This document shows, piece by piece, positions 1-64,000 of a stretch of 64,000 nt of DNA. Made by a program: the position numbers and the translations under genes. This DNA is from Methylotenera sp. (GTDB lineage Bacteria > Pseudomonadota > Gammaproteobacteria > Burkholderiales > Methylophilaceae), in the NCBI GenBank assembly GCA_021732365.1, contig JAKFVD010000016.1, positions 117,059 through 181,058 of the forward strand. Reading direction: 5' to 3'. The notes under the pieces were generated by a model that was not told the DNA's origin, ran no database searches, and saw only the letters and a program-made list of their open reading frames with translations. Each line of letters begins with the position of its first letter. The stretch's first letter is position 1.

Positions 1-1166
1 CCAGCACCAACAGTACGACCACCCTCACGAATCGCGAAGCGTAAACCATCTTCCATCGCGATTGGTGCGATTAGCGCAACCGTAATTGATACGTTATCAC
101 CTGGCATCACCATTTCTGTACCTGCTGGTAATTCAACTGCACCAGTAACGTCAGTGGTACGGAAGTAGAACTGTGGACGGTAGCCGTTGAAGAATGGTGT
201 GTGACGACCGCCTTCATCTTTACCTAGCACATAGATCTCTGCTGTGAATTTTGTGTGTGGTTTGATTGAACCTGATTTAGACAATACTTGACCACGTTCG
301 ATATCTTCACGTTTTGTACCACGTAGCAATACACCGACGTTGTCGCCTGCTTGACCTTGGTCAAGTAACTTACGGAACATTTCAACGCCTGTACAGGTTG
401 TTTTAACCGTGTCTTTGATACCAACGATTTCAATCTCGTCACCGACTTTTACAATACCACGCTCAATACGGCCTGTTACTACTGTACCGCGACCTGAGAT
501 TGAGAATACGTCTTCTACTGGCATTAAGAATGTGCCGTCGATTGCGCGTTCTGGCATTGGGATGTAGCTGTCTAATGCTTCTGCTAATTTGAAAATAGCT
601 GGTTCGCCGATTGGTGATTGGTCACCTTCTAGGGCTAATTTAGCTGAACCGTGGATGATTGGGGTGTCATCACCTGGGAAGTCGTATTTGCTTAACAGCT
701 CACGCACTTCCATTTCTACTAGTTCTAATAACTCAGCGTCATCTACCATGTCTGCTTTGTTTAAGAACACTACGATGTATGGAACGCCTACTTGACGTGC
801 AAGAAGGATGTGCTCACGCGTTTGTGGCATAGGACCATCAGCTGCTGAACATACTAAGATTGCGCCGTCCATTTGGGCTGCACCAGTAATCATGTTTTTA
901 ACATAGTCAGCATGGCCTGGGCAGTCTACGTGTGCGTAGTGACGGTTAGCTGTCTCGTATTCAACGTGGGCAGTATTAATCGTAATACCACGTGCTTTTT
1001 CTTCTGGTGCTGCGTCAATTTGGTCGTAAGCTTTTGCTTCACCACCGAATTTTTTAGACAAGATTGTCGTAATCGCTGCTGTTAGTGTGGTCTTACCATG
1101 ATCCACGTGGCCAATCGTGCCTACGTTGACGTGCGGCTTGGTCCGTTCAAATTTGCCTTTTGCCAT
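1..1166 (-). CDS. tuf: Elongation factor Tu, copy 1 (3' end cut by window edge)
   Basis: EF-Tu carries aminoacyl-tRNA to the ribosome as a GTP complex. The ATG lies at 1164-1166, preceded by an AAGGAAA ribosome-binding site. The G1 loop GHVDHGKT is at residues 19-26 and the NKAD guanine-specificity motif is near residue 136. About 25 nucleotides, including the stop, lie outside the window. It follows fusA by 39 bases, the usual end of the str operon. The visible coding sequence matches the second tuf gene (16937-18127) base for base wherever I compared them, and the identity stops exactly at the start codon. Confidence 0.98.
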
Positions 1167-1205
1167 GACTTAAGTTTCCTTTATATTTAATCTATTAAAA
1201 ATTAA

Positions 1206-3296
1206 TTATTTCTTGTTCATTATGGCTTCCGCCACGTTTCTAGGTGCTTCTGTGTAGTGCTTGAATTCCATACTGTAACTTGCACGACCTTGCGACAATG
1301 AACGCACGGTTGTTGAGTAGCCAAACATTTCTGCTAATGGCACTTCTGCGCGAATCACTTTACCTGTTGCATTGTCTTCCATGCCTTGAATCATGCCGCG
1401 ACGTGATGACAAGTCACCCATAATATCGCCCATGTAATCTTCTGGCGTTTCAATTTCAACTGCCATCATCGGCTCAAGTAAAATTGGGTCCGCTTTACGC
1501 ATACCATCTTTAAAGCCCATTGAAGCGGCCATTTTGAAGGCGTTTTCGTTCGAGTCAACGTCATGGTAAGAACCGTCAAACAAAGTCACTTTTACGTCTA
1601 CAACTGGGAAACCAGCCAATACGCCTGAAGGGATTGTTTCGCGCAAACCTTTTTCAACAGCAGGAATAAATTCGCGTGGCACTGTACCGCCTTTAATCGC
1701 ATCCACGAATTCAAAGCCTTTACCTGCCTCGTTTGGCTCCATAATCAACCATACGTGACCGTATTGACCTTTACCGCCAGATTGTTTAACGAATTTACCT
1801 TCAACCTCAACTTTTTTCTTGATCGCTTCACGGTAAGCCACTTGTGGTGCACCTACGTTTGCCTCAACGCTAAACTCGCGCTTCATACGATCAACTAAAA
1901 TCTCAAGATGCAACTCACCCATACCAGAAATAATAGTTTGGTTGGTTTCTTCATCAGTTTTTACACGGAAAGAAGGATCTTCTTGTGCCAAGCGATTTAA
2001 AGCCACGCCCATTTTTTCTTGGTCGGCTTTTGTTTTTGGCTCAACAGCAACGTGAATCACTGGCTCAGGGAATATCATGCGCTCTAAAATGATTTCATCA
2101 TTTAAGCTACATAATGTATCGCCTGTAGTGGCTTCTTTTAAACCAATCGCAGCAGCAATATCGCCTGCACGAACCTCTTCAAGCGGCTCACGTGTATTTG
2201 CATGCATTTGTACAATACGGCCGATACGTTCTTTTTTACCCTTGATTGGGTTGTAAACAGTATCACCTGCTTTAATCACGCCAGAATAGACACGGAAGAA
2301 AATCAGCTGACCTACAAAAGGGTCGGTCATAATTTTAAAAGCTAATGCTGAGAATTTTTCGTCATCAGAGGCTTTTAAGAAAATCTCTTTGCCATCTTCA
2401 TCTTCTGCACGCGTTGGTGGAATATCTGTTGGAGCTGGCATTAACTCTACCACTTTGTCCAACATAGCTTGAACGCCTTTGTTTTTGAATGCTGAACCAC
2501 AAACCATCGGCACAATTTCGAAAGCAATGGTACGAATACGCAAGCCTTTCATGATGTCAGCTTCTGACAAATCACCTTCTTCAAGGTATTTATTCATCAG
2601 CTCTTCGCTGGCTTCAGCAGCCGCTTCAACCATATTTTCGCGCCATTTATCACATTCTGCTTTTAAATCAGCCGGAATATCACGGTAATCAAACTTCATA
2701 CCTTGAGATGCATCATCCCAGTAGATAGCTTTCATTTTGATTAAATCGACAACGCCTTCGAATTTATCTTCAGCGCCGATTGGCACTTGCAAAGGAATTG
2801 GATTGGCTTTTAGACGCGCACGCATTTGATCGTACACTTTGAAGAAGTTAGCACCAGCGCGGTCCATTTTGTTAACGAACGCTAGGCGTGGCACTTTGTA
2901 TTTGTTGGCTTGACGCCAAACAGTTTCAGATTGTGGTTGCACACCACCCACAGCACAGTAAACCATACACGCGCCATCAAGCACACGCATTGAACGCTCC
3001 ACTTCAATAGTGAAGTCAACGTGGCCAGGGGTATCAATAATATTAATACGGTGTTGATCGAATTGACCAGCCATACCCTTCCAAAAACAGGTAGTAGCCG
3101 CAGAGGTAATAGTAATACCGCGCTCTTGCTCTTGTTCCATCCAGTCCATAGTAGCAGCGCCATTATGCACTTCACCAATTTTATGGTTTACGCCTGTGTA
3201 AAACAAAATACGTTCAGTCGTTGTGGTTTTACCAGCGTCAATATGCGCCGAAATACCAATATTACGATAGCGTTCAATAGGGGTTATACGTGCCAC
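1206..3296 (-). CDS. fusA: Elongation factor G
   Basis: This GTPase drives ribosomal translocation and, with RRF, ribosome recycling. The 696-residue product has the normal family length. The G1 motif AHIDAGKT is at residues 17-24, followed by the DTPGH and NKMD motifs of the GTPase domain and then the EF-G domains II-V. The start is GTG (3294-3296), with AAAGGTGA a few bases upstream. The gene lies between rpsG and tuf, in classical str operon order. A long hairpin (3363-3395) sits in the rpsG-fusA gap. Confidence 0.98.
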
Positions 3297-3362
3297 AATG
3301 CTTCACCTTTGCTTATCAATTCAATCTTAAATTCTTAAAGAGCGGTCTAGTTCTCGTCACTT

Positions 3363-3395
3363 TAATATTACCCAAACTTTGTTTAGGTAATATTA
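3363..3395 (-). other. Intercistronic hairpin between rpsG and fusA
   Basis: Arms 3363-3377 and 3381-3395 pair over 15 positions around a 3-base loop. The single position that is not a Watson-Crick match becomes a U-G wobble only in the minus-strand transcript, which fits a structure selected in the operon mRNA. No U-tract follows, so it is unlikely to be a simple terminator. An mRNA processing, stabilising or attenuating role is inferred. Confidence 0.6.
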
Positions 3396-3416
3396 CAAAC
3401 TACTAATTTACTAAAA

Positions 3417-3887
3417 TTAGAATCTGAAGTGTGAGAATGCCTTATTCGCTTCTGCCATACGGTGAACTTCTTCACGTTTTTTCATTGCAGAACCACGACC
3501 TTCAGAAGCTTCAACCAACTCAGCCGCTAAACGCAAGCCCATTGATTTTTCACCACGCTTACGCGCCGCATCACGCATCCAACGCATCGCTAATGCACTG
3601 CGGCGGCTTGGGCGCACTTCAACAGGCACTTGATAGTTAGCACCACCAACACGACGGCTTTTTACTTCAACTAATGGACGTAGGTTGTTTAAAGCTAGCG
3701 TAAATACTTCTAACGCATCCTTGCTTGTTTTAGTCACAATTTGATCAAACGCGCCATACAAAATACGCTCAGCAACAGATTTTTTACCACCTGTCATTAA
3801 TACGTTTACAAATTTAGACACTTCTGTGCTTCCAAATTTTGGATCTGGCAAAATGTGGCGTTTGGGGACTTCTCTACGTCTTGGCAT
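3417..3887 (-). CDS. rpsG: 30S ribosomal protein S7
   Basis: S7 is a primary 16S rRNA-binding protein that nucleates assembly of the 30S head. The 156-residue product begins [15 protein letters not shown], the canonical N-terminus, and has the expected length. It lies between rpsL and fusA. In E. coli, S7 represses its own operon by binding the rpsL-rpsG intercistronic RNA; the 146-base gap here could serve the same purpose, but this is not shown by the sequence. Confidence 0.98.
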
Positions 3888-4033
3888 GCTTTACTCTACT
3901 TTCTTTTCATCTCTATTTTCATTTATGTTTTGCTAGCGCTTGTCTAATTAAAGACAAATTAGCAAGGCTTTTGGTTAGCCGCTTTCAACTATTAATGGGC
4001 ATTAACCCAATAAAACTTTTTTGCTTTAACTTA
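3888..4033 (-). promoter_or_regulatory. rpsL-rpsG intercistronic region, possible S7 autoregulation target
   Basis: The gap is 146 bases. It contains two small inverted repeats: TTGTCT/AGACAA at 3940-3945 and 3952-3957, and TGGG/CCCA at 3996-3999 and 4006-4009. By analogy with the E. coli str operon this is where S7 would bind its mRNA. The call rests on position rather than on a recognised motif. Confidence 0.25.
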
Positions 4034-4420
4034 TTATTTAGCTTTAGCTTCTTTAGGACGCTTAGCACCGTATTTAGAACGTGATTGTTTACGATCTTTA
4101 ACGCCTGCAGTATCTAAGCTACCGCGCACCATATGGTAACGCACACCCGGTAAGTCTTTTACACGACCACCGCGCAGTAAAACCACGCTATGCTCTTGCA
4201 AGTTATGACCTTCACCGCCGATGTAGCTAATCACTTCATAGCCATTGGTTAAGCGCACTTTGGCTACTTTACGTAGCGCAGAGTTTGGCTTTTTAGGTGT
4301 TGTTGTGTAAACACGGGTACAAACACCACGTTTTTGCGGACAAGCCTCAAGTGCAGGCACTTTGCTCTTTGTAACCACTTTAGCGCGTGGCTTACGAATT
4401 AACTGGTTGATGGTTGGCAT
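4034..4420 (-). CDS. rpsL: 30S ribosomal protein S12
   Basis: S12 is a decoding-centre protein and the classical site of streptomycin resistance. It begins [12 protein letters not shown] and contains the [18 protein letters not shown] block with the conserved lysine linked to streptomycin resistance; that lysine appears wild type. Its 128 residues are close to the usual 124-125, with a short basic Lys/Ala tail. It is the first gene of the str segment, about 200 bases downstream of rpoC. Confidence 0.98.
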
Positions 4421-4569
4421 TGCCTATAACCTTTATAAATATTCAAACTACATTTTAAAATATGCTTGCGCACTTATTTTTACATATAACAGCTTACGCA
4501 AAAATAATAGCTGATTAACCAAATCAATGGTTAATGTAGAAAACCGAGCATTGTATTTAGCGAGAAGGA

Positions 4570-4599
4570 CTGTGTCAAGATAAACTTATCTTGACACAG
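4570..4599 (-). other. Perfect 14-bp hairpin downstream of rpoC
   Basis: CTGTGTCAAGATAA (4570-4583) is repeated in exact inverted orientation at 4586-4599 with two bases between. It starts about 30 bases after the rpoC stop, in the rpoC-rpsL gap. No U-run follows on the transcribed strand, so a standard intrinsic terminator is unlikely. It may be an mRNA 3'-end stabiliser, a processing site or part of an attenuator separating the rif and str transcripts. Confidence 0.6.
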
Positions 4600-4629
4600 T
4601 CAAGCTAAACCTAAATCAATTTCCTCAAA

Positions 4630-8901
<4,272 letters not shown>

Positions 8902-8912
8902 GTCTGTTCTCC

Positions 8913-11900
8913 TTAGTTTCTGTCTAGGTCAATGTCGATAGCAAGTGAACGAATTTCTTTCACTAACACGTTAAATGATTCCGGCATGCCAGCATCAATT
9001 TTGTGTTCGCCTTTAACGATATTTTCGTAGACTTTGGTACGACCATTCACGTCATCTGATTTCACTGTCAACATTTCTTGCAGTGTGTATGAAGCGCCAT
9101 AAGCCTCTAGTGCCCAAACCTCCATCTCACCAAAACGCTGACCACCGAATTGTGCTTTACCGCCCAATGGTTGTTGTGTCACCAATGAATATGGACCAGT
9201 AGAACGCGCATGCATTTTGTCATCCACCAAGTGATGCAATTTCAATACGTGCATATAACCCACTGTTACTGGACGCTCAAACGCATCGCCAGTGCGGCCA
9301 TCAAACAATTTCACCTGTGTTTTACCAGCAGAGAACTGCAATTGTTTAGTACGCGCATCATCATCTGGGAAAGCCAAATCTAACATGGCTTTAATATCTG
9401 ATTCTGCAGCGCCATCGAATACTGGTGTTGCAAACGGCACGCCAGATTGCAAGTTACGCGCTAGCTCAAGAATTTCAACATCAGTGTACGACTTGATATC
9501 TTCTTTTTTACCAGTGCTATCGTTGTAGATTTGCTCTAAGAATTTGCGAATTTCAGCCACTTTCACTTCTGACTCAAGCATTTCTTGGATGCGCAAACCT
9601 AAACCTTTAGCAGCCCAGCCCAAATGCACTTCTAAAATCTGACCAATGTTCATACGTGATGGAACGCCTAGTGGGTTCAGCACGATGTCACACGGTGTAC
9701 CGTCTGCCATGTGCGGCATATCTTCTACTGGTACGATTTTTGAAATAACACCTTTGTTACCGTGACGGCCAGCCATTTTATCGCCTGGTTGAATACGACG
9801 TTTAACAGCTAAGTAAACCTTAACCATTTTTTGCACGCCAGGTGGCAATTCGTCACCTTGTGTCAATTTGCGTTTTTTCTCATTGAATCTGTTATCAAAC
9901 TCAATACGCGCTTGGCTTAAGCTGTCTTTTAAAGATTCTAATTGACGTGCTGCCTCTTCATCGCTTAAACGAATATCAAACCAGTCATAGCGACCAACAG
10001 ATTCTAAGTACTCAGCACTTAATACATCGCCTTTTTTCAGTTTGCCAGTTGAACTAGCGGGACCGCCTGTAGCGGCTTTGCCTTCAATCAAACGACGGAT
10101 ACGGCCAAACGCATCATCTTCCACAATACGCATTTGGTCAGCCAAGTCGGTTTTGTAGTGATTTAATTGGTCATCAATAATTTGTTGTGCACGTGAATCG
10201 CGGTCAATACCTTCGCGAGTAAACACTTGTACGTCAATCACTGTACCGCTCATGCCTGAAGGCACGCGCAATGAAGTATCTTTAACGTCAGACGCTTTTT
10301 CACCAAAAATCGCACGTAATAGTTTTTCTTCTGGTGTCAGCTGTGTTTCACCTTTTGGCGTCACTTTACCAACCAACACATCGCCTGCTTCAACTTCAGC
10401 ACCAATGTAGATAATGCCAGACTCATCTAAACGGCCTAACATGCGCTCGCTTAAATTAGAAATATCTTGCGTGATTTCTTCTGCACCCAATTTGGTGTCA
10501 CGGGCCACTACTGACAACTCTTCAATATGAATTGAAGTGTAGCGATCATCAGCTACTACGCGCTCTGAAATTAAAATCGAGTCTTCGTAGTTATAGCCGT
10601 TCCATGGCATAAAACCGACTAGCATGTTTTGACCCAAAGCCAACTCACCCATATCCGTTGATGCACCATCGGCAATAATATCGCCACGCGCTAATTTGTC
10701 GCCAATATTCACTAACGGACGTTGGTTAATATTAGTGTTTTGATTTGACCGCGTATATTTAGTTAAGTTGTAAATATCCACACCAACTTCACCGGCTTTT
10801 GCTTCATCATCGTTTACACGAATCACGATACGGGCAGAATCCACATAATCCACAATACCGCCGCGACGTGCTTGCACAGTTGTGCCAGAGTCAATCGCAA
10901 CCGTACGCTCAATACCAGTACCTACTACGGCTTTTTCGGCACGTAAACAAGGCACAGCTTGACGCTGCATGTTGGCACCCATCAATGCGCGGTTCGCATC
11001 ATCGTGTTCCAAGAATGGAATCAATGAAGCAGCAACCGATACAATTTGACCAGGTGCAACGTCCATGTACTGCACGCGATCTGGCTGCGTCATGGTGAAT
11101 TCATTGTGATAACGTGAAGAAATCAAATCATCGGTAAATACGTTTTTACTGTCCATTTCAGTGTTTGCTTGCGCAATCATGAACTGGCTTTCCTCAATCG
11201 CTGACAAATAGTCAATCGTGTCTGATACTTTATTACCTTCTACACGGCGATAAGGTGTTTCTAAGAAACCATACTGGTTAGTACGCGCATACAATGCTAG
11301 CGAGTTGATCAAACCAATGTTTGGACCTTCCGGCGTTTCAATTGGGCACACACGACCATAATGCGTTGAGTGAACGTCACGCACCTCAAAGCCAGCGCGT
11401 TCACGCGTCAAACCGCCTGGGCCTAATGCAGAAATACGGCGTTTGTGCGTAATTTCTGATAATGGGTTGGTTTGATCCATAAATTGTGACAATTGGCTTG
11501 AGCCAAAGAATTCACGAATCGCACTAGAAACAGGTTTTGCGTTAATCAAGTCATGCGGCATCAGATTGTCTGATTCTGCTTGGCTTAAACGCTCTTTAAC
11601 TGCACGCTCTACACGCACCAAACCAGCACGGAATTGGTTCTCTGCCAACTCACCTACTGAACGGATACGACGATTACCTAAGTGATCGATATCATCAATC
11701 TCACCACGGCCATTACGCAACTCTAGCAACACGCCCACAACCGCTAAAATATCATCGTTAGATAAGATATTTGCGCCTTGGTCGCCTTGCGCACCAACGC
11801 GCTCATAGAAAGCGCGTAGCCAGTTAGCACTACGCTCTTCTTGTTTGTTTGGATAAGCACGACGGTTAAATTTCATACGACCCACTACAGATAAATCGTA

Positions 11901-13097
11901 GCGATCTTCATTAAAGAACAAACCTTTAAACAATGCTTCAACAGCATCTTCAGTTGGTGGCTCACCTGGGCGCATCATGCGATAAATCGCCACTTTTGCG
12001 CTGTATTGATCTGGGATTTCATCAATACGCAAAGTTTGCGAAATAAAGTCGCCATGATCCAAATCGTTTGTGTATAAAGTGTTGATTTCCGTTACTTTAG
12101 CTTCAATCAATTTCTCAATTAAAGTTTCAGTCACTTCATCATTGGCATTAGCAACAATCTCGCCTGTTTCGGTATCAACGATATTATTGGCAATAGCACG
12201 GCCCAAAATAAAGTCAGTCGGCACAGTGATTTTAGTCACGCCAGCTTTTTCAATATCACGAATATGTTTAACCGTAATGCGTTTGTCTTTAGCGACTAAT
12301 ACTTCACCAGTTTTGTCGGTAATATCAAATTTAGCCACTTCACCACGTAAACGATCAGCAACCAAAGTAAATTCCACGCCTTTAGGGCCAATGTGGAAAG
12401 TATCAGTGTCATTGAACGTTTGTAAAATTTGTTCTGGCGTGTAACCTAATGCTTTAAGCAAAATGGTTACAGGCATTTTACGGCGACGATCCACACGGAA
12501 ATACAAGTAATCTTTAGGGTCGAATTCGAAGTCTAACCATGAACCACGGTAAGGGATGATACGTGCTGAAAACAGCAATTTACCTGATGAATGAGTTTTA
12601 CCACGGTCATGCTCAAAGAACACGCCTGGGCTGCGATGCAACTGCGAAACGATTACACGCTCTGTACCGTTAATCACGAATGAGCCATTTTCAGTCATCA
12701 AAGGCAATTCGCCCATGTACACTTCTTGCTCTTTCACTTCTTTAACGGTTGGCTTTGAAGCCTCTTTGTCCATGATGGTCAAACGTACTTTAACGCGCAA
12801 TGGTACTGCGTAAGTTAATCCACGTTGTTGACACTCTTTTACATCAAAAGGCTCTGCGCCTAATTGATAGCTCACGTAATCCAAACGCGCGTTGCCAGAA
12901 TGACTGACAATCGGGAATACAGAACTGAATGTTGATTCTAAGCCGTCAGCCAAGCGTTTGTCTGCTGGCGTATCTGCTTGTAAAAATGCCTTGTATGATT
13001 CTAACTGCATCGCTAGCAAGTAAGGAATCTCTTGCACACTTTCGCGTTTAGCGAAGCTTTTACGAATACGTTTTTTTTCGGTAAAGGAATAGCTCAT
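8913..13097 (-). CDS. rpoB: DNA-directed RNA polymerase subunit beta
   Basis: This subunit forms the other half of the polymerase active-site cleft and is the rifampicin target. The rifampicin-pocket segment, including [20 protein letters not shown], looks wild type, and the conserved C-terminal [18 protein letters not shown] block is present. I start at ATG 13095-13097 ([13 protein letters not shown]) because AGGAG lies six bases upstream and this is the family N-terminus. An in-frame extension to 13178 exists but is poorly supported. The product is 1394 residues. The gene follows rplL and precedes rpoC by 11 bases. Confidence 0.98.
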
Positions 13098-13297
13098 AGC
13101 GTCTCCTGATATTTTGAGGGTAGAAGACAAAACACTTTCATCCACTTCAATGTTTTGATTTCTAACATCATTTTTCAATGATTTATATGGTTAAGTTAAC
13201 GATTAAATTGAGGCAAAAATCGTTACAATTTGTTACATGACTACTTTTTTGAGTTGTAATAATTTGTTACAACTTCCAGTGCTTAAAAACGACTAAA

Positions 13298-13317
13298 GCT
13301 GACGGTCTCCCGTCAGC
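13298..13317 (-). other. GNRA-capped hairpin in the rplL-rpoB gap
   Basis: GCTGACGG and CCGTCAGC pair around a loop that reads GAGA (GNRA type) in the minus-strand transcript. It lies about 24 bases beyond the rplL stop and is followed, after TTTAGTCG, by a short U-run. The rplL-rpoB gap holds an attenuator and an RNase III site in E. coli; this hairpin is the obvious candidate for a partial terminator or processing site here. Confidence 0.5.
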
Positions 13318-13340
13318 CTAAGTACGTTCAAATCTTGCTA

Positions 13341-13718
13341 TTACTTGATTTCGCCAGTTGCGCCAGCTTCAATCAATTTTTTCAATGCTGCATCAGCATC
13401 GGCTTTGTTAACGCCTTCTTTAACTGCTTTAGGAGCGCCGTCAACTAAGTCTTTAGCTTCTTTCAAACCTAATGCTGTTAATTCACGCACTGCTTTAATA
13501 ACGCTAACTTTTTGGTCGCCAGCTGTTAAAAGAATCACGTTGAACTCAGTTTGCTCAGCCGCTGCAGCTGGAGCTGCACCTGCTGCGCCACCAGCTGCTA
13601 CTGCTACTGCCGCTGCTGAAACACCAAATTTTGTTTCGATTTCTGCGATTAATGCTGTTAATTCCAGCACTGTCATACCTGCTACTGCATCTAAGATGTC
13701 TGCATTTGAAACTGCCAT
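13341..13718 (-). CDS. rplL: 50S ribosomal protein L7/L12
   Basis: This is the dimeric stalk protein that recruits translational GTPases. The 125-residue product has the N-terminal dimerisation domain ([20 protein letters not shown]), the Ala/Gly-rich hinge near residues 40-55 and the C-terminal factor-binding domain with the [21 protein letters not shown] block. AAGGAAA precedes the ATG. It follows rplJ by about 50 bases, as expected for the L10-L12 unit. Confidence 0.98.
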
Positions 13719-13770
13719 TTTGAATTTCCTTATAATTTTAGTACTTGATTGTAAAGTTAGTTAAGCTGAA

Positions 13771-14262
13771 TTAAGCTGCTTCTTTTGCGTCGCGTACTGC
13801 TGCAATCGCACGTGCAAACTTAGTTGGCACTTCGTTGAGCGTACGAGCAAATTTCGCCAGCAATTCTTCACGACTAAGCATAGATGCCAAGGCTTGTACG
13901 CCAGCAACATCTAATAACTGATTTGGCACTGCGCCTGCTTTAATTACAAATTTGTCATTTGTTTTTGCAAATTCGTTTAAAACTTTAGCTGCAGCAACTG
14001 GGTCTTGGCTAATACCAAAAATCAGTGGGCCAATCATGCCGTTTGCAAGGCCTGAAAACGGTGTATTTTCTACCGCACGACGCACTAATGTATTTTTTAG
14101 CACGCGCAGGTAAACACCAGAATTTCGAGCGTTTGCGCGAAGTTTAGTCATATCTGCAACGCCTGTACCGCGATATTCTGCCAGTACAATCACTTGTGCA
14201 TTTGCAACTTGCTCGCTTACTTCAGCAACAACTGCTTTTTTCTCTGTAAGATTTAGACTCAA
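13771..14262 (-). CDS. rplJ: 50S ribosomal protein L10
   Basis: L10 anchors the L7/L12 stalk to 23S rRNA and, with L12, represses its own mRNA. The 163-residue length is normal, and [15 protein letters not shown] is the usual N-terminus. The start codon is TTG (14260-14262), set by a strong GAAGGAGA sequence. The 15 bases AAGGAGAACAGACTT at this start recur exactly at the rpoC start, which also uses TTG. A structured leader lies upstream. Confidence 0.97.
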
Positions 14263-14596
14263 AGTCTGTTCTCCTTCCGTTAAAATCTCTGCTCATTACT
14301 GAAACAGAATCAGCTTTTATGGTTATAAAACAATAAAAACTATTTTACGGCGTCCTAAATCAGGTGGTCTTTTAACTATCCTGTATCGGGTTGCGCCATC
14401 TGCGCTGGAATCAGTCCACTTAAAATAGAGGAACAAGCATTAAAACGCTTACTCACCCACTTCAAATAACATCAATTAAATCCTTACGGATACCAACGGT
14501 CTTTGATGTTCTTGCTGTTTAACAAGTCAAACAGCAAGCCCAAAGTTCTTGCCCATAATTCTTTTTATAAGTAGCTAAGCTACTTGTCTATATCTA
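14263..14596 (-). promoter_or_regulatory. rplJ leader, probable L10(L12)4 autoregulatory region
   Basis: This 334-base gap between rplA and rplJ contains no gene. On the minus strand there is a 10-bp hairpin (arms 14511-14520 and 14529-14538). Next comes an 8-bp stem (AACATCAA/TTGATGTT, 14468-14475 with 14503-14510) enclosing a small hairpin ATCC-GTAA-GGAT at 14480-14491 flanked by asymmetric internal loops. This kind of nested stem with internal loops at this position fits the known L10 leader, which represses rplJL translation. Assignment is by position and fold, not by a covariance match. Confidence 0.5.
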
Positions 14597-15280
14597 TTAA
14601 GCTACGGTTGTTTGATCAACACGAACACCAGCGCCCATTGTGCTAGAAACAGATACTTTCTTTAAGAAAACACCTTTACTGGCAGCTGGTTTCGCTTTTG
14701 TTAATGCATCTAACAATGCAGCTAAGTTGCCTTGTAATTGATCAACCGTGAATGATGCGCGGCCGATTGTGCAGTGAATAATGCCGCCTTTATCAGTACG
14801 GTATTGCACTTGACCAGCTTTTGCATTTTTAACTGCAGTTGCCGCATCAGGCGTTACTGTACCCACTTTTGGGTTTGGCATTAAACCACGCGGGCCTAAA
14901 ACTTGACCCAATGTACCAACAATACGCATTGCGTCAGGCGTTGCAATCGCCACGTCAAAATCCAAGAAACCTGCTTTAACTTTTTCAGCTAAGTCTTCAA
15001 AGCCAACAATGTCAGCACCTGCCGCCTTAGCCGCTTCTGCTTGTGCACCTTGCGCAAACACTGCAACGCGCGTCACTTTACCTGTACCGTTTGGCAACAC
15101 CAAAGCGCCACGCACCAATTGGTCTGATTTACGTGCATCAATACCCAAATTAACAACAGTGTCGATTGACTCGTTAAATTTTGCCGTTGCATTTTCTTTA
15201 ACCATCGTCAACGCTTCAGTTGCTGGGTAAAGTTTGTTGCGATCTACTTTTGCGCGAAGCGCATTAATTCTTTTAGCCAT
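14597..15280 (-). CDS. rplA: 50S ribosomal protein L1
   Basis: L1 binds 23S rRNA at the mobile L1 stalk and takes part in release of deacylated tRNA. In E. coli it represses rplKA. I use ATG 15278-15280 ([19 protein letters not shown]), giving 227 residues, close to the family length. An upstream in-frame extension would overlap rplK and is not supported. The conserved [17 protein letters not shown] block is present. Only one base separates this start from the rplK stop. Confidence 0.97.
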
Positions 15281-15281
15281 G

Positions 15282-15713
15282 TTATACGCCCTCCACTTCA
15301 ATACCCATACTACGGGCGCTACCAGCAATAATACGAACTGCAGCATCCATATCAGCCGCTGTTAAATCTGGCATTTTTGTTGTTGCAATTTCTTCCGCTT
15401 GTTTGCGGGTGATTTTGCCTACTTTGTTTGTATGTGGCGTTGCAGAACCTTTAGTAATGTTTGCTGCTTTTTTGATCAAAATCGTCGCTGGCGGCGTTTT
15501 CATTACAAAAGTGAAGCTCTTATCAGCAAACGCTGTAATCACTACTGGAATTGGCAATCCTGGCTCTACGCCTTGGGTTGCAGCGTTAAACGCTTTACAG
15601 AATTCCATAATATTCAAACCGCGTTGACCTAATGCCGGGCCGACTGGTGGACTTGGGTTGGCTTTGCCTGCAGGAATCTGCAGTTTAATGTAGCCAATGA
15701 CTTTTTTTGCCAT
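15282..15713 (-). CDS. rplK: 50S ribosomal protein L11
   Basis: L11 forms part of the GTPase-associated centre and is needed for RelA activation and thiostrepton sensitivity. I start at ATG 15711-15713 ([16 protein letters not shown]), preceded by GGAGAAA, giving 143 residues. The [22 protein letters not shown] motif region and the C-terminal RNA-binding domain are present. The gene lies directly between nusG and rplA. Confidence 0.97.
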
Positions 15714-15820
15714 GCTATTTCTCCGTGGGTACAAGCGCCAATTTAACTGGCTCCCCTAATTTATAAATATAAAAACTAAAAAATTAAACTTAACTACCGA
15801 CAACAAACAACTTTTACTAC

Positions 15821-16357
15821 TTATACTTCTTTTTCAATCTGGCTAAAATCTAACTCTACTGGTGTAGCTCGGCCAAAAATCACCACTGAAACACGTAATT
15901 TACTTTTCTCGTAGTTGATATCTTCAACAGCACCTGAGAAGTCCTTGAAAGGGCCATCAATCACACGCACAATTTCACCTTTTTCAAAGGTTAATTTTTG
16001 TGTTGGATTCGATTTACTGTCATCCATACGCTGCAAGATAATTTCCACTTCTTTATCTTTAATTGGCGTTGGTCGCTGGGCACTACCGCCAATAAATGCA
16101 GTTACACGCGGCGTACTTTTAATTAAATGCCAACTTTCATCAGACATACTCATTTGTACCAGTACATAACCTGGATATAAGCGGCGCTCAGAAATCTTCT
16201 TAACGCCCGCTTTCATCTCAATCACTTCTTCAACTGGCACCAAAATATCGCCGAATTGATCTTGCAAGCCAGAACGCGCAATGCGCTCTTCTATGCCTGC
16301 TTTAACTGATTTTTCCATGCCGGAAAAAGCTTGGACTGCATACCAACGCATACTCAT
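15821..16357 (-). CDS. nusG: Transcription termination/antitermination factor NusG
   Basis: NusG binds RNA polymerase to suppress pausing and couples it to Rho or to ribosomal S10. The NGN domain begins [16 protein letters not shown]. The C-terminal KOW motif ([22 protein letters not shown]) is near residues 125-146. I choose the ATG at 16355-16357, which overlaps the secE stop as TAATG and has GGAG seven bases upstream; the product is 178 residues. The overlap implies translational coupling with secE. Confidence 0.97.
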
Positions 16358-16704
16358 TAAGCACTCCGTCCCATTAACCATTGCACCATATAAGCAAATC
16401 CAATATCCACTACCGCCAAGAAAGCCGCCATCACCAACACCAACAAAAACACAGCAACTGTGGTTTGAATGGTTTCTTTACGCGTTGGCCAAACGACTTT
16501 TTTAGCTTCCGCAATGGATTCACCAACAAATCCAAGTGCCGATTGACCTTGAACTGTTGTCCACAAAACCGCAATTGCAGCAGCAAAACCTGCCAAGACA
16601 GCAAGAATACGTAGCACTAATGCTTTATCTGCAAGTAAATAAAAGCCAGCGATACCAGCTATTAACAGCAATGCAGATAAGGCCAGCTTAATTTTGTCTA
16701 TCAT
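16357..16704 (-). CDS. secE: Protein translocase subunit SecE
   Basis: SecE clamps SecY in the inner-membrane translocon. The 115 residues contain three hydrophobic segments (about 8-25, 32-50 and 82-108). The conserved amphipathic segment [21 protein letters not shown] lies just before the last helix. The three-helix form is typical of gamma- and betaproteobacteria. It follows tRNA-Trp and precedes nusG, the standard arrangement. Confidence 0.95.
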
Positions 16705-16772
16705 GGTTTATCGTCTTAACTTTAAATAAGCTTATTTGATTAAGCTTTTATACTAAATTGCTGCATTAAATA

Positions 16773-16848
16773 TGGCAGGCCAAGAGGGTCTCGAACCCCC
16801 AACCCTCGGTTTTGGAGACCGATACTCTACCAATTGAGCTATTGGCCT
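16773..16848 (-). tRNA. tRNA-Trp (anticodon CCA)
   Basis: A 76-base cloverleaf with encoded CCA end. The acceptor stem is AGGCCAA with TTGGCCT, the loop is CTCCAAA with anticodon CCA, and the T-arm contains GGTTCGA. It lies between the tuf terminator and secE, as in E. coli-like genomes. Confidence 0.97.
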
Positions 16849-16888
16849 ATTTAACTTTTACACTTACTCATTACAACTGGCTAAAACT

Positions 16889-16924
16889 GCAAAAACTACG
16901 CTTGGTTGTTAGCGTAGTTTTTGC
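16889..16924 (-). terminator. Intrinsic terminator of tuf copy 2
   Basis: GCAAAAACTACGCT at 16889-16902 pairs perfectly with 16911-16924 around an 8-base loop. The transcript ends in a run of U within the closing arm. It lies just downstream of the second tuf stop (16937) and ahead of tRNA-Trp, separating the two transcripts. The arms are A/T-flanked on both sides, so it may act in both directions. Confidence 0.85.
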
Positions 16925-16936
16925 TTCAAGCTTTTA

Positions 16937-18127
16937 CTATTCAATAATCTTAGCCACAACCCCAGCACCAACAGTACGACCACCCTCACGAATCGCGAAG
17001 CGTAAACCATCTTCCATCGCGATTGGTGCGATTAGCGCAACCGTAATTGATACGTTATCACCTGGCATCACCATTTCTGTACCTGCTGGTAATTCAACTG
17101 CACCAGTAACGTCAGTGGTACGGAAGTAGAACTGTGGACGGTAGCCGTTGAAGAATGGTGTGTGACGACCGCCTTCATCTTTACCTAGCACATAGATCTC
17201 TGCTGTGAATTTTGTGTGTGGTTTGATTGAACCTGATTTAGACAATACTTGACCACGTTCGATATCTTCACGTTTTGTACCACGTAGCAATACACCGACG
17301 TTGTCGCCTGCTTGACCTTGGTCAAGTAACTTACGGAACATTTCAACGCCTGTACAGGTTGTTTTAACCGTGTCTTTGATACCAACGATTTCAATCTCGT
17401 CACCGACTTTTACAATACCACGCTCAATACGGCCTGTTACTACTGTACCGCGACCTGAGATTGAGAATACGTCTTCTACTGGCATTAAGAATGTGCCGTC
17501 GATTGCGCGTTCTGGCATTGGGATGTAGCTGTCTAATGCTTCTGCTAATTTGAAAATAGCTGGTTCGCCGATTGGTGATTGGTCACCTTCTAGGGCTAAT
17601 TTAGCTGAACCGTGGATGATTGGGGTGTCATCACCTGGGAAGTCGTATTTGCTTAACAGCTCACGCACTTCCATTTCTACTAGTTCTAATAACTCAGCGT
17701 CATCTACCATGTCTGCTTTGTTTAAGAACACTACGATGTATGGAACGCCTACTTGACGTGCAAGAAGGATGTGCTCACGCGTTTGTGGCATAGGACCATC
17801 AGCTGCTGAACATACTAAGATTGCGCCGTCCATTTGGGCTGCACCAGTAATCATGTTTTTAACATAGTCAGCATGGCCTGGGCAGTCTACGTGTGCGTAG
17901 TGACGGTTAGCTGTCTCGTATTCAACGTGGGCAGTATTAATCGTAATACCACGTGCTTTTTCTTCTGGTGCTGCGTCAATTTGGTCGTAAGCTTTTGCTT
18001 CACCACCGAATTTTTTAGACAAGATTGTCGTAATCGCTGCTGTTAGTGTGGTCTTACCATGATCCACGTGGCCAATCGTGCCTACGTTGACGTGCGGCTT
18101 GGTCCGTTCAAATTTGCCTTTTGCCAT
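16937..18127 (-). CDS. tuf: Elongation factor Tu, copy 2 (complete)
   Basis: Complete 396-residue EF-Tu, identical over the shared part to the partial copy at 1-1166. It has the GHVDHGKT G1 loop at residues 19-26, the switch [14 protein letters not shown] block and the NKAD motif. It follows the Thr-Tyr-Gly-Thr tRNA cluster and is closed by a strong terminator, the same context as tufB in E. coli. The 5' flank differs completely from copy 1 immediately upstream of the ATG, consistent with gene conversion restricted to the coding region. Confidence 0.98.
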
Positions 18128-18237
18128 CTTAAATTCCTTTACGTAATCTTTTTATAGATAATTTTAATAAAATTTTATTAACTTAACGCTCTGTTTTTGC
18201 CTGCTTCTAGCTTTGCTTACTTCTAGTGCAGACCTTA

Positions 18238-18265
18238 AAAGTTTTATTTAACTTAATAAAACTTT
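18238..18265 (-). other. AT-rich hairpin between tRNA-Thr(GGT) and tuf
   Basis: AAAGTTTTATT (18238-18248) pairs with AATAAAACTTT (18255-18265) around a 6-base loop, followed on the minus strand by UUUUAAGG. It lies in the 188-base tRNA-tuf gap. It could be a weak attenuator or tRNA 3' processing element. It is too AT-rich to call a real terminator. Confidence 0.3.
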
Positions 18266-18315
18266 ACACCGCCAAATCATGCGCAAACTACATGATGCAT
18301 ACATTGCTACATTAG

Positions 18316-18390
<75 letters not shown>

Positions 18391-18476
18391 GCTTGTCTTT
18401 ATAACTGGCTTGTTTTTAAAACATCAAGCACAGCCTATAACCCACGTTAACTAATGCAGCCTTTAACTCAATTGTT

Positions 18477-18552
18477 TGGAGCGGGCGACGAGGCTCGAAC
18501 TCGCGACATTCAGTTTGGAAAACTGAAGCTCTACCAACTGAGCTACACCCGC
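18477..18552 (-). tRNA. tRNA-Gly (anticodon TCC)
   Basis: A 76-base cloverleaf with encoded CCA. The acceptor is GCGGGTG/CGCCCGC with one G-U pair. The anticodon stem TCAGT/ACTGA encloses TTTCCAA with anticodon TCC. Confidence 0.97.
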
Positions 18553-18625
18553 ATAGCCATTAAAATCAACGTCAACAGGCTTAATAGCAACGCATTCTGC
18601 AACAAACTAATACAAACAACTAAAT

Positions 18626-18712
<87 letters not shown>

Positions 18713-18842
18713 TAACCGAACCCGCGATTATGCTGATTTTTTGACAGGCTGTCAAACAAATTGAGCAAATATTTAACGATTAAAGATTGGCATTTGACAT
18801 GCTAAAAAATTTAAACGTTGTGTGGATTTTTGAGTGAGAATT

Positions 18843-18918
18843 TGGTGCCGGGTATCGGAATCGAACTGATGACCTTCGCATTACAAGTGCGCTGCTCTAC
18901 CAACTGAGCTAACCCGGC
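18843..18918 (-). tRNA. tRNA-Thr (anticodon TGT)
   Basis: A 76-base cloverleaf with encoded CCA. The acceptor is GCCGGGT/ACCCGGC and the loop CTTGTAA has anticodon TGT. It is the first gene of the Thr-Tyr-Gly-Thr cluster. Confidence 0.97.
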
Positions 18919-18935
18919 ATTTTGTTGAGAGCAAG

Positions 18936-18941
18936 ACTATA
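18936..18941 (-). promoter_or_regulatory. Probable -10 element of the tRNA-tuf transcript
   Basis: TATAGT on the minus strand lies 18 bases ahead of tRNA-Thr(TGT), the right distance for a short tRNA leader. No good -35 hexamer is visible at 16-18 bases, so this is a partial promoter call. Confidence 0.35.
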
Positions 18942-19028
18942 ACAATTTTATTTATTAAAGCCTAGCCCCTTTGAGAAAATAATTGTGTTTTTACATCATT
19001 TATTTTTTGGGCGCTTATTACTGAACGT

Positions 19029-19451
19029 TTACTTAACAATTGTTAAGGTTGGCTTTTTCTTAGCAGTTACGGTTGCAGCCGTCGACGATTCAACTTTAGA
19101 CGGATTGACAGAATTCTTATTGGCAGAAACATCGCTTGTATTCACCTCGAAAAACATACCTTGGCCGTTTTCGCGTGCGAAAATACCTTTAACTGCGTTC
19201 ATCGGCACATAAAGATTTTGCGATACGCCGCTAAAGCGCGCAGAAAATACAATCGCTTCGTTATCGATATGCAAATCTTTGGTTGCAGAATAATTAAGAT
19301 TGAGCACAATCTCACCTTCTTTGACGAATGCCACAGGCACCCGCGTTTGTGGATTAACAGCAACCAACAAATGCGGGGTTAAATGGTTATCAACGCACCA
19401 TTCGTGAATGGCGCGAATCATATAAGGCTTGGTAGAAATTAATTCGCTCAT
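19029..19451 (-). CDS. sspB: ClpXP protease specificity-enhancing factor SspB
   Basis: SspB is an adaptor that binds ssrA-tagged proteins and delivers them to ClpXP. The N-terminal substrate-binding fold (residues about 5-110) includes STKPYMIRAIHEWCVDN and LVAVNPQTRVPVAFV, typical of the family. A flexible, Thr/Ala-rich linker ends in a Lys-rich segment TAKKKPTLTIVK; the short hydrophobic tip matches the XB motif that docks on ClpX. At 140 residues it is of normal length. It follows sspA, the usual pairing. Confidence 0.92.
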   Translation of the reverse strand: MSELISTKPYMIRAIHEWCVDNHLTPHLLVAVNPQTRVPVAFVKEGEIVLNLNYSATKDLHIDNEAIVFSARFSGVSQNLYVPMNAVKGIFARENGQGMFFEVNTSDVSANKNSVNPSKVESSTAATVTAKKKPTLTIVK

Positions 19452-19521
19452 ATTTTACTTAAATCGAACTTAACAGGCTAATGCTCACTAGCAACTTAAC
19501 GCATTAATATGGTCGAATTTT

Positions 19522-20121
19522 TTATTTACGCATCGCTTTTTCTGATGGCGTCATTGCATCCGCATACAGCGGACGTGAAAACAAACGCTCTGCGTATTTA
19601 AGTAATGGTGACGCCTGATTTGGCAACTCAATACCGTAGTGGCCCAAACGCCAAAGTAGTGGCGTTACAGCAACATCTAACATAGAGTAATCATCACCCA
19701 ACAAATAGTTTTGCTTACTGAAAATTGGCACGATTTGCGTTAAATTATCGCGAATGGTTTTGCGCGCTTTATCTGCCACTTCTTGATTGTCCGATTCCAC
19801 GTCTTTGATATGATCGAACAAATCTTTTTCAAAATTGTACAAAAACAATCTGGCACGTGCGCGCATCACTGGGTCTGCAGGCATTAATTGTGGGTGCGGA
19901 AAGCGCTCATCAATATACTCATTAATAATATTAGCCTCTGACAATACCAAATCGCGCTCAACCAATACTGGCACCGCGTTGTATGGATTTAGCACAGCCA
20001 AATCTTCTGGCTTATTGGCTAAATCCACGTCAATCACTTCAAAATCCATGCCTTTTTCAAACAGCACGATACGGCAGCGATGACTAAAAGGGTCAACTGT
20101 ACCTGAATATAATTTCATCAT
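19522..20121 (-). CDS. sspA: Stringent starvation protein A
   Basis: SspA is a GST-fold protein without glutathione transferase activity. It binds RNA polymerase and alters transcription during stationary phase and acid stress. The thioredoxin-like N-terminal domain (MKLYSGTVDPFSHRCRIVL) is followed by an all-helical C-terminal domain; total 199 residues. Either of two adjacent ATGs could be the start. It lies downstream of petABC, a conserved betaproteobacterial arrangement. Confidence 0.92.
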   Translation of the reverse strand: MMKLYSGTVDPFSHRCRIVLFEKGMDFEVIDVDLANKPEDLAVLNPYNAVPVLVERDLVLSEANIINEYIDERFPHPQLMPADPVMRARARLFLYNFEKDLFDHIKDVESDNQEVADKARKTIRDNLTQIVPIFSKQNYLLGDDYSMLDVAVTPLLWRLGHYGIELPNQASPLLKYAERLFSRPLYADAMTPSEKAMRK

Positions 20122-20189
20122 AATGGTTATTCTTTCTTAATTAGAAATGCGTTTTAATTAGTATGTTTGTATTTCTATTAATGTATTGC

Positions 20190-20912
20190 CTACTTAATGT
20201 CTTTCCAGTATTCTGCTTTAATCTTCTTAGCCAGCACCAACAGCACACCTAAAAACAGCAACACCCACCAGCCCATGTGTTTGCGGCTTTGCTTACCAGG
20301 CTCTGCCATGTACGCCATGTAATTAGTCAAATCAGCCACGAATGTATTGTATTCAGACGGTGTTAACTTACCTGGCTTCACTAACTCCAACTGATGCGTT
20401 TCGTGATTTAGCGCTTGTTCCCCTTGTAGCTCATACAGCACATGCGGCATCGCTACTTTTGGATACACCGTATTATTCCAACCAGTTGGCGTTGTGCTAT
20501 CGCGATAGAAACCGCGCATATAGGCATACACCCAATCCGCACCACGCGCGCGCACTTCTACAGATAAATCTGGCGGCGTAACGCCAAACCATTTTTTAGC
20601 CTCAACCGGATCAATAGACACCTGCATGGTGTCGCCTACTTTTTCACCTGCAAACAATAAATTGTCTTTGATTTGCTTTTCAGTAAAGCCAATATCCACC
20701 AAACGGTTATAGCGCATATATTTTGCACTATGGCAATTAAGGCAATAATTGATAAACGTATGCGCACCGCGTTGAAGCGACTCTTTATTCGTTGGATCAA
20801 TTGGCGCTTTAACCGTAATTTCAGACTCGCTTGCCAGCGCAACCAAGGGCAAAAAGGCCAATAAAGTGAATAGTTTTTTCATATTAGACTTGTTCATATT
20901 AGACATTTTCAT
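20190..20912 (-). CDS. petC: Cytochrome c1 of the bc1 complex
   Basis: This subunit passes electrons from the Rieske centre to soluble cytochrome c. It has a signal peptide (about residues 12-28, ending ALAS), the haem-binding CLNCH at 57-61, and a C-terminal membrane anchor (about 213-230) followed by a basic end. The start (MKMSNMNKSNM) lies one base after the petB stop; ATGs at residues 3, 6 and 11 are alternatives, and the last would give a more typical signal peptide. It is the third gene of petABC. Confidence 0.95.
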   Translation of the reverse strand: MKMSNMNKSNMKKLFTLLAFLPLVALASESEITVKAPIDPTNKESLQRGAHTFINYCLNCHSAKYMRYNRLVDIGFTEKQIKDNLLFAGEKVGDTMQVSIDPVEAKKWFGVTPPDLSVEVRARGADWVYAYMRGFYRDSTTPTGWNNTVYPKVAMPHVLYELQGEQALNHETHQLELVKPGKLTPSEYNTFVADLTNYMAYMAEPGKQSRKHMGWWVLLFLGVLLVLAKKIKAEYWKDIK

Positions 20913-20913
20913 A

Positions 20914-22203
20914 TCAACCTACCACTCTCTCTGGCACAGGCTTGGTTTTATCTTTTGCGGTATACCAAGGCATTAAGATAAAGAACAAGAAATAAACAGC
21001 CGTAAAGAAACGTGCAACGACAGTTGCGCGATCTGCACTGCCTAACCAGCTACCGAATTGCCCCCAAACATTTGAAGGCACAGTTCCTAAATAGCCTAAA
21101 ATCAAGAAGCTAACTACAAAGGCTGCAAGCCACCTTTTATAGAGCGCACCGCGATAGCGAATCGATTTCACTGGGCTTTTATCCAGCCACGGCAGCAGAG
21201 CAAATACCATGACTGATAAACCCATTGCTGCCACACCCGGGAATTGCGAATTCATAATGGGCGGAACCGCGCGCAAAATTGAATAATAAGGCGTGAAATA
21301 CCATACTGGGGCAATATGTGCAGGCGTTTTCAATGGATCTGCTGGGATGAAGTTATTGGCCTCAATAAAATAGCCACCCATTTCTGGTGCGAAGAACAAG
21401 ATGCTGGCGAACACAATTAAAAACACCACTACGCCGACTAAATCCTTAACGGTGTAATATGGATGAAAAGGAATGCCATCTAGTGGAATGCCGGTTTTCT
21501 TGTCTTTTTTAGCTTTAATTTCGATACCATCTGGGTTATTTGAGCCCACTTCATGCAGAGCAACCAAATGCACCGCCACCAAGCCAGCCAATACAAACGG
21601 CAAGGCAATGACATGGAAAGCAAAGAAACGATTCAGCGTTGCATCTGAAATCAAATAATCACCACGTAGCCACTCTGATAAATCAGGACCAATAAATGGA
21701 ATCGTTGCAAACAAGTTCACAATCACTTGCGCGCCCCAATAAGACATTTGACCCCAAGGCAATAGGTAGCCAAAAAATGCCTCACCCATTAACACCAAGA
21801 AAATACCCACGCCAAACAACCAAATAAGCTCTCTTGGCGTTCTATATGAGCCGTAAATAATACCACGGAACATATGCAGGTAAATCACCACAAAGAACAT
21901 AGAAGCGCCTGTGGAGTGCATATAGCGAATAATATTACCGCCAAATACGTCGCGCATAATATACTCAACCGATGCGAACGCTTGTTGCGCATCTGGCTTG
22001 TAATGCATCGTTAAGAAAATACCAGTGACAATCTGCAATACCAGTATTAATAAGGCCAATGAACCAAAAAAATACCAAAAGTTAAAGTTTTTTGGTGCGT
22101 AATATTCGGTTAAGTGTGCTTTTACAAAGCTGGTTACAGGTAAACGTGCGTCTACCCAACCCATTAAACCATTAGTTTCTGTTTGTGCTTTATCTTGCGC
22201 CAT
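20914..22203 (-). CDS. petB: Cytochrome b of the bc1 complex
   Basis: This integral-membrane subunit binds two b haems and holds the quinol oxidation and quinone reduction sites. The 429-residue length fits a full-length proteobacterial cytochrome b. The HSTGASMFFVVIYLHMFRG and FAFHVIALPFVLAGLVAVHLVALH segments carry the four haem-ligand histidines, and the Qo-site PDPL/PEW region appears here in the variant form PEMG near residue 280. It sits between petA and petC with almost no spacing. Confidence 0.95.
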   Translation of the reverse strand: MAQDKAQTETNGLMGWVDARLPVTSFVKAHLTEYYAPKNFNFWYFFGSLALLILVLQIVTGIFLTMHYKPDAQQAFASVEYIMRDVFGGNIIRYMHSTGASMFFVVIYLHMFRGIIYGSYRTPRELIWLFGVGIFLVLMGEAFFGYLLPWGQMSYWGAQVIVNLFATIPFIGPDLSEWLRGDYLISDATLNRFFAFHVIALPFVLAGLVAVHLVALHEVGSNNPDGIEIKAKKDKKTGIPLDGIPFHPYYTVKDLVGVVVFLIVFASILFFAPEMGGYFIEANNFIPADPLKTPAHIAPVWYFTPYYSILRAVPPIMNSQFPGVAAMGLSVMVFALLPWLDKSPVKSIRYRGALYKRWLAAFVVSFLILGYLGTVPSNVWGQFGSWLGSADRATVVARFFTAVYFLFFILMPWYTAKDKTKPVPERVVG

Positions 22204-22206
22204 AAT

Positions 22207-22884
22207 TTAAGCCTCCGCTTTCGTATCATCACCAATTAATACGGTGGTTTCGGATAAATATTGGTAAGGCGGCACAACTAAATTGATTGGCGCAGGAGAG
22301 CCCTTAAATACGCGACCAGCTAAATCAAACTTGGAACCATGACAAGGGCAGAAAAAGCCACCAGTCCAGTTTTCACCCATATCGCCGCCTGCTTGCAGTT
22401 TTTCAGTTGGTGAGCAGCCGAGATGTGTACAAATACCGACTACTACAGCAATGTTAGGCTTAATTGAGCGACCTGCATTTTTGCAATAAGCGGGTTGCTG
22501 GGCGACTTCGCAATTTGGGTCAGATAGCTCATCGTCATGCTTGGCAAGCTCTGCTGTCATTTCATCGGTACGATTGATAATCCACACTGGCTGACCACGC
22601 CATTCAGCTGTCATCATTGTCCCCGGCTGAATTTTACTAATATCTACTTCGACTGGCGCACCTGCTGCTTTTGCACGCTCGCTTGGCAACATGCTACCCA
22701 CAAACGGCACTGCAACCGCTGCCGCGCCTAATGCGCCTACGCCTGCCGTTGCCGCGATTAAAAAGTTACGCTTTTGTTGGTTGACGGCAGAAGGTGCCGA
22801 AAACGATAGTTCTGAAGATGAAAGTGAATCGTTACTTGAGCTATTATTGCTAACGTGCTTTTTGTCAATTTTGTTGTCTGACAT
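22207..22884 (-). CDS. petA: Rieske iron-sulfur subunit of the bc1 complex
   Basis: This subunit carries a 2Fe-2S centre on a mobile head that oxidises quinol. The cluster ligands are visible in CTHLGC (152-157) and CPCHGS (179-184). A Tat-type anchor runs from QQKRNFLIAAT (about 36-46) through residue 63. The twin position reads Lys-Arg rather than Arg-Arg. The N-terminus before the anchor is unusually long (about 35 residues), Ser/Asn-rich and polar. The 225-residue gene begins the petABC operon, and AAAGGA precedes the ATG. Confidence 0.95.
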   Translation of the reverse strand: MSDNKIDKKHVSNNSSSNDSLSSSELSFSAPSAVNQQKRNFLIAATAGVGALGAAAVAVPFVGSMLPSERAKAAGAPVEVDISKIQPGTMMTAEWRGQPVWIINRTDEMTAELAKHDDELSDPNCEVAQQPAYCKNAGRSIKPNIAVVVGICTHLGCSPTEKLQAGGDMGENWTGGFFCPCHGSKFDLAGRVFKGSPAPINLVVPPYQYLSETTVLIGDDTKAEA

Positions 22885-22966
22885 TGTTTTCCTTTAACTT
22901 ACCCTTTTGGGGTAATTTTGTTAATGATTACGCTTGAATCAATCGTGGTTAATTGCAAAGCGCATG

Positions 22967-22995
22967 ATTATACAATTTTTTAGAAAATAAACCAA
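22967..22995 (-). promoter_or_regulatory. Sigma-70 promoter of petABC
   Basis: On the minus strand TTGGTT (22990-22995), a 17-base spacer and a consensus TATAAT (22967-22972) lie about 83 bases upstream of the petA start. The leader also contains a small hairpin around TTACCCC-AAAA-GGGTAA shortly before the ribosome-binding site. Confidence 0.6.
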
Positions 22996-23051
22996 ATTTA
23001 ATTGTATAAGTAGTTGAAATAAAACAATTAATACTGACCGCTTACTAAAAC

Positions 23052-23798
23052 TTAAACAGGGTTGTCACAATCAATAAACGTATGACTTAACCCAAATTTT
23101 TCGGCTAAATGTTCACCTAAAGCTTGTATACCGTAACGTTCTGTTGCGTGATGGCCTGCTGCAATGTAAGACACACCTGTTTCGCGGGCGATATGTACTG
23201 TGGGCTCAGAAATTTCACCGCTAATATACACATCAACACCAGCAGCCACCGCTTGCTCAATATAACCTTGCGCAGCGCCAGTACATAACGCGATTTTTTG
23301 CACCGATTGGTTTAAATCACCAATCACTTGTGCAGAACGATTCAGCTTTACATCAATCATTTGCGCAAAATCTTTGAGTGATTGCGGCTGACTTAATTCC
23401 GCTAACAGCAACATATTCTTGTCGCCCGCCCAGCTAGTTGCTGTTAATCCTAATTTTTTGGCTAGCATCACATTGTTGCCAAACTCAGCATGCGCATCCA
23501 AAGGCAAATGATAGGCAATTAAATTGATATCATGCTGCAATAAAAACTGAATACGGCGTTTTTTTATCCCTACAATTGCAGGCGATTCGCCACGCCAAAA
23601 ATAGCCATGATGCACCAATATAGCATCCGCATTGACAGCCAAAGCCGCTTCTAAAAGTGCATAGCTAGCTGTCACACCAGTGACTATTTGCCGAATGTCC
23701 GAGTTGCCCTCAATCTGCAATCCGTTTGGGCAATAATCACTAAATTGTTCAGGTCTTAATAATTGGTTTAAATAATTGGTTAAGTCATTCAATTTCAT
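23052..23798 (-). CDS. Nif3-like dinuclear metal-centre protein
   Basis: This is a member of the Nif3/YbgI family, a conserved cytosolic metal-binding fold. The annotation 'GTP cyclohydrolase 1 type 2' is common but the function is unsettled. Metal-binding residues are visible in ILVHHGYFWRGE near residues 61-71 and in the C-terminal AAGHHATERYG. The 248 residues match the short form without the inserted domain. It is transcribed divergently from the HtrA-like protease gene with 32 bases between them, a frequent pairing in betaproteobacteria. Confidence 0.88.
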   Translation of the reverse strand: MKLNDLTNYLNQLLRPEQFSDYCPNGLQIEGNSDIRQIVTGVTASYALLEAALAVNADAILVHHGYFWRGESPAIVGIKKRRIQFLLQHDINLIAYHLPLDAHAEFGNNVMLAKKLGLTATSWAGDKNMLLLAELSQPQSLKDFAQMIDVKLNRSAQVIGDLNQSVQKIALCTGAAQGYIEQAVAAGVDVYISGEISEPTVHIARETGVSYIAAGHHATERYGIQALGEHLAEKFGLSHTFIDCDNPV

Positions 23799-23830
23799 GC
23801 ATTTTTCACCTTTATTTCACCTATACTTAT

Positions 23831-25018
23831 ATGCATATCATTTTAACAGCTAATAACATGCAAAGAATCTGGCTTATTTTTGCGCAATCCGTCACTGCCT
23901 GCTTGGGATTGTTGTTTGTATTGCGTTTATTTTATCCGCAATTACTTAACACTTCGCAAGAGCCTATTGTTATCCAGCAAATGCAGGCGACTCCTGACAA
24001 CAATGTAAACACAATTGGCAGCTACAGCGCTGCCGCAAAAAAAGCCATGCCAGCAGTCGTTAATATTTTTACGTCCAGTCAAAAAACCACCGTTAACCCG
24101 CATCAACAATATAAAGATGATCCTTTATTTAGGCATTTTTTTGGCGATCAGTTGGATGATGAAGAGGAACAGCCAGAAAACAGTTTAGGCAGCGGCGTCA
24201 TCGTCAGTGAGCAAGGCCTGATTTTAACCAATGACCATGTGGTCGCCAGTGCCGATGAGATCGAAATATTACTATCCGATGGCAGAAAATTACCTGCACA
24301 AGTGGTGGGTACAGACCCAGAAACAGATTTGGCCGTCATTAAAGTAGATGCTGAAAAATTACCATCTATTACGTTTGCAGCTACCGATAAATTAGACGTA
24401 GGTGATGTAGTTTTAGCGATTGGCAACCCGTTTGGCGTTGGTCAGACGGTAACGCAAGGCATTGTTAGCGCACTGGGCCGTAACCATTTAGGCATCAATA
24501 CTTTTGAGAACTTTATTCAGACCGACGCCTCTATCAACCCAGGCAATTCAGGCGGTGCATTAATTGACGCAGAAGGTAATTTGGTTGGTATTAATAGCGC
24601 CATTTATTCGCGTAGCGGTGGCTCAATGGGCATTGGCTTTGCGATTCCGGCCAGCTTGGCTAAACAAGTGATGGAACAAATTGCTGTCAACGGCTCGGTA
24701 ACACGGGGTTGGATTGGCATTGAAGCGCAAGATGTAACGCCTGAACTGGCTGAATCTTTTAAATTAAGCAAGGTTCAAGGCTCTTTAATTGCTGGCGTAT
24801 TGCGTGAAAGCCCAGCAGATTATGCAGGGATTAAATCAGGGGATATATTGCTGGCGATTAATAATCGCGAAGTCACCGATAGCAGTAGTATGTTGAATAT
24901 TATTGCTGTGCTAAAACCAAATGAAAAAGCCGTATTGACGATTATACGGCAGGGTAGTGAAATGAAAGTAACTGTGCTGATTGGCAAACGACCTAAACCA
25001 GCCATTGCAAAAAGATAA
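23831..25018 (+). CDS. DegS/HtrA-like periplasmic serine protease
   Basis: This is a trypsin-like protease with one PDZ domain, probably anchored in the inner membrane and facing the periplasm for protein quality control or envelope-stress signalling. A hydrophobic anchor spans about residues 13-33. The catalytic triad is His136 (TNDHVV), Asp166 (ETDLAVIKV) and Ser240 (NPGNSGGAL). The single PDZ domain occupies about 285-385. One PDZ plus an anchor resembles DegS more than DegP. An alternative start at 23858 (MQRIWLIFA) would remove nine residues; neither start has a clear ribosome-binding site. Confidence 0.92.
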   Translation: MHIILTANNMQRIWLIFAQSVTACLGLLFVLRLFYPQLLNTSQEPIVIQQMQATPDNNVNTIGSYSAAAKKAMPAVVNIFTSSQKTTVNPHQQYKDDPLFRHFFGDQLDDEEEQPENSLGSGVIVSEQGLILTNDHVVASADEIEILLSDGRKLPAQVVGTDPETDLAVIKVDAEKLPSITFAATDKLDVGDVVLAIGNPFGVGQTVTQGIVSALGRNHLGINTFENFIQTDASINPGNSGGALIDAEGNLVGINSAIYSRSGGSMGIGFAIPASLAKQVMEQIAVNGSVTRGWIGIEAQDVTPELAESFKLSKVQGSLIAGVLRESPADYAGIKSGDILLAINNREVTDSSSMLNIIAVLKPNEKAVLTIIRQGSEMKVTVLIGKRPKPAIAKR

Positions 25019-25028
25019 GGATTCGGTT

Positions 25029-25772
25029 TTAAGCTTTAATAGAGTTGGCAGACGCATTTTTAGGTGTTGTATACAGCGCAACAACAATCCCCAATTCATA
25101 CAGCAGCCATAAAGGTACCGCCAGCATAAATTGCGAAATAATATCAGGTGGCGTAAAAATTGCCCCTAATATAAAAGCGCCAACAACCACATAGCTACGC
25201 GCTTCTTTCAATTGTGCAACACTCACCCAGCCAAAGCGTGCAATCAAGACGACGGCAATTGGTACTTCAAATGCCAAGCCAAACGCCATAAATAAAGTCA
25301 TTACAAAATCTAGATATTCTGAAATATCCGTCATTACTGCGACTCCTGCAGGCGCGCTGCCGACAACGAATCCAAATACAGTAGGAAACACGGCAAAATA
25401 GGCGAATGCCATGCCGATAATAAACAATAATGTGCTTGCAGCAATCACTGGCACCATGAGTTTTTTCTCGTGGCTGTACAATCCGGGCGCCACAAACGCC
25501 CAAACTTGATACAGTGTATGCGGCAGGGAAATAATAAAAGCCGTCATCATCGCCACTTTCATCGGTACGAAAAATGGCGTTGTGACTGCGGTTGCAATCA
25601 TTTGACCACCTGCTGGCAATTTAGCCAGCATGGGAGCAGCCAGTAGCGCATAAATTTTATTGGCAAACGGGAATAAGCCGATAAAAACCAATACAAATCC
25701 TAATACAATTCTGAGCAGACGATTACGCAACTCAATCAAGTGTGAAATAAAATGTTCCGTTGGGGTTCCCAT
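25029..25772 (-). CDS. tatC: Sec-independent translocase protein TatC
   Basis: TatC is the polytopic core that recognises twin-arginine signal peptides. Six hydrophobic segments are visible across 247 residues. The N-terminal HLIELRNRLLRIV and the FEVPIAVVLIARFG block are characteristic. The start is five bases after the tatB stop. The product could serve the nearby Rieske protein among other cofactor-containing substrates. Confidence 0.95.
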   Translation of the reverse strand: MGTPTEHFISHLIELRNRLLRIVLGFVLVFIGLFPFANKIYALLAAPMLAKLPAGGQMIATAVTTPFFVPMKVAMMTAFIISLPHTLYQVWAFVAPGLYSHEKKLMVPVIAASTLLFIIGMAFAYFAVFPTVFGFVVGSAPAGVAVMTDISEYLDFVMTLFMAFGLAFEVPIAVVLIARFGWVSVAQLKEARSYVVVGAFILGAIFTPPDIISQFMLAVPLWLLYELGIVVALYTTPKNASANSIKA

Positions 25773-25777
25773 CCTGA

Positions 25778-26212
25778 TTACATCTCAACTTTTTTGGTTT
25801 TTGTGGCTACTTTTTTTGTTAACACTTTATCTGTTGCCACATTTTCTGATTCAGTAGCAGCAGGTTTAATCTTTGCCACGCGTGGTTTGGTCGGTTTTTT
25901 TGGCGCAGCGACTGGCTCAAGCTTTGATAGACTATCGTCTTGACTCAAGATAGAATTTTCGATCTCTGCCACTTGTTGTGCAACGTTTGACTGAGTAGCA
26001 TTAACAGATTGTTTGATTTCTTGCTGTAACTTTTGCAATTCTTCAAAACGCAGCTCGCGATTGACTTCTTCTTTTACTTGCCCAACATAACGCTGAACGC
26101 GCCCAGTGAGCGCGCCAATTGTACGCGCTACTTTTGGTAGTTTTTCTGGGCCGATGACCAGCAAGGCAACCACAGCAATGACCACCAATTCAGCAAACGA
26201 AACATCAAACAT
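25778..26212 (-). CDS. tatB: Sec-independent translocase protein TatB
   Basis: TatB works with TatC in receptor formation. The N-terminus MFDVSFAELVVIAVVALLVIGPEKLP is a single membrane helix with the diagnostic Glu and Gly-Pro hinge, followed by an amphipathic helix. The last ~60 residues are a Lys/Thr/Ala-rich, probably disordered tail. Length is 144 residues. It lies between tatA and tatC. Confidence 0.93.
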   Translation of the reverse strand: MFDVSFAELVVIAVVALLVIGPEKLPKVARTIGALTGRVQRYVGQVKEEVNRELRFEELQKLQQEIKQSVNATQSNVAQQVAEIENSILSQDDSLSKLEPVAAPKKPTKPRVAKIKPAATESENVATDKVLTKKVATKTKKVEM

Positions 26213-26232
26213 GCTTAAAATCCAGCACGCGC

Positions 26233-26460
26233 TTATTGTTTCGTCTTGTTGGTGGCTTCATTTTCAATCGTCGTACCTATATCACCATCTTTGTTTTCTG
26301 ACACTTGTTTATCTTTGCCTTGCTCATTTTGCATGGCTTTTTTAAATTCATTGACCGCGCCGCCTACATCACCACCGATATTACGTAATTTCTTTGTGCC
26401 AAATATCAACACCACAACCAATAAAACAATCAACCAATGCCACAAACTAAATGAACCCAT
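26233..26460 (-). CDS. tatA: Sec-independent translocase protein TatA
   Basis: TatA oligomerises to form the protein-conducting element of the Tat system. [29 protein letters not shown] shows the single N-terminal helix, the FGTKKL hinge and the start of the amphipathic helix. Length is 75 residues, with a charged C-terminus. It is the first of the tatABC genes and lies about 61 bases downstream of hinT. Confidence 0.93.
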
Positions 26461-26521
26461 GATGCTCTCCTAAACTTAACTTTATTTGATTCGTTTATAA
26501 AAACTTAACCCATTTTTTGGG

Positions 26522-26860
26522 TCAAATTTTGCCACCGCCAAATACATGCACGTGGATATGAAATACTTCCTGCCCGCCCTCACGACCTGTATTAATCAGC
26601 GTCTTAAAGCCCACCAAGCCTTGGCTGTGCGCCAATTTAGGCGCTAGTAATAAAGCTTTGCCCAATAATGATTCATGCTCGTCAGTGCAATCTTTTAACG
26701 TTTCAATATGCAATTTTGGCACGATTAAAAAATGCACTTTCGCCATGGGCTTAATATCATTAAAGACAATAAAATCGTCATCTTCATGGATTTTTTTGGC
26801 GGGAATTTCGCCATTAATAATCTTACAAAAAATACACTCAATATTATTCTGGGCACTCAT
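26522..26860 (-). CDS. hinT: HIT-family nucleotide hydrolase (HinT-like)
   Basis: This is a histidine-triad protein that hydrolyses purine nucleoside phosphoramidates. The N-terminal CIFCKIINGEIPAKK and C-terminal HIHVHVFGGG triad motif are present, and the 112 residues match HinT. Its start overlaps the hisE stop by one base, so it is co-translated with the end of the histidine operon. Confidence 0.92.
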   Translation of the reverse strand: MSAQNNIECIFCKIINGEIPAKKIHEDDDFIVFNDIKPMAKVHFLIVPKLHIETLKDCTDEHESLLGKALLLAPKLAHSQGLVGFKTLINTGREGGQEVFHIHVHVFGGGKI

Positions 26861-27177
26861 TATTTGCTGCGGCTTTCTTTCTCTGCAATGCCAGACAACC
26901 CCTCACGGCGCGCCAATTCATCCAGTACATCTTGTGGCTTTAAATCTGCTTTGGCTAGCATAATTAGCGTATGAAACCATAAATCAGCGGTTTCATAAAT
27001 AATCTCTTGTTTATTACCACCTTTAGCGGCTATCACCGTTTCAGTCGCTTCTTCGCCTACCTTTTTGAGGATGCTGTCCATGCCTTTAGCATACAGTTTA
27101 GCCACGTAAGAAGAAGCAGGGTCAGCACTTTTACGCTGCTCTAGCAATTCGCTTAATCTGTTTAGTACATCATTCAT
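26860..27177 (-). CDS. hisE: Phosphoribosyl-ATP pyrophosphatase
   Basis: This enzyme catalyses step 2 of histidine biosynthesis, converting PR-ATP to PR-AMP and pyrophosphate. The all-alpha MazG-like fold is recognisable by [16 protein letters not shown] and [15 protein letters not shown] with metal-binding acidic residues; 105 residues is normal. It overlaps hisI by 8 bases. HisI and HisE are separate proteins here rather than the fused HisIE of enterobacteria. Confidence 0.95.
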
Positions 27178-27568
27178 GCTTGGATTTTTCTTCGTATATT
27201 TCGTCTGGATGTTTAATCACAGCTTGATCAGTTAACCATTGATTATTATCGAGTTTTTTAAAAAAACAATTGTGCCTGCCTGTGTGACAAGCAATACCGC
27301 CAACCTGCTCCACGTTAATCAAAATCACATCTTCATCGCAATCTAAGCGTATTTCATGCACTTTTTGAATATGGCCAGATTCTTCACCCTTGCGCCATAG
27401 TTTGTTGCGCGAGCGCGACCAATACACAGCTTGTTTTGAGTCGTTGGTTAGTTGTAAAGCTTCACGGTTCATCCAAGCAAACATTAACACTTTTCCAGTA
27501 TTAAACTCTTGCGCAATCACTGGCACTAAGCCGTTCGCATCCCAATTGATTTCATCTAACCAATTCAT
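27170..27568 (-). CDS. hisI: Phosphoribosyl-AMP cyclohydrolase
   Basis: This enzyme catalyses step 3 of histidine biosynthesis, opening the purine ring of PR-AMP. Recognisable blocks are [28 protein letters not shown], the metal-binding RLDCDEDVI and the cysteine-containing [14 protein letters not shown]. It has 132 residues. It lies between hisF and hisE and overlaps hisE. Confidence 0.96.
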
Positions 27569-27615
27569 TTACTTTGCCAGCTCATTTACTTTGCCAATTC
27601 ATTTTATTAGCCAAC

Positions 27616-28383
27616 TCACAGCCGCACCTCTATATGATGATTACGCATATACTCTTTCGCCTGCTGCACCGTATATTCACCATAGTGAAAAATGCTAGCG
27701 GCCAGTACGGCATCTGCGCCGCCAATTGTGACGCCGTCCACCAAATGCTGCAAATTACCAACACCGCCAGAGGCAATCAATGGCACATCCACCGCATCAG
27801 AAATCGCACGATTTAACGGATTATTGAAGCCAATTTTGGTGCCGTCTCTATCCATGCTTGTGACTAATAGTTCGCCCGCACCAAGATTGACCATATGTTG
27901 CGCCCACTTAACGGCATCTAAACCCGTGGCTTTGCGGCCGCCATGCGTGAATACTTCCCACTCGAATGGTTGATTGTCTACCTTTTTAGCATCAATGGCT
28001 ACCACAATGCACTGCGAACCAAATCGCGCGGCGGCGTCTTGTACCATTTTTGGATTCAATACTGCAGTGGTATTAATGCTGACTTTATCGGCACCTGCAT
28101 TCAATAAGCGCCGCACATCTTCGACTTCACGCACACCACCACCAACGGTCAGTGGAATAAAAACTTGGCTGGCAACTTGCTCAATAATATGCAAAATCAA
28201 GCCGCGATTATCTGAGCTAGCAGTGATGTCTAAAAAGGTAAGTTCATCTGCGCCTTGATCGTCATAGCGCTTTGCAATTTCGACTGGGTCGCCTGCGTCA
28301 CGCAACTCTAAAAAATTGATGCCTTTTACTACGCGACCATCAGTCACATCTAAGCACGGAATAATACGCTTAGCTAAACCCAT
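27616..28383 (-). CDS. hisF: Imidazole glycerol phosphate synthase, cyclase subunit
   Basis: This cyclase subunit uses ammonia delivered by HisH to make imidazole glycerol phosphate and AICAR. It is a beta/alpha barrel with the N-terminal [13 protein letters not shown] (catalytic Asp11) and the phosphate-binding blocks [15 protein letters not shown] and [11 protein letters not shown]. Length 255 is normal. It follows hisA. Confidence 0.97.
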
Positions 28384-28449
28384 AATATTTTCTAAGCACT
28401 CAATTCGTCTGCAAGGGCCAATGCCGCTGCAAACTCTAGTTTAAATTCA

Positions 28450-29190
28450 CTACGCACTGAGCTCATCCGCCAATTTTTGCGCTTCAGCAAAATCAATGGT
28501 TCCTTCATAGATTGCGCGGCCTGTAATCGTACCAATAATACCTTCGCTGGCTACTGCGCACAATTTACGTACGTCGTCTAAGTTGGTCACGCCGCCCGAA
28601 GCAATTACGGGAATAGTTAATGCCTGCGCCAACGCAACTGTCGCCTCAATATTGACGCCATTTAACATGCCATCACGGCCAATATCGGTATAAACAATGG
28701 CATTAACACCATAATCTTCAAACTTTTTGGCTAAATCAATCACATCATGCCCCGTAAGTTTTGACCAGCCATCAATCGCCACTTTGCCGTCTTTGGCGTC
28801 TAAGCCCACCATAATTTGGCCAGGGAAAGCATAACAAGCTTCATGTAAGAATCCAGGTGTTTTAACCGCTGCAGTGCCAATAATCACATAATCAATACCG
28901 TCATCCAAATAACGTTCAATGGTTTCTAAATCACGAATACCGCCACCCAATTGAATGGGTATTTCACCTTTAACAGCATTTACAATTGATTTAATCGCAC
29001 CTTCATTGACAGGCTTTCCTGCAAACGCACCGTTTAAATCCACCAAATGTAGCCGCTTTCCACCTTGGTCAACCCAATGCCGCGCCATTGCGCCTGGGTC
29101 TTCTGAAAATACGGTGGATTCTTCCATAAGGCCCTGCTTTAAACGTACGCAGTGGCCATCTTTGAGATCAATTGCAGGAATAATAAGCAT
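28450..29190 (-). CDS. hisA: ProFAR isomerase
   Basis: This beta/alpha-barrel enzyme performs the Amadori rearrangement of ProFAR to PRFAR. The catalytic Asp8 lies in [13 protein letters not shown], and the second catalytic region is in [14 protein letters not shown]; 246 residues. It lies between hisH and hisF, in the usual order. Confidence 0.97.
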
Positions 29191-29255
29191 GATTGTTAAT
29201 GATTAAGATGACAAAAAAATGAATGGTGGATTTTAATTGATAAGGCCTTAACGCG

Positions 29256-29894
29256 TTAAGGCTTCCAATATACAAAATTACGCAGTAATTGCAAACCAGC
29301 CTGTGCACTTTTTTCAACGTGAAATTGCGTTGCAAAAATATTGTCCTGCGCGACCACACTGCAAAAACGCTTAGGATACGCAGTTTCGCCCACCACCAAA
29401 GCATGGTCTATTGGTTCCGCATAGTAACTATGTACATGATAAAAACGAGTGGCTTCATCAATATTTTGCCACAAGGCATGTGGTTTTGATTGATAAACTT
29501 GATTCCAGCCCATATGCGGGATTTTTAATTTTTCATCATTTAGCATTTGATTGGCAGTAAATCGTTTTACATCGCCTTTAAAAAGGCCTAGGCCCAACGT
29601 ATCACCCTCTTCTGAATGCTCGAACAGTAATTGCATGCCAATACAAATACCCAAAAAAGGCTTGTTAGCTGCAGCGTGCAAAATGCTATCACGCAACTTC
29701 CTGCTATCTAATTCGCGCATGCAATCTGGCATTGCACCTTGTCCTGGGAAAATTACTCGCTCAGATTGCTGTATTTCAGCTGGCGCGCTTGTCACCACAA
29801 CAGACTTTCCCTGTGCGACATGCTCAACCGCTTTTGAAACTGAGCGCAAATTGCCCATGCCGTAATCAACGACTGCAATATCTATTTTACGCAT
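29256..29894 (-). CDS. hisH: Imidazole glycerol phosphate synthase, glutaminase subunit
   Basis: This class I glutamine amidotransferase supplies ammonia to HisF. The nucleophile Cys84 lies in FLGICIGMQLLF and the His/Glu pair in THFHVEKS-like sequence (here QFHVEKS) near residue 195. It has 212 residues. It lies between hisB and hisA. Confidence 0.97.
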   Translation of the reverse strand: MRKIDIAVVDYGMGNLRSVSKAVEHVAQGKSVVVTSAPAEIQQSERVIFPGQGAMPDCMRELDSRKLRDSILHAAANKPFLGICIGMQLLFEHSEEGDTLGLGLFKGDVKRFTANQMLNDEKLKIPHMGWNQVYQSKPHALWQNIDEATRFYHVHSYYAEPIDHALVVGETAYPKRFCSVVAQDNIFATQFHVEKSAQAGLQLLRNFVYWKP

Positions 29895-29912
29895 TTATTT
29901 AAACCACAGCGC

Positions 29913-30500
29913 CTATAAACTACCTTTAGTAGACGGCATGATGCCTGCCATGCGCGCATCATGCGTGACGGCCATACGTAAAGCACGGCCAAAGGCTTTG
30001 AATATGGTTTCAGCTTGATGGTGCGAATTATGGCCTTTTAAATTATCAATATGCAATGTGACATTCGCGTGATTCACAAAACCCTGAAAAAATTCATGCA
30101 CCAAGTCGACATCAAAGTCGCCAATAGCAGCACGTGTAAATTCGCAGTTAAATTCCAACCCCGGGCGGCCTGATAAATCTAATACCACGCGGCTCAAAGC
30201 CTCGTCCAACGGAACATAGGCATGTCCATAACGATTGATACCTTTTTTGTCGCCCACTGCTTTTGCAAAAGCCTGACCTAAAGTAATACCGATGTCTTCA
30301 ACCGTATGATGTGCGTCAATGTGTAAATCACCTTTGGCTTGAACGTTAATATCCATCATACCGTGACGCGAAATCTGATCGAGCATATGGTCTAAAAAAC
30401 CAAGCCCTGTATTAAGCTGCGAAGTACCATTGCCATCAATATTAATGGAAACAGTGATTTGGGTTTCTAAGGTGTTGCGTGTGACGTCAGCTGTGCGCAT
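29913..30500 (-). CDS. hisB: Imidazoleglycerol-phosphate dehydratase
   Basis: This manganese enzyme dehydrates IGP to imidazole acetol phosphate. The metal-binding histidine motifs [10 protein letters not shown] and GHNSHHQAE are present. I start at ATG 30498-30500 ([15 protein letters not shown]), the family N-terminus, giving 195 residues. A TTG seven codons upstream (30521) is a weaker alternative. It is monofunctional: no histidinol-phosphatase domain is fused. A terminator and the hps gene separate it from hisC. Confidence 0.96.
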
Positions 30501-30593
30501 GGGTAACTTAAATGAAAACAATCAATAATTTAACGGTATTTTAACTCAAACTATCGGCTAGGCGCAAAATTGCCATAAATAAACCCAACAAAT

Positions 30594-30621
30594 AAAAAGC
30601 CGACTATTAAGTCGGCTTTTT
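30594..30621. terminator. Bidirectional intrinsic terminator after hps
   Basis: AAAAAGCCGAC (30594-30604) and GTCGGCTTTTT (30611-30621) pair perfectly around a 6-base loop. A U-run follows in the minus transcript. It lies 34 bases beyond the hps stop and should end the hps mRNA before hisB. Confidence 0.88.
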
Positions 30622-30654
30622 ATCATGCTAAATAGTTTTTAGCTTATGTACTAA

Positions 30655-31533
30655 TTACTGTGCTGCTGCCTCTGGTGCCGCTTCAGCTGCTGGAGCCATT
30701 TCTTCTGCTGGCGCTTCTTCCATCGGAGCTGCTTCCATTGGTGCTTCAGCTGCTGGCATCGCTTCTTCTACTACTGGAGCAGAATCCGCAGGCATTTCGT
30801 CTGTTGAATTGCCGCCTTTAAGTAAGAATAAACCAATTAAAATAGCCGCTGCGATTAAAACATAAGGTAAATATTTACCCATGCCGCCAGCTGATGCTGA
30901 GCTACCGCGTGCTAAACCTGTGATTTCAGCTGCTGAAGCGGCTGGATCTGCTGCGCCATAAATCGCCGCACCAGCAACTACAATATCTGCACCTGCATCA
31001 ACCACTTGACGCACTGTTGCGGCTTTAACACCGCCCGCTACTGAAACTTTAGCACCAGTATTTAAACCAGTCACCATTGTTAAGTCATTAAAAGGTGTTT
31101 GACCAGCCGCTTGTTGATCCAAACCAGTGTGAACGCCAATGATGTGTGCGCCTAATTTAGCTACTTCTAATGTACGTGCTTTTTTGTCAGCAACGTTAAT
31201 CAAATCAACTTGTGCTTGTTTACCGTATTTGTTAGCAACATCAATTACACCTTTGATTGTACCGATATCAGCTGTACCCAAAACTGTACAAATATCTGCA
31301 CCCGCTTTGTAGAATGGCTCAGCTTCGTAGAAGCCAGCATCCATGGTTTTTAAATCAACTAAGATTTTGTTATTTGGGAATTTAGCACGTAATGTTTTCA
31401 ATAATTCAATACCATTGTGCTTAATGCATGGTGTACCGATTTCTAAAATATCTACGTGTGGTGCTACTTTAGTTGCTAATGCAACTGTTGCGTCAAAATC
31501 TAGTGAATCTAATGCCATTTGGGTTTGTGCCAT
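30655..31533 (-). CDS. hps: 3-hexulose-6-phosphate synthase with C-terminal membrane segment and acidic tail
   Basis: HPS condenses formaldehyde with ribulose 5-phosphate, the entry step of the ribulose monophosphate cycle. Residues 1-210 are a complete HPS barrel: DLKTMDAG (60-67, with Asp60, Lys62 and Asp65), VDLINV (109-114), HTGLD and SVAGGV. Most HPS proteins end near residue 210. This one continues with a Ser/Gly linker, a hydrophobic segment (about 221-238) and an acidic Ala/Pro/Glu/Met tail (239-292). The reading frame is open throughout. GGAGGAA precedes the ATG, predicting high expression. No 6-phospho-3-hexuloisomerase gene is adjacent. Membrane tethering is inferred. Confidence 0.93.
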   Translation of the reverse strand: MAQTQMALDSLDFDATVALATKVAPHVDILEIGTPCIKHNGIELLKTLRAKFPNNKILVDLKTMDAGFYEAEPFYKAGADICTVLGTADIGTIKGVIDVANKYGKQAQVDLINVADKKARTLEVAKLGAHIIGVHTGLDQQAAGQTPFNDLTMVTGLNTGAKVSVAGGVKAATVRQVVDAGADIVVAGAAIYGAADPAASAAEITGLARGSSASAGGMGKYLPYVLIAAAILIGLFLLKGGNSTDEMPADSAPVVEEAMPAAEAPMEAAPMEEAPAEEMAPAAEAAPEAAAQ

Positions 31534-31678
31534 GGTGCCTATTCCTCCGAGCTCGCTAATAATTTAATAAAGGGGTCGATTAAAATTATTTGATTAAAAA
31601 GTTAATATTCTGTAGTTATTTGGTTTTAATTCAACGTAATTTTACAAAATACTATTTGCACATTTTGTACATTTCAGC

Positions 31679-31708
31679 ATCATAACCGCAATTGATTATT
31701 TATTTCAA
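31679..31708 (-). promoter_or_regulatory. Candidate sigma-70 promoter of hps
   Basis: TTGAAA (31703-31708), an 18-base spacer and TATGAT (31679-31684) on the minus strand lie about 145 bases upstream of the hps start. The 238-base hisC-hps gap is AT-rich and otherwise empty. Immediately downstream of the -10 a short repeated motif, ATGTACAA then ATGTGCAA, could be a regulator site. Confidence 0.45.
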
Positions 31709-31771
31709 CAATTTGCTAATATTTTGATTACAAAACAAGTACTTTAACCAAGTTATGTACTGTTTAAGAAC

Positions 31772-32839
31772 TTAATGTGTATTTAGAATCAGTTTAAGTG
31801 CATGGATGAGTGCAATCGATTGCGCATCTGTGCCGATAGTGATACGCAAATATGGCGCAACTCGGCTAGGCTTTTTAAAATGCCTCACGATAATATTGTG
31901 TTCCCTTAATTTTTCCGCCAGTATGCTGCCATCCACTGTGCGATGCTTGGTGAATATAAAATTAGCACCTGATGGCATACTGTCAAAATTAAGCGTTTTT
32001 AAGTCGTTAACTAAGGCTTGTCTTGTTGCTATCACTTTGGCGCAAGTTTGTTCAAAATAATCGCTATCTTGCATGGCGGCAACTGCGCCTGCTTCGGCAA
32101 ATCGGTCAATCGGGTAGGAATTAAAACTATCTTTAACGCGCATTAAAGCTTCAATTAAGTCTTTGTTTCCTAAAGCGTATCCAACACGCAAACCGGCCAA
32201 AGAACGCGCTTTGGATAGCGTGTGCGTTACCAGCAAGTTAGGATACATATTAATTAACTTAACCGCAGATTCAGTGCCAAAATCCACATAAGCCTCATCG
32301 ATTACCACAACCGAATGCGTATTTTGACGCAATAGTTTTTCAATTTCAGCAAGTGCTAACGGAATACCTGTTGGCGCATTGGGATTAGGGAAAATAATGC
32401 CGCCGTTTGGACGTGCATAATCGTGAATATCAATTTTAAACTGTTTATCTAAGGCGATAGTTTCATACTTAATGCCATACAAACCGCAATAAACAGGATA
32501 AAAACTATAGCTAATATCAGGGAATAATAAGGGTTTTTCATGCTTTAACAAGGCCTGAAACACATGCGCCAGCACTTCGTCAGAGCCGTTACCTACAAAT
32601 ACCTGACTCATCTGCAGACCAAAGTTTTCTGCAATTGCCGCTTTTAATTTATCCGAGTTTGGGTCTGGATAAAGTCTTAAGCTATCGGCAGCCTCCAACT
32701 TCAGCGCCTCTATCACCTTGGGACTTGGTCCGTAGGGATTTTCATTGGTATTGAGCTTAACCAAATTACTCAGTTTAGGCTGCTCACCTGGCACGTAAGG
32801 CGTTAATTGATGAACAACATCACTCCAAAATTTACTCAT
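31772..32839 (-). CDS. hisC: Histidinol-phosphate aminotransferase
   Basis: This PLP enzyme transfers the amino group from glutamate to imidazole acetol phosphate. The PLP lysine lies in [18 protein letters not shown], and the phosphate- and substrate-binding blocks [11 protein letters not shown] and FPNPNAPTG are intact; 355 residues. It follows hisD by 12 bases and is followed by the separately promoted hps, so hisGDC probably forms one transcript. Confidence 0.96.
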
Positions 32840-32851
32840 AAAATATGTTGA

Positions 32852-34147
32852 TTATTTCAAACGATATTCAGCAGATTGAGCATGTGCAGTTAAGCCTTCG
32901 CCATGCGCTAAAACAGAAGCGATTTTGCCTAACTTCTGTGCGCCATCAGATGACACCATAATCAAGCTAGAGCGTTTTTGGAAATCATACACACCCAATG
33001 GTGAGCTAAAACGTGCCGTGCGTGAAGTTGGCAATACATGGTTTGGCCCTGCGCAATAGTCACCCAGTGCTTCGCAGGTATCACGACCCATAAAAATAGC
33101 GCCAGCATGCTTAATTTTTTTGCTCATTTCCAGTGGATTTTCGACTGACAATTCCAAATGCTCTGGTGCAATATAATTACTGATTTCAATCGCTTCGTCT
33201 AAATCTTTTGTCAGAATCAATGCGCCACGGTTGGTAATTGAGGTATTGATAATCTCTTTGCGTGGCATGGTTTCAACCAGTTTTTGCATACTGGTGGTTA
33301 CCGCATCTAAAAATACGGCATCAGGGCTTAGCAAAATAGATTGCGCCAATTCATCATGCTCGGCTTGGCTGAATAAATCCATCGCAATCCAGTCAGGATC
33401 GGTTTTGCCATCGCAAATTACCAATATCTCAGAAGGGCCAGCTACCATATCAATGCCTACCACGCCAAATACACGGCGCTTGGCGGCAGCAACATAAGCA
33501 TTGCCTGGGCCAACGATTTTGTCTACTTGCGGAACAGTTTGCGTGCCATAAGCCATCGCGCCGACTGCTTGTGCGCCACCAATACAGAATACGCGGTCAA
33601 CGCCAGCAATCGCGGCGGCAGCCAAGACTAAAGCATTTTTTTCGCCATTTGGGGTAGGAACCACCATGATTAACTCTGCAACGCCTGCTACTTTAGCTGG
33701 AATCGCATTCATTAATACACTAGATGGATACGCGGCTTTACCGCCTGGCACATATAAGCCTACGCGGTCCAATGACGTGACTTGTTGGCCAAGCAAAGTG
33801 CCATCTGTTTCCGTGTAGCTCCATGATTGCATGACTTGTTTTTCATGGTAACTTTTGACTCTATCAGCGGCTGCTTGTAATGCTTGGCGCTGCTCTGCTG
33901 GCAAGCTATTCAAAGCTGCCTGCAACTCTGCTTGGCTAATTTCAAGCTCACTCAAATGGCTTGCGCTAGTTTTATCAAAACGATTGGTGTATTCCAGTAC
34001 TGCGGCATCGCCACGATTTTTTACTTCTTTTAAAATATTGGCAACTACCACATCAATACTGTCATCTTGTGCGGTTTCAAAGGCCAATAAGGCTTTTAAA
34101 TCTACGTCAAATGTATTATCTGCTGTGGATAAACGTCTAATCTTCAT
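32852..34147 (-). CDS. hisD: Histidinol dehydrogenase
   Basis: This enzyme catalyses the last two steps of the pathway, oxidising L-histidinol to histidine with two NAD. It contains the family signature around [14 protein letters not shown], the zinc-binding QAEHDE block and the [14 protein letters not shown] segment. Its 431 residues match the family. It lies between hisG and hisC. Confidence 0.97.
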
Positions 34148-34179
34148 TACTTAACACTCTCAAAATCTTAAAAATCGCT

Positions 34180-34815
34180 CTATTTAATTGCGCTGGCAAA
34201 ACTATCAATAATCGGCTGCAACTGTGCGCGCTTCAGCTTTAAAGATGCCTGATTAACCACCAAACGTGAGCTGATGTCACCTACAAACTCTACTGCTTTG
34301 AGGTTGTTTGCGCGCAAAGTTCCGCCTGTGCTCACTAAATCCACAATCACATCGGCTAAACCCACCAACGGGCCTAGCTCCATTGAGCCATAAAGCTTGA
34401 TTAAATCGACATGCATACCTTTTGCGGCAAAGTGCTCGCGCGCGGTTTTCACATATTTCGTCACCACTTTTAAGCGCGCACCTTGACGAATACTGGCTTC
34501 ATAATCAAAGCCTTCACGCACTGCGACCATCATTTTACATTTGGCGATTTGTAAATCGAGCGGCTGGTACAAACCTTCGCCACCATGTTCATCCAGCACA
34601 TCTTTGCCCGCAATACCTAAATCAGCTGCACCATATTGCACATAGGTTGGCACATCAGTTGCGCGCACAATGATGAGTCTGACATCATCTCTATTGGTGC
34701 CAATAATCAATTTGCGTGATGATTCTGGATCTTCAGCCGCATGAATGCCCGCAGCCGCTAATAAAGGGGCAGTTTCTTCAAAAATTCGGCCTTTACTTAA
34801 TGCAATTGTAATCAT
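34180..34815 (-). CDS. hisG: ATP phosphoribosyltransferase, short catalytic form
   Basis: This enzyme catalyses the first, feedback-controlled step, joining ATP and PRPP. At 211 residues it is the short HisG form lacking the C-terminal regulatory domain, which in known systems needs the HisZ subunit for activity and histidine inhibition. The PRPP-binding block [14 protein letters not shown] is present. No hisZ lies in this window. It starts the hisGDC group, 38 bases after murA. Confidence 0.96.
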
Positions 34816-34853
34816 GATTTTTTACTTGTTTTTTAGTGTTAAGTCCGCGTGCA

Positions 34854-36122
<1,269 letters not shown>

Positions 36123-36434
36123 TTAAGCCGTTTCAGCTAACAAAGCTTGCAACTCACCACTTTCGTACATCGCGCGCATTATATCTGATCCGCCCAAGAA
36201 TTCACCATTCACATACAATTGTGGAATAGTTGGCCAATTAGCGTATTGTTTAATGCCTTCACGAACTGCCTGATCTTGCAATACATCTACCGCCACGTAT
36301 TGCGCGTTACAGGCATCCAAAATTTGCGTGGCTAGATTAGAAAAACCACATTGCGGGAATTTTGGACTACCTTTCATATACAACACCACTTTATTGCTTG
36401 TTACCGTTTGTTTAATTTGTGCTTGCGTATCCAT
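36123..36434 (-). CDS. grxD: Monothiol glutaredoxin (Grx4/GrxD type)
   Basis: Monothiol CGFS glutaredoxins bind and transfer 2Fe-2S clusters and form heterocomplexes with BolA proteins. The CGFS motif is at residues 29-32 within KGSPKFPQCGFSN, and the TIPQLYVNGEFLGGSD glutathione-binding region follows; 103 residues. It lies 26 bases downstream of a BolA-family gene, a partner arrangement that supports a joint role in Fe-S trafficking. Confidence 0.93.
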   Translation of the reverse strand: MDTQAQIKQTVTSNKVVLYMKGSPKFPQCGFSNLATQILDACNAQYVAVDVLQDQAVREGIKQYANWPTIPQLYVNGEFLGGSDIMRAMYESGELQALLAETA

Positions 36435-36460
36435 TTACTTCTCCTTGCTTCATTTTTGAT

Positions 36461-36709
36461 TTATCTATTTGAGGCTGCAGCCCATGCCTCTGGTGTGTAG
36501 GTTTTCATTGATAGTGCGTGTATTTCTGCGCGCATGCGGTCGCCTAACGCCGCATAGACCAATTGATGCTGCTGTATCATGCGCTTACCCTCAAAAGCAG
36601 GGCTAACAATCACCGCTTCAAAGTGCGTGCCATCATCGCCTAATACTTGAATGTAATCACAAGGCAAGCCTTGCGTAATGTAATTTTCTAACTGTGCTGA
36701 ACTTAACAA
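36461..36709 (-). CDS. ibaG: BolA-family protein (IbaG/YrbA type)
   Basis: This is a small class II KH-like protein of the BolA family. The 82 residues include HFEAVIVSPAFEGKRMIQQHQLVYAALGDRM with the conserved helix-turn segment. The start is TTG (36707-36709), supported by AAGGTAGA just upstream. It is adjacent to the monothiol glutaredoxin and upstream of murA, as ibaG is in other proteobacteria. A role in Fe-S handling or acid response is known for relatives. Confidence 0.88.
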   Translation of the reverse strand: MLSSAQLENYITQGLPCDYIQVLGDDGTHFEAVIVSPAFEGKRMIQQHQLVYAALGDRMRAEIHALSMKTYTPEAWAAASNR

Positions 36710-36768
36710 TTTTCTACCTTTACAAACGGTTTACCTTTGATAAACCGTTTTATATGAATGTCCTTGAT

Positions 36769-37557
36769 TTATGCTCTTAATTTATAACCAGATTTTAACA
36801 TTTTTAAGGCAAGCCATGCTAACCCCAATAAAAAGCTCAGCACAACCACAAAACTTAGCCATGGCGAAATATCGCTTTGCCCAAAGAATCCGTAACGAAA
36901 GCCGTCAATCATATAAAAGAATGGATTGAATTTTGAAACCGCCTGCCAAAATGGTGGCAAAGAGTGGATTGAGTAAAATACGCCAGATAGAAACGTCAGC
37001 GGCATGATGACAAAGTTTTGAAATGCGGCCATCTGATCAAATTTATCTGACCAGATACCCGCAATAATGCCAAAAGTCCCCAGCAGTGCGCTACCTAACA
37101 GGGCGAATACAAATATCCACAGCGGATGCACAATAGATAAATCTACAAACCAAATCGCTACAAAATAGATGCTAAAGCCCACCAAAAAACCGCGAATAAT
37201 GGCGGCAGCTAAGAAGGCAATAAAGAACTGCGCATAGCTAATTGGCGTTAACAATACAAAGACAATACTGCCCATAATTTTAGATTGCACCAAGCTAGAT
37301 GAGCTATTGGCAAATGCGTTTTGCAAGAGCGACATCATAATTAAACCTGGGATTAGAAATGCTTTATAGGGCACGTCTTTATAAACCTGTACATGATTTT
37401 CCAGCACATGTGAAAATATCAATAAATACAGCAAGGATGTCAGCACAGGCGACGCAACGGTTTGGAATGCCACGCGCCAAAAACGAAATAGCTCTTTTTT
37501 GAATAACGTATAAGTACCACGCCATTGGGGTGAGATTAAGTTATCTATTAGGTTCAT
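36769..37557 (-). CDS. ABC-2 type transporter permease
   Basis: This is the permease of an ABC-2 family exporter (YadH-like). Six hydrophobic segments are visible in about 262 residues. I use ATG 37555-37557, which shares a base with the upstream ATPase stop (TGATG); a GTG one codon earlier is an alternative. The FLSGVFYSIHSLPPFWQAVSKFNPFFYMIDGFR region is typical of the family. The substrate cannot be read from the sequence; location next to mla suggests an envelope substrate. Confidence 0.88.
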   Translation of the reverse strand: MNLIDNLISPQWRGTYTLFKKELFRFWRVAFQTVASPVLTSLLYLLIFSHVLENHVQVYKDVPYKAFLIPGLIMMSLLQNAFANSSSSLVQSKIMGSIVFVLLTPISYAQFFIAFLAAAIIRGFLVGFSIYFVAIWFVDLSIVHPLWIFVFALLGSALLGTFGIIAGIWSDKFDQMAAFQNFVIMPLTFLSGVFYSIHSLPPFWQAVSKFNPFFYMIDGFRYGFFGQSDISPWLSFVVVLSFLLGLAWLALKMLKSGYKLRA

Positions 37558-38516
37558 CACGCATCACCTAGGTGAATTTGAACATCGCTTTTTTCACCGC
37601 CTGCTTTTTCACCCACAAGCGACATAAACACATCTTCTAAATCAGCTTCAATCAATTGCATGTCTTGCACGCTAATATTGGCTTTACGCAATTCGCTTAA
37701 CGCAAATTCAATTTGATTAAGCTCGGTTAATGCCAAAGTAAAAATACCATTTTCACCATTTTTAAGCATCGGTAATAAGGTACTAGGCAAACTTGCTTGA
37801 CCAAGCGTTAAACGTAGATTCTTGCCAGGCAGTTTGCTGAGCAAATTGCTGGTTGTATCCAAAGCCACAATCTTGCCCTGTTTCATCATGGCAACGCGCT
37901 CGCATAGCGTTTCGGCTTCTTCTAAATAATGCGTGGTGAGAATAATCGTATGGCCATCATTATTCAGCTTTTTGATAAAGGCCCACAACATTTGACGCAA
38001 TTCAACATCTACACCAGCAGTAGGCTCATCCAAAACAATGACTGGCGGCTTATGTACCAAGGCCTGCGCAATCAATGCGCGGCGTTTCATGCCGCCAGAA
38101 AGTTTGCGCATATTGGTTTGCGCTTTATCTGTTAGGCCTAAGTTTTCAATAACCTCATCTACCCAAGCATCGTTTTCGCGGCCGCGACCAAAATACCCTG
38201 CCTGAAAGCGTAGCATTTCGCGCACATTAAAAAACGGGTCAAATACTAACTCTTGCGGCACAACGCCTAAGGACATGCGCGCAGCTTGATAGTTATCCAC
38301 CACATCATGCCCCATAATCGCAACCTTGCCTTGCGTTGGCTTTAACAGCCCTGCCAATATATTAATCAGCGTGGATTTACCTGCGCCATTTGGCCCAAGC
38401 AAGCCAAAAAATTCACCTTGCTCAATGGTTAAGTCGATGCCGTTTAAGGCATGCAATTGACCAAAACTCTTATGAATTTTTTCAATTTTTACTGCTGGTG
38501 TTAATTTTTTATCCAT
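37557..38516 (-). CDS. ABC transporter ATP-binding protein (YadG-like)
   Basis: This is the ATPase partner of the adjacent permease. It has Walker A GPNGAGKST (about 40-48), the signature LSGGMKRR and Walker B VIVLDEPTAG. After the nucleotide-binding domain there is a ~90-residue C-terminal extension of unknown function. It overlaps the permease gene, so the two are translationally coupled. It lies downstream of the mla operon beyond a hairpin, an arrangement common in betaproteobacteria. Confidence 0.92.
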   Translation of the reverse strand: MDKKLTPAVKIEKIHKSFGQLHALNGIDLTIEQGEFFGLLGPNGAGKSTLINILAGLLKPTQGKVAIMGHDVVDNYQAARMSLGVVPQELVFDPFFNVREMLRFQAGYFGRGRENDAWVDEVIENLGLTDKAQTNMRKLSGGMKRRALIAQALVHKPPVIVLDEPTAGVDVELRQMLWAFIKKLNNDGHTIILTTHYLEEAETLCERVAMMKQGKIVALDTTSNLLSKLPGKNLRLTLGQASLPSTLLPMLKNGENGIFTLALTELNQIEFALSELRKANISVQDMQLIEADLEDVFMSLVGEKAGGEKSDVQIHLGDA

Positions 38517-38572
38517 TATTCTTAATCGTTAAGTCGGTTATACGGGCTATTTAAGTATCGCTATAAATACGA

Positions 38573-38595
38573 AACCCCATCATTAAGATGGGGTT
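38573..38595 (-). terminator. Probable terminator after mlaB
   Basis: AACCCCAT (38573-38580) and ATGGGGTT (38588-38595) form an 8-bp GC-rich stem with a 7-base loop. Only a short U-run follows on the minus strand. It sits between mlaB and the ABC exporter genes and may partly separate the two transcripts. Confidence 0.55.
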
Positions 38596-38622
38596 AAGTT
38601 AATCGATTACTACATCAAAAAA

Positions 38623-38904
38623 TTAATTAATTAATTCGGCGACATCATAAAGTTGCACTAAACTAGTTAAATTATCGGGTAGATTCACAAATGTTAACGA
38701 CTGATTTTCTCTGGTTGCGCGGCGTTTCCACTCTAAAATCAAACTTACTGCTGTGGTGTCAATATCTTCAACTTCTGCAAAATCAATCGTTGTATTTTCT
38801 GCGATAGTAAATTCCTGACTCGCTTTTAAAATGTCACTTGCTGTTTGAATAACAACGTCGCCACTTAATATCCAGCGATGTTCAGTTTGCGCTATTTGAG
38901 CCAT
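38623..38904 (-). CDS. mlaB: MlaB-like STAS-domain protein
   Basis: This is the cytoplasmic STAS-domain subunit that binds MlaF and regulates the MlaFEDB phospholipid transporter. The 93 residues are a single STAS domain with TIDFAEVEDIDTTAVSLILEW, the conserved Asp/Thr turn that contacts the ATPase in characterised relatives. It lies 9 bases downstream of mlaC. Confidence 0.85.
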   Translation of the reverse strand: MAQIAQTEHRWILSGDVVIQTASDILKASQEFTIAENTTIDFAEVEDIDTTAVSLILEWKRRATRENQSLTFVNLPDNLTSLVQLYDVAELIN

Positions 38905-38913
38905 AGATATTAA

Positions 38914-39531
38914 TTATTTAACTTTTGCCGCACTGTTTTTATCAGCTAGTTTTTTAATCAAACTGTCTAGGCCATTTTGACGAATTTCTTGTGCAAACTG
39001 GCTACGATAATTAGTCACTAAACTAACACCCTCAATCACTATGTCGTACATCTTCCAAGATTCTGGCTGCTTTTCTAATGAATAATCAACAGCAATTGGT
39101 TGGCCGCCTGGCGGCAATATGGTGGTTTTTACCGTAGCGGTCGTCGCGCCATCTGCTAAACGTAATGGTTTGTAGTCGATAGTTTGATCTTTATATTTGG
39201 ATAAAGCCGTTGCATAGGTACGCAATAATAAGGTACGGAATTCTGTTTGAAAGGCAGTTTTTTGCTCTGCAGTAGCCTTAGTCCAGTTTTTTCCCAGCAC
39301 TAAACGAGAAATTCGCTCAAAGTTAAAATTAGGCAGAATTTTTTCTTCAGCTAACGCAAAAATTTTCTCTTGGTTACCTGCTTGAATATCTTTATCACTT
39401 TTAACAATGGCAATGACTTCTTCAGCAATTCGTTTAACAAGCGCATCTGGCGCTTCAGCCGCCAGTGTAGTCGCACTAAAACAAAGCATGGTGCTCGCTA
39501 TTAATAATTGTTTTATACCGTCTTTAATCAT
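38914..39531 (-). CDS. mlaC: Periplasmic phospholipid-binding protein MlaC
   Basis: MlaC shuttles phospholipids between the outer and inner membranes. A signal peptide covers about residues 1-25, ending TTLAAEAP. The mature part has the family blocks RISRLVLGKNWTKAT and QTEFRTLLLRTYATAL, and total length is 205. It follows mlaD; no mlaA gene lies between them or elsewhere in the window. Confidence 0.92.
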   Translation of the reverse strand: MIKDGIKQLLIASTMLCFSATTLAAEAPDALVKRIAEEVIAIVKSDKDIQAGNQEKIFALAEEKILPNFNFERISRLVLGKNWTKATAEQKTAFQTEFRTLLLRTYATALSKYKDQTIDYKPLRLADGATTATVKTTILPPGGQPIAVDYSLEKQPESWKMYDIVIEGVSLVTNYRSQFAQEIRQNGLDSLIKKLADKNSAAKVK

Positions 39532-39584
39532 TTACTTATCCTAAATTTATATTGTTAGTTGTCTAAATCAGTTTCTAAACCAGT

Positions 39585-40145
39585 TTAAGGTTTAGCGGGT
39601 TGTGTCATCGCATCTAGTGGGTTAGAGCCTAACGCATCATCAGCCTCTTTGGTTGAGTTTGTATCTGTTTTTGCTACTCCCTCTTCAGGTGATTCTGAGG
39701 CTTTATTATACAAAAACTGACTAATCATTTTTTCTAATACAACTGCGTCTTGCGTTTGGATGATTTTATCGCCGCTTACCAAACTAACCTCATCACCACC
39801 GGCTTCCAAGCCAATATATTGTTCACCTAACAAGCCTGCAGTGTAGATATTAGCAAAGGTGTCTTTTGGGAAAGCGTAACGTTTGTCTATATTCAGACTC
39901 ACAACTGCTTCAAAAGTTGTACCATCAAAAGTAATATCACTCACACGCCCCACCACAACGCCTGCACTTTTTACAGGTGCGCGTGGTTTTAAGCCGCCAA
40001 TATTCTCAAAATTGGCGGTTACCGTGTAGGTTTCGCCAATACCACTGGTGGTTAAATTCCCCACTTTCATGGCAAGCCCTAGCAACGCAGCCAAACCTAA
40101 GGCCACAAATATGCCGACCCATAAATCAATTGTTGTTCTTTCCAT
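39585..40145 (-). CDS. mlaD: MCE-domain protein MlaD
   Basis: MlaD is the membrane-anchored substrate-binding MCE protein of the MlaFEDB complex. An N-terminal helix (about 8-28) is followed by one MCE domain (about 37-115). The tail is polar and Ser/Asp/Pro-rich. I choose the second ATG at 40143-40145 (MERTTIDLWVG), because AGGAG stands seven bases before it but abuts the first ATG (40151). The product is 186 residues. Confidence 0.93.
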   Translation of the reverse strand: MERTTIDLWVGIFVALGLAALLGLAMKVGNLTTSGIGETYTVTANFENIGGLKPRAPVKSAGVVVGRVSDITFDGTTFEAVVSLNIDKRYAFPKDTFANIYTAGLLGEQYIGLEAGGDEVSLVSGDKIIQTQDAVVLEKMISQFLYNKASESPEEGVAKTDTNSTKEADDALGSNPLDAMTQPAKP

Positions 40146-40163
40146 TGCCATACTCCTGTTGCC

Positions 40164-40970
40164 TTACATGCTAATCATAAATGAGGTTAATGCAAAATCT
40201 AGCCCTAAAACTGCTAAGGATGAAGTTACAACGGTTCTGGTTGTTGCGCGACTGACGCCTTCTGCTGTGGGCGGCGCATCATAGCCTTCAAACAATGCAA
40301 TCATGGTGCAAGCCACACCAAATACTAGACTTTTGATGACGCCGTTTAAAATATCAAATCGCCAATCAACATTGGCCTGCATTTGCGACCAAAAAGCCCC
40401 AGCATCTACGCCAATTAAAGGCACCGCAACCAAATAGCCACCTAAAATACCCACCATTGAAAACAGTGTAGCCAAAATTGGCATGGCAATTACCCCGGCC
40501 CAAAAACGTGGCGCTACTACCCTTGCAATAGGGCTTACTGCCATCATCTCCATTGCTGATAATTGCTCAGTCGCTTTCATTAAACCGATTTCAGCTGTAA
40601 TAGCGGTGCCTGCACGGCCAGCAAATAACAAGGCTGTAACAACAGGGCCTAATTCACGCAATAAAGAAAGCGCCACCAATACGCCAATCGCTTCAGACGA
40701 ACCATATTTTTGCAAAGTGTAATAGCCCTGCAAAGCCAGTACCATGCCCACAAAAAAAGCGGACACTAAAACAATGATTAACGACATCACGCCAGTAAAA
40801 TATACTTCGCGAATGGTTAGATGAAAGCGGCGAAAGCTCTCACCAGAATAAGCTAATGTTAAGCCAAACAGTCGCGCACCCGCACCCAAACGCCAAATAC
40901 GATCGCTAAAGTTATGGCCAATTTTGCGTAAGATTCGTACCAAGCCGACTAAAATATTAGAGCGTATCAT
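40164..40970 (-). CDS. mlaE: Phospholipid ABC transporter permease MlaE
   Basis: MlaE is the inner-membrane permease of the Mla system. Its 268 residues have an amphipathic N-terminus and about five hydrophobic segments, with the conserved block ELGPVVTALLFAGRAGTAITAEIG. Its start overlaps the mlaF stop by four bases (ATGA), showing translational coupling. Confidence 0.95.
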   Translation of the reverse strand: MIRSNILVGLVRILRKIGHNFSDRIWRLGAGARLFGLTLAYSGESFRRFHLTIREVYFTGVMSLIIVLVSAFFVGMVLALQGYYTLQKYGSSEAIGVLVALSLLRELGPVVTALLFAGRAGTAITAEIGLMKATEQLSAMEMMAVSPIARVVAPRFWAGVIAMPILATLFSMVGILGGYLVAVPLIGVDAGAFWSQMQANVDWRFDILNGVIKSLVFGVACTMIALFEGYDAPPTAEGVSRATTRTVVTSSLAVLGLDFALTSFMISM

Positions 40971-41800
40971 GCGCCTTGCCTTGCATTCTCAAAACCCAGT
41001 AAATCTTGCGCATAATCACCTGCAGCGTAATGAAATGGCACAGGACCGTCTTTTTCGCCATGCACAAATTGATGCACAAATGGCAAAGTAGATTTGCGCA
41101 AATCTTCTGGCGTACCTTCTGCCACCACCACGCCGTTAGCCACAAAATACACGTAATCAGCAATCGTAAAGGTTTCTTTTACATCATGCGATACGATAAT
41201 AGATGTTGCGCCAAGGGCATCGTTTAATGTGCGGATTAAATCACAGATAACACCCATAGAAATGGGGTCTAATCCCGCAAATGGCTCATCATACATGATG
41301 ATATCAGGGTCTAATGCAATAGCGCGCGCCAAAGCAACACGGCGTGCCATACCGCCAGATAATTCAGTAGGCATCAACTTGTGTGCACCACGCAAGCCGA
41401 CTGCATTTAACTTCATTAACACCAAATCGTGAATCATGCTTTCAGGTAAGTCGGTATGTTCGCGCATAGGGAAAGCCACGTTTTCATACACAGACAAATC
41501 GGTAAATAGCGCGCCTTGCTGAAACAACATACCCATTTTACGACGTAGTTTATAGATGCCATCACGACTTTGCTGATGAACAATTTGTCCCTCTACACGC
41601 GCCTCACCCTTACTTGGTTTTAGCTGCCCGCCAATTAAGCGTAATAGGGTTGTTTTGCCACTGCCGCTACCGCCCATAATAGCCACCACTTTACCACGTG
41701 GAAATACCATATTAATGCCTTGATGCAGCATGCGGCCTTTGTAGCCAAAAGAAAGATTGTTAATCTCTACAATATTTTGTGCGAGGGTATTTGGTGTCAT
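40967..41800 (-). CDS. mlaF: Phospholipid ABC transporter ATPase MlaF
   Basis: MlaF is the ATPase that powers MlaFEDB. Walker A GGSGSGKT is at 43-50, the signature LSGGMARRVALARA near 147, and Walker B DIIMYDEPFAGLDP follows. Its 277 residues match the family. It is the first gene of mlaFEDCB and has a candidate promoter immediately upstream. Confidence 0.95.
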   Translation of the reverse strand: MTPNTLAQNIVEINNLSFGYKGRMLHQGINMVFPRGKVVAIMGGSGSGKTTLLRLIGGQLKPSKGEARVEGQIVHQQSRDGIYKLRRKMGMLFQQGALFTDLSVYENVAFPMREHTDLPESMIHDLVLMKLNAVGLRGAHKLMPTELSGGMARRVALARAIALDPDIIMYDEPFAGLDPISMGVICDLIRTLNDALGATSIIVSHDVKETFTIADYVYFVANGVVVAEGTPEDLRKSTLPFVHQFVHGEKDGPVPFHYAAGDYAQDLLGFENARQGA

Positions 41801-41826
41801 TTGATATGTTTTTTCATTTTAATGAC

Positions 41827-41854
41827 ATTTTAAATCAAATCACGCAAGTAGCAA
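41827..41854 (-). promoter_or_regulatory. Candidate promoter of mlaFEDCB
   Basis: TTGCTA (41849-41854), a 16-base spacer and TAAAAT (41827-41832) on the minus strand lie 27 bases ahead of the mlaF start. Confidence 0.4.
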
Positions 41855-41884
41855 TACTTTAAATGGGTATGACTCAAAACAAAA

Positions 41885-41903
41885 AGCCCGCAAAAAGCGG
41901 GCT
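41885..41903 (-). terminator. Intrinsic terminator of the pilin-like gene
   Basis: AGCCCGC and GCGGGCT pair around a 5-base loop, and the minus-strand transcript continues into a U-run (complement of 41880-41884). It lies about 24 bases beyond the pilin-like stop. Confidence 0.85.
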
Positions 41904-41926
41904 CGATTATTTCCTTGCTAGCGTGC

Positions 41927-42574
41927 TCAGAGTGACATACATACCGTATATTGCGCTGCTGGCGCAGCAGTAACGACTGCAGTTGCCAATCCTGGGCCAG
42001 GTGTGCCATCAGCAACCACACGTACATTACCTGTTGCGGTATTACCATCATCTAAAGTGGTATCTAATTGTGTTGCGTCCCTACCTAATATCAAATCAGA
42101 ACATACTGCATAGGCTCCCTGCATGCCAGTTATAGTATTAAAACTTGCTGCAATGCTTTGTATGCCTAGTCTACCGCCTGCGGCATTGCGTGGTTCGAAT
42201 TCTGCCGCGCCAGTAACTGTTGAACCAGGTGCCAAGCCAGCTAATCTTACGTGTTGCCAAAACAAATAAGACTCATCAGTAACTGATGCTGAGTCCCAAG
42301 CACCATCAATTCGACCGTTATTGGCGTTAGCTGCAGCTGGGTTAGTTGCCCCAGTTAAATGCGTTGCCGCAATTGCGTCATCGCCTGGCAATGCTTTAAA
42401 TCTATCCTGATAACCGTATACATAAACTTGTACATTTTGAAAGTCGCGTGTGATATTTTTCACTCGCGCACTATTAATCAGCTCTTGACCCCTTAATACG
42501 CCACCAAGCAGCAATCCAATAATCACCAATACGATGGCTAATTCAATGAGGGTAAAACCTGTTTGCTTGTTCAT
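41927..42574 (-). CDS. Type IV pilin-like prepilin
   Basis: This is a class of secreted fibre subunit processed by prepilin peptidase. The type III signal is exact: a short basic leader MNKQTG, cleavage before FTLIEL, and a hydrophobic helix to about residue 28 with Glu5 of the mature protein. The rest is a 180-residue globular, Gly/Ala/Asn/Thr-rich domain with two Cys (in AVCSDL and YTVCMSL) that could form the C-terminal disulfide loop. It may be a major pilin, a minor pilin or a pseudopilin; no other pilus genes are nearby. A sigma-54 promoter lies upstream, and AAGGAAG precedes the ATG. Confidence 0.88.
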   Translation of the reverse strand: MNKQTGFTLIELAIVLVIIGLLLGGVLRGQELINSARVKNITRDFQNVQVYVYGYQDRFKALPGDDAIAATHLTGATNPAAANANNGRIDGAWDSASVTDESYLFWQHVRLAGLAPGSTVTGAAEFEPRNAAGGRLGIQSIAASFNTITGMQGAYAVCSDLILGRDATQLDTTLDDGNTATGNVRVVADGTPGPGLATAVVTAAPAAQYTVCMSL

Positions 42575-42640
42575 TATCGCTTCCTTAACGAATATTATTT
42601 TGTGAATGATGTCATTTCATCACATTTTTGTAACAATTGA

Positions 42641-42657
42641 TGCAAACAACATGCCAA
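42641..42657 (-). promoter_or_regulatory. Sigma-54 (RpoN) promoter of the pilin-like gene
   Basis: The minus strand reads TTGGCATGTTGTTTGCA. This matches the -24/-12 consensus TTGGCACG-N4-TTGCW at every defined position but one, with correct GG-GC spacing. It lies about 67 bases upstream of the start codon. Sigma-54 control is well established for type IV pilin genes, where the enhancer-binding activator is usually PilR. Confidence 0.75.
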
Positions 42658-42813
42658 GCTGCTTTTATTGCGCAAAGCCGTATTTACTGGCTATTTTAAT
42701 CACTTTAAGCTAAATTTAATCTTAAAAAATAAAGCAGTTGTTGAAATGTCGTCATAACTGACAAATTATTGACACAGCCACACCTTTTTAGCCTCTCTTT
42801 TTGGATATGACGC

Positions 42814-44526
42814 ATGTTTAAAAATCTGTTCAATTACAGCACGATTAATTTAATACTGATTAATAATTCGCATCGCGTATTGGCGTTAATGCTTTTATCG
42901 CTGCATGCTTTTTTAATATGGGGCAGCAACGCGCATTATCTTCAACAAACGTTTTTTTTATGCACCTATGCTTTGTTTTTATTATGGCAGCCCATTTGGC
43001 GTAGTACCGAAAAACTATCTAAGCCAGCACTTTTCCTCTTTATTGGCGTTGGCGTACTTGGCTTTTTGTATATCAATTGGTGGTTAACTGCTTTGTGGTT
43101 ATCCATTTTATTTGGTTTGTTGGGTGGCCGTATTTTTTCTGTAGAAACCAGAGTCAATCGCGTTATTCATATATTAGCAGCAAGTTATTTGCTTTCTATG
43201 TTGCTGTTGTGGGTAGTCCCTAAGTTGCTTAACGCATCCAATGATTTAGAGGCCGCTACTTTTGTTATTCGTTATTTCATTCCACTTTTGCCTATAGTTA
43301 TCTTATTTATCCGCAGTCAAACCAACAAATCTGGCCAATTGCCAGTGTTAGATTTTTTTTACACCCTGCTATTAATGCTAGTTGCGCTAATTTTGGTATT
43401 GGGCAGCTATGCAATTGGTACGGTTAATACGGTTAACTATATTCAAGTGATGTTTATTACCATATTCAGCTTGGCCTTTGTGCTGATAGCTTTTAGCTTG
43501 TTATGGCAACCCAGCACGCGTTTTTCGGGTGTCGAATTGCTAATGTCGCGCTATTTACTCAGTATTGGTATGCCTTTTGAAAAGTGGGTTAAAAATATTG
43601 CATCTTTAGGCGAGATTGAATCGACTGCCAACGGATTCATTCAAGCGGCGATGGTTGAAATGACATCTCTGCCTTGGGTTTCTGGCGTATCTTGGCTGGC
43701 AGATGATACACAAGGCAAGTTGGGCGAATCATCCAATCATCAAACCAATTTTAATTTTAAAGATTTTCATATGACCTTACATACCAATTGGCAAATTTCG
43801 CCTGCTTTGTATGTGCATGTGAAATTGTTAACGCAAATTATGGGTGAGTTTTATGATGCCAAACGCCGCGAAGAGGTGTTGCGCCAAAATGCTTATATGC
43901 AAGCGTTTTACGAAACTGGGTCGCGTTTAACACATGATATTAAAAATATTTTGCAATCCGTGGGCACTTTGGTTTCTGCCGCACAGCAGACTGAAGATAA
44001 AGATAATGAGGCGTTATTAACCTTAATTCGCAAGCAGTTACCTGTTTTAAACCAAAGAATCGCATCCACTTTAGACAAGCTGAAAGCGCCTGGTGAAGAT
44101 AAAAAACGTGTAGAAAAAATGTCTGCCTGGTGGAAAAACTTGCAGTTGCGCCATACGCAAGACCATATTGAGTTTATTGCAGGTGAATTGCCAAAGCAGG
44201 ATATTAATGCCGAGGTGTTGGATAGCGTGATGGATAATTTGATTAATAATGCGATTGAAAAAGCGAAATATCAGCCTAGTACCATGATTAATATTGAGAT
44301 GCAACGTGACGCTGAACAGCGTTTTTATATTGATGTAACCGATACCGGCAAGGCAATGGACGCAAAAATTGCCAATGATTTATTCAAAAAGCATATTGCA
44401 TCGCACAATGGCTTGGGTGTTGGTTTATATCATGCCGCGCAAGATGCAAAACAAGCGGGTTATGACTTAAGTTTAGATAGCAATGTGAATGGCGCGGTAC
44501 GATTTAGAGTAAAGTTAACCACTTAA
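42814..44526 (+). CDS. Orphan multi-spanning membrane histidine kinase
   Basis: The N-terminal ~235 residues contain about eight hydrophobic segments and form a membrane sensor module. A less conserved, GAF-like region follows (about 260-350). The phosphoacceptor His374 sits in RLTHDIKNILQSV, preceded by a helical segment. The ATP-binding domain has the N box (DNLINNAIEKA), a degenerate G1 box (DTGKAM) and G2 (GLGVGLYHAAQ). Overall it resembles PrsK-type kinases of exopolysaccharide/PEP-CTERM systems, but that assignment is tentative. No response regulator is adjacent; it is divergent from the sigma-54-driven pilin-like gene. Confidence 0.82.
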   Translation: MFKNLFNYSTINLILINNSHRVLALMLLSLHAFLIWGSNAHYLQQTFFLCTYALFLLWQPIWRSTEKLSKPALFLFIGVGVLGFLYINWWLTALWLSILFGLLGGRIFSVETRVNRVIHILAASYLLSMLLLWVVPKLLNASNDLEAATFVIRYFIPLLPIVILFIRSQTNKSGQLPVLDFFYTLLLMLVALILVLGSYAIGTVNTVNYIQVMFITIFSLAFVLIAFSLLWQPSTRFSGVELLMSRYLLSIGMPFEKWVKNIASLGEIESTANGFIQAAMVEMTSLPWVSGVSWLADDTQGKLGESSNHQTNFNFKDFHMTLHTNWQISPALYVHVKLLTQIMGEFYDAKRREEVLRQNAYMQAFYETGSRLTHDIKNILQSVGTLVSAAQQTEDKDNEALLTLIRKQLPVLNQRIASTLDKLKAPGEDKKRVEKMSAWWKNLQLRHTQDHIEFIAGELPKQDINAEVLDSVMDNLINNAIEKAKYQPSTMINIEMQRDAEQRFYIDVTDTGKAMDAKIANDLFKKHIASHNGLGVGLYHAAQDAKQAGYDLSLDSNVNGAVRFRVKLTT

Positions 44527-44594
44527 AAGCAGCAATTTTTGTGCACTTTAAGTGGTTAAGTATTGAATATTCAAGCTTTTAAAGTGGTTAAGTA

Positions 44595-45740
44595 TTAAAG
44601 CTCGCCATATGAATGCAAACCGCTTAAAAACATATTCACGCCTAAAAAGGCGAATGTGGTCACTAGCAAACCAATTAAAGCCCACCAAGCCAGCACTGGG
44701 CCGCGCAAACCTTTAACCATACGCAAATGCAACCAAGCAGCGTAATTCAGCCAAACAATCAGCGCCCAAGTTTCTTTCGGGTCCCAACTCCAATAGCCAC
44801 CCCAAGCTTCTGCCGCCCACATTGCGCCCAAAATGGTAGCAATGGTAAAAAAGGCAAAACCAACTGCAATGGCTTTGTACATCACATCATCTAACACTTC
44901 TAAACTAGGTAAACGGCTGGTTAGTATGCCTTTTTTGGACAATAAGTAAGCACTTGCTACCATTGCCGCCAATGAAAAAGAGCCGTAGCCAACAAAGTTC
45001 GCAGGTACATGAATTTTCATCCAATAACTTTGCAAAGCAGGCACCAAAGGCTGAATAGCATCTGCGCCACGGTCGAATCGGTACCATAAAATAAATACCA
45101 CAGCGGCATTAATAATCAGCAGTACAAAACCACCAAGCTGCTTGGTATTAAACTTACTTTCATAATGTAAATATAAGAGTGAGGTAATTAAACAAAATAA
45201 AATAAATACTTCGTATAAATTACTAATAGGAATATGACCCACATCTGGCGCGATTAAATAGGATTCATACCAGCGCACCATTAAGCCAACAAAGCCAAAC
45301 AAAACCGCGCTCCATGTCAGCGCTGAAGCGACACGACCTACAAAATCGCTCCGTTTATATAGCGCAAACCAATAGATAAACATGGCTAAAATAAACAGCA
45401 CGTTCATCCACATAATGGCCGATTGGCTGGAAATTAAAAATTTCAACAAAAATGCCTGCGTAGCGCGCGCTTGGTCACCATCATACAAAATGATTGAGAA
45501 CAAGCTGATGATACCCACACCAATCACTAGCTTGGCTAGACCTTTCCAGCGCCAACCCAAATAACTAAAGACTGCCGCTGCACCAAACAAAAAGCTCACT
45601 TCATAAATATCCATAAACTGCGAATATTGGTTGTAAGCGAATATTGCGCCTGCTACCAGCAATAGCGCATATAGCCAATCTTGCACTTTTAGGCTTTGCC
45701 ATAGTGTTTTGGGCGTAAAGTTTAACGTTTCTGTATTCAT
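44595..45740 (-). CDS. ccsB: Cytochrome c biogenesis protein CcsB/CcsA (System II haem handling)
   Basis: This polytopic membrane protein of cytochrome c maturation System II works with ResB to move haem outward and attach it to apocytochromes. The diagnostic WGGYWSWDPKETW tryptophan-rich haem-handling motif is present, and about eight or more hydrophobic segments are visible. I use the ATG at 45738-45740, about seven bases after AAGGAA; a GTG one codon earlier is possible. The product is 381 residues. It follows resB by 44 bases. Confidence 0.92.
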   Translation of the reverse strand: MNTETLNFTPKTLWQSLKVQDWLYALLLVAGAIFAYNQYSQFMDIYEVSFLFGAAAVFSYLGWRWKGLAKLVIGVGIISLFSIILYDGDQARATQAFLLKFLISSQSAIMWMNVLFILAMFIYWFALYKRSDFVGRVASALTWSAVLFGFVGLMVRWYESYLIAPDVGHIPISNLYEVFILFCLITSLLYLHYESKFNTKQLGGFVLLIINAAVVFILWYRFDRGADAIQPLVPALQSYWMKIHVPANFVGYGSFSLAAMVASAYLLSKKGILTSRLPSLEVLDDVMYKAIAVGFAFFTIATILGAMWAAEAWGGYWSWDPKETWALIVWLNYAAWLHLRMVKGLRGPVLAWWALIGLLVTTFAFLGVNMFLSGLHSYGEL

Positions 45741-45784
45741 CACTGTTCCTTTTACTTGCTAACTTTTTTTCTTGCTTAATCTAG

Positions 45785-47767
45785 TTAAGCAAGTAGCTGA
45801 CTTAATTGCGACTTAGTGCGTTCAAATTCTTGATCAAAATCTAAATTTTTGCGATTGGCTGACATTGCAAATAAAACCTCACTTGGCTTGTCACCATTTT
45901 TTTTGACTAGCAACCAGATGCGACGTTCACGAATATAAAACATTGCAAAGATACCAATCACTAATAGCACCGAACCCAAATAAACCCATTTCTGCCCTGG
46001 CGATTTGGTTAATTGCAGACCACTCGCTTCTGCATGTTTGAAATCGACCAATTGCAAATAATGCGGCGTACCATAAAAAAACGAATCGCTCAGTGCATTT
46101 AAATTATCTTGCAACAATGCCTGCGTATCATTATTAAATACTAGCAGCGGCTTTTTATTTTTAGCTAAGCTTAAATTGTATGCCTCAAACGCAGCGCCAT
46201 TGAGCATTTTGATATAAGCCTGCGCTGCTTTTTCGCGCTCAGCCTCAGGCACTGCTTTTTCAATTGCTTGCGCCACATTGGTATAGCCGCCCGCTGCAAA
46301 CGTGGTCAGCAGCTGCACCACACTTTGCTCAAACTGTGCTTGCAATTGGGTATCTTTTGTCAGTGCATTAGCGGTTAATTTTTGAGCAATCATCGGATAA
46401 AGCTTGCTATCTAACATAGCTGCGCGAAAGCGCATAAAACCATCCATCTCAAAATCATCATCTACAGGTATACGTAAATATTTAAAGTCTTCTTGCACCG
46501 TTTCGCGCATGCCAGAAATAAAATAGAATTTGCCATCTAACTTCATTGGCTGCATGTAGGTTACATATTCGCGCGCTTGGCCAGTTGCATCGCGTAACTT
46601 GTAGGTGATATTAGGACCAACGTTGCGCGGCTTGCCTTTACCATCTGGCGATAAGTTAATGATATTGAATTTGCGAAACTCATTAAATTCAACGGTTAAC
46701 TGATTACTGCCTTCGCCAACTGACCCTTTTTTGAAAATTTCACCATTCAGCATGCTCGTTTGTATATCTGACTTGGTTAAATCCCACACTTTAAAATCAA
46801 CTGCCGATCCACCATCTTGAAAGTCAGATTGATAAATGGCGATGCCTTTATAAATTAAAGGATGATTTACGCTGATGGTTTTAGTGAGAGGCTGTTTCAA
46901 GTCGCTATCGGTAATCACGATATCGCTTTCAAACGATTTGGGCTGACCTGTAGCGTAGTGCTCAATACGAAAATCTTTTAGTGCTACTCTGAATGGCAAT
47001 TCTTGTACCAAATAACCATCGCGCACACGCACAAAAGCCACGTTGTCACTTAAGCCTTCTGGCAATGTCATATTAGCGCGGAATGATGGGTTACCAATAG
47101 TTAAGCGGCTAATAGCTGGTACTTGGCTTTCTGGAATATCGAGTGTTTCTATCTTTTTTTGCCCCAATAGCTCTTGCACCTTAAGGGGCAAATTGCCATC
47201 TAACAAGCCACCAAAAAATATTACAACCATGGCAACATGGGTAAAAATATAGCCTAAGCGTTGATGCGTGCCAGCTTTAGCGGCAATCAACTCATCACCA
47301 TTTTGTTGCGTATTGAATTTAAATTTAAAACCCTGAGAAGCCAAATAATTGGCTAATTTAGCTTTGGTCTCTGCCGTTTCGGCTTGCTGGTTGAGGTTAG
47401 ACTGGCTAAACGACGCTTGGTGACTAAAAGCGCGTAAAGATTTTTCGGCCGCGTGTTCTTTAAAAGTTTTCCACTCGCGCACCATTAACGGACTATTGCG
47501 ATAAATACATAAGCTGGTTGAAATCACCAAAAATAATAAGATAAGCAAAAACCAAGCGGCATGATACACATCGTACAAACCAAGCTTTTCAAATGCTTCA
47601 AACCAAAATTGACCAAACTTGATAATGTAATTTTCGTAAGGTTCATTTTGTTTGAGTACCGTGCCAATAATCGAAGCAATGCCCAACACAGTGAGCATGC
47701 TGACTGCAAATCGCATTGAGCTGAACAGCTCATAAAAACGTTGTGATGTGGTGTTAGGTGATTTCAA
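45785..47767 (-). CDS. resB: Cytochrome c biogenesis protein ResB
   Basis: ResB is the second System II component, binding apocytochrome and haem in the periplasm. The 660 residues contain N-terminal hydrophobic segments (about 15-37, 65-85, 168-188), a large periplasmic region and a C-terminal helix (about 605-622), as in the family. The start is TTG (47765-47767), and no strong ribosome-binding site is visible there. It sits between cytochrome c4 and ccsB, a natural haem-protein cluster. Confidence 0.93.
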   Translation of the reverse strand: MKSPNTTSQRFYELFSSMRFAVSMLTVLGIASIIGTVLKQNEPYENYIIKFGQFWFEAFEKLGLYDVYHAAWFLLILLFLVISTSLCIYRNSPLMVREWKTFKEHAAEKSLRAFSHQASFSQSNLNQQAETAETKAKLANYLASQGFKFKFNTQQNGDELIAAKAGTHQRLGYIFTHVAMVVIFFGGLLDGNLPLKVQELLGQKKIETLDIPESQVPAISRLTIGNPSFRANMTLPEGLSDNVAFVRVRDGYLVQELPFRVALKDFRIEHYATGQPKSFESDIVITDSDLKQPLTKTISVNHPLIYKGIAIYQSDFQDGGSAVDFKVWDLTKSDIQTSMLNGEIFKKGSVGEGSNQLTVEFNEFRKFNIINLSPDGKGKPRNVGPNITYKLRDATGQAREYVTYMQPMKLDGKFYFISGMRETVQEDFKYLRIPVDDDFEMDGFMRFRAAMLDSKLYPMIAQKLTANALTKDTQLQAQFEQSVVQLLTTFAAGGYTNVAQAIEKAVPEAEREKAAQAYIKMLNGAAFEAYNLSLAKNKKPLLVFNNDTQALLQDNLNALSDSFFYGTPHYLQLVDFKHAEASGLQLTKSPGQKWVYLGSVLLVIGIFAMFYIRERRIWLLVKKNGDKPSEVLFAMSANRKNLDFDQEFERTKSQLSQLLA

Positions 47768-47887
47768 GATGATGGCTTAACGCTGTGTACCGTCAATATG
47801 ACGACATGAATGTTTGAAAACTTTTATGTTGAAAAAGCCTGCCGAAAGACTTTTTCAACGTACTAGATAATTAACAGTACCAGGCAA

Positions 47888-48529
47888 TTAACGCAAACCT
47901 TGCATATAATCTGCCACTGCCTGCATTTCTGCATCGGTCATTTTTGCTGCAATTACCTTCATCATCGGCGCGTTCGCACGCTCACCTGTGCGGAATGTTT
48001 TCAGCTGCTGATAAGTGTAATCAGCATGTTGACCTGCCAGACGCGGGAACTGCTTTGGTATGCCAGCACCGTTTGCACCATGACAAGCAGCACACGCTGG
48101 CACATTGGTTTTAGCAATGCCGCCACGGTATATTTTTTCGCCCAAAGAGCCTTTTCCGTTAGTTTTAGCTTTTGCTAATGTTTGCGTTTGGCTGGAAAAG
48201 TAAGCTGCTAAATTTTGCATATCTTCAGGGGTTAAGTTTGACACCATACCACTCATGACGGCATTGGCTCGTGTACCCTCTTTAAAGTTTTTTAATTGTT
48301 TGAGCAAATATTCAGGATGCTGTCCCGCTAATTTTGGATTTAACGTAATTGCGCTATTACCATCTGCGCCATGACAAGCTGCACATACATTTTCTACAAT
48401 TTGTTTTCTGGCGTCATCACTAGTAGCAACTACTGGCTCAGTTATTTGCGCCTTTTCAGTTGCAGAAAAAACGATATTTGAAGACAAACTAAACGCTAAA
48501 ACGGCGATTAAACTCACATGCTTAAACAT
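47888..48529 (-). CDS. Dihaem cytochrome c4
   Basis: Cytochrome c4 is a periplasmic electron carrier, often between the bc1 complex and a terminal oxidase. A signal peptide covers about residues 1-23. Two haem sites, CAACH at 49-53 and near 147-151, lie in two similar halves, a tandem cytochrome c fold typical of the family; 213 residues. The System II genes downstream would mature it. It is divergent from engB. Confidence 0.93.
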   Translation of the reverse strand: MFKHVSLIAVLAFSLSSNIVFSATEKAQITEPVVATSDDARKQIVENVCAACHGADGNSAITLNPKLAGQHPEYLLKQLKNFKEGTRANAVMSGMVSNLTPEDMQNLAAYFSSQTQTLAKAKTNGKGSLGEKIYRGGIAKTNVPACAACHGANGAGIPKQFPRLAGQHADYTYQQLKTFRTGERANAPMMKVIAAKMTDAEMQAVADYMQGLR

Positions 48530-48628
48530 TGTATTGCTTTCCTAACTATTTAATTAACTTAATATTTTATCAAAATTCATCTGTTCGTGATAGCATTTAT
48601 GCCTTAAGTTTTACAGACAGTTTATGCC

Positions 48629-49285
48629 ATGCCGCTTTTTCAAAACGCTACCTTTTTTATCTCAGCCCATCATCTACGCGATTTACCACCTGCTTCTGGT
48701 ATCGAAGTCGCTTTTGCTGGCCGCTCTAACGCGGGAAAATCTAGCGCGCTCAATACATTGGCTAACCACAATCGACTGGCCTTTGTCAGTAAACAACCTG
48801 GCCGCACGCAACTTATTAACTTTTTCACTTTAGGTAACGACCGTCATTTAGTCGATTTACCGGGTTACGGTTATGCAAAAGTACCTGAAAGCATGCGCGC
48901 CCACTGGCAAAGCGTACTGGCGCGCTATTTATCTGAACGCACAAGCTTGGGCGGCTTAGTGTTAGTCATGGATAGCCGCCATCCACTCACTCCTCTAGAC
49001 CGCCAAATGTTAGATTGGTTTTGCCCAAGTGGTAAACCAGTGCATGTTTTATTAACAAAATCGGATAAACTATCACGCGGCGAAGCGGGATTAACATTAG
49101 CAAAAGTGCGAAAAGAATTATTAGCGGTTTGGGGCGAAAGCTGCACTGTGCAGCTATTTTCCAGCTCTAAGAAGCTGGGCGTAGAAGAAGCTGAAAAGGT
49201 GATTGGTGCCTGGTTATTTGCTGAAGAGCCTGAAGACTTAGTACGTAAAACATTTAATATTGATACGCCAACTCAAACTGATTAG
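48629..49285 (+). CDS. engB: Ribosome biogenesis GTP-binding protein EngB (YsxC/YihA)
   Basis: This is an essential GTPase of 50S subunit assembly. G1 GRSNAGKSS is at 31-39, G3 DLPGYG is near 76, and G4 LTKSDK is near 142. It has 218 residues. It is divergent from cytochrome c4, a pairing often seen in beta- and gammaproteobacteria. Confidence 0.95.
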
Positions 49286-49309
49286 CTCTTAAATAGCTGC
49301 CAATAATTA

Positions 49310-49849
49310 GTGCACCCTACTAAGCATCTTCAAAGACTCGTACTCACTAGCTTTATCATCACGTTTGCACTGGCGCGCGTTATCGTGTTTTTTATTATGT
49401 CGCGCGATATTCCAGACCTATATTTCCACTTTGCTGGCACACACGTACATCACCTTAATTACGGTATTTTTATACTATCTTTGGTTGGCGCGGTCATGCT
49501 TTTCAAACCGCCAGCGGGGAAGTGGCTTAGTATAACAGCCGTTGCCTATGGCATAGGCCTAGCATTAACGTTTGATGAGTTTGGTATGTGGCTGCATCTA
49601 GGCGGCGGCTATTGGCAACGCGCCAGCTTTGATGCGGTAACGATTATAGGCGGCATTTTATTGTTGCTAGCTTATACACCGCCAACTAAATATTGGGCCA
49701 CCTATTGGACTAGGCGAAGATTTGTGTTGGCTATTTTTTTGCTGGCAATTCTCAGTCTATTTTTCTGGCGCTTAGCGATGACGCTTAGGCCCATAGAACA
49801 AGAAGCTTTACCTAAACTTGAACGTCTCGAAAAACAAGGGCCAAGCTAA
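49310..49849 (+). CDS. Uncharacterised membrane protein with His-rich and Asp-Glu motifs
   Basis: The start is GTG at 49310, 24 bases after the engB stop. The 179 residues form about five hydrophobic segments. Two polar motifs stand out inside or between the helices: HFAGTHVHHLNYG (about 40-52) and LTFDEFGMWLHLGGGYW (about 86-102). Such His and Asp/Glu positions near membrane faces could bind a metal or a small molecule, but no function is known to me. The tail after residue 155 is polar and basic. Confidence 0.78.
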   Translation: MHPTKHLQRLVLTSFIITFALARVIVFFIMSRDIPDLYFHFAGTHVHHLNYGIFILSLVGAVMLFKPPAGKWLSITAVAYGIGLALTFDEFGMWLHLGGGYWQRASFDAVTIIGGILLLLAYTPPTKYWATYWTRRRFVLAIFLLAILSLFFWRLAMTLRPIEQEALPKLERLEKQGPS

Positions 49850-49858
49850 GCAATCACC

Positions 49859-50608
49859 TTATTGCCGCTTAAAAACCAAATCCCAAACGCCGTGACCTAG
49901 CTTAATACCACGGTTTTCAAATTTGGTTAGCGGTCTGTAACTGGGTTTTTGAGCATATTTTAGTGTTAAGTCACTCGCCGTATTTTTTAACTGCGGTTCA
50001 GCTTTAAGTGCTTCCAGCACCCATTCCGCATATTCTTGCCAATCGGTCGCCACATGAATGTAAGCACCCACTTTCAGTTTAGTGCACAGCAACTTTAAAA
50101 ACTCCGCTTGAATCAAACGGCGCTTATGATGGCGTTTTTTATGCCACGGGTCAGGGAAAAAAATATGCACGCCATCCAAACTATTATCGGCAATCATGTG
50201 TTGTAACACCTCCACCACGTCATGCTGGATGATACGAATATTTTGGATATTCGACTCTTCAATCAATTTAAGCAAACTGCCCACGCCCGGCGTGTGCACT
50301 TCCACTGCCACAAAATCGCAATCGGGCAAAGTTTGTGCGATTTTGGCGGTGCTTTCGCCCATGCCAAAACCAATTTCTAGTACTTTTTTAGTGTTAAGTC
50401 TGCCAAATACTTGGTTTAAATCCAGCAAGTGTTGGGCATATTCAATGCCAAATTGCGGCCAGACCGCTTCCAGCGCATGCGCTTGACCTTTGGTTAAACG
50501 ACCTTGACGCAGCACAAAACTGCGAATACGACGGTTCTTTAAATCTTCGCCTGGGGTTGCATCAGATATTTCGTCTGGTGATATTGGATTTTCAATCATG
50601 TCGCGCAT
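49859..50608 (-). CDS. trmB: tRNA (guanine-46-N7) methyltransferase
   Basis: This enzyme methylates G46 in the tRNA variable loop using SAM. The SAM-binding block VLEIGFGMGESTAKIA and the catalytic/tRNA-binding HIFFPDPWHKKRHHKRR are typical of TrmB; 249 residues. The N-terminal ~40 residues are family-variable. It converges on the membrane protein gene to its left, with only nine bases between stops. Confidence 0.95.
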   Translation of the reverse strand: MRDMIENPISPDEISDATPGEDLKNRRIRSFVLRQGRLTKGQAHALEAVWPQFGIEYAQHLLDLNQVFGRLNTKKVLEIGFGMGESTAKIAQTLPDCDFVAVEVHTPGVGSLLKLIEESNIQNIRIIQHDVVEVLQHMIADNSLDGVHIFFPDPWHKKRHHKRRLIQAEFLKLLCTKLKVGAYIHVATDWQEYAEWVLEALKAEPQLKNTASDLTLKYAQKPSYRPLTKFENRGIKLGHGVWDLVFKRQ

Positions 50609-50634
50609 TATACTGAAGTTAGGTTGAATTATTC

Positions 50635-51825
50635 TTAAAGCATGTGTGCTTTATCGCCACTTTTAAAACCAACCAAATCGCTTGCAATGCCTTTGCTGAA
50701 AGCAATCACCTTAAATAGCTCGCCCATTTCCGCAGGCGAAAGCAGCTTTTGCGCAGATGACGCAAGCGGCATATAAGCCGCAATATCGCTAGGCGACGTT
50801 TCGCCCAATATTTCCAAAATGCCGCAATTCATTAAAAAACTGGCTTGATTGCAATAACCCGCCAAACTTAACCCGTTTTCAAGCCCAGTTTCTACAATCG
50901 CGGTAAAATTTACATGCGCGGTAATATCTTGCAAACCCACATAAATCAACGGATTACTGTGCGCTTGATGCTGATAATGACACATCAGCGTGCCCGTATT
51001 GCGTTGCGGATGATAGTATTCTGCTGCGCCAAATCCATAATCCAGCATCAAAATGACGCCTTGTTTTAACGATTGCGATAGACTTTTGATTAGGCCGTTT
51101 GCCGCCGGACAAACTTCGGTTAAATAATCATTTGGCAATGATTTTTCGCTCACTTGTTTGATTAAATCTGCATGACTTAACACTTTATTTTGCCAAGAAA
51201 ATCCATCACCAAAAGTCACGCCACGTTCAAACCAGTTTTGCTGATGTTGATACAGCAGATGCACAGGAATCGCATCTAACACTTCGTTACCTATAATCAA
51301 GCCGACAAAATCAGTTGGCAGTGTATTTAACCAAACAACACGCTGTAATAAATCTGCTGGCAATAGCGCCTGCAAGTTTTCAAGCTGAATCTGACGCAAG
51401 TAATCGCTTACTTCCAAAATATAATATTGCGCTGGTAACTGATTTAATCGCTGTAATTCCAGCATTAAGTCTGCCGCCAATTTGCCTGTACCAGCGCCTA
51501 ATTCCAAAATGCTAGAAGCTAAGTCGCCTTGCGTTTCGCACAAAATTTGCGCCGCTTGTGTTGCCAAAGTGCGTGCAAAAAGTGGTGAAATTTGCGGCGC
51601 AGTCACAAAATCGCCACCGCCTTTTACAGAATCCGCGAACTTAACCGCGCCGCCGCTGTAATATCCTAGGCTTGGCGTGTATAAGGCCATGTGCGTAAAC
51701 GTGGCAAAATCAATCCAGCCGCCTGCATCGATTATTTTTTGCTGAATTAAAGTGCTTAACTTTTCGCTACGATTTTGCGCATGCACGTCTGCAATAGGTA
51801 GATTTAGATGTAATGTTGAGGCCAT
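50635..51825 (-). CDS. SAM-dependent methyltransferase, MidA/NDUFAF7 family
   Basis: This is a member of the family of mitochondrial NDUFAF7, which methylates an arginine of a complex I subunit; bacterial substrates are generally unassigned. The SAM motif ILELGAGTGKLAADLM and the family block LIIGNEVLDAIPVHL are present, and 396 residues is a normal length. It is divergent from the SDR gene with 38 bases between them. A complex I role is only by analogy. Confidence 0.85.
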   Translation of the reverse strand: MASTLHLNLPIADVHAQNRSEKLSTLIQQKIIDAGGWIDFATFTHMALYTPSLGYYSGGAVKFADSVKGGGDFVTAPQISPLFARTLATQAAQILCETQGDLASSILELGAGTGKLAADLMLELQRLNQLPAQYYILEVSDYLRQIQLENLQALLPADLLQRVVWLNTLPTDFVGLIIGNEVLDAIPVHLLYQHQQNWFERGVTFGDGFSWQNKVLSHADLIKQVSEKSLPNDYLTEVCPAANGLIKSLSQSLKQGVILMLDYGFGAAEYYHPQRNTGTLMCHYQHQAHSNPLIYVGLQDITAHVNFTAIVETGLENGLSLAGYCNQASFLMNCGILEILGETSPSDIAAYMPLASSAQKLLSPAEMGELFKVIAFSKGIASDLVGFKSGDKAHML

Positions 51826-51863
51826 AAGCCATTATAATATTTGATTACTAAAGTGAGTGAATC

Positions 51864-52646
51864 TTGAGCGAATCTACACAAAATAAAGCGTTAAATAATA
51901 GCGCCTTAACCAACAAAGTTGTGCTGATTACAGGCGGTGCAAAACGCGTGGGCGCGGCGATTTGTCGCGAGCTGCATGCCTGCGGCGCGCAATTGATGAT
52001 TCACTATAAATCATCCACTAATGAAGCGCGCGCTTTGCAAGCAGAGCTGAATTTACAACGTGCCAATTCGGTGGCGATTATTCAGGGCGATTTGTTGAAT
52101 ATTGCGGTTTTACCCAGCTTAGTGCAAGAAACGGTCAAACATTTTGGCCATTTAGATGTATTAATTAATAACGCATCTAGCTACTATCCCACCGAAATTG
52201 GCGCGATTACCGAAGAAAATTGGCAAGATTTGGTCGGCAGCAACTTAAAGGCGCCTATGTTTTTGGCGCAAGCTGCTGCAAACGAGCTGCGCAAAAATCA
52301 CGGCTGCATAGTGAATATTACCGATATGCATATTGAACGACCCAAAAAAGGTTATGTGGTGTATAGCGTGGCTAAAGCAGGTTTAGTGACTCTGACAAAA
52401 TCATTGGCACATGAACTTAGCCCAGAAGTGCGCGTGAACGCAGTCGCGCCAGGGCCTGTACAATGGCCAGAAAATAATCCACAGTTTGATGAAGTGTATC
52501 GCCAGCGCGTGATTTCACAAACATTATTAAAGCGCGTGGGCGAAGCGACCGATATTGCGAAAGCGGTGAAATTTTTGGTAGCCGATGCACCGTTTATTAC
52601 AGGCCATGTGTTGGCGGTTGATGGCGGACGCAGCTTAAATTTATAG
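51864..52646 (+). CDS. SDR-family pteridine reductase-like protein
   Basis: This is a short-chain dehydrogenase with the pteridine-reductase form of the cofactor loop (TGGAKRVGAAI, residues 24-34), the catalytic YSVAK and the C-terminal GGRSLNL. Relatives include FolM/PTR1 enzymes that reduce dihydropterins with NADPH. The start is TTG (51864-51866), since an in-frame stop lies six bases upstream. It has 260 residues. It lies between a MidA-like gene and ttcA. The substrate is inferred from family resemblance. Confidence 0.82.
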   Translation: MSESTQNKALNNSALTNKVVLITGGAKRVGAAICRELHACGAQLMIHYKSSTNEARALQAELNLQRANSVAIIQGDLLNIAVLPSLVQETVKHFGHLDVLINNASSYYPTEIGAITEENWQDLVGSNLKAPMFLAQAAANELRKNHGCIVNITDMHIERPKKGYVVYSVAKAGLVTLTKSLAHELSPEVRVNAVAPGPVQWPENNPQFDEVYRQRVISQTLLKRVGEATDIAKAVKFLVADAPFITGHVLAVDGGRSLNL

Positions 52647-52670
52647 CCTTATATATAATTAACACTCAAT

Positions 52671-53576
52671 ATGATTAAACACTTACCCGACAACCATTCC
52701 AACAATTTTATCAAACTGCGTAACAGCCTAATTTCAAGCACTGGTAAAGCCATTGGCGATTACAACATGATTGAAGATGGCGACACGGTGTTGGTGTGCA
52801 TGAGCGGTGGCAAAGATAGCTACACCATGTTAATGATGTTGCTGGCCCTACAAGAGCGCGCGCCGATTGACTTTAAATTGATTGCCATGAATTTAGATCA
52901 AAAACAGCCGAATTTTCCTGCGCATGTTTTACCCGAATACTTTAAAAACTTAGGCGTGGATTACCGCATTGTGGAGGCGGATACCTATTCTGTAGTGAAA
53001 GAGAAAATTCCTGAAGGCAAAACCACTTGTAGTCTTTGTTCACGCTTACGGCGCGGTATTATCTATACGACAGCTAAAGAGCTAGGCGCCAATAAAATCG
53101 CGTTGGGTCATCACCGCGACGATATAGTAGAAACGCTTTTTTTAAATATGTTTTTTGGGGCAAAATTGAAAGCGATGCCACCGAAACTAGCTACCAATGA
53201 CAAGCAAAATGTGGTGATTCGGCCTTTGGCTTATTGTGCTGAAAAAGATATTGCCAGCTACGCACGACAAATGGACTTTCCGATTATTCCTTGCGATCTA
53301 TGTGGTTCACAGGAAAATCTACAGCGCCAAAAAGTAAAAGATATGTTGCAAGCTTGGGAGCGCGAGCAGCCAGGCCGCGTCAACAATATTTTCCGCGCGA
53401 TTAGCAATGTAGAGCCGTCGCACCTTGCGGATGTGAATTTATATGATTTTAAAAGTTTAACTCAAGCCAAGGCAGACGACGAAGACCCGCTATTTGGTGA
53501 CATCGCCAATGAGGGAGCCGCTTTAAGCATCAGCAGTAACGATGGCACCCGTATTGAGTTCGCCAGAAACAAATAA
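52671..53576 (+). CDS. ttcA: tRNA 2-thiocytidine-32 synthetase
   Basis: TtcA inserts sulfur at C32 of certain tRNAs using ATP and an Fe-S cluster. The PP-loop SGGKDS is at 45-50. The cysteine pairs TCSLC (about 120-125) and CDLC, which bind the cluster, are present. It has 301 residues. It is 24 bases downstream of the SDR gene in the same direction. Confidence 0.95.
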
Positions 53577-53629
53577 GGCCGCATTCACACCGCTATTCAT
53601 CAAAATTATTGCTTTTTTTCATTGACTTA

Positions 53630-53659
53630 TTGTCTACAAGCCAATTAGCTTGCTATCAT
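53630..53659 (+). promoter_or_regulatory. Candidate sigma-70 promoter of topA
   Basis: TTGTCT (53630-53635), an 18-base spacer and TATCAT (53654-53659) lie about 41 bases ahead of the topA start. The spacer holds a small inverted repeat, AAGC-CAATTA-GCTT. Confidence 0.45.
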
Positions 53660-53700
53660 CTAATCAATTATTCAAATTAGCCCTTAATATCTAGGCATTA

Positions 53701-56340
53701 ATGTCCAAACTACTCATTGTAGAATCACCTTCTAAAGCAAAAACGCTTAAAAAATACCTTGGTAACGATTTTGAGGTGCTGGCTTCTTACGGCCATATTC
53801 GCGATTTAATTCCCAAAAATGGCGCGGTTGATCCAGCCAATAATTTCGCCATGAAATACGACATTATTGAGCGCAACGCTAAACACATGGACGCGATTAC
53901 GCGTGCGGTTAAAAATGCGGACAGCATCTATCTGGCAACCGACCCGGACCGTGAAGGTGAGGCGATTTCGTGGCATATTGCCGAGGTACTTAATGATAAA
54001 AAACTACTCAAAAACAAGCTATTAAAACGCGTTGAATTCAACGAAATCACGCAAACAGCGGTAAAACACGCCATTGATCATCCGCGCGATATTGCCATGA
54101 ACTTGGTTAATGCGCAGCAGGCACGACGTGCGCTGGATTATTTAGTCGGCTTTAATCTATCGCCGCTTTTGTGGAAAAAAATCCGCAGGGGCTTATCGGC
54201 AGGCCGTGTGCAAAGCCCAGCGCTACGTTTGATTGTAGAGCGTGAATTAGAGATTGAAGCATTCAAATCGCAAGAGTATTGGTCGATTCATTTAGACGCG
54301 CTAAAACATGCGCACAGCTTTAATGCCAAGTTAATTCAATTAAATGGCGAAAAAGTAGAACAATTTACTGTTATCAATCACGATCAGCAAGCGGATATTG
54401 TCGGCAAATTATTGCTGGCAAGTGCTGGCAAAACCACCGTTTCGCGCGTTGAGAAAAAACAACGTAGCCGTAGCCCTGCCGCGCCATTTACCACCTCTAC
54501 CTTGCAACAAGAGGCGGTGCGCAAGCTTGGTTTCACCACTTCGCGTGCCATGCGCGTGGCGCAGCAGTTATATGAAGGTGTGGATATTGGCAGCGGCACT
54601 ACTGGTTTAATTACCTATATGCGTACCGATTCGTTTAGCTTGGCGACTGAAGCGGTGATGAGTATTCGCGATTATGTGAAAAAGAATTTTGACGCCGACT
54701 ATTTGCCAAAATCGCCGATTATGTACAAAACCAAAGCCAAAAATGCGCAAGAGGCGCATGAGGCGATTCGCCCTACCGATATTGCGCGCAGCCCAACGGC
54801 CATGCGCAAATATCTGAATGACGAGCAATTTAAATTATATGAAATGATTTGGAAGCGCACGCTGGCTTGTCAGATGTCGCCCGCCAAATTTGACGCGGTG
54901 AGTGTAGATTTAAGCGTAGGCTCTGAGGCCAATCTATTCCGTGCCACAGGTCAAACCTTGGTTTTCCCCGGATTTATTGCGGTGTATATGGAAGGCCGCG
55001 ATGACGAAGAGGAAGAAGGTGAAAGTAAATTACCGCATCTTGAAGCGGGCGAAATTCTAAACGTAGAAAAAATCTATGGCGATCAACATTTTACTGAACC
55101 GCCGCCAAGATACGGTGAAGCCAGTTTAGTGAAAATTCTTGAAGAGTATGGCATTGGCCGCCCTTCTACTTACGCCAGCATTATCAGCACGCTGCAAGAC
55201 CGCGAATATGTGATTTTGGATAAAAAACGCTTTACGCCGACCGATGTTGGCCGTGTAGTGAATAAATTCTTGACCGAACATTTCACCAAATATGTGGATT
55301 ATGACTTTACCGCCAACCTAGAAAATGCATTGGACAGTGTTGCAGACGGCTCGCGCGAATGGATTCCGTTAATGGACGAATTCTGGCAGGGCTTTAATGC
55401 GCAAATCATCAGTAAAGCGGATGTAGACAGACCAGGTAACGAGTTAATCGATGAAGCCTGCCCAAAATGTGGCAAGCCGCTGCAAAAGCAATTAAGTCGT
55501 TATGGCACATTTATCGGCTGTACGGGTTATAACGCTGAACCAAAATGTGACTACAAACGCAGCATGAATGGCACTGCGCAAGCAGGTGCCGACCCTGTTA
55601 CTATTGGTATTGACGCTGAGTCTAGCAAAGAAATTTACTTGATGAACGGACCTTATGGACCGTATCTGCAAGTTGGTGTAACAGTTGAGGGTGAAAAGAA
55701 AAAGCCGAAACGTGTGAGCATTCCTAAAGAAATACCGATTACGAATGTGAATATCGATATTGCCAACATGCTGCTGTCGCTACCGCGTGATTTAGGCCTG
55801 CATCCCGAAACTAACAAAAAAATCGTGGCGAACATTGGCCGCTTTGGCCCTTATGTGAATCATGATGGAAAATTTAAATCGATTCCAAAATCCGACAGTG
55901 TGTTTAGTATTGATAACGCTGGGGCAGTCGCATTGTTGGCTGCCGCCAACACAGGCCCTGCGCCACTATTAGAACTTGGCGCGCATCCTTCTGGCGAAGG
56001 CAGAATCGAAGTGTTTGCTGGCCGCTATGGCCCTTATGTGCAACATGGAAAACTACGCGCAACCTTGCCAAAAAGTATTGAGCCTGAATCATTAACATTA
56101 GAAGAAGCGCTTGGCTTGCTGGCTGAAAAAGCCGCTAAGGATGAAGCAATAGGCAAAACTGGTACTAAAAAAGTGGCCGCTAAAAAAACGCCTGCTAAAA
56201 AACTAGTGGCTAAAAAAGCCAGCGCTGCTACTAAAACAACGGTGAATAAAGTTGCGACAAAGAAACCTGTGGCTAAAAAACCTACCGTTAAAAAGCCTAG
56301 CGAAAAAAAAGCCACGACTAAAAAAGCACTGGCCGAATAA
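53701..56340 (+). CDS. topA: DNA topoisomerase I
   Basis: TopA relaxes negatively supercoiled DNA through a covalent 5'-phosphotyrosine. The Toprim residues are in LLIVESPSKA (Glu8) and the acidic LATDPDREGE; the active-site Tyr306 lies in GLITYMRTDSF. One four-cysteine zinc ribbon (CPKCGKP ... CDYKRS, about 590-620) and GPYGPY-type C-terminal repeats follow. The last ~65 residues are a Lys/Ala/Thr repeat tail of the KKTPAKK kind, likely DNA-binding and disordered. It has 879 residues. Confidence 0.96.
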   Translation: MSKLLIVESPSKAKTLKKYLGNDFEVLASYGHIRDLIPKNGAVDPANNFAMKYDIIERNAKHMDAITRAVKNADSIYLATDPDREGEAISWHIAEVLNDKKLLKNKLLKRVEFNEITQTAVKHAIDHPRDIAMNLVNAQQARRALDYLVGFNLSPLLWKKIRRGLSAGRVQSPALRLIVERELEIEAFKSQEYWSIHLDALKHAHSFNAKLIQLNGEKVEQFTVINHDQQADIVGKLLLASAGKTTVSRVEKKQRSRSPAAPFTTSTLQQEAVRKLGFTTSRAMRVAQQLYEGVDIGSGTTGLITYMRTDSFSLATEAVMSIRDYVKKNFDADYLPKSPIMYKTKAKNAQEAHEAIRPTDIARSPTAMRKYLNDEQFKLYEMIWKRTLACQMSPAKFDAVSVDLSVGSEANLFRATGQTLVFPGFIAVYMEGRDDEEEEGESKLPHLEAGEILNVEKIYGDQHFTEPPPRYGEASLVKILEEYGIGRPSTYASIISTLQDREYVILDKKRFTPTDVGRVVNKFLTEHFTKYVDYDFTANLENALDSVADGSREWIPLMDEFWQGFNAQIISKADVDRPGNELIDEACPKCGKPLQKQLSRYGTFIGCTGYNAEPKCDYKRSMNGTAQAGADPVTIGIDAESSKEIYLMNGPYGPYLQVGVTVEGEKKKPKRVSIPKEIPITNVNIDIANMLLSLPRDLGLHPETNKKIVANIGRFGPYVNHDGKFKSIPKSDSVFSIDNAGAVALLAAANTGPAPLLELGAHPSGEGRIEVFAGRYGPYVQHGKLRATLPKSIEPESLTLEEALGLLAEKAAKDEAIGKTGTKKVAAKKTPAKKLVAKKASAATKTTVNKVATKKPVAKKPTVKKPSEKKATTKKALAE

Positions 56341-56358
56341 TAACCGCAAAGCAAAAAT

Positions 56359-56395
56359 AAAAACGGCGCTGAATTTTCACTCAGCGCCGTTTTTT
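56359..56395. terminator. Bidirectional terminator between topA and the PBP gene
   Basis: AAAAACGGCGCTGA (56359-56372) and TCAGCGCCGTTTTTT (56381-56395) pair around an 8-base loop, with T-runs on both strands. It lies between two convergent genes and should end both transcripts. Confidence 0.92.
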
Positions 56396-56408
56396 CATTT
56401 CATCAGTA

Positions 56409-57491
56409 TTAAGAAATTCTGCCCGCCACTGTTTCTTTTATTGCTGGCTCAAGCTGCAAACTATCCACTTGGCCTGTCGTTGTTACTTTTGGCTCACTGT
56501 TGTATTCCATCCACTTACGTACACGGTTAGCATCACCAATACGGGTTAATTTACCGTTTGAATCTAAAAGTACAATAATCATTGGCTCGCCTGCAATCTG
56601 CGCCTGCATCACCAAACAGCGGCCAGCTTCAGAAATATAGCCTGTTTTTGATAAGCCAATTTGCCATTCACCACCGCGCACCAAGCCGTTGGTGTTATTA
56701 AAGTTAACACCATAAGTATGTCCATTTACATAAACTTCATGTGATGGACTGGTGCTTGCCATTCTGATTTCTGGATATTGATACGCGGCTTGTACCATTT
56801 TTGCTAAATCTTCTGCAGTAGACATATTATTGCTGTCTAGGCCAGTTGGGTCAGCAAAATGTGTGCTGTCTAAACCCAATTCAATTGCTTTAACGTTCAT
56901 GGCTTTAACAAACGCGTAACGGCCCCCTGGATAATGGCGACTAATCGCAGATGCTGCTCGATTTTCAGAAGCCATCAAAGCCAATTGCAACATATCACTA
57001 CGGCTTAATTCTGCCCCTACTTTAAGCCGTGAACTAGTCCCTTTTAAATAATCGATATCTTCATTAGAAATAGTCAGTGTATCGTCTAATGATTGCTTTG
57101 CATCTAGCATCACCATGGCGGTCATTAATTTAGTAATTGATGCTATTGGCGTTGGCGCATTGGTGTTTTTTGCATAGATGACTTCACCTGTATTCTGATT
57201 AATAATCAATGCTTTAGAGGATGAAAGTTCTAACATTCCGCTTGCATCAAAGCGGTCAGCTGCCAAATATTGTGCTTGCGTAAAAGTAGGCGCTTTGCGC
57301 GCACTACGTGATTTATAAGTCACTTTTTTAATACGCGCGCGTGATGAAACGCGAGATTTGCTAACGCCGCTTTTTTGGCTAGTATGAATACGTTTTTGCG
57401 ATTTCTTTTGTACAGCCAAAGATTCTATTGGTGTCGCCACCAAAGAAAATGCCACATAAAATAGCATTAACTTTTTGAGTAATTTAATCAT
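56409..57491 (-). CDS. pbpG: D-alanyl-D-alanine endopeptidase (PBP7/8-like)
   Basis: This is a peptidase S11 enzyme that cleaves peptidoglycan cross-links. A signal segment (about 5-27) is followed by a basic, Ser/Lys/Arg-rich linker (28-67). The catalytic motifs are S118-x-x-K121 (SITK), S175-E-N177 and K282-T-G284. Its 360 residues include a longer N-terminal basic stretch than typical PbpG. The assignment to PBP7/8 rather than a DacA carboxypeptidase rests on length and motif context. Confidence 0.85.
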   Translation of the reverse strand: MIKLLKKLMLFYVAFSLVATPIESLAVQKKSQKRIHTSQKSGVSKSRVSSRARIKKVTYKSRSARKAPTFTQAQYLAADRFDASGMLELSSSKALIINQNTGEVIYAKNTNAPTPIASITKLMTAMVMLDAKQSLDDTLTISNEDIDYLKGTSSRLKVGAELSRSDMLQLALMASENRAASAISRHYPGGRYAFVKAMNVKAIELGLDSTHFADPTGLDSNNMSTAEDLAKMVQAAYQYPEIRMASTSPSHEVYVNGHTYGVNFNNTNGLVRGGEWQIGLSKTGYISEAGRCLVMQAQIAGEPMIIVLLDSNGKLTRIGDANRVRKWMEYNSEPKVTTTGQVDSLQLEPAIKETVAGRIS

Positions 57492-57720
57492 GTTACAACC
57501 TTTAATTCAACACCGTTTAAACAAATAATATATAAAAAATGTTTATTTGTCATTAGCTTAGCGTAGATTTGTAAAATAAATATTAACATATTTTGTGTTT
57601 AGGCTTTTTTGACACAGATGCTAAAAATTTCAAATGAAACTTCAGCATTAAAGTAAGTGACAAATGCAGACGATATGAGAAAATAACTACACTTAATCAA
57701 ACCTAATATTATATAAAATA

Positions 57721-58101
57721 ATGAAATTTCCTGATACCTATCATTACACCACTGACCATTTATGGGTTAGCCAATCCGCTACAGGCGAGTGGCTTGCTGG
57801 CATTACCGATTATGCGCAAGATTTGTTGGGTGATATTGTGTTTATTCAACCCCCCAATATTGGCGATTCTATACAAAATGGTGTTGCTTGCGGTGTTGTA
57901 GAATCGGTTAAAACTGGCTCAGACTTACATGCGCCGATGAATGGTGTTGTCACTGAAATCAATGATGCATTACTCAATGCACCAGAAGACATCAATGAAA
58001 AACCTTACTCTGCTTGGATATTTAAATTTAAACCGTTAGATGATTCAGAAATTGGCCATTTTTTAACTGCGACTGCTTATGCAGATTTAATTAAACAGTA
58101 A
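57721..58101 (+). CDS. gcvH: Glycine cleavage system H-like protein (stand-alone)
   Basis: This is a lipoyl-carrier protein. The lipoylated Lys64 lies in GVVESVKTGSDLHAPMNG, and the N-terminal YHYTTDHLWV is close to the usual HEWV form. The 126 residues match GcvH. No gcvT or gcvP gene is present in the window, so it is either an isolated member of a complete system encoded elsewhere or a lipoate-related carrier with another role. It converges with the coiled-coil gene with two bases between stops. Confidence 0.92.
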   Translation: MKFPDTYHYTTDHLWVSQSATGEWLAGITDYAQDLLGDIVFIQPPNIGDSIQNGVACGVVESVKTGSDLHAPMNGVVTEINDALLNAPEDINEKPYSAWIFKFKPLDDSEIGHFLTATAYADLIKQ

Positions 58102-58103
58102 AG

Positions 58104-59069
58104 TCAAGGTAATACAAACTTTACTTTCAATAATAATTGTTGTAATTCTTCGGTTAATTGAAGCCTTAAATCTTGCTCAAGTGCTGGTAATGCGCTTGCT
58201 AAAATCTGCTGAATATTGTCGCGCAACACCTCTTGTACAGCAGGTAAATCTGCGTTCACTGCAGTCAAAAAGCTCTCTTTCAAAGTCAAACTTTGCAGAT
58301 TCATTTCTTCTATAAACTTGGCTTTAACTTCACCAACTGCTGCCGTATAAATATCAGGTACTGCTGCATTTAAATCGTTGCGCACTTGCGCTATGGCTTC
58401 ATCATGTATGGTCTGCATCTGTTGCTGTAATGCTTGGTTTGCTTGCTGCGATATCTCTTGGTAAAAATTAGTCAGCGCATCGTTGGCTTGCGTTTGCTGT
58501 TGTTGCAGAGATGCACTCTGAAAAGCTTGCATCTCTTGCGTCAATTCACTTGCAACACGCTCTGTTGTTTCTGTTTTGAGTGCTTCTACATATGTACTGA
58601 TTTCAGCCGTTGCCGCATGAGTGGATGACTGCATCACATCTGATAGCAATCGATCCACTTTAGTTACTGCGCTTGTTTGTAATACAGCTATTTTTTCTTG
58701 CAGACTAGCATGCACCAAATCTGCACTGGCTTGATACATACGTGGCAATTCGGTTTTAAGGTCAGCTTTTGTTTTATCAACGAAATCGCTCACACTGGTT
58801 TCAATGGTCAGCTTGGTCTGACCTATCTCATCTTGCAGCTCGTGAACTAAATCTTTTTTTAGCGTATCGCGCAAACTATCTAATACTGCTTGCGTGATTT
58901 CTGCTTCTAGCCTTGGCCTAACATGAGCCGTAACACGCGAAATAAACTCTGGTGTAATACCCAAAGTTGGATCTGCTTGCTTATTTGCTTGTGGTTCAGC
59001 CTTATTTTTTGGCTGATACACCTCTGTTAGCACTGGAATTTTGCTGTCTAATGATGAATTATCGGTCAA
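58104..59069 (-). CDS. Uncharacterised coiled-coil protein downstream of holC
   Basis: I do not recognise a family. The 321 residues are almost entirely predicted helix: a short Pro/Lys-rich start (1-40), then long heptad-like stretches rich in Ala, Glu, Gln, Thr and Leu (about 45-315). No signal peptide, membrane segment or enzymatic motif is visible. The start is TTG (59067-59069), eight bases after the holC stop, with AGAGA upstream. It is in the pepA-holC direction and probably co-transcribed. A structural or scaffold role is a guess. Confidence 0.72.
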   Translation of the reverse strand: MTDNSSLDSKIPVLTEVYQPKNKAEPQANKQADPTLGITPEFISRVTAHVRPRLEAEITQAVLDSLRDTLKKDLVHELQDEIGQTKLTIETSVSDFVDKTKADLKTELPRMYQASADLVHASLQEKIAVLQTSAVTKVDRLLSDVMQSSTHAATAEISTYVEALKTETTERVASELTQEMQAFQSASLQQQQTQANDALTNFYQEISQQANQALQQQMQTIHDEAIAQVRNDLNAAVPDIYTAAVGEVKAKFIEEMNLQSLTLKESFLTAVNADLPAVQEVLRDNIQQILASALPALEQDLRLQLTEELQQLLLKVKFVLP

Positions 59070-59077
59070 AGTAATCT

Positions 59078-59551
59078 CTATTCCGCGCTTACCGCTGTTA
59101 ATGTTGATTCAGTTTGTTTGGCGTAATCAATATGCCGAATTTCATAGCCTCTATCGCGATAAAACTTATAGCGAAGACGCCCATTTTGCTTATCAGATTC
59201 ATCATTGCCGACCATCTCGACCAAATGCGTAAAGCGACTAAAAAATTGCGGCTCTTGCGCCGTTAAGTTAATCAGCAATTCATCTTGAATAACAGTATCA
59301 ACCTGCCCTGCTATATTATTTTTGCAAGCGATAATAATAGGGGTTTTTGCCGCATGCGTATGGTTAGCCATCACATTTGGCAAAAAGCTGGTTGCCTGCT
59401 GTTGCCATAAGCCATCAGAGACCTGAGCGGCACTGTTGATATCTTCAGTGAATACAGTGATTTGTCTGCGCTTTAGCAAGGCTTTTTCGACCAGAGTTGC
59501 CAGTAGGTCTGGTTTGTTTGCAACGTTAGAATAAAACTCAATTCTGGTCAT
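59078..59551 (-). CDS. holC: DNA polymerase III subunit chi
   Basis: Chi links the replicative clamp loader to single-strand binding protein. The N-terminus MTRIEFYSNVANKP and the FTEDINSAAQVSDGLWQQQATSFLPNV block are typical of HolC; 157 residues. It follows pepA by 23 bases, the same pepA-holC order seen in E. coli and many proteobacteria. Confidence 0.9.
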   Translation of the reverse strand: MTRIEFYSNVANKPDLLATLVEKALLKRRQITVFTEDINSAAQVSDGLWQQQATSFLPNVMANHTHAAKTPIIIACKNNIAGQVDTVIQDELLINLTAQEPQFFSRFTHLVEMVGNDESDKQNGRLRYKFYRDRGYEIRHIDYAKQTESTLTAVSAE

Positions 59552-59574
59552 GCCAAATCTTTTAGGCCTTCATT

Positions 59575-61053
59575 TTAAGCGGCGCGTTGGATCAAAAATG
59601 TGGTCAGCAATGGCACGGGGCGGCCTGTACCGCCTTTTTCTTTGCCGCTTTTCCATGCAGTACCAGCAATATCCAAATGCGCCCAATCATACTTTTTAGC
59701 GAAGCGAGATAAAAAGCAAGCAGCAGTGATGCTACCACCAGCGCGGCCGCCAATATTCGCCATATCAGCAAAGTTGCTGTCTAGCTGGCTTTGAAACTCT
59801 TCCCACAACGGCATATGCCAAGCTCTATCGTGCGCAGCTTCACCAGCTTCTAGCAATTCTTTGGCAAGCGCATCTTTGTTACTGAATATAGCGCTCGGAT
59901 GATGGCCCAACGCAATCACGCAAGCACCTGTTAACGTGGCAATATCGACCACCGCGCTTGGCTCAAAACGCTCTGCATAGGTCAGCGCATCACATAAAAT
60001 CAAGCGCCCCTCTGCATCGGTATTCAGTACTTCAATCGTTAAACCTGCCATTGAAGTCAGAATATCACCTGGTTTGATGGCACCTGCATCTGGCATATTT
60101 TCACAAGTTGGAATCACGGCCACCACATTGATGGCTAAATCCATCTCACCAATCGCTTTAAATGTGCCTAGTACACTCGCTGCACCGCACATATCGTATT
60201 TCATTTCATCCATATCACCACCTGGTTTCAATGAAATACCGCCAGTATCAAAGGTAATCCCTTTACCCACCAGCACTACTGGTTTTTGCGATTTTTTACC
60301 TTTTAAGTGCTGCAAAACGATTAAGCGTGGCGGCTCTACGCTGCCCTGTGCAACGCCTAAAAACGAACCCATGCCCAACTTCTCAATTTCAGCGCGCTCT
60401 AGCACCTCAACCTTAAAGCCATATTGCTTGGCCATTAGCTTAGCCTGCTCGCCCAAATAGCTAGGCGTACAAATATTTGGTGGCAGATTACCTAAATCTT
60501 TTGCAACCGTGACGCCAGCCGCAATAGCTGCGCCTTGTTTAATGGCAGATTCAGCGGCAACGTTATCCGCTTTATCCACATAAATCGTCACTTTAGTCAA
60601 AGTGATTGGGTCTGCTTTCTTGGCTTTAATCGCATTGACTTGGTAAGTCGCGTCCAAGACAACTTCTACCAATTGCGCCACTTTTGCATGCGTATCCGAT
60701 TTCTTAATCGCGATTTCAGCTAAAAATAGGCTGGCATGCGCCACGCCTTTTGGCAGCGCTTTAACAGCGGCACGTACCGCTTGGCGATATTGCTTTTCAG
60801 TAAATTCATCTTGCTTACCTAAACCGACCAAAAGCACGCGACTGGCATCAACACCGCTTAGATGGTGCAACACAAGGCATGCATTCAGCTTGCCTTCAAA
60901 ATCCCCATTTTTTAAAACGGTGGAAATGGCTTTATCTGAAGCTTTATCCAGCTCTTTTGCCGCGTCGCTTAATTTATTGCCTTCAAATACACCTACGATG
61001 GCGCAATCTGAGCGTTGTTTTTCAGGATTTCCGTTTTTTATGCTAAATTCCAT
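59575..61053 (-). CDS. pepA: Leucyl aminopeptidase
   Basis: This is a dinuclear metal aminopeptidase (M17). The metal-binding and catalytic blocks GKGITFDTGGISLKPGGDMDEMKYDM and NTDAEGRLIL are intact. It has 492 residues with an N-terminal macro-like domain. It is divergent from lptF and is followed by holC. In some bacteria PepA also acts as a DNA-binding protein; nothing here tests that. Confidence 0.96.
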   Translation of the reverse strand: MEFSIKNGNPEKQRSDCAIVGVFEGNKLSDAAKELDKASDKAISTVLKNGDFEGKLNACLVLHHLSGVDASRVLLVGLGKQDEFTEKQYRQAVRAAVKALPKGVAHASLFLAEIAIKKSDTHAKVAQLVEVVLDATYQVNAIKAKKADPITLTKVTIYVDKADNVAAESAIKQGAAIAAGVTVAKDLGNLPPNICTPSYLGEQAKLMAKQYGFKVEVLERAEIEKLGMGSFLGVAQGSVEPPRLIVLQHLKGKKSQKPVVLVGKGITFDTGGISLKPGGDMDEMKYDMCGAASVLGTFKAIGEMDLAINVVAVIPTCENMPDAGAIKPGDILTSMAGLTIEVLNTDAEGRLILCDALTYAERFEPSAVVDIATLTGACVIALGHHPSAIFSNKDALAKELLEAGEAAHDRAWHMPLWEEFQSQLDSNFADMANIGGRAGGSITAACFLSRFAKKYDWAHLDIAGTAWKSGKEKGGTGRPVPLLTTFLIQRAA

Positions 61054-61170
61054 TGCTAGTCCTTTTAGATTTAAAGCTATTTACTAAAGCTTTCATTTTA
61101 TTTAATTCGTTTTAACCAATTATCCAGCGTTTTTGGGCGAAATCAAAGCCCAAATTGGAACAATATTAAA

Positions 61171-62301
61171 TTGCGTATATTCAAAAAATCATTATTGCAT
61201 GAGTTGATTAGCACCGCTGGTGCGCTGTTTTTAATACTGATGGGTATTGTCGTTGCGCAGCGCGCGGGTAATCTGATTCGATTAGCGTCCAAGGGAATCT
61301 TGCCAAATGACGCCATCACTACTTTGTTAGGCTTTAACATGGTTAAGTTCCTGCCCATGATTTTATCGCTGACCATATTCCTTAGTGTGCTGCTCACATT
61401 GACGCGCTGGCATCGTGATTCCGAAATGGCGGTCTGGTTTAGCTCTGGCTTAAGCATCAGCAAATGGATACGCCCCATCTTAAACTTTGCCATTCCCGTT
61501 GTGATTGTGGTTTCTGTACTGAGCTTTTTAGTGATGCCGTGGGCCACACAAAAAGTAGAAGATTATCGCGTGCAGCTTAAAAGCCGCGATGAGCTGGCAT
61601 CCATTACCCCTGGCGTATTTAAAGAATCCAATGGCGGTGAGCGTATCTATTTTGTAGAAAGCTTCGACGAGCTTGGTAATGTCGTTAAAAACATTTTTGT
61701 GCAATCGACCCAACATCAAAAAACAGGCGTGATTGTGGCCTCTGAAGGTGGCCGAGAAAAAGCCAAAAATGGTGATAATTTTATCGTGCTGGAAAAAGGG
61801 CGGCGCTATGAAGGTAAACCAGATACGGCTGAAGTTTCTACAACGGAATTTGAACGCTATGCCATCCGCATAGAAACCAAAGAAGTAGCGCGCGAACCCA
61901 ACAGCACCAATGCAACCTCTACTCAAGAGTTATTGGGCAGCCAATCGCCTGCCGACGCTGCAGAGTTGCAATGGCGCTTAGCGATTCCAATCTCGGCGCT
62001 GATATTGGTTTTATTGGCCGTACCACTTAGCTTTGTAGATCCTCGTGCTGGTCGCTCACTTAACTTAATGTTTGCACTGTTAATCTATATCATCTACAAC
62101 AATATGCTCAGCATTTTTCAGGCATGGGTAACGCAGGGGCGCCTAAGCACCATGATTGGCTTATGGCCAGTACATCTGTTTTTCTTAATATTGGCGGTCT
62201 ATATGTATTATCGCCGCACCTATTTATTACCGATTATGCCTGTGTTTTTATCCACGCTTTGGTCTGGCAAACGCTTTAAAAGTAGGCAATTAAGCCCATG
62301 A
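61171..62301 (+). CDS. lptF: LPS export permease LptF
   Basis: LptF is one of the two permeases of the LptB2FG complex that extracts lipopolysaccharide from the inner membrane. Hydrophobic segments lie near residues 10-30, 50-75, 95-120 and three more after 270, with a periplasmic beta-jellyroll between. The start is TTG at 61171. It has 376 residues. It overlaps lptG by four bases (ATGA) and is divergent from pepA, a widely conserved arrangement. Confidence 0.95.
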   Translation: MRIFKKSLLHELISTAGALFLILMGIVVAQRAGNLIRLASKGILPNDAITTLLGFNMVKFLPMILSLTIFLSVLLTLTRWHRDSEMAVWFSSGLSISKWIRPILNFAIPVVIVVSVLSFLVMPWATQKVEDYRVQLKSRDELASITPGVFKESNGGERIYFVESFDELGNVVKNIFVQSTQHQKTGVIVASEGGREKAKNGDNFIVLEKGRRYEGKPDTAEVSTTEFERYAIRIETKEVAREPNSTNATSTQELLGSQSPADAAELQWRLAIPISALILVLLAVPLSFVDPRAGRSLNLMFALLIYIIYNNMLSIFQAWVTQGRLSTMIGLWPVHLFFLILAVYMYYRRTYLLPIMPVFLSTLWSGKRFKSRQLSP

Positions 62302-63386
62302 ATATTTTCAATCGTTATTTTTGGCAAGAAACCTGCATTAATATTTTAATGATTATGCTGGGTTTGTTAGCCTTATTTTCCTTCTTCGATTTGATTCAAG
62401 AGCTGGATACGCTTGGCCGCGGTGATTACGGGATTAGCACCATGCTCATGTTTGTTGCGTTAAGTATCCCAGGCCATATTTACGAAGTAGTTCCAGTAGC
62501 CGTTTTAGTGGGCATGATGTATAGCCTTGGTACGCTGGCGCGTAATTCTGAGCTAGTAGTCATGCGTGTAAGTGGCATTTCTGTTGTTGATATTGGCTGG
62601 ATTTTGATTAAAGTCGGCTTTTTGTTCACAGTAATTACTTTTTTAGTGGGCGAGTTAATCACGCCAATCAGTGAAAAAATGGCGCAGCGCATGCGCATTA
62701 AAGCCACCGATTCAGTCGTTGCCCAAGATTTTAAAACGGGCCTCTGGGTAAAAGACGCTAAAAGCTTTGTGAATGTAGAAAACGTGCTGCCAGACGCCAG
62801 CTTATTAAATATTCATATTTACGAATTTGATGAAAACTTTAGATTACGCAGCATTAGTAACGCCAAAAGTGGCGCTTTTGAAGATGAGCGTTGGCGCTTA
62901 TCCAAGGTTACACAAACCAAATTTAACAACGCTAAAGTGATTCAGCAGAGCAATATTCAGACACAGTTCTTTAACGAAGCCAATTGGAAATCGTTGATTC
63001 GGCCAGAATTGCTTAACGTGTTACTAGTGGCCCCTGAAAAAATGTCTGCATGGAATCTTTATTCGTTTATCAACCACTTAAGCGCCAATAAACAAAAAAC
63101 TACGCGTTACGAAGTGGCGCTATGGGCAAAAATGATTTACCCGCTGGCTTGCATGGTGATGGTGATTTTGGCTTTGCCGTTTGGGTTTTTGCAACAACGC
63201 TCGGATGGCACTAGCGCGAAAATTTTTATCGGCATATTGCTAGGGGTTGTCTATCAAATTATGAATCGGGTGTTTATTCATTTAGGCGTGCTCAATGATT
63301 GGCCGCCGTTAATGAGCGCGATTATTCCAACTATTTTATTCTTGCTTGCTGGGTTAAGTATGCTGTTTTTGGTGGAACGGCGCTAG
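62298..63386 (+). CDS. lptG: LPS export permease LptG
   Basis: LptG is the partner permease of LptF. The 362 residues have the same six-helix plus periplasmic jellyroll plan, with the conserved LREHNI-free N-terminus MNIFNRYFWQETCINILMIM. Its stop is directly adjacent to the end of the convergent RDD gene. Start overlap with lptF indicates translational coupling. Confidence 0.95.
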   Translation: MNIFNRYFWQETCINILMIMLGLLALFSFFDLIQELDTLGRGDYGISTMLMFVALSIPGHIYEVVPVAVLVGMMYSLGTLARNSELVVMRVSGISVVDIGWILIKVGFLFTVITFLVGELITPISEKMAQRMRIKATDSVVAQDFKTGLWVKDAKSFVNVENVLPDASLLNIHIYEFDENFRLRSISNAKSGAFEDERWRLSKVTQTKFNNAKVIQQSNIQTQFFNEANWKSLIRPELLNVLLVAPEKMSAWNLYSFINHLSANKQKTTRYEVALWAKMIYPLACMVMVILALPFGFLQQRSDGTSAKIFIGILLGVVYQIMNRVFIHLGVLNDWPPLMSAIIPTILFLLAGLSMLFLVERR

Positions 63387-63839
63387 CTACTTAACCGTTT
63401 TTTTAGTATGAATAAAATGTGACTTAAGTATTCTATCGTGTAGATACAATCGGTTTTTATCCACTAAAGCCCATAAAAACCCCAGCCCGAAAATACAGGC
63501 AGATGCGCTAGCCAACACATAACGAAGCATCGCTTGCTGGGTGCTCAATATAGTGCCAGTTTCATTTACCAGTTGCATGCGCCAAGTTTGGGTTGCCAGT
63601 GTTTGCCCACTTTTATTCCAACACCATACAAAATAAGCACCTGTCACTAGCCATAGTGAAGTCTGCAAAAGAAAACGCTTATACGATTGCGTGGCATCTC
63701 CAAATAAAACCACAAATATCCATGCACAGATAAACCACAGCGCAATCAATAATAGTAACTCATAAACGCAGGCGGCTAGCAATCTGAAATAGCCAATCTT
63801 ATCGTGCGCATCGACTGTGCTTGTCGGTTTTTCGGTCAT
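63387..63839 (-). CDS. RDD-family membrane protein
   Basis: This is a small membrane protein of the RDD family, whose members have generally unknown or transport-related roles. Four hydrophobic segments are visible in 150 residues. The family Asp/Arg signature region is recognisable as LATQTWRMQLVNETG and YLHDRILKS. It is convergent with lptG, ending one base from it. Confidence 0.8.
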   Translation of the reverse strand: MTEKPTSTVDAHDKIGYFRLLAACVYELLLLIALWFICAWIFVVLFGDATQSYKRFLLQTSLWLVTGAYFVWCWNKSGQTLATQTWRMQLVNETGTILSTQQAMLRYVLASASACIFGLGFLWALVDKNRLYLHDRILKSHFIHTKKTVK

Positions 63840-63874
63840 TTTATTCGGTTAACTTTTAAAATATTGGCAAGAAA

Positions 63875-63904
63875 AAAGCCCGCAATTTAATGTTAGCGGG
63901 CTTT
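63875..63904 (-). terminator. Intrinsic terminator of the gene at the right edge
   Basis: AAAGCCCGC (63875-63883) and GCGGGCTTT (63896-63904) pair around a 12-base loop, followed by a U-run in the minus transcript. It separates the right-edge gene from the RDD gene. Confidence 0.85.
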
Positions 63905-63927
63905 GCATCAAAATTGTTGCAATCAAT

Positions 63928-64000
63928 CTATTCTAAATCAGACGCGTAATCTAGCTCTGGCGATTCTTTACGTAATTTTTCGCGTTCTACTTCTGATAGC
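63928..64000 (-). CDS. Partial minus-strand gene, C-terminus only, unrecognised
   Basis: An open frame enters from the right edge and stops at TAG (63928-63930). The visible end reads LSEVEREKLRKESPELDYAS followed by DLE, an acidic, helical C-terminus. A terminator lies just beyond. Too little is visible to assign a family. Confidence 0.55.
   Translation of the reverse strand, partial: LSEVEREKLRKESPELDYASDLE

Follow-up and report, generated by a model that had tools for sequence, protein, structure and literature searches.

A histidine-linked 3-hexulose-6-phosphate synthase of Methylophilaceae with a predicted C-terminal membrane anchor

In a window of 64,000 nucleotides from Methylotenera sp. 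(GenBank assembly GCA_021732365.1, contig JAKFVD010000016.1, positions 117,059 to 181,058 of the forward strand), we identified a gene, hps2, that encodes a 3-hexulose-6-phosphate synthase (HPS) with a C-terminal anchor. Members of the family Methylophilaceae grow on methanol or methylamine. We put the probability at roughly two in three that HPS2 is an active isozyme of HPS attached to the inner membrane, where it would fix entering formaldehyde while an unanchored copy serves the bulk RuMP cycle. Every his-linked HPS that we examined has a membrane-type anchor at its C-terminus, which suggests that the enzyme is stationed at the membrane through which formaldehyde enters.

The hps2 gene (30655..31533, minus strand) is a complete open reading frame of 292 amino acids, and all its parts lie on the same strand. 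The HPS barrel comprises residues 1–210 (30904..31533), as delimited by profile match, alignment, AlphaFold2 and Foldseek. It is followed by a Gly/Ser/Ala linker of residues 211–221 (30871..30903), read from the translation and AlphaFold2, and by a transmembrane (TM) helix of residues 222–239 (30817..30870), predicted from hydrophobicity, pN/pS and AlphaFold2. The acidic Ala/Pro/Glu/Met tail, residues 240–292 (30658..30816), is predicted to be disordered and is probably periplasmic. This arrangement of a complete barrel continuing in frame into linker, hydrophobic helix and acidic tail had been read from the DNA in the original prediction, and is borne out by the open reading frame, the TIGR03128 profile and the AlphaFold2 model. 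The gene is flanked upstream by hisC (31772..32839, minus strand) and downstream by hisB (29913..30521, minus strand), both named from their sequences.

TIGR03128 (3-hexulose-6-phosphate synthase) matches residues 5–205 of HPS2 with 249 bits against a curated cut-off of 200. Residues D9, E31, D60, K62, D65 and H135 are invariant across 65 aligned sequences; from what is known of KGPDC, we take them to be the HPS/KGPDC active-site residues. With these residues conserved, the barrel is probably catalytically intact and HPS2 is expected to be active. The nearest solved relatives, both by sequence and by fold, are the stand-alone HPS structures 3AJX and 3F4W, which share the barrel across HPS2 residues 4–205 (Foldseek TM-score by target 0.88–0.89). 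Their chains, of 207 and 211 residues, stop at the barrel, whereas HPS2 has an additional linker and anchor. HPS–PHI fusions (NF041755; 9LJ9; Methylococcales) likewise consist of an HPS barrel with a C-terminal extension. In the fusions this extension is an enzyme domain, PHI; in HPS2 it is an anchor without homology to PHI. We therefore rejected the idea that the tail is a remnant of a PHI (SIS) fusion. The RuMP_HxlAB model scores 294 against a cut-off of 500, with only its HPS half matched (6–214 of 391). Separately, one methanotroph genome with an intact HPS–PHI fusion, G285, also contains two HPS-like matches spread over several frames (L237 and L239, at G285:C1:1363480 and 1370137), which are frame errors or decayed duplicates.

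HPS2 contains a single hydrophobic helix, near its C-terminus, with basic residues before it and acidic residues after it. The best 19-residue window is KYLPYVLIAAAILIGLFLL, with a mean Kyte–Doolittle value of 2.1, and the tail beyond it has 13 acidic residues and 1 basic residue. In the AlphaFold2 model, a weak linker (213–217) leads from the barrel into a helix at residues 222–239 with a pLDDT of about 82, and residues 241–290 form a disordered tail (pLDDT under 50). Both the frame and the helix are conserved across 66 distinct TM-type HPS proteins, so the extension reflects neither a frameshift nor chance. The original prediction had raised two possibilities that would undermine the tail, its absence from all close relatives and a frameshift. 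The former is contradicted by the 66 TM-type proteins, and the latter, together with an assembly error, is rejected because the frame is kept in all complete relatives examined. The TM segments of these proteins have a median Kyte–Doolittle average of 2.3, and their residues are variable (pN/pS 0.45) yet hydrophobic throughout. On a Hessa-type scale used without position weighting, the best 19-residue window of the TM segment sums to −1.8 to 3.3, and the best segment of the barrel to 4.0 to 8.2.

Across the TM-type proteins, the stretch leading into the helix has a median of 2 basic residues and 0 acidic ones, and the sequence that follows it has medians of 11 acidic and 2.5 basic residues. 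The placement of the barrel inside and the tail outside, originally proposed from the charges of this one protein, is supported by this pattern and by a lipoprotein of exported type with a similar tail. Since the barrel has no signal peptide, its co-substrate is cytoplasmic and the single helix is C-terminal, the tail would lie outside; we regard its periplasmic location as moderately supported. The small lipoprotein in question (L055/L338; G000:C1:166052-166273; sequences beginning MTRSALLAALLALALTACGEKPAEEAPAAEAP or MTRSALLAALLALALTACGEKPAEEAPAAEAPMEAP) is present in most Methylophilaceae genomes searched, and would be expected from its lipobox to be exported. Its tail, an Ala/Pro/Glu repeat, resembles that of the hps2 gene in the same genome. 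At the DNA level the two align in several genomes, with 84% identity across 57 nt in the genome of the window and 70% across 209 nt in genome G019, where the alignment extends into the signal peptide and TM regions. While low-complexity sequence can mislead, this likeness supports an exported HPS2 tail, and the TM segment with its tail may, subject to the same caution, derive from such a lipoprotein gene.

The tail also bears on whether HPS2 is attached to the membrane for assembly rather than for capture, as a scaffold or by docking on a membrane complex, for example through contact of the tail with methanol dehydrogenase or in RuMP/H4MPT assembly. Such a function would fit the length and acidity of the tail in the 66 TM-type proteins, which exceed what a plain anchor requires. 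However, the tail is of low complexity and varies from 29 to 111 residues after the helix, and a second, tail-less form of the anchor implies that tail contact is not the shared function. We consider assembly an unlikely main purpose, and favour capture at the membrane.

This second kind of anchor, unrelated to the TM type, is an 11-residue C-terminal amphipathic helix, GLFGWLKKLFS-COOH and its variants. It is a short and conserved helix that stands behind a Gly/Ser linker and has no acidic tail. Most variants have a hydrophobic moment of 0.60–0.68, and shuffles of the same residues attain the moment in 2–5% of cases, which taken alone is modest evidence of amphipathicity. AlphaFold2 places a helix at residues 217–225 of this form with low confidence. 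Like the membrane-targeting amphipathic helices of the bacterial proteins FtsA and MinD, it is short and terminal, with a basic polar face and a bulky hydrophobic face; unlike them, it belongs to a metabolic enzyme with a TIM barrel, and sister genera have a TM helix in its stead. A 26-residue query from the amphipathic tail matched nothing but HPS in the 8 genomes searched. Encapsulation peptides may likewise be short amphipathic C-terminal helices on flexible linkers, and a hydrophobic C-terminus that is exposed can act as a degron. The C-terminal segments could accordingly be peptides recognised by proteins, either for docking or encapsulation or as a degradation tag by which the amount of HPS2 is controlled. 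The conserved terminal helix behind its linker would fit this explanation, which nevertheless leaves unexplained why the helix is replaced by one of TM length with basic residues before and acidic residues after it; we judge it improbable, and anchoring remains our preferred reading.

We then compared HPS genes from sampled Methylophilaceae genomes and from named genomes, sorting them by C-terminus and by neighbours, with hisC and hisB as the context queries for scoring his neighbours. Of 144 distinct proteins, 104 have a detected his neighbour, and every one of these is anchored (66 TM and 38 amphipathic, one of the latter also having tal on the fetched piece); all 36 with phi or tal but no his neighbour are unanchored and end at the barrel. 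Four without a detected neighbour have the amphipathic form, in one case as FCCWLKKLFS. In a larger set counted by genome record, which has genomes in common with the first and is not independent of it, the his-linked copies comprise 108 TM and 53 amphipathic forms, the 80 phi/tal-linked copies are unanchored, and the same four neighbour-less proteins are amphipathic. The comparison covers part of the sampled genomes; the further copies listed in them have open frames of the expected lengths. The TM type occurs in genera g1, g10, g20 and part of g7, with named records from Methylotenera and Methylophilus, including Methylophilus methylotrophus DSM 46235, and the amphipathic type occurs in most other Methylophilaceae genera. 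The original prediction had treated the extension as peculiar to a single protein. HPS2 is instead a second, family-wide isozyme, for which most genera use the other anchor without an acidic tail.

The window copy, between hisC and hisB, follows this rule. A tail-less copy in the same genome, which the original prediction had proposed to look for, was found as an unanchored HPS of 210 residues between phi and tal (L003). The premise that HPS enzymes end near residue 210 holds for this paralogue and, among the HPSs sampled from methanotrophs and Methylophaga-like bacteria, for those that are not fused; it fails for the his-linked HPSs of Methylophilaceae. Two hps loci have been described in this family (PMC4109929): the histidine cluster contains one, and the other lies with HPI and transaldolase in the H4MPT gene cluster; the passages of that paper on the two copies do not mention anchors or localisation. 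The two loci are thus already known, and the anchors are new relative to the open-access literature searched, in which we found no description of HPS anchors.

Attachment of HPS2 to the membrane is strongly supported by these comparisons: conservation of the helix goes together with a family-wide link between anchor and locus, and a non-homologous amphipathic helix stands at the same place in other genera. A stronger argument than the hydrophobic moment is that two unrelated membrane-type segments share both position and locus. An alternative is that the extension is an artefact, or neutral read-through of a redundant second copy, for which the unanchored HPS in the genome would speak. Against this, the frame is open in all complete his-linked copies examined, the association with the locus is strict, and the amphipathic tail is under purifying selection (pN/pS 0.14 versus 0.11 for the barrel). 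We regard this explanation as refuted by the locus-wide open frames and the selection on the amphipathic tail, with next to no probability left to it.

In barrel trees, the second of which was built from a reduced set of 98 rows, his-linked and phi/tal-linked copies are intermixed, but the anchors do sort by locus. Starred branches force at least 6 changes of anchor state, and the anchor follows the his locus in 6/6 independent pairs. Genome G021 (L051, G021:C4:1753000-1765500) carries tandem hps2 genes in its his cluster, one with an amphipathic and one with a TM anchor, whose first 621 nt are identical and which are unrelated from codon 208 onward, possibly a snapshot of anchor exchange. Genera g6, g12 and g19 (L207-L211) have three HPS copies per genome, two with a divergent barrel of about 65% identity to that of the window HPS2. 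The his-linked copy of g6 has such a barrel and still ends in an amphipathic helix; no his neighbour was detected beside the anchored copy of g12 and g19. At third codon positions, only 6 of 41 comparisons, from g3, g21 and one each of g15 and g1, place the two copies of a genome nearer to one another than to the copies at the same locus in other genera. The copies in g2, g3, g17 and most of g21 share 89–95% DNA identity. Gene conversion of barrels everywhere was rejected as a general explanation, since as a full account it is unsupported for most genera. We lean towards a history in which the anchor was swapped between non-homologous types, and in which some lineages also exchanged the barrel with that of the unanchored copy. 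HPS2 would then be a dedicated inner-membrane isozyme that places the first step of assimilation in two places, with location, not catalysis, selected at the his-linked gene.

Around hps2, a candidate promoter-like site, TTGAAA-18-TATGAT, lies upstream (31679..31708, minus strand); its GCGGTTATGATG also occurs in Methylophilus and other relatives, and such sites show no excess over shuffled sequence in a promoter scan of the region. Directly downstream of the −10 lies a dyad-like element, TGTACAAAATGTGCA (31657..31671, minus strand), a possible operator that is present as a single copy in the genome; many hps2 loci of Methylotenera and Methylophilus have it upstream of the gene. The gene is followed by a strong hairpin resembling an intrinsic terminator (30591..30624, minus strand), detected in 48/103 relatives. 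Given the promoter-like site, the conserved TGTACAAAATGTGCA and the downstream hairpin, hps2 is probably transcribed on its own, an argument that rests on the conservation of the upstream element.

We propose that the C-terminus holds HPS2 on the inner membrane with its barrel in the cytoplasm, where ribulose 5-phosphate is found. In the TM type, a single helix would cross the membrane and the acidic, disordered tail would reach the periplasm; in the amphipathic type, the 11-residue helix would lie in the inner leaflet. Capture of formaldehyde at the membrane and assembly of the RuMP enzymes there had both been suggested in the original prediction. In our reading, HPS2 may condense with ribulose 5-phosphate the formaldehyde that periplasmic oxidation of methanol or methylamine sends across the membrane, the benefit being capture ahead of the bulk cytoplasm. 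PHI and the remaining steps of the cycle would proceed in the cytoplasm, and the phi/tal-linked unanchored HPS would serve the bulk cycle. Genera g14 and g16, which have small genomes, encode one HPS only, phi/tal-linked and unanchored, and therefore RuMP growth as such needs no anchored copy, which counts against the model. Further points against it are that the sampled methanotroph HPSs are unanchored despite periplasmic methanol oxidation, and that it offers no reason for the placement of hps2 in the his cluster. Anchors are absent from the sampled HPSs of Methylococcales, both the PHI fusions and the unfused proteins, which have C-termini such as RELVDAA, and from those of Methylophaga-like bacteria, which end in RALVDAA. 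Particulate HPS activity was reportedly described in Methylococcus in the 1970s. The sampled sequences led us to reject anchors as a general trait of RuMP bacteria; for the same reason, a membrane HPS looks like a solution of Methylophilaceae and not of RuMP bacteria at large.

How methylotrophs use toxic, periplasm-made formaldehyde as carbon without damage to the cytoplasm is a long-standing question. A membrane-attached HPS would be a concrete answer, easily tested in model strains, as Methylophilus methylotrophus has the TM form. It also suggests a design for synthetic methylotrophy in which GLFGWLKKLFS or the TM segment is added to HPS. For the family itself, a membrane-attached HPS would also account for the two hps genes kept in Methylophilaceae.
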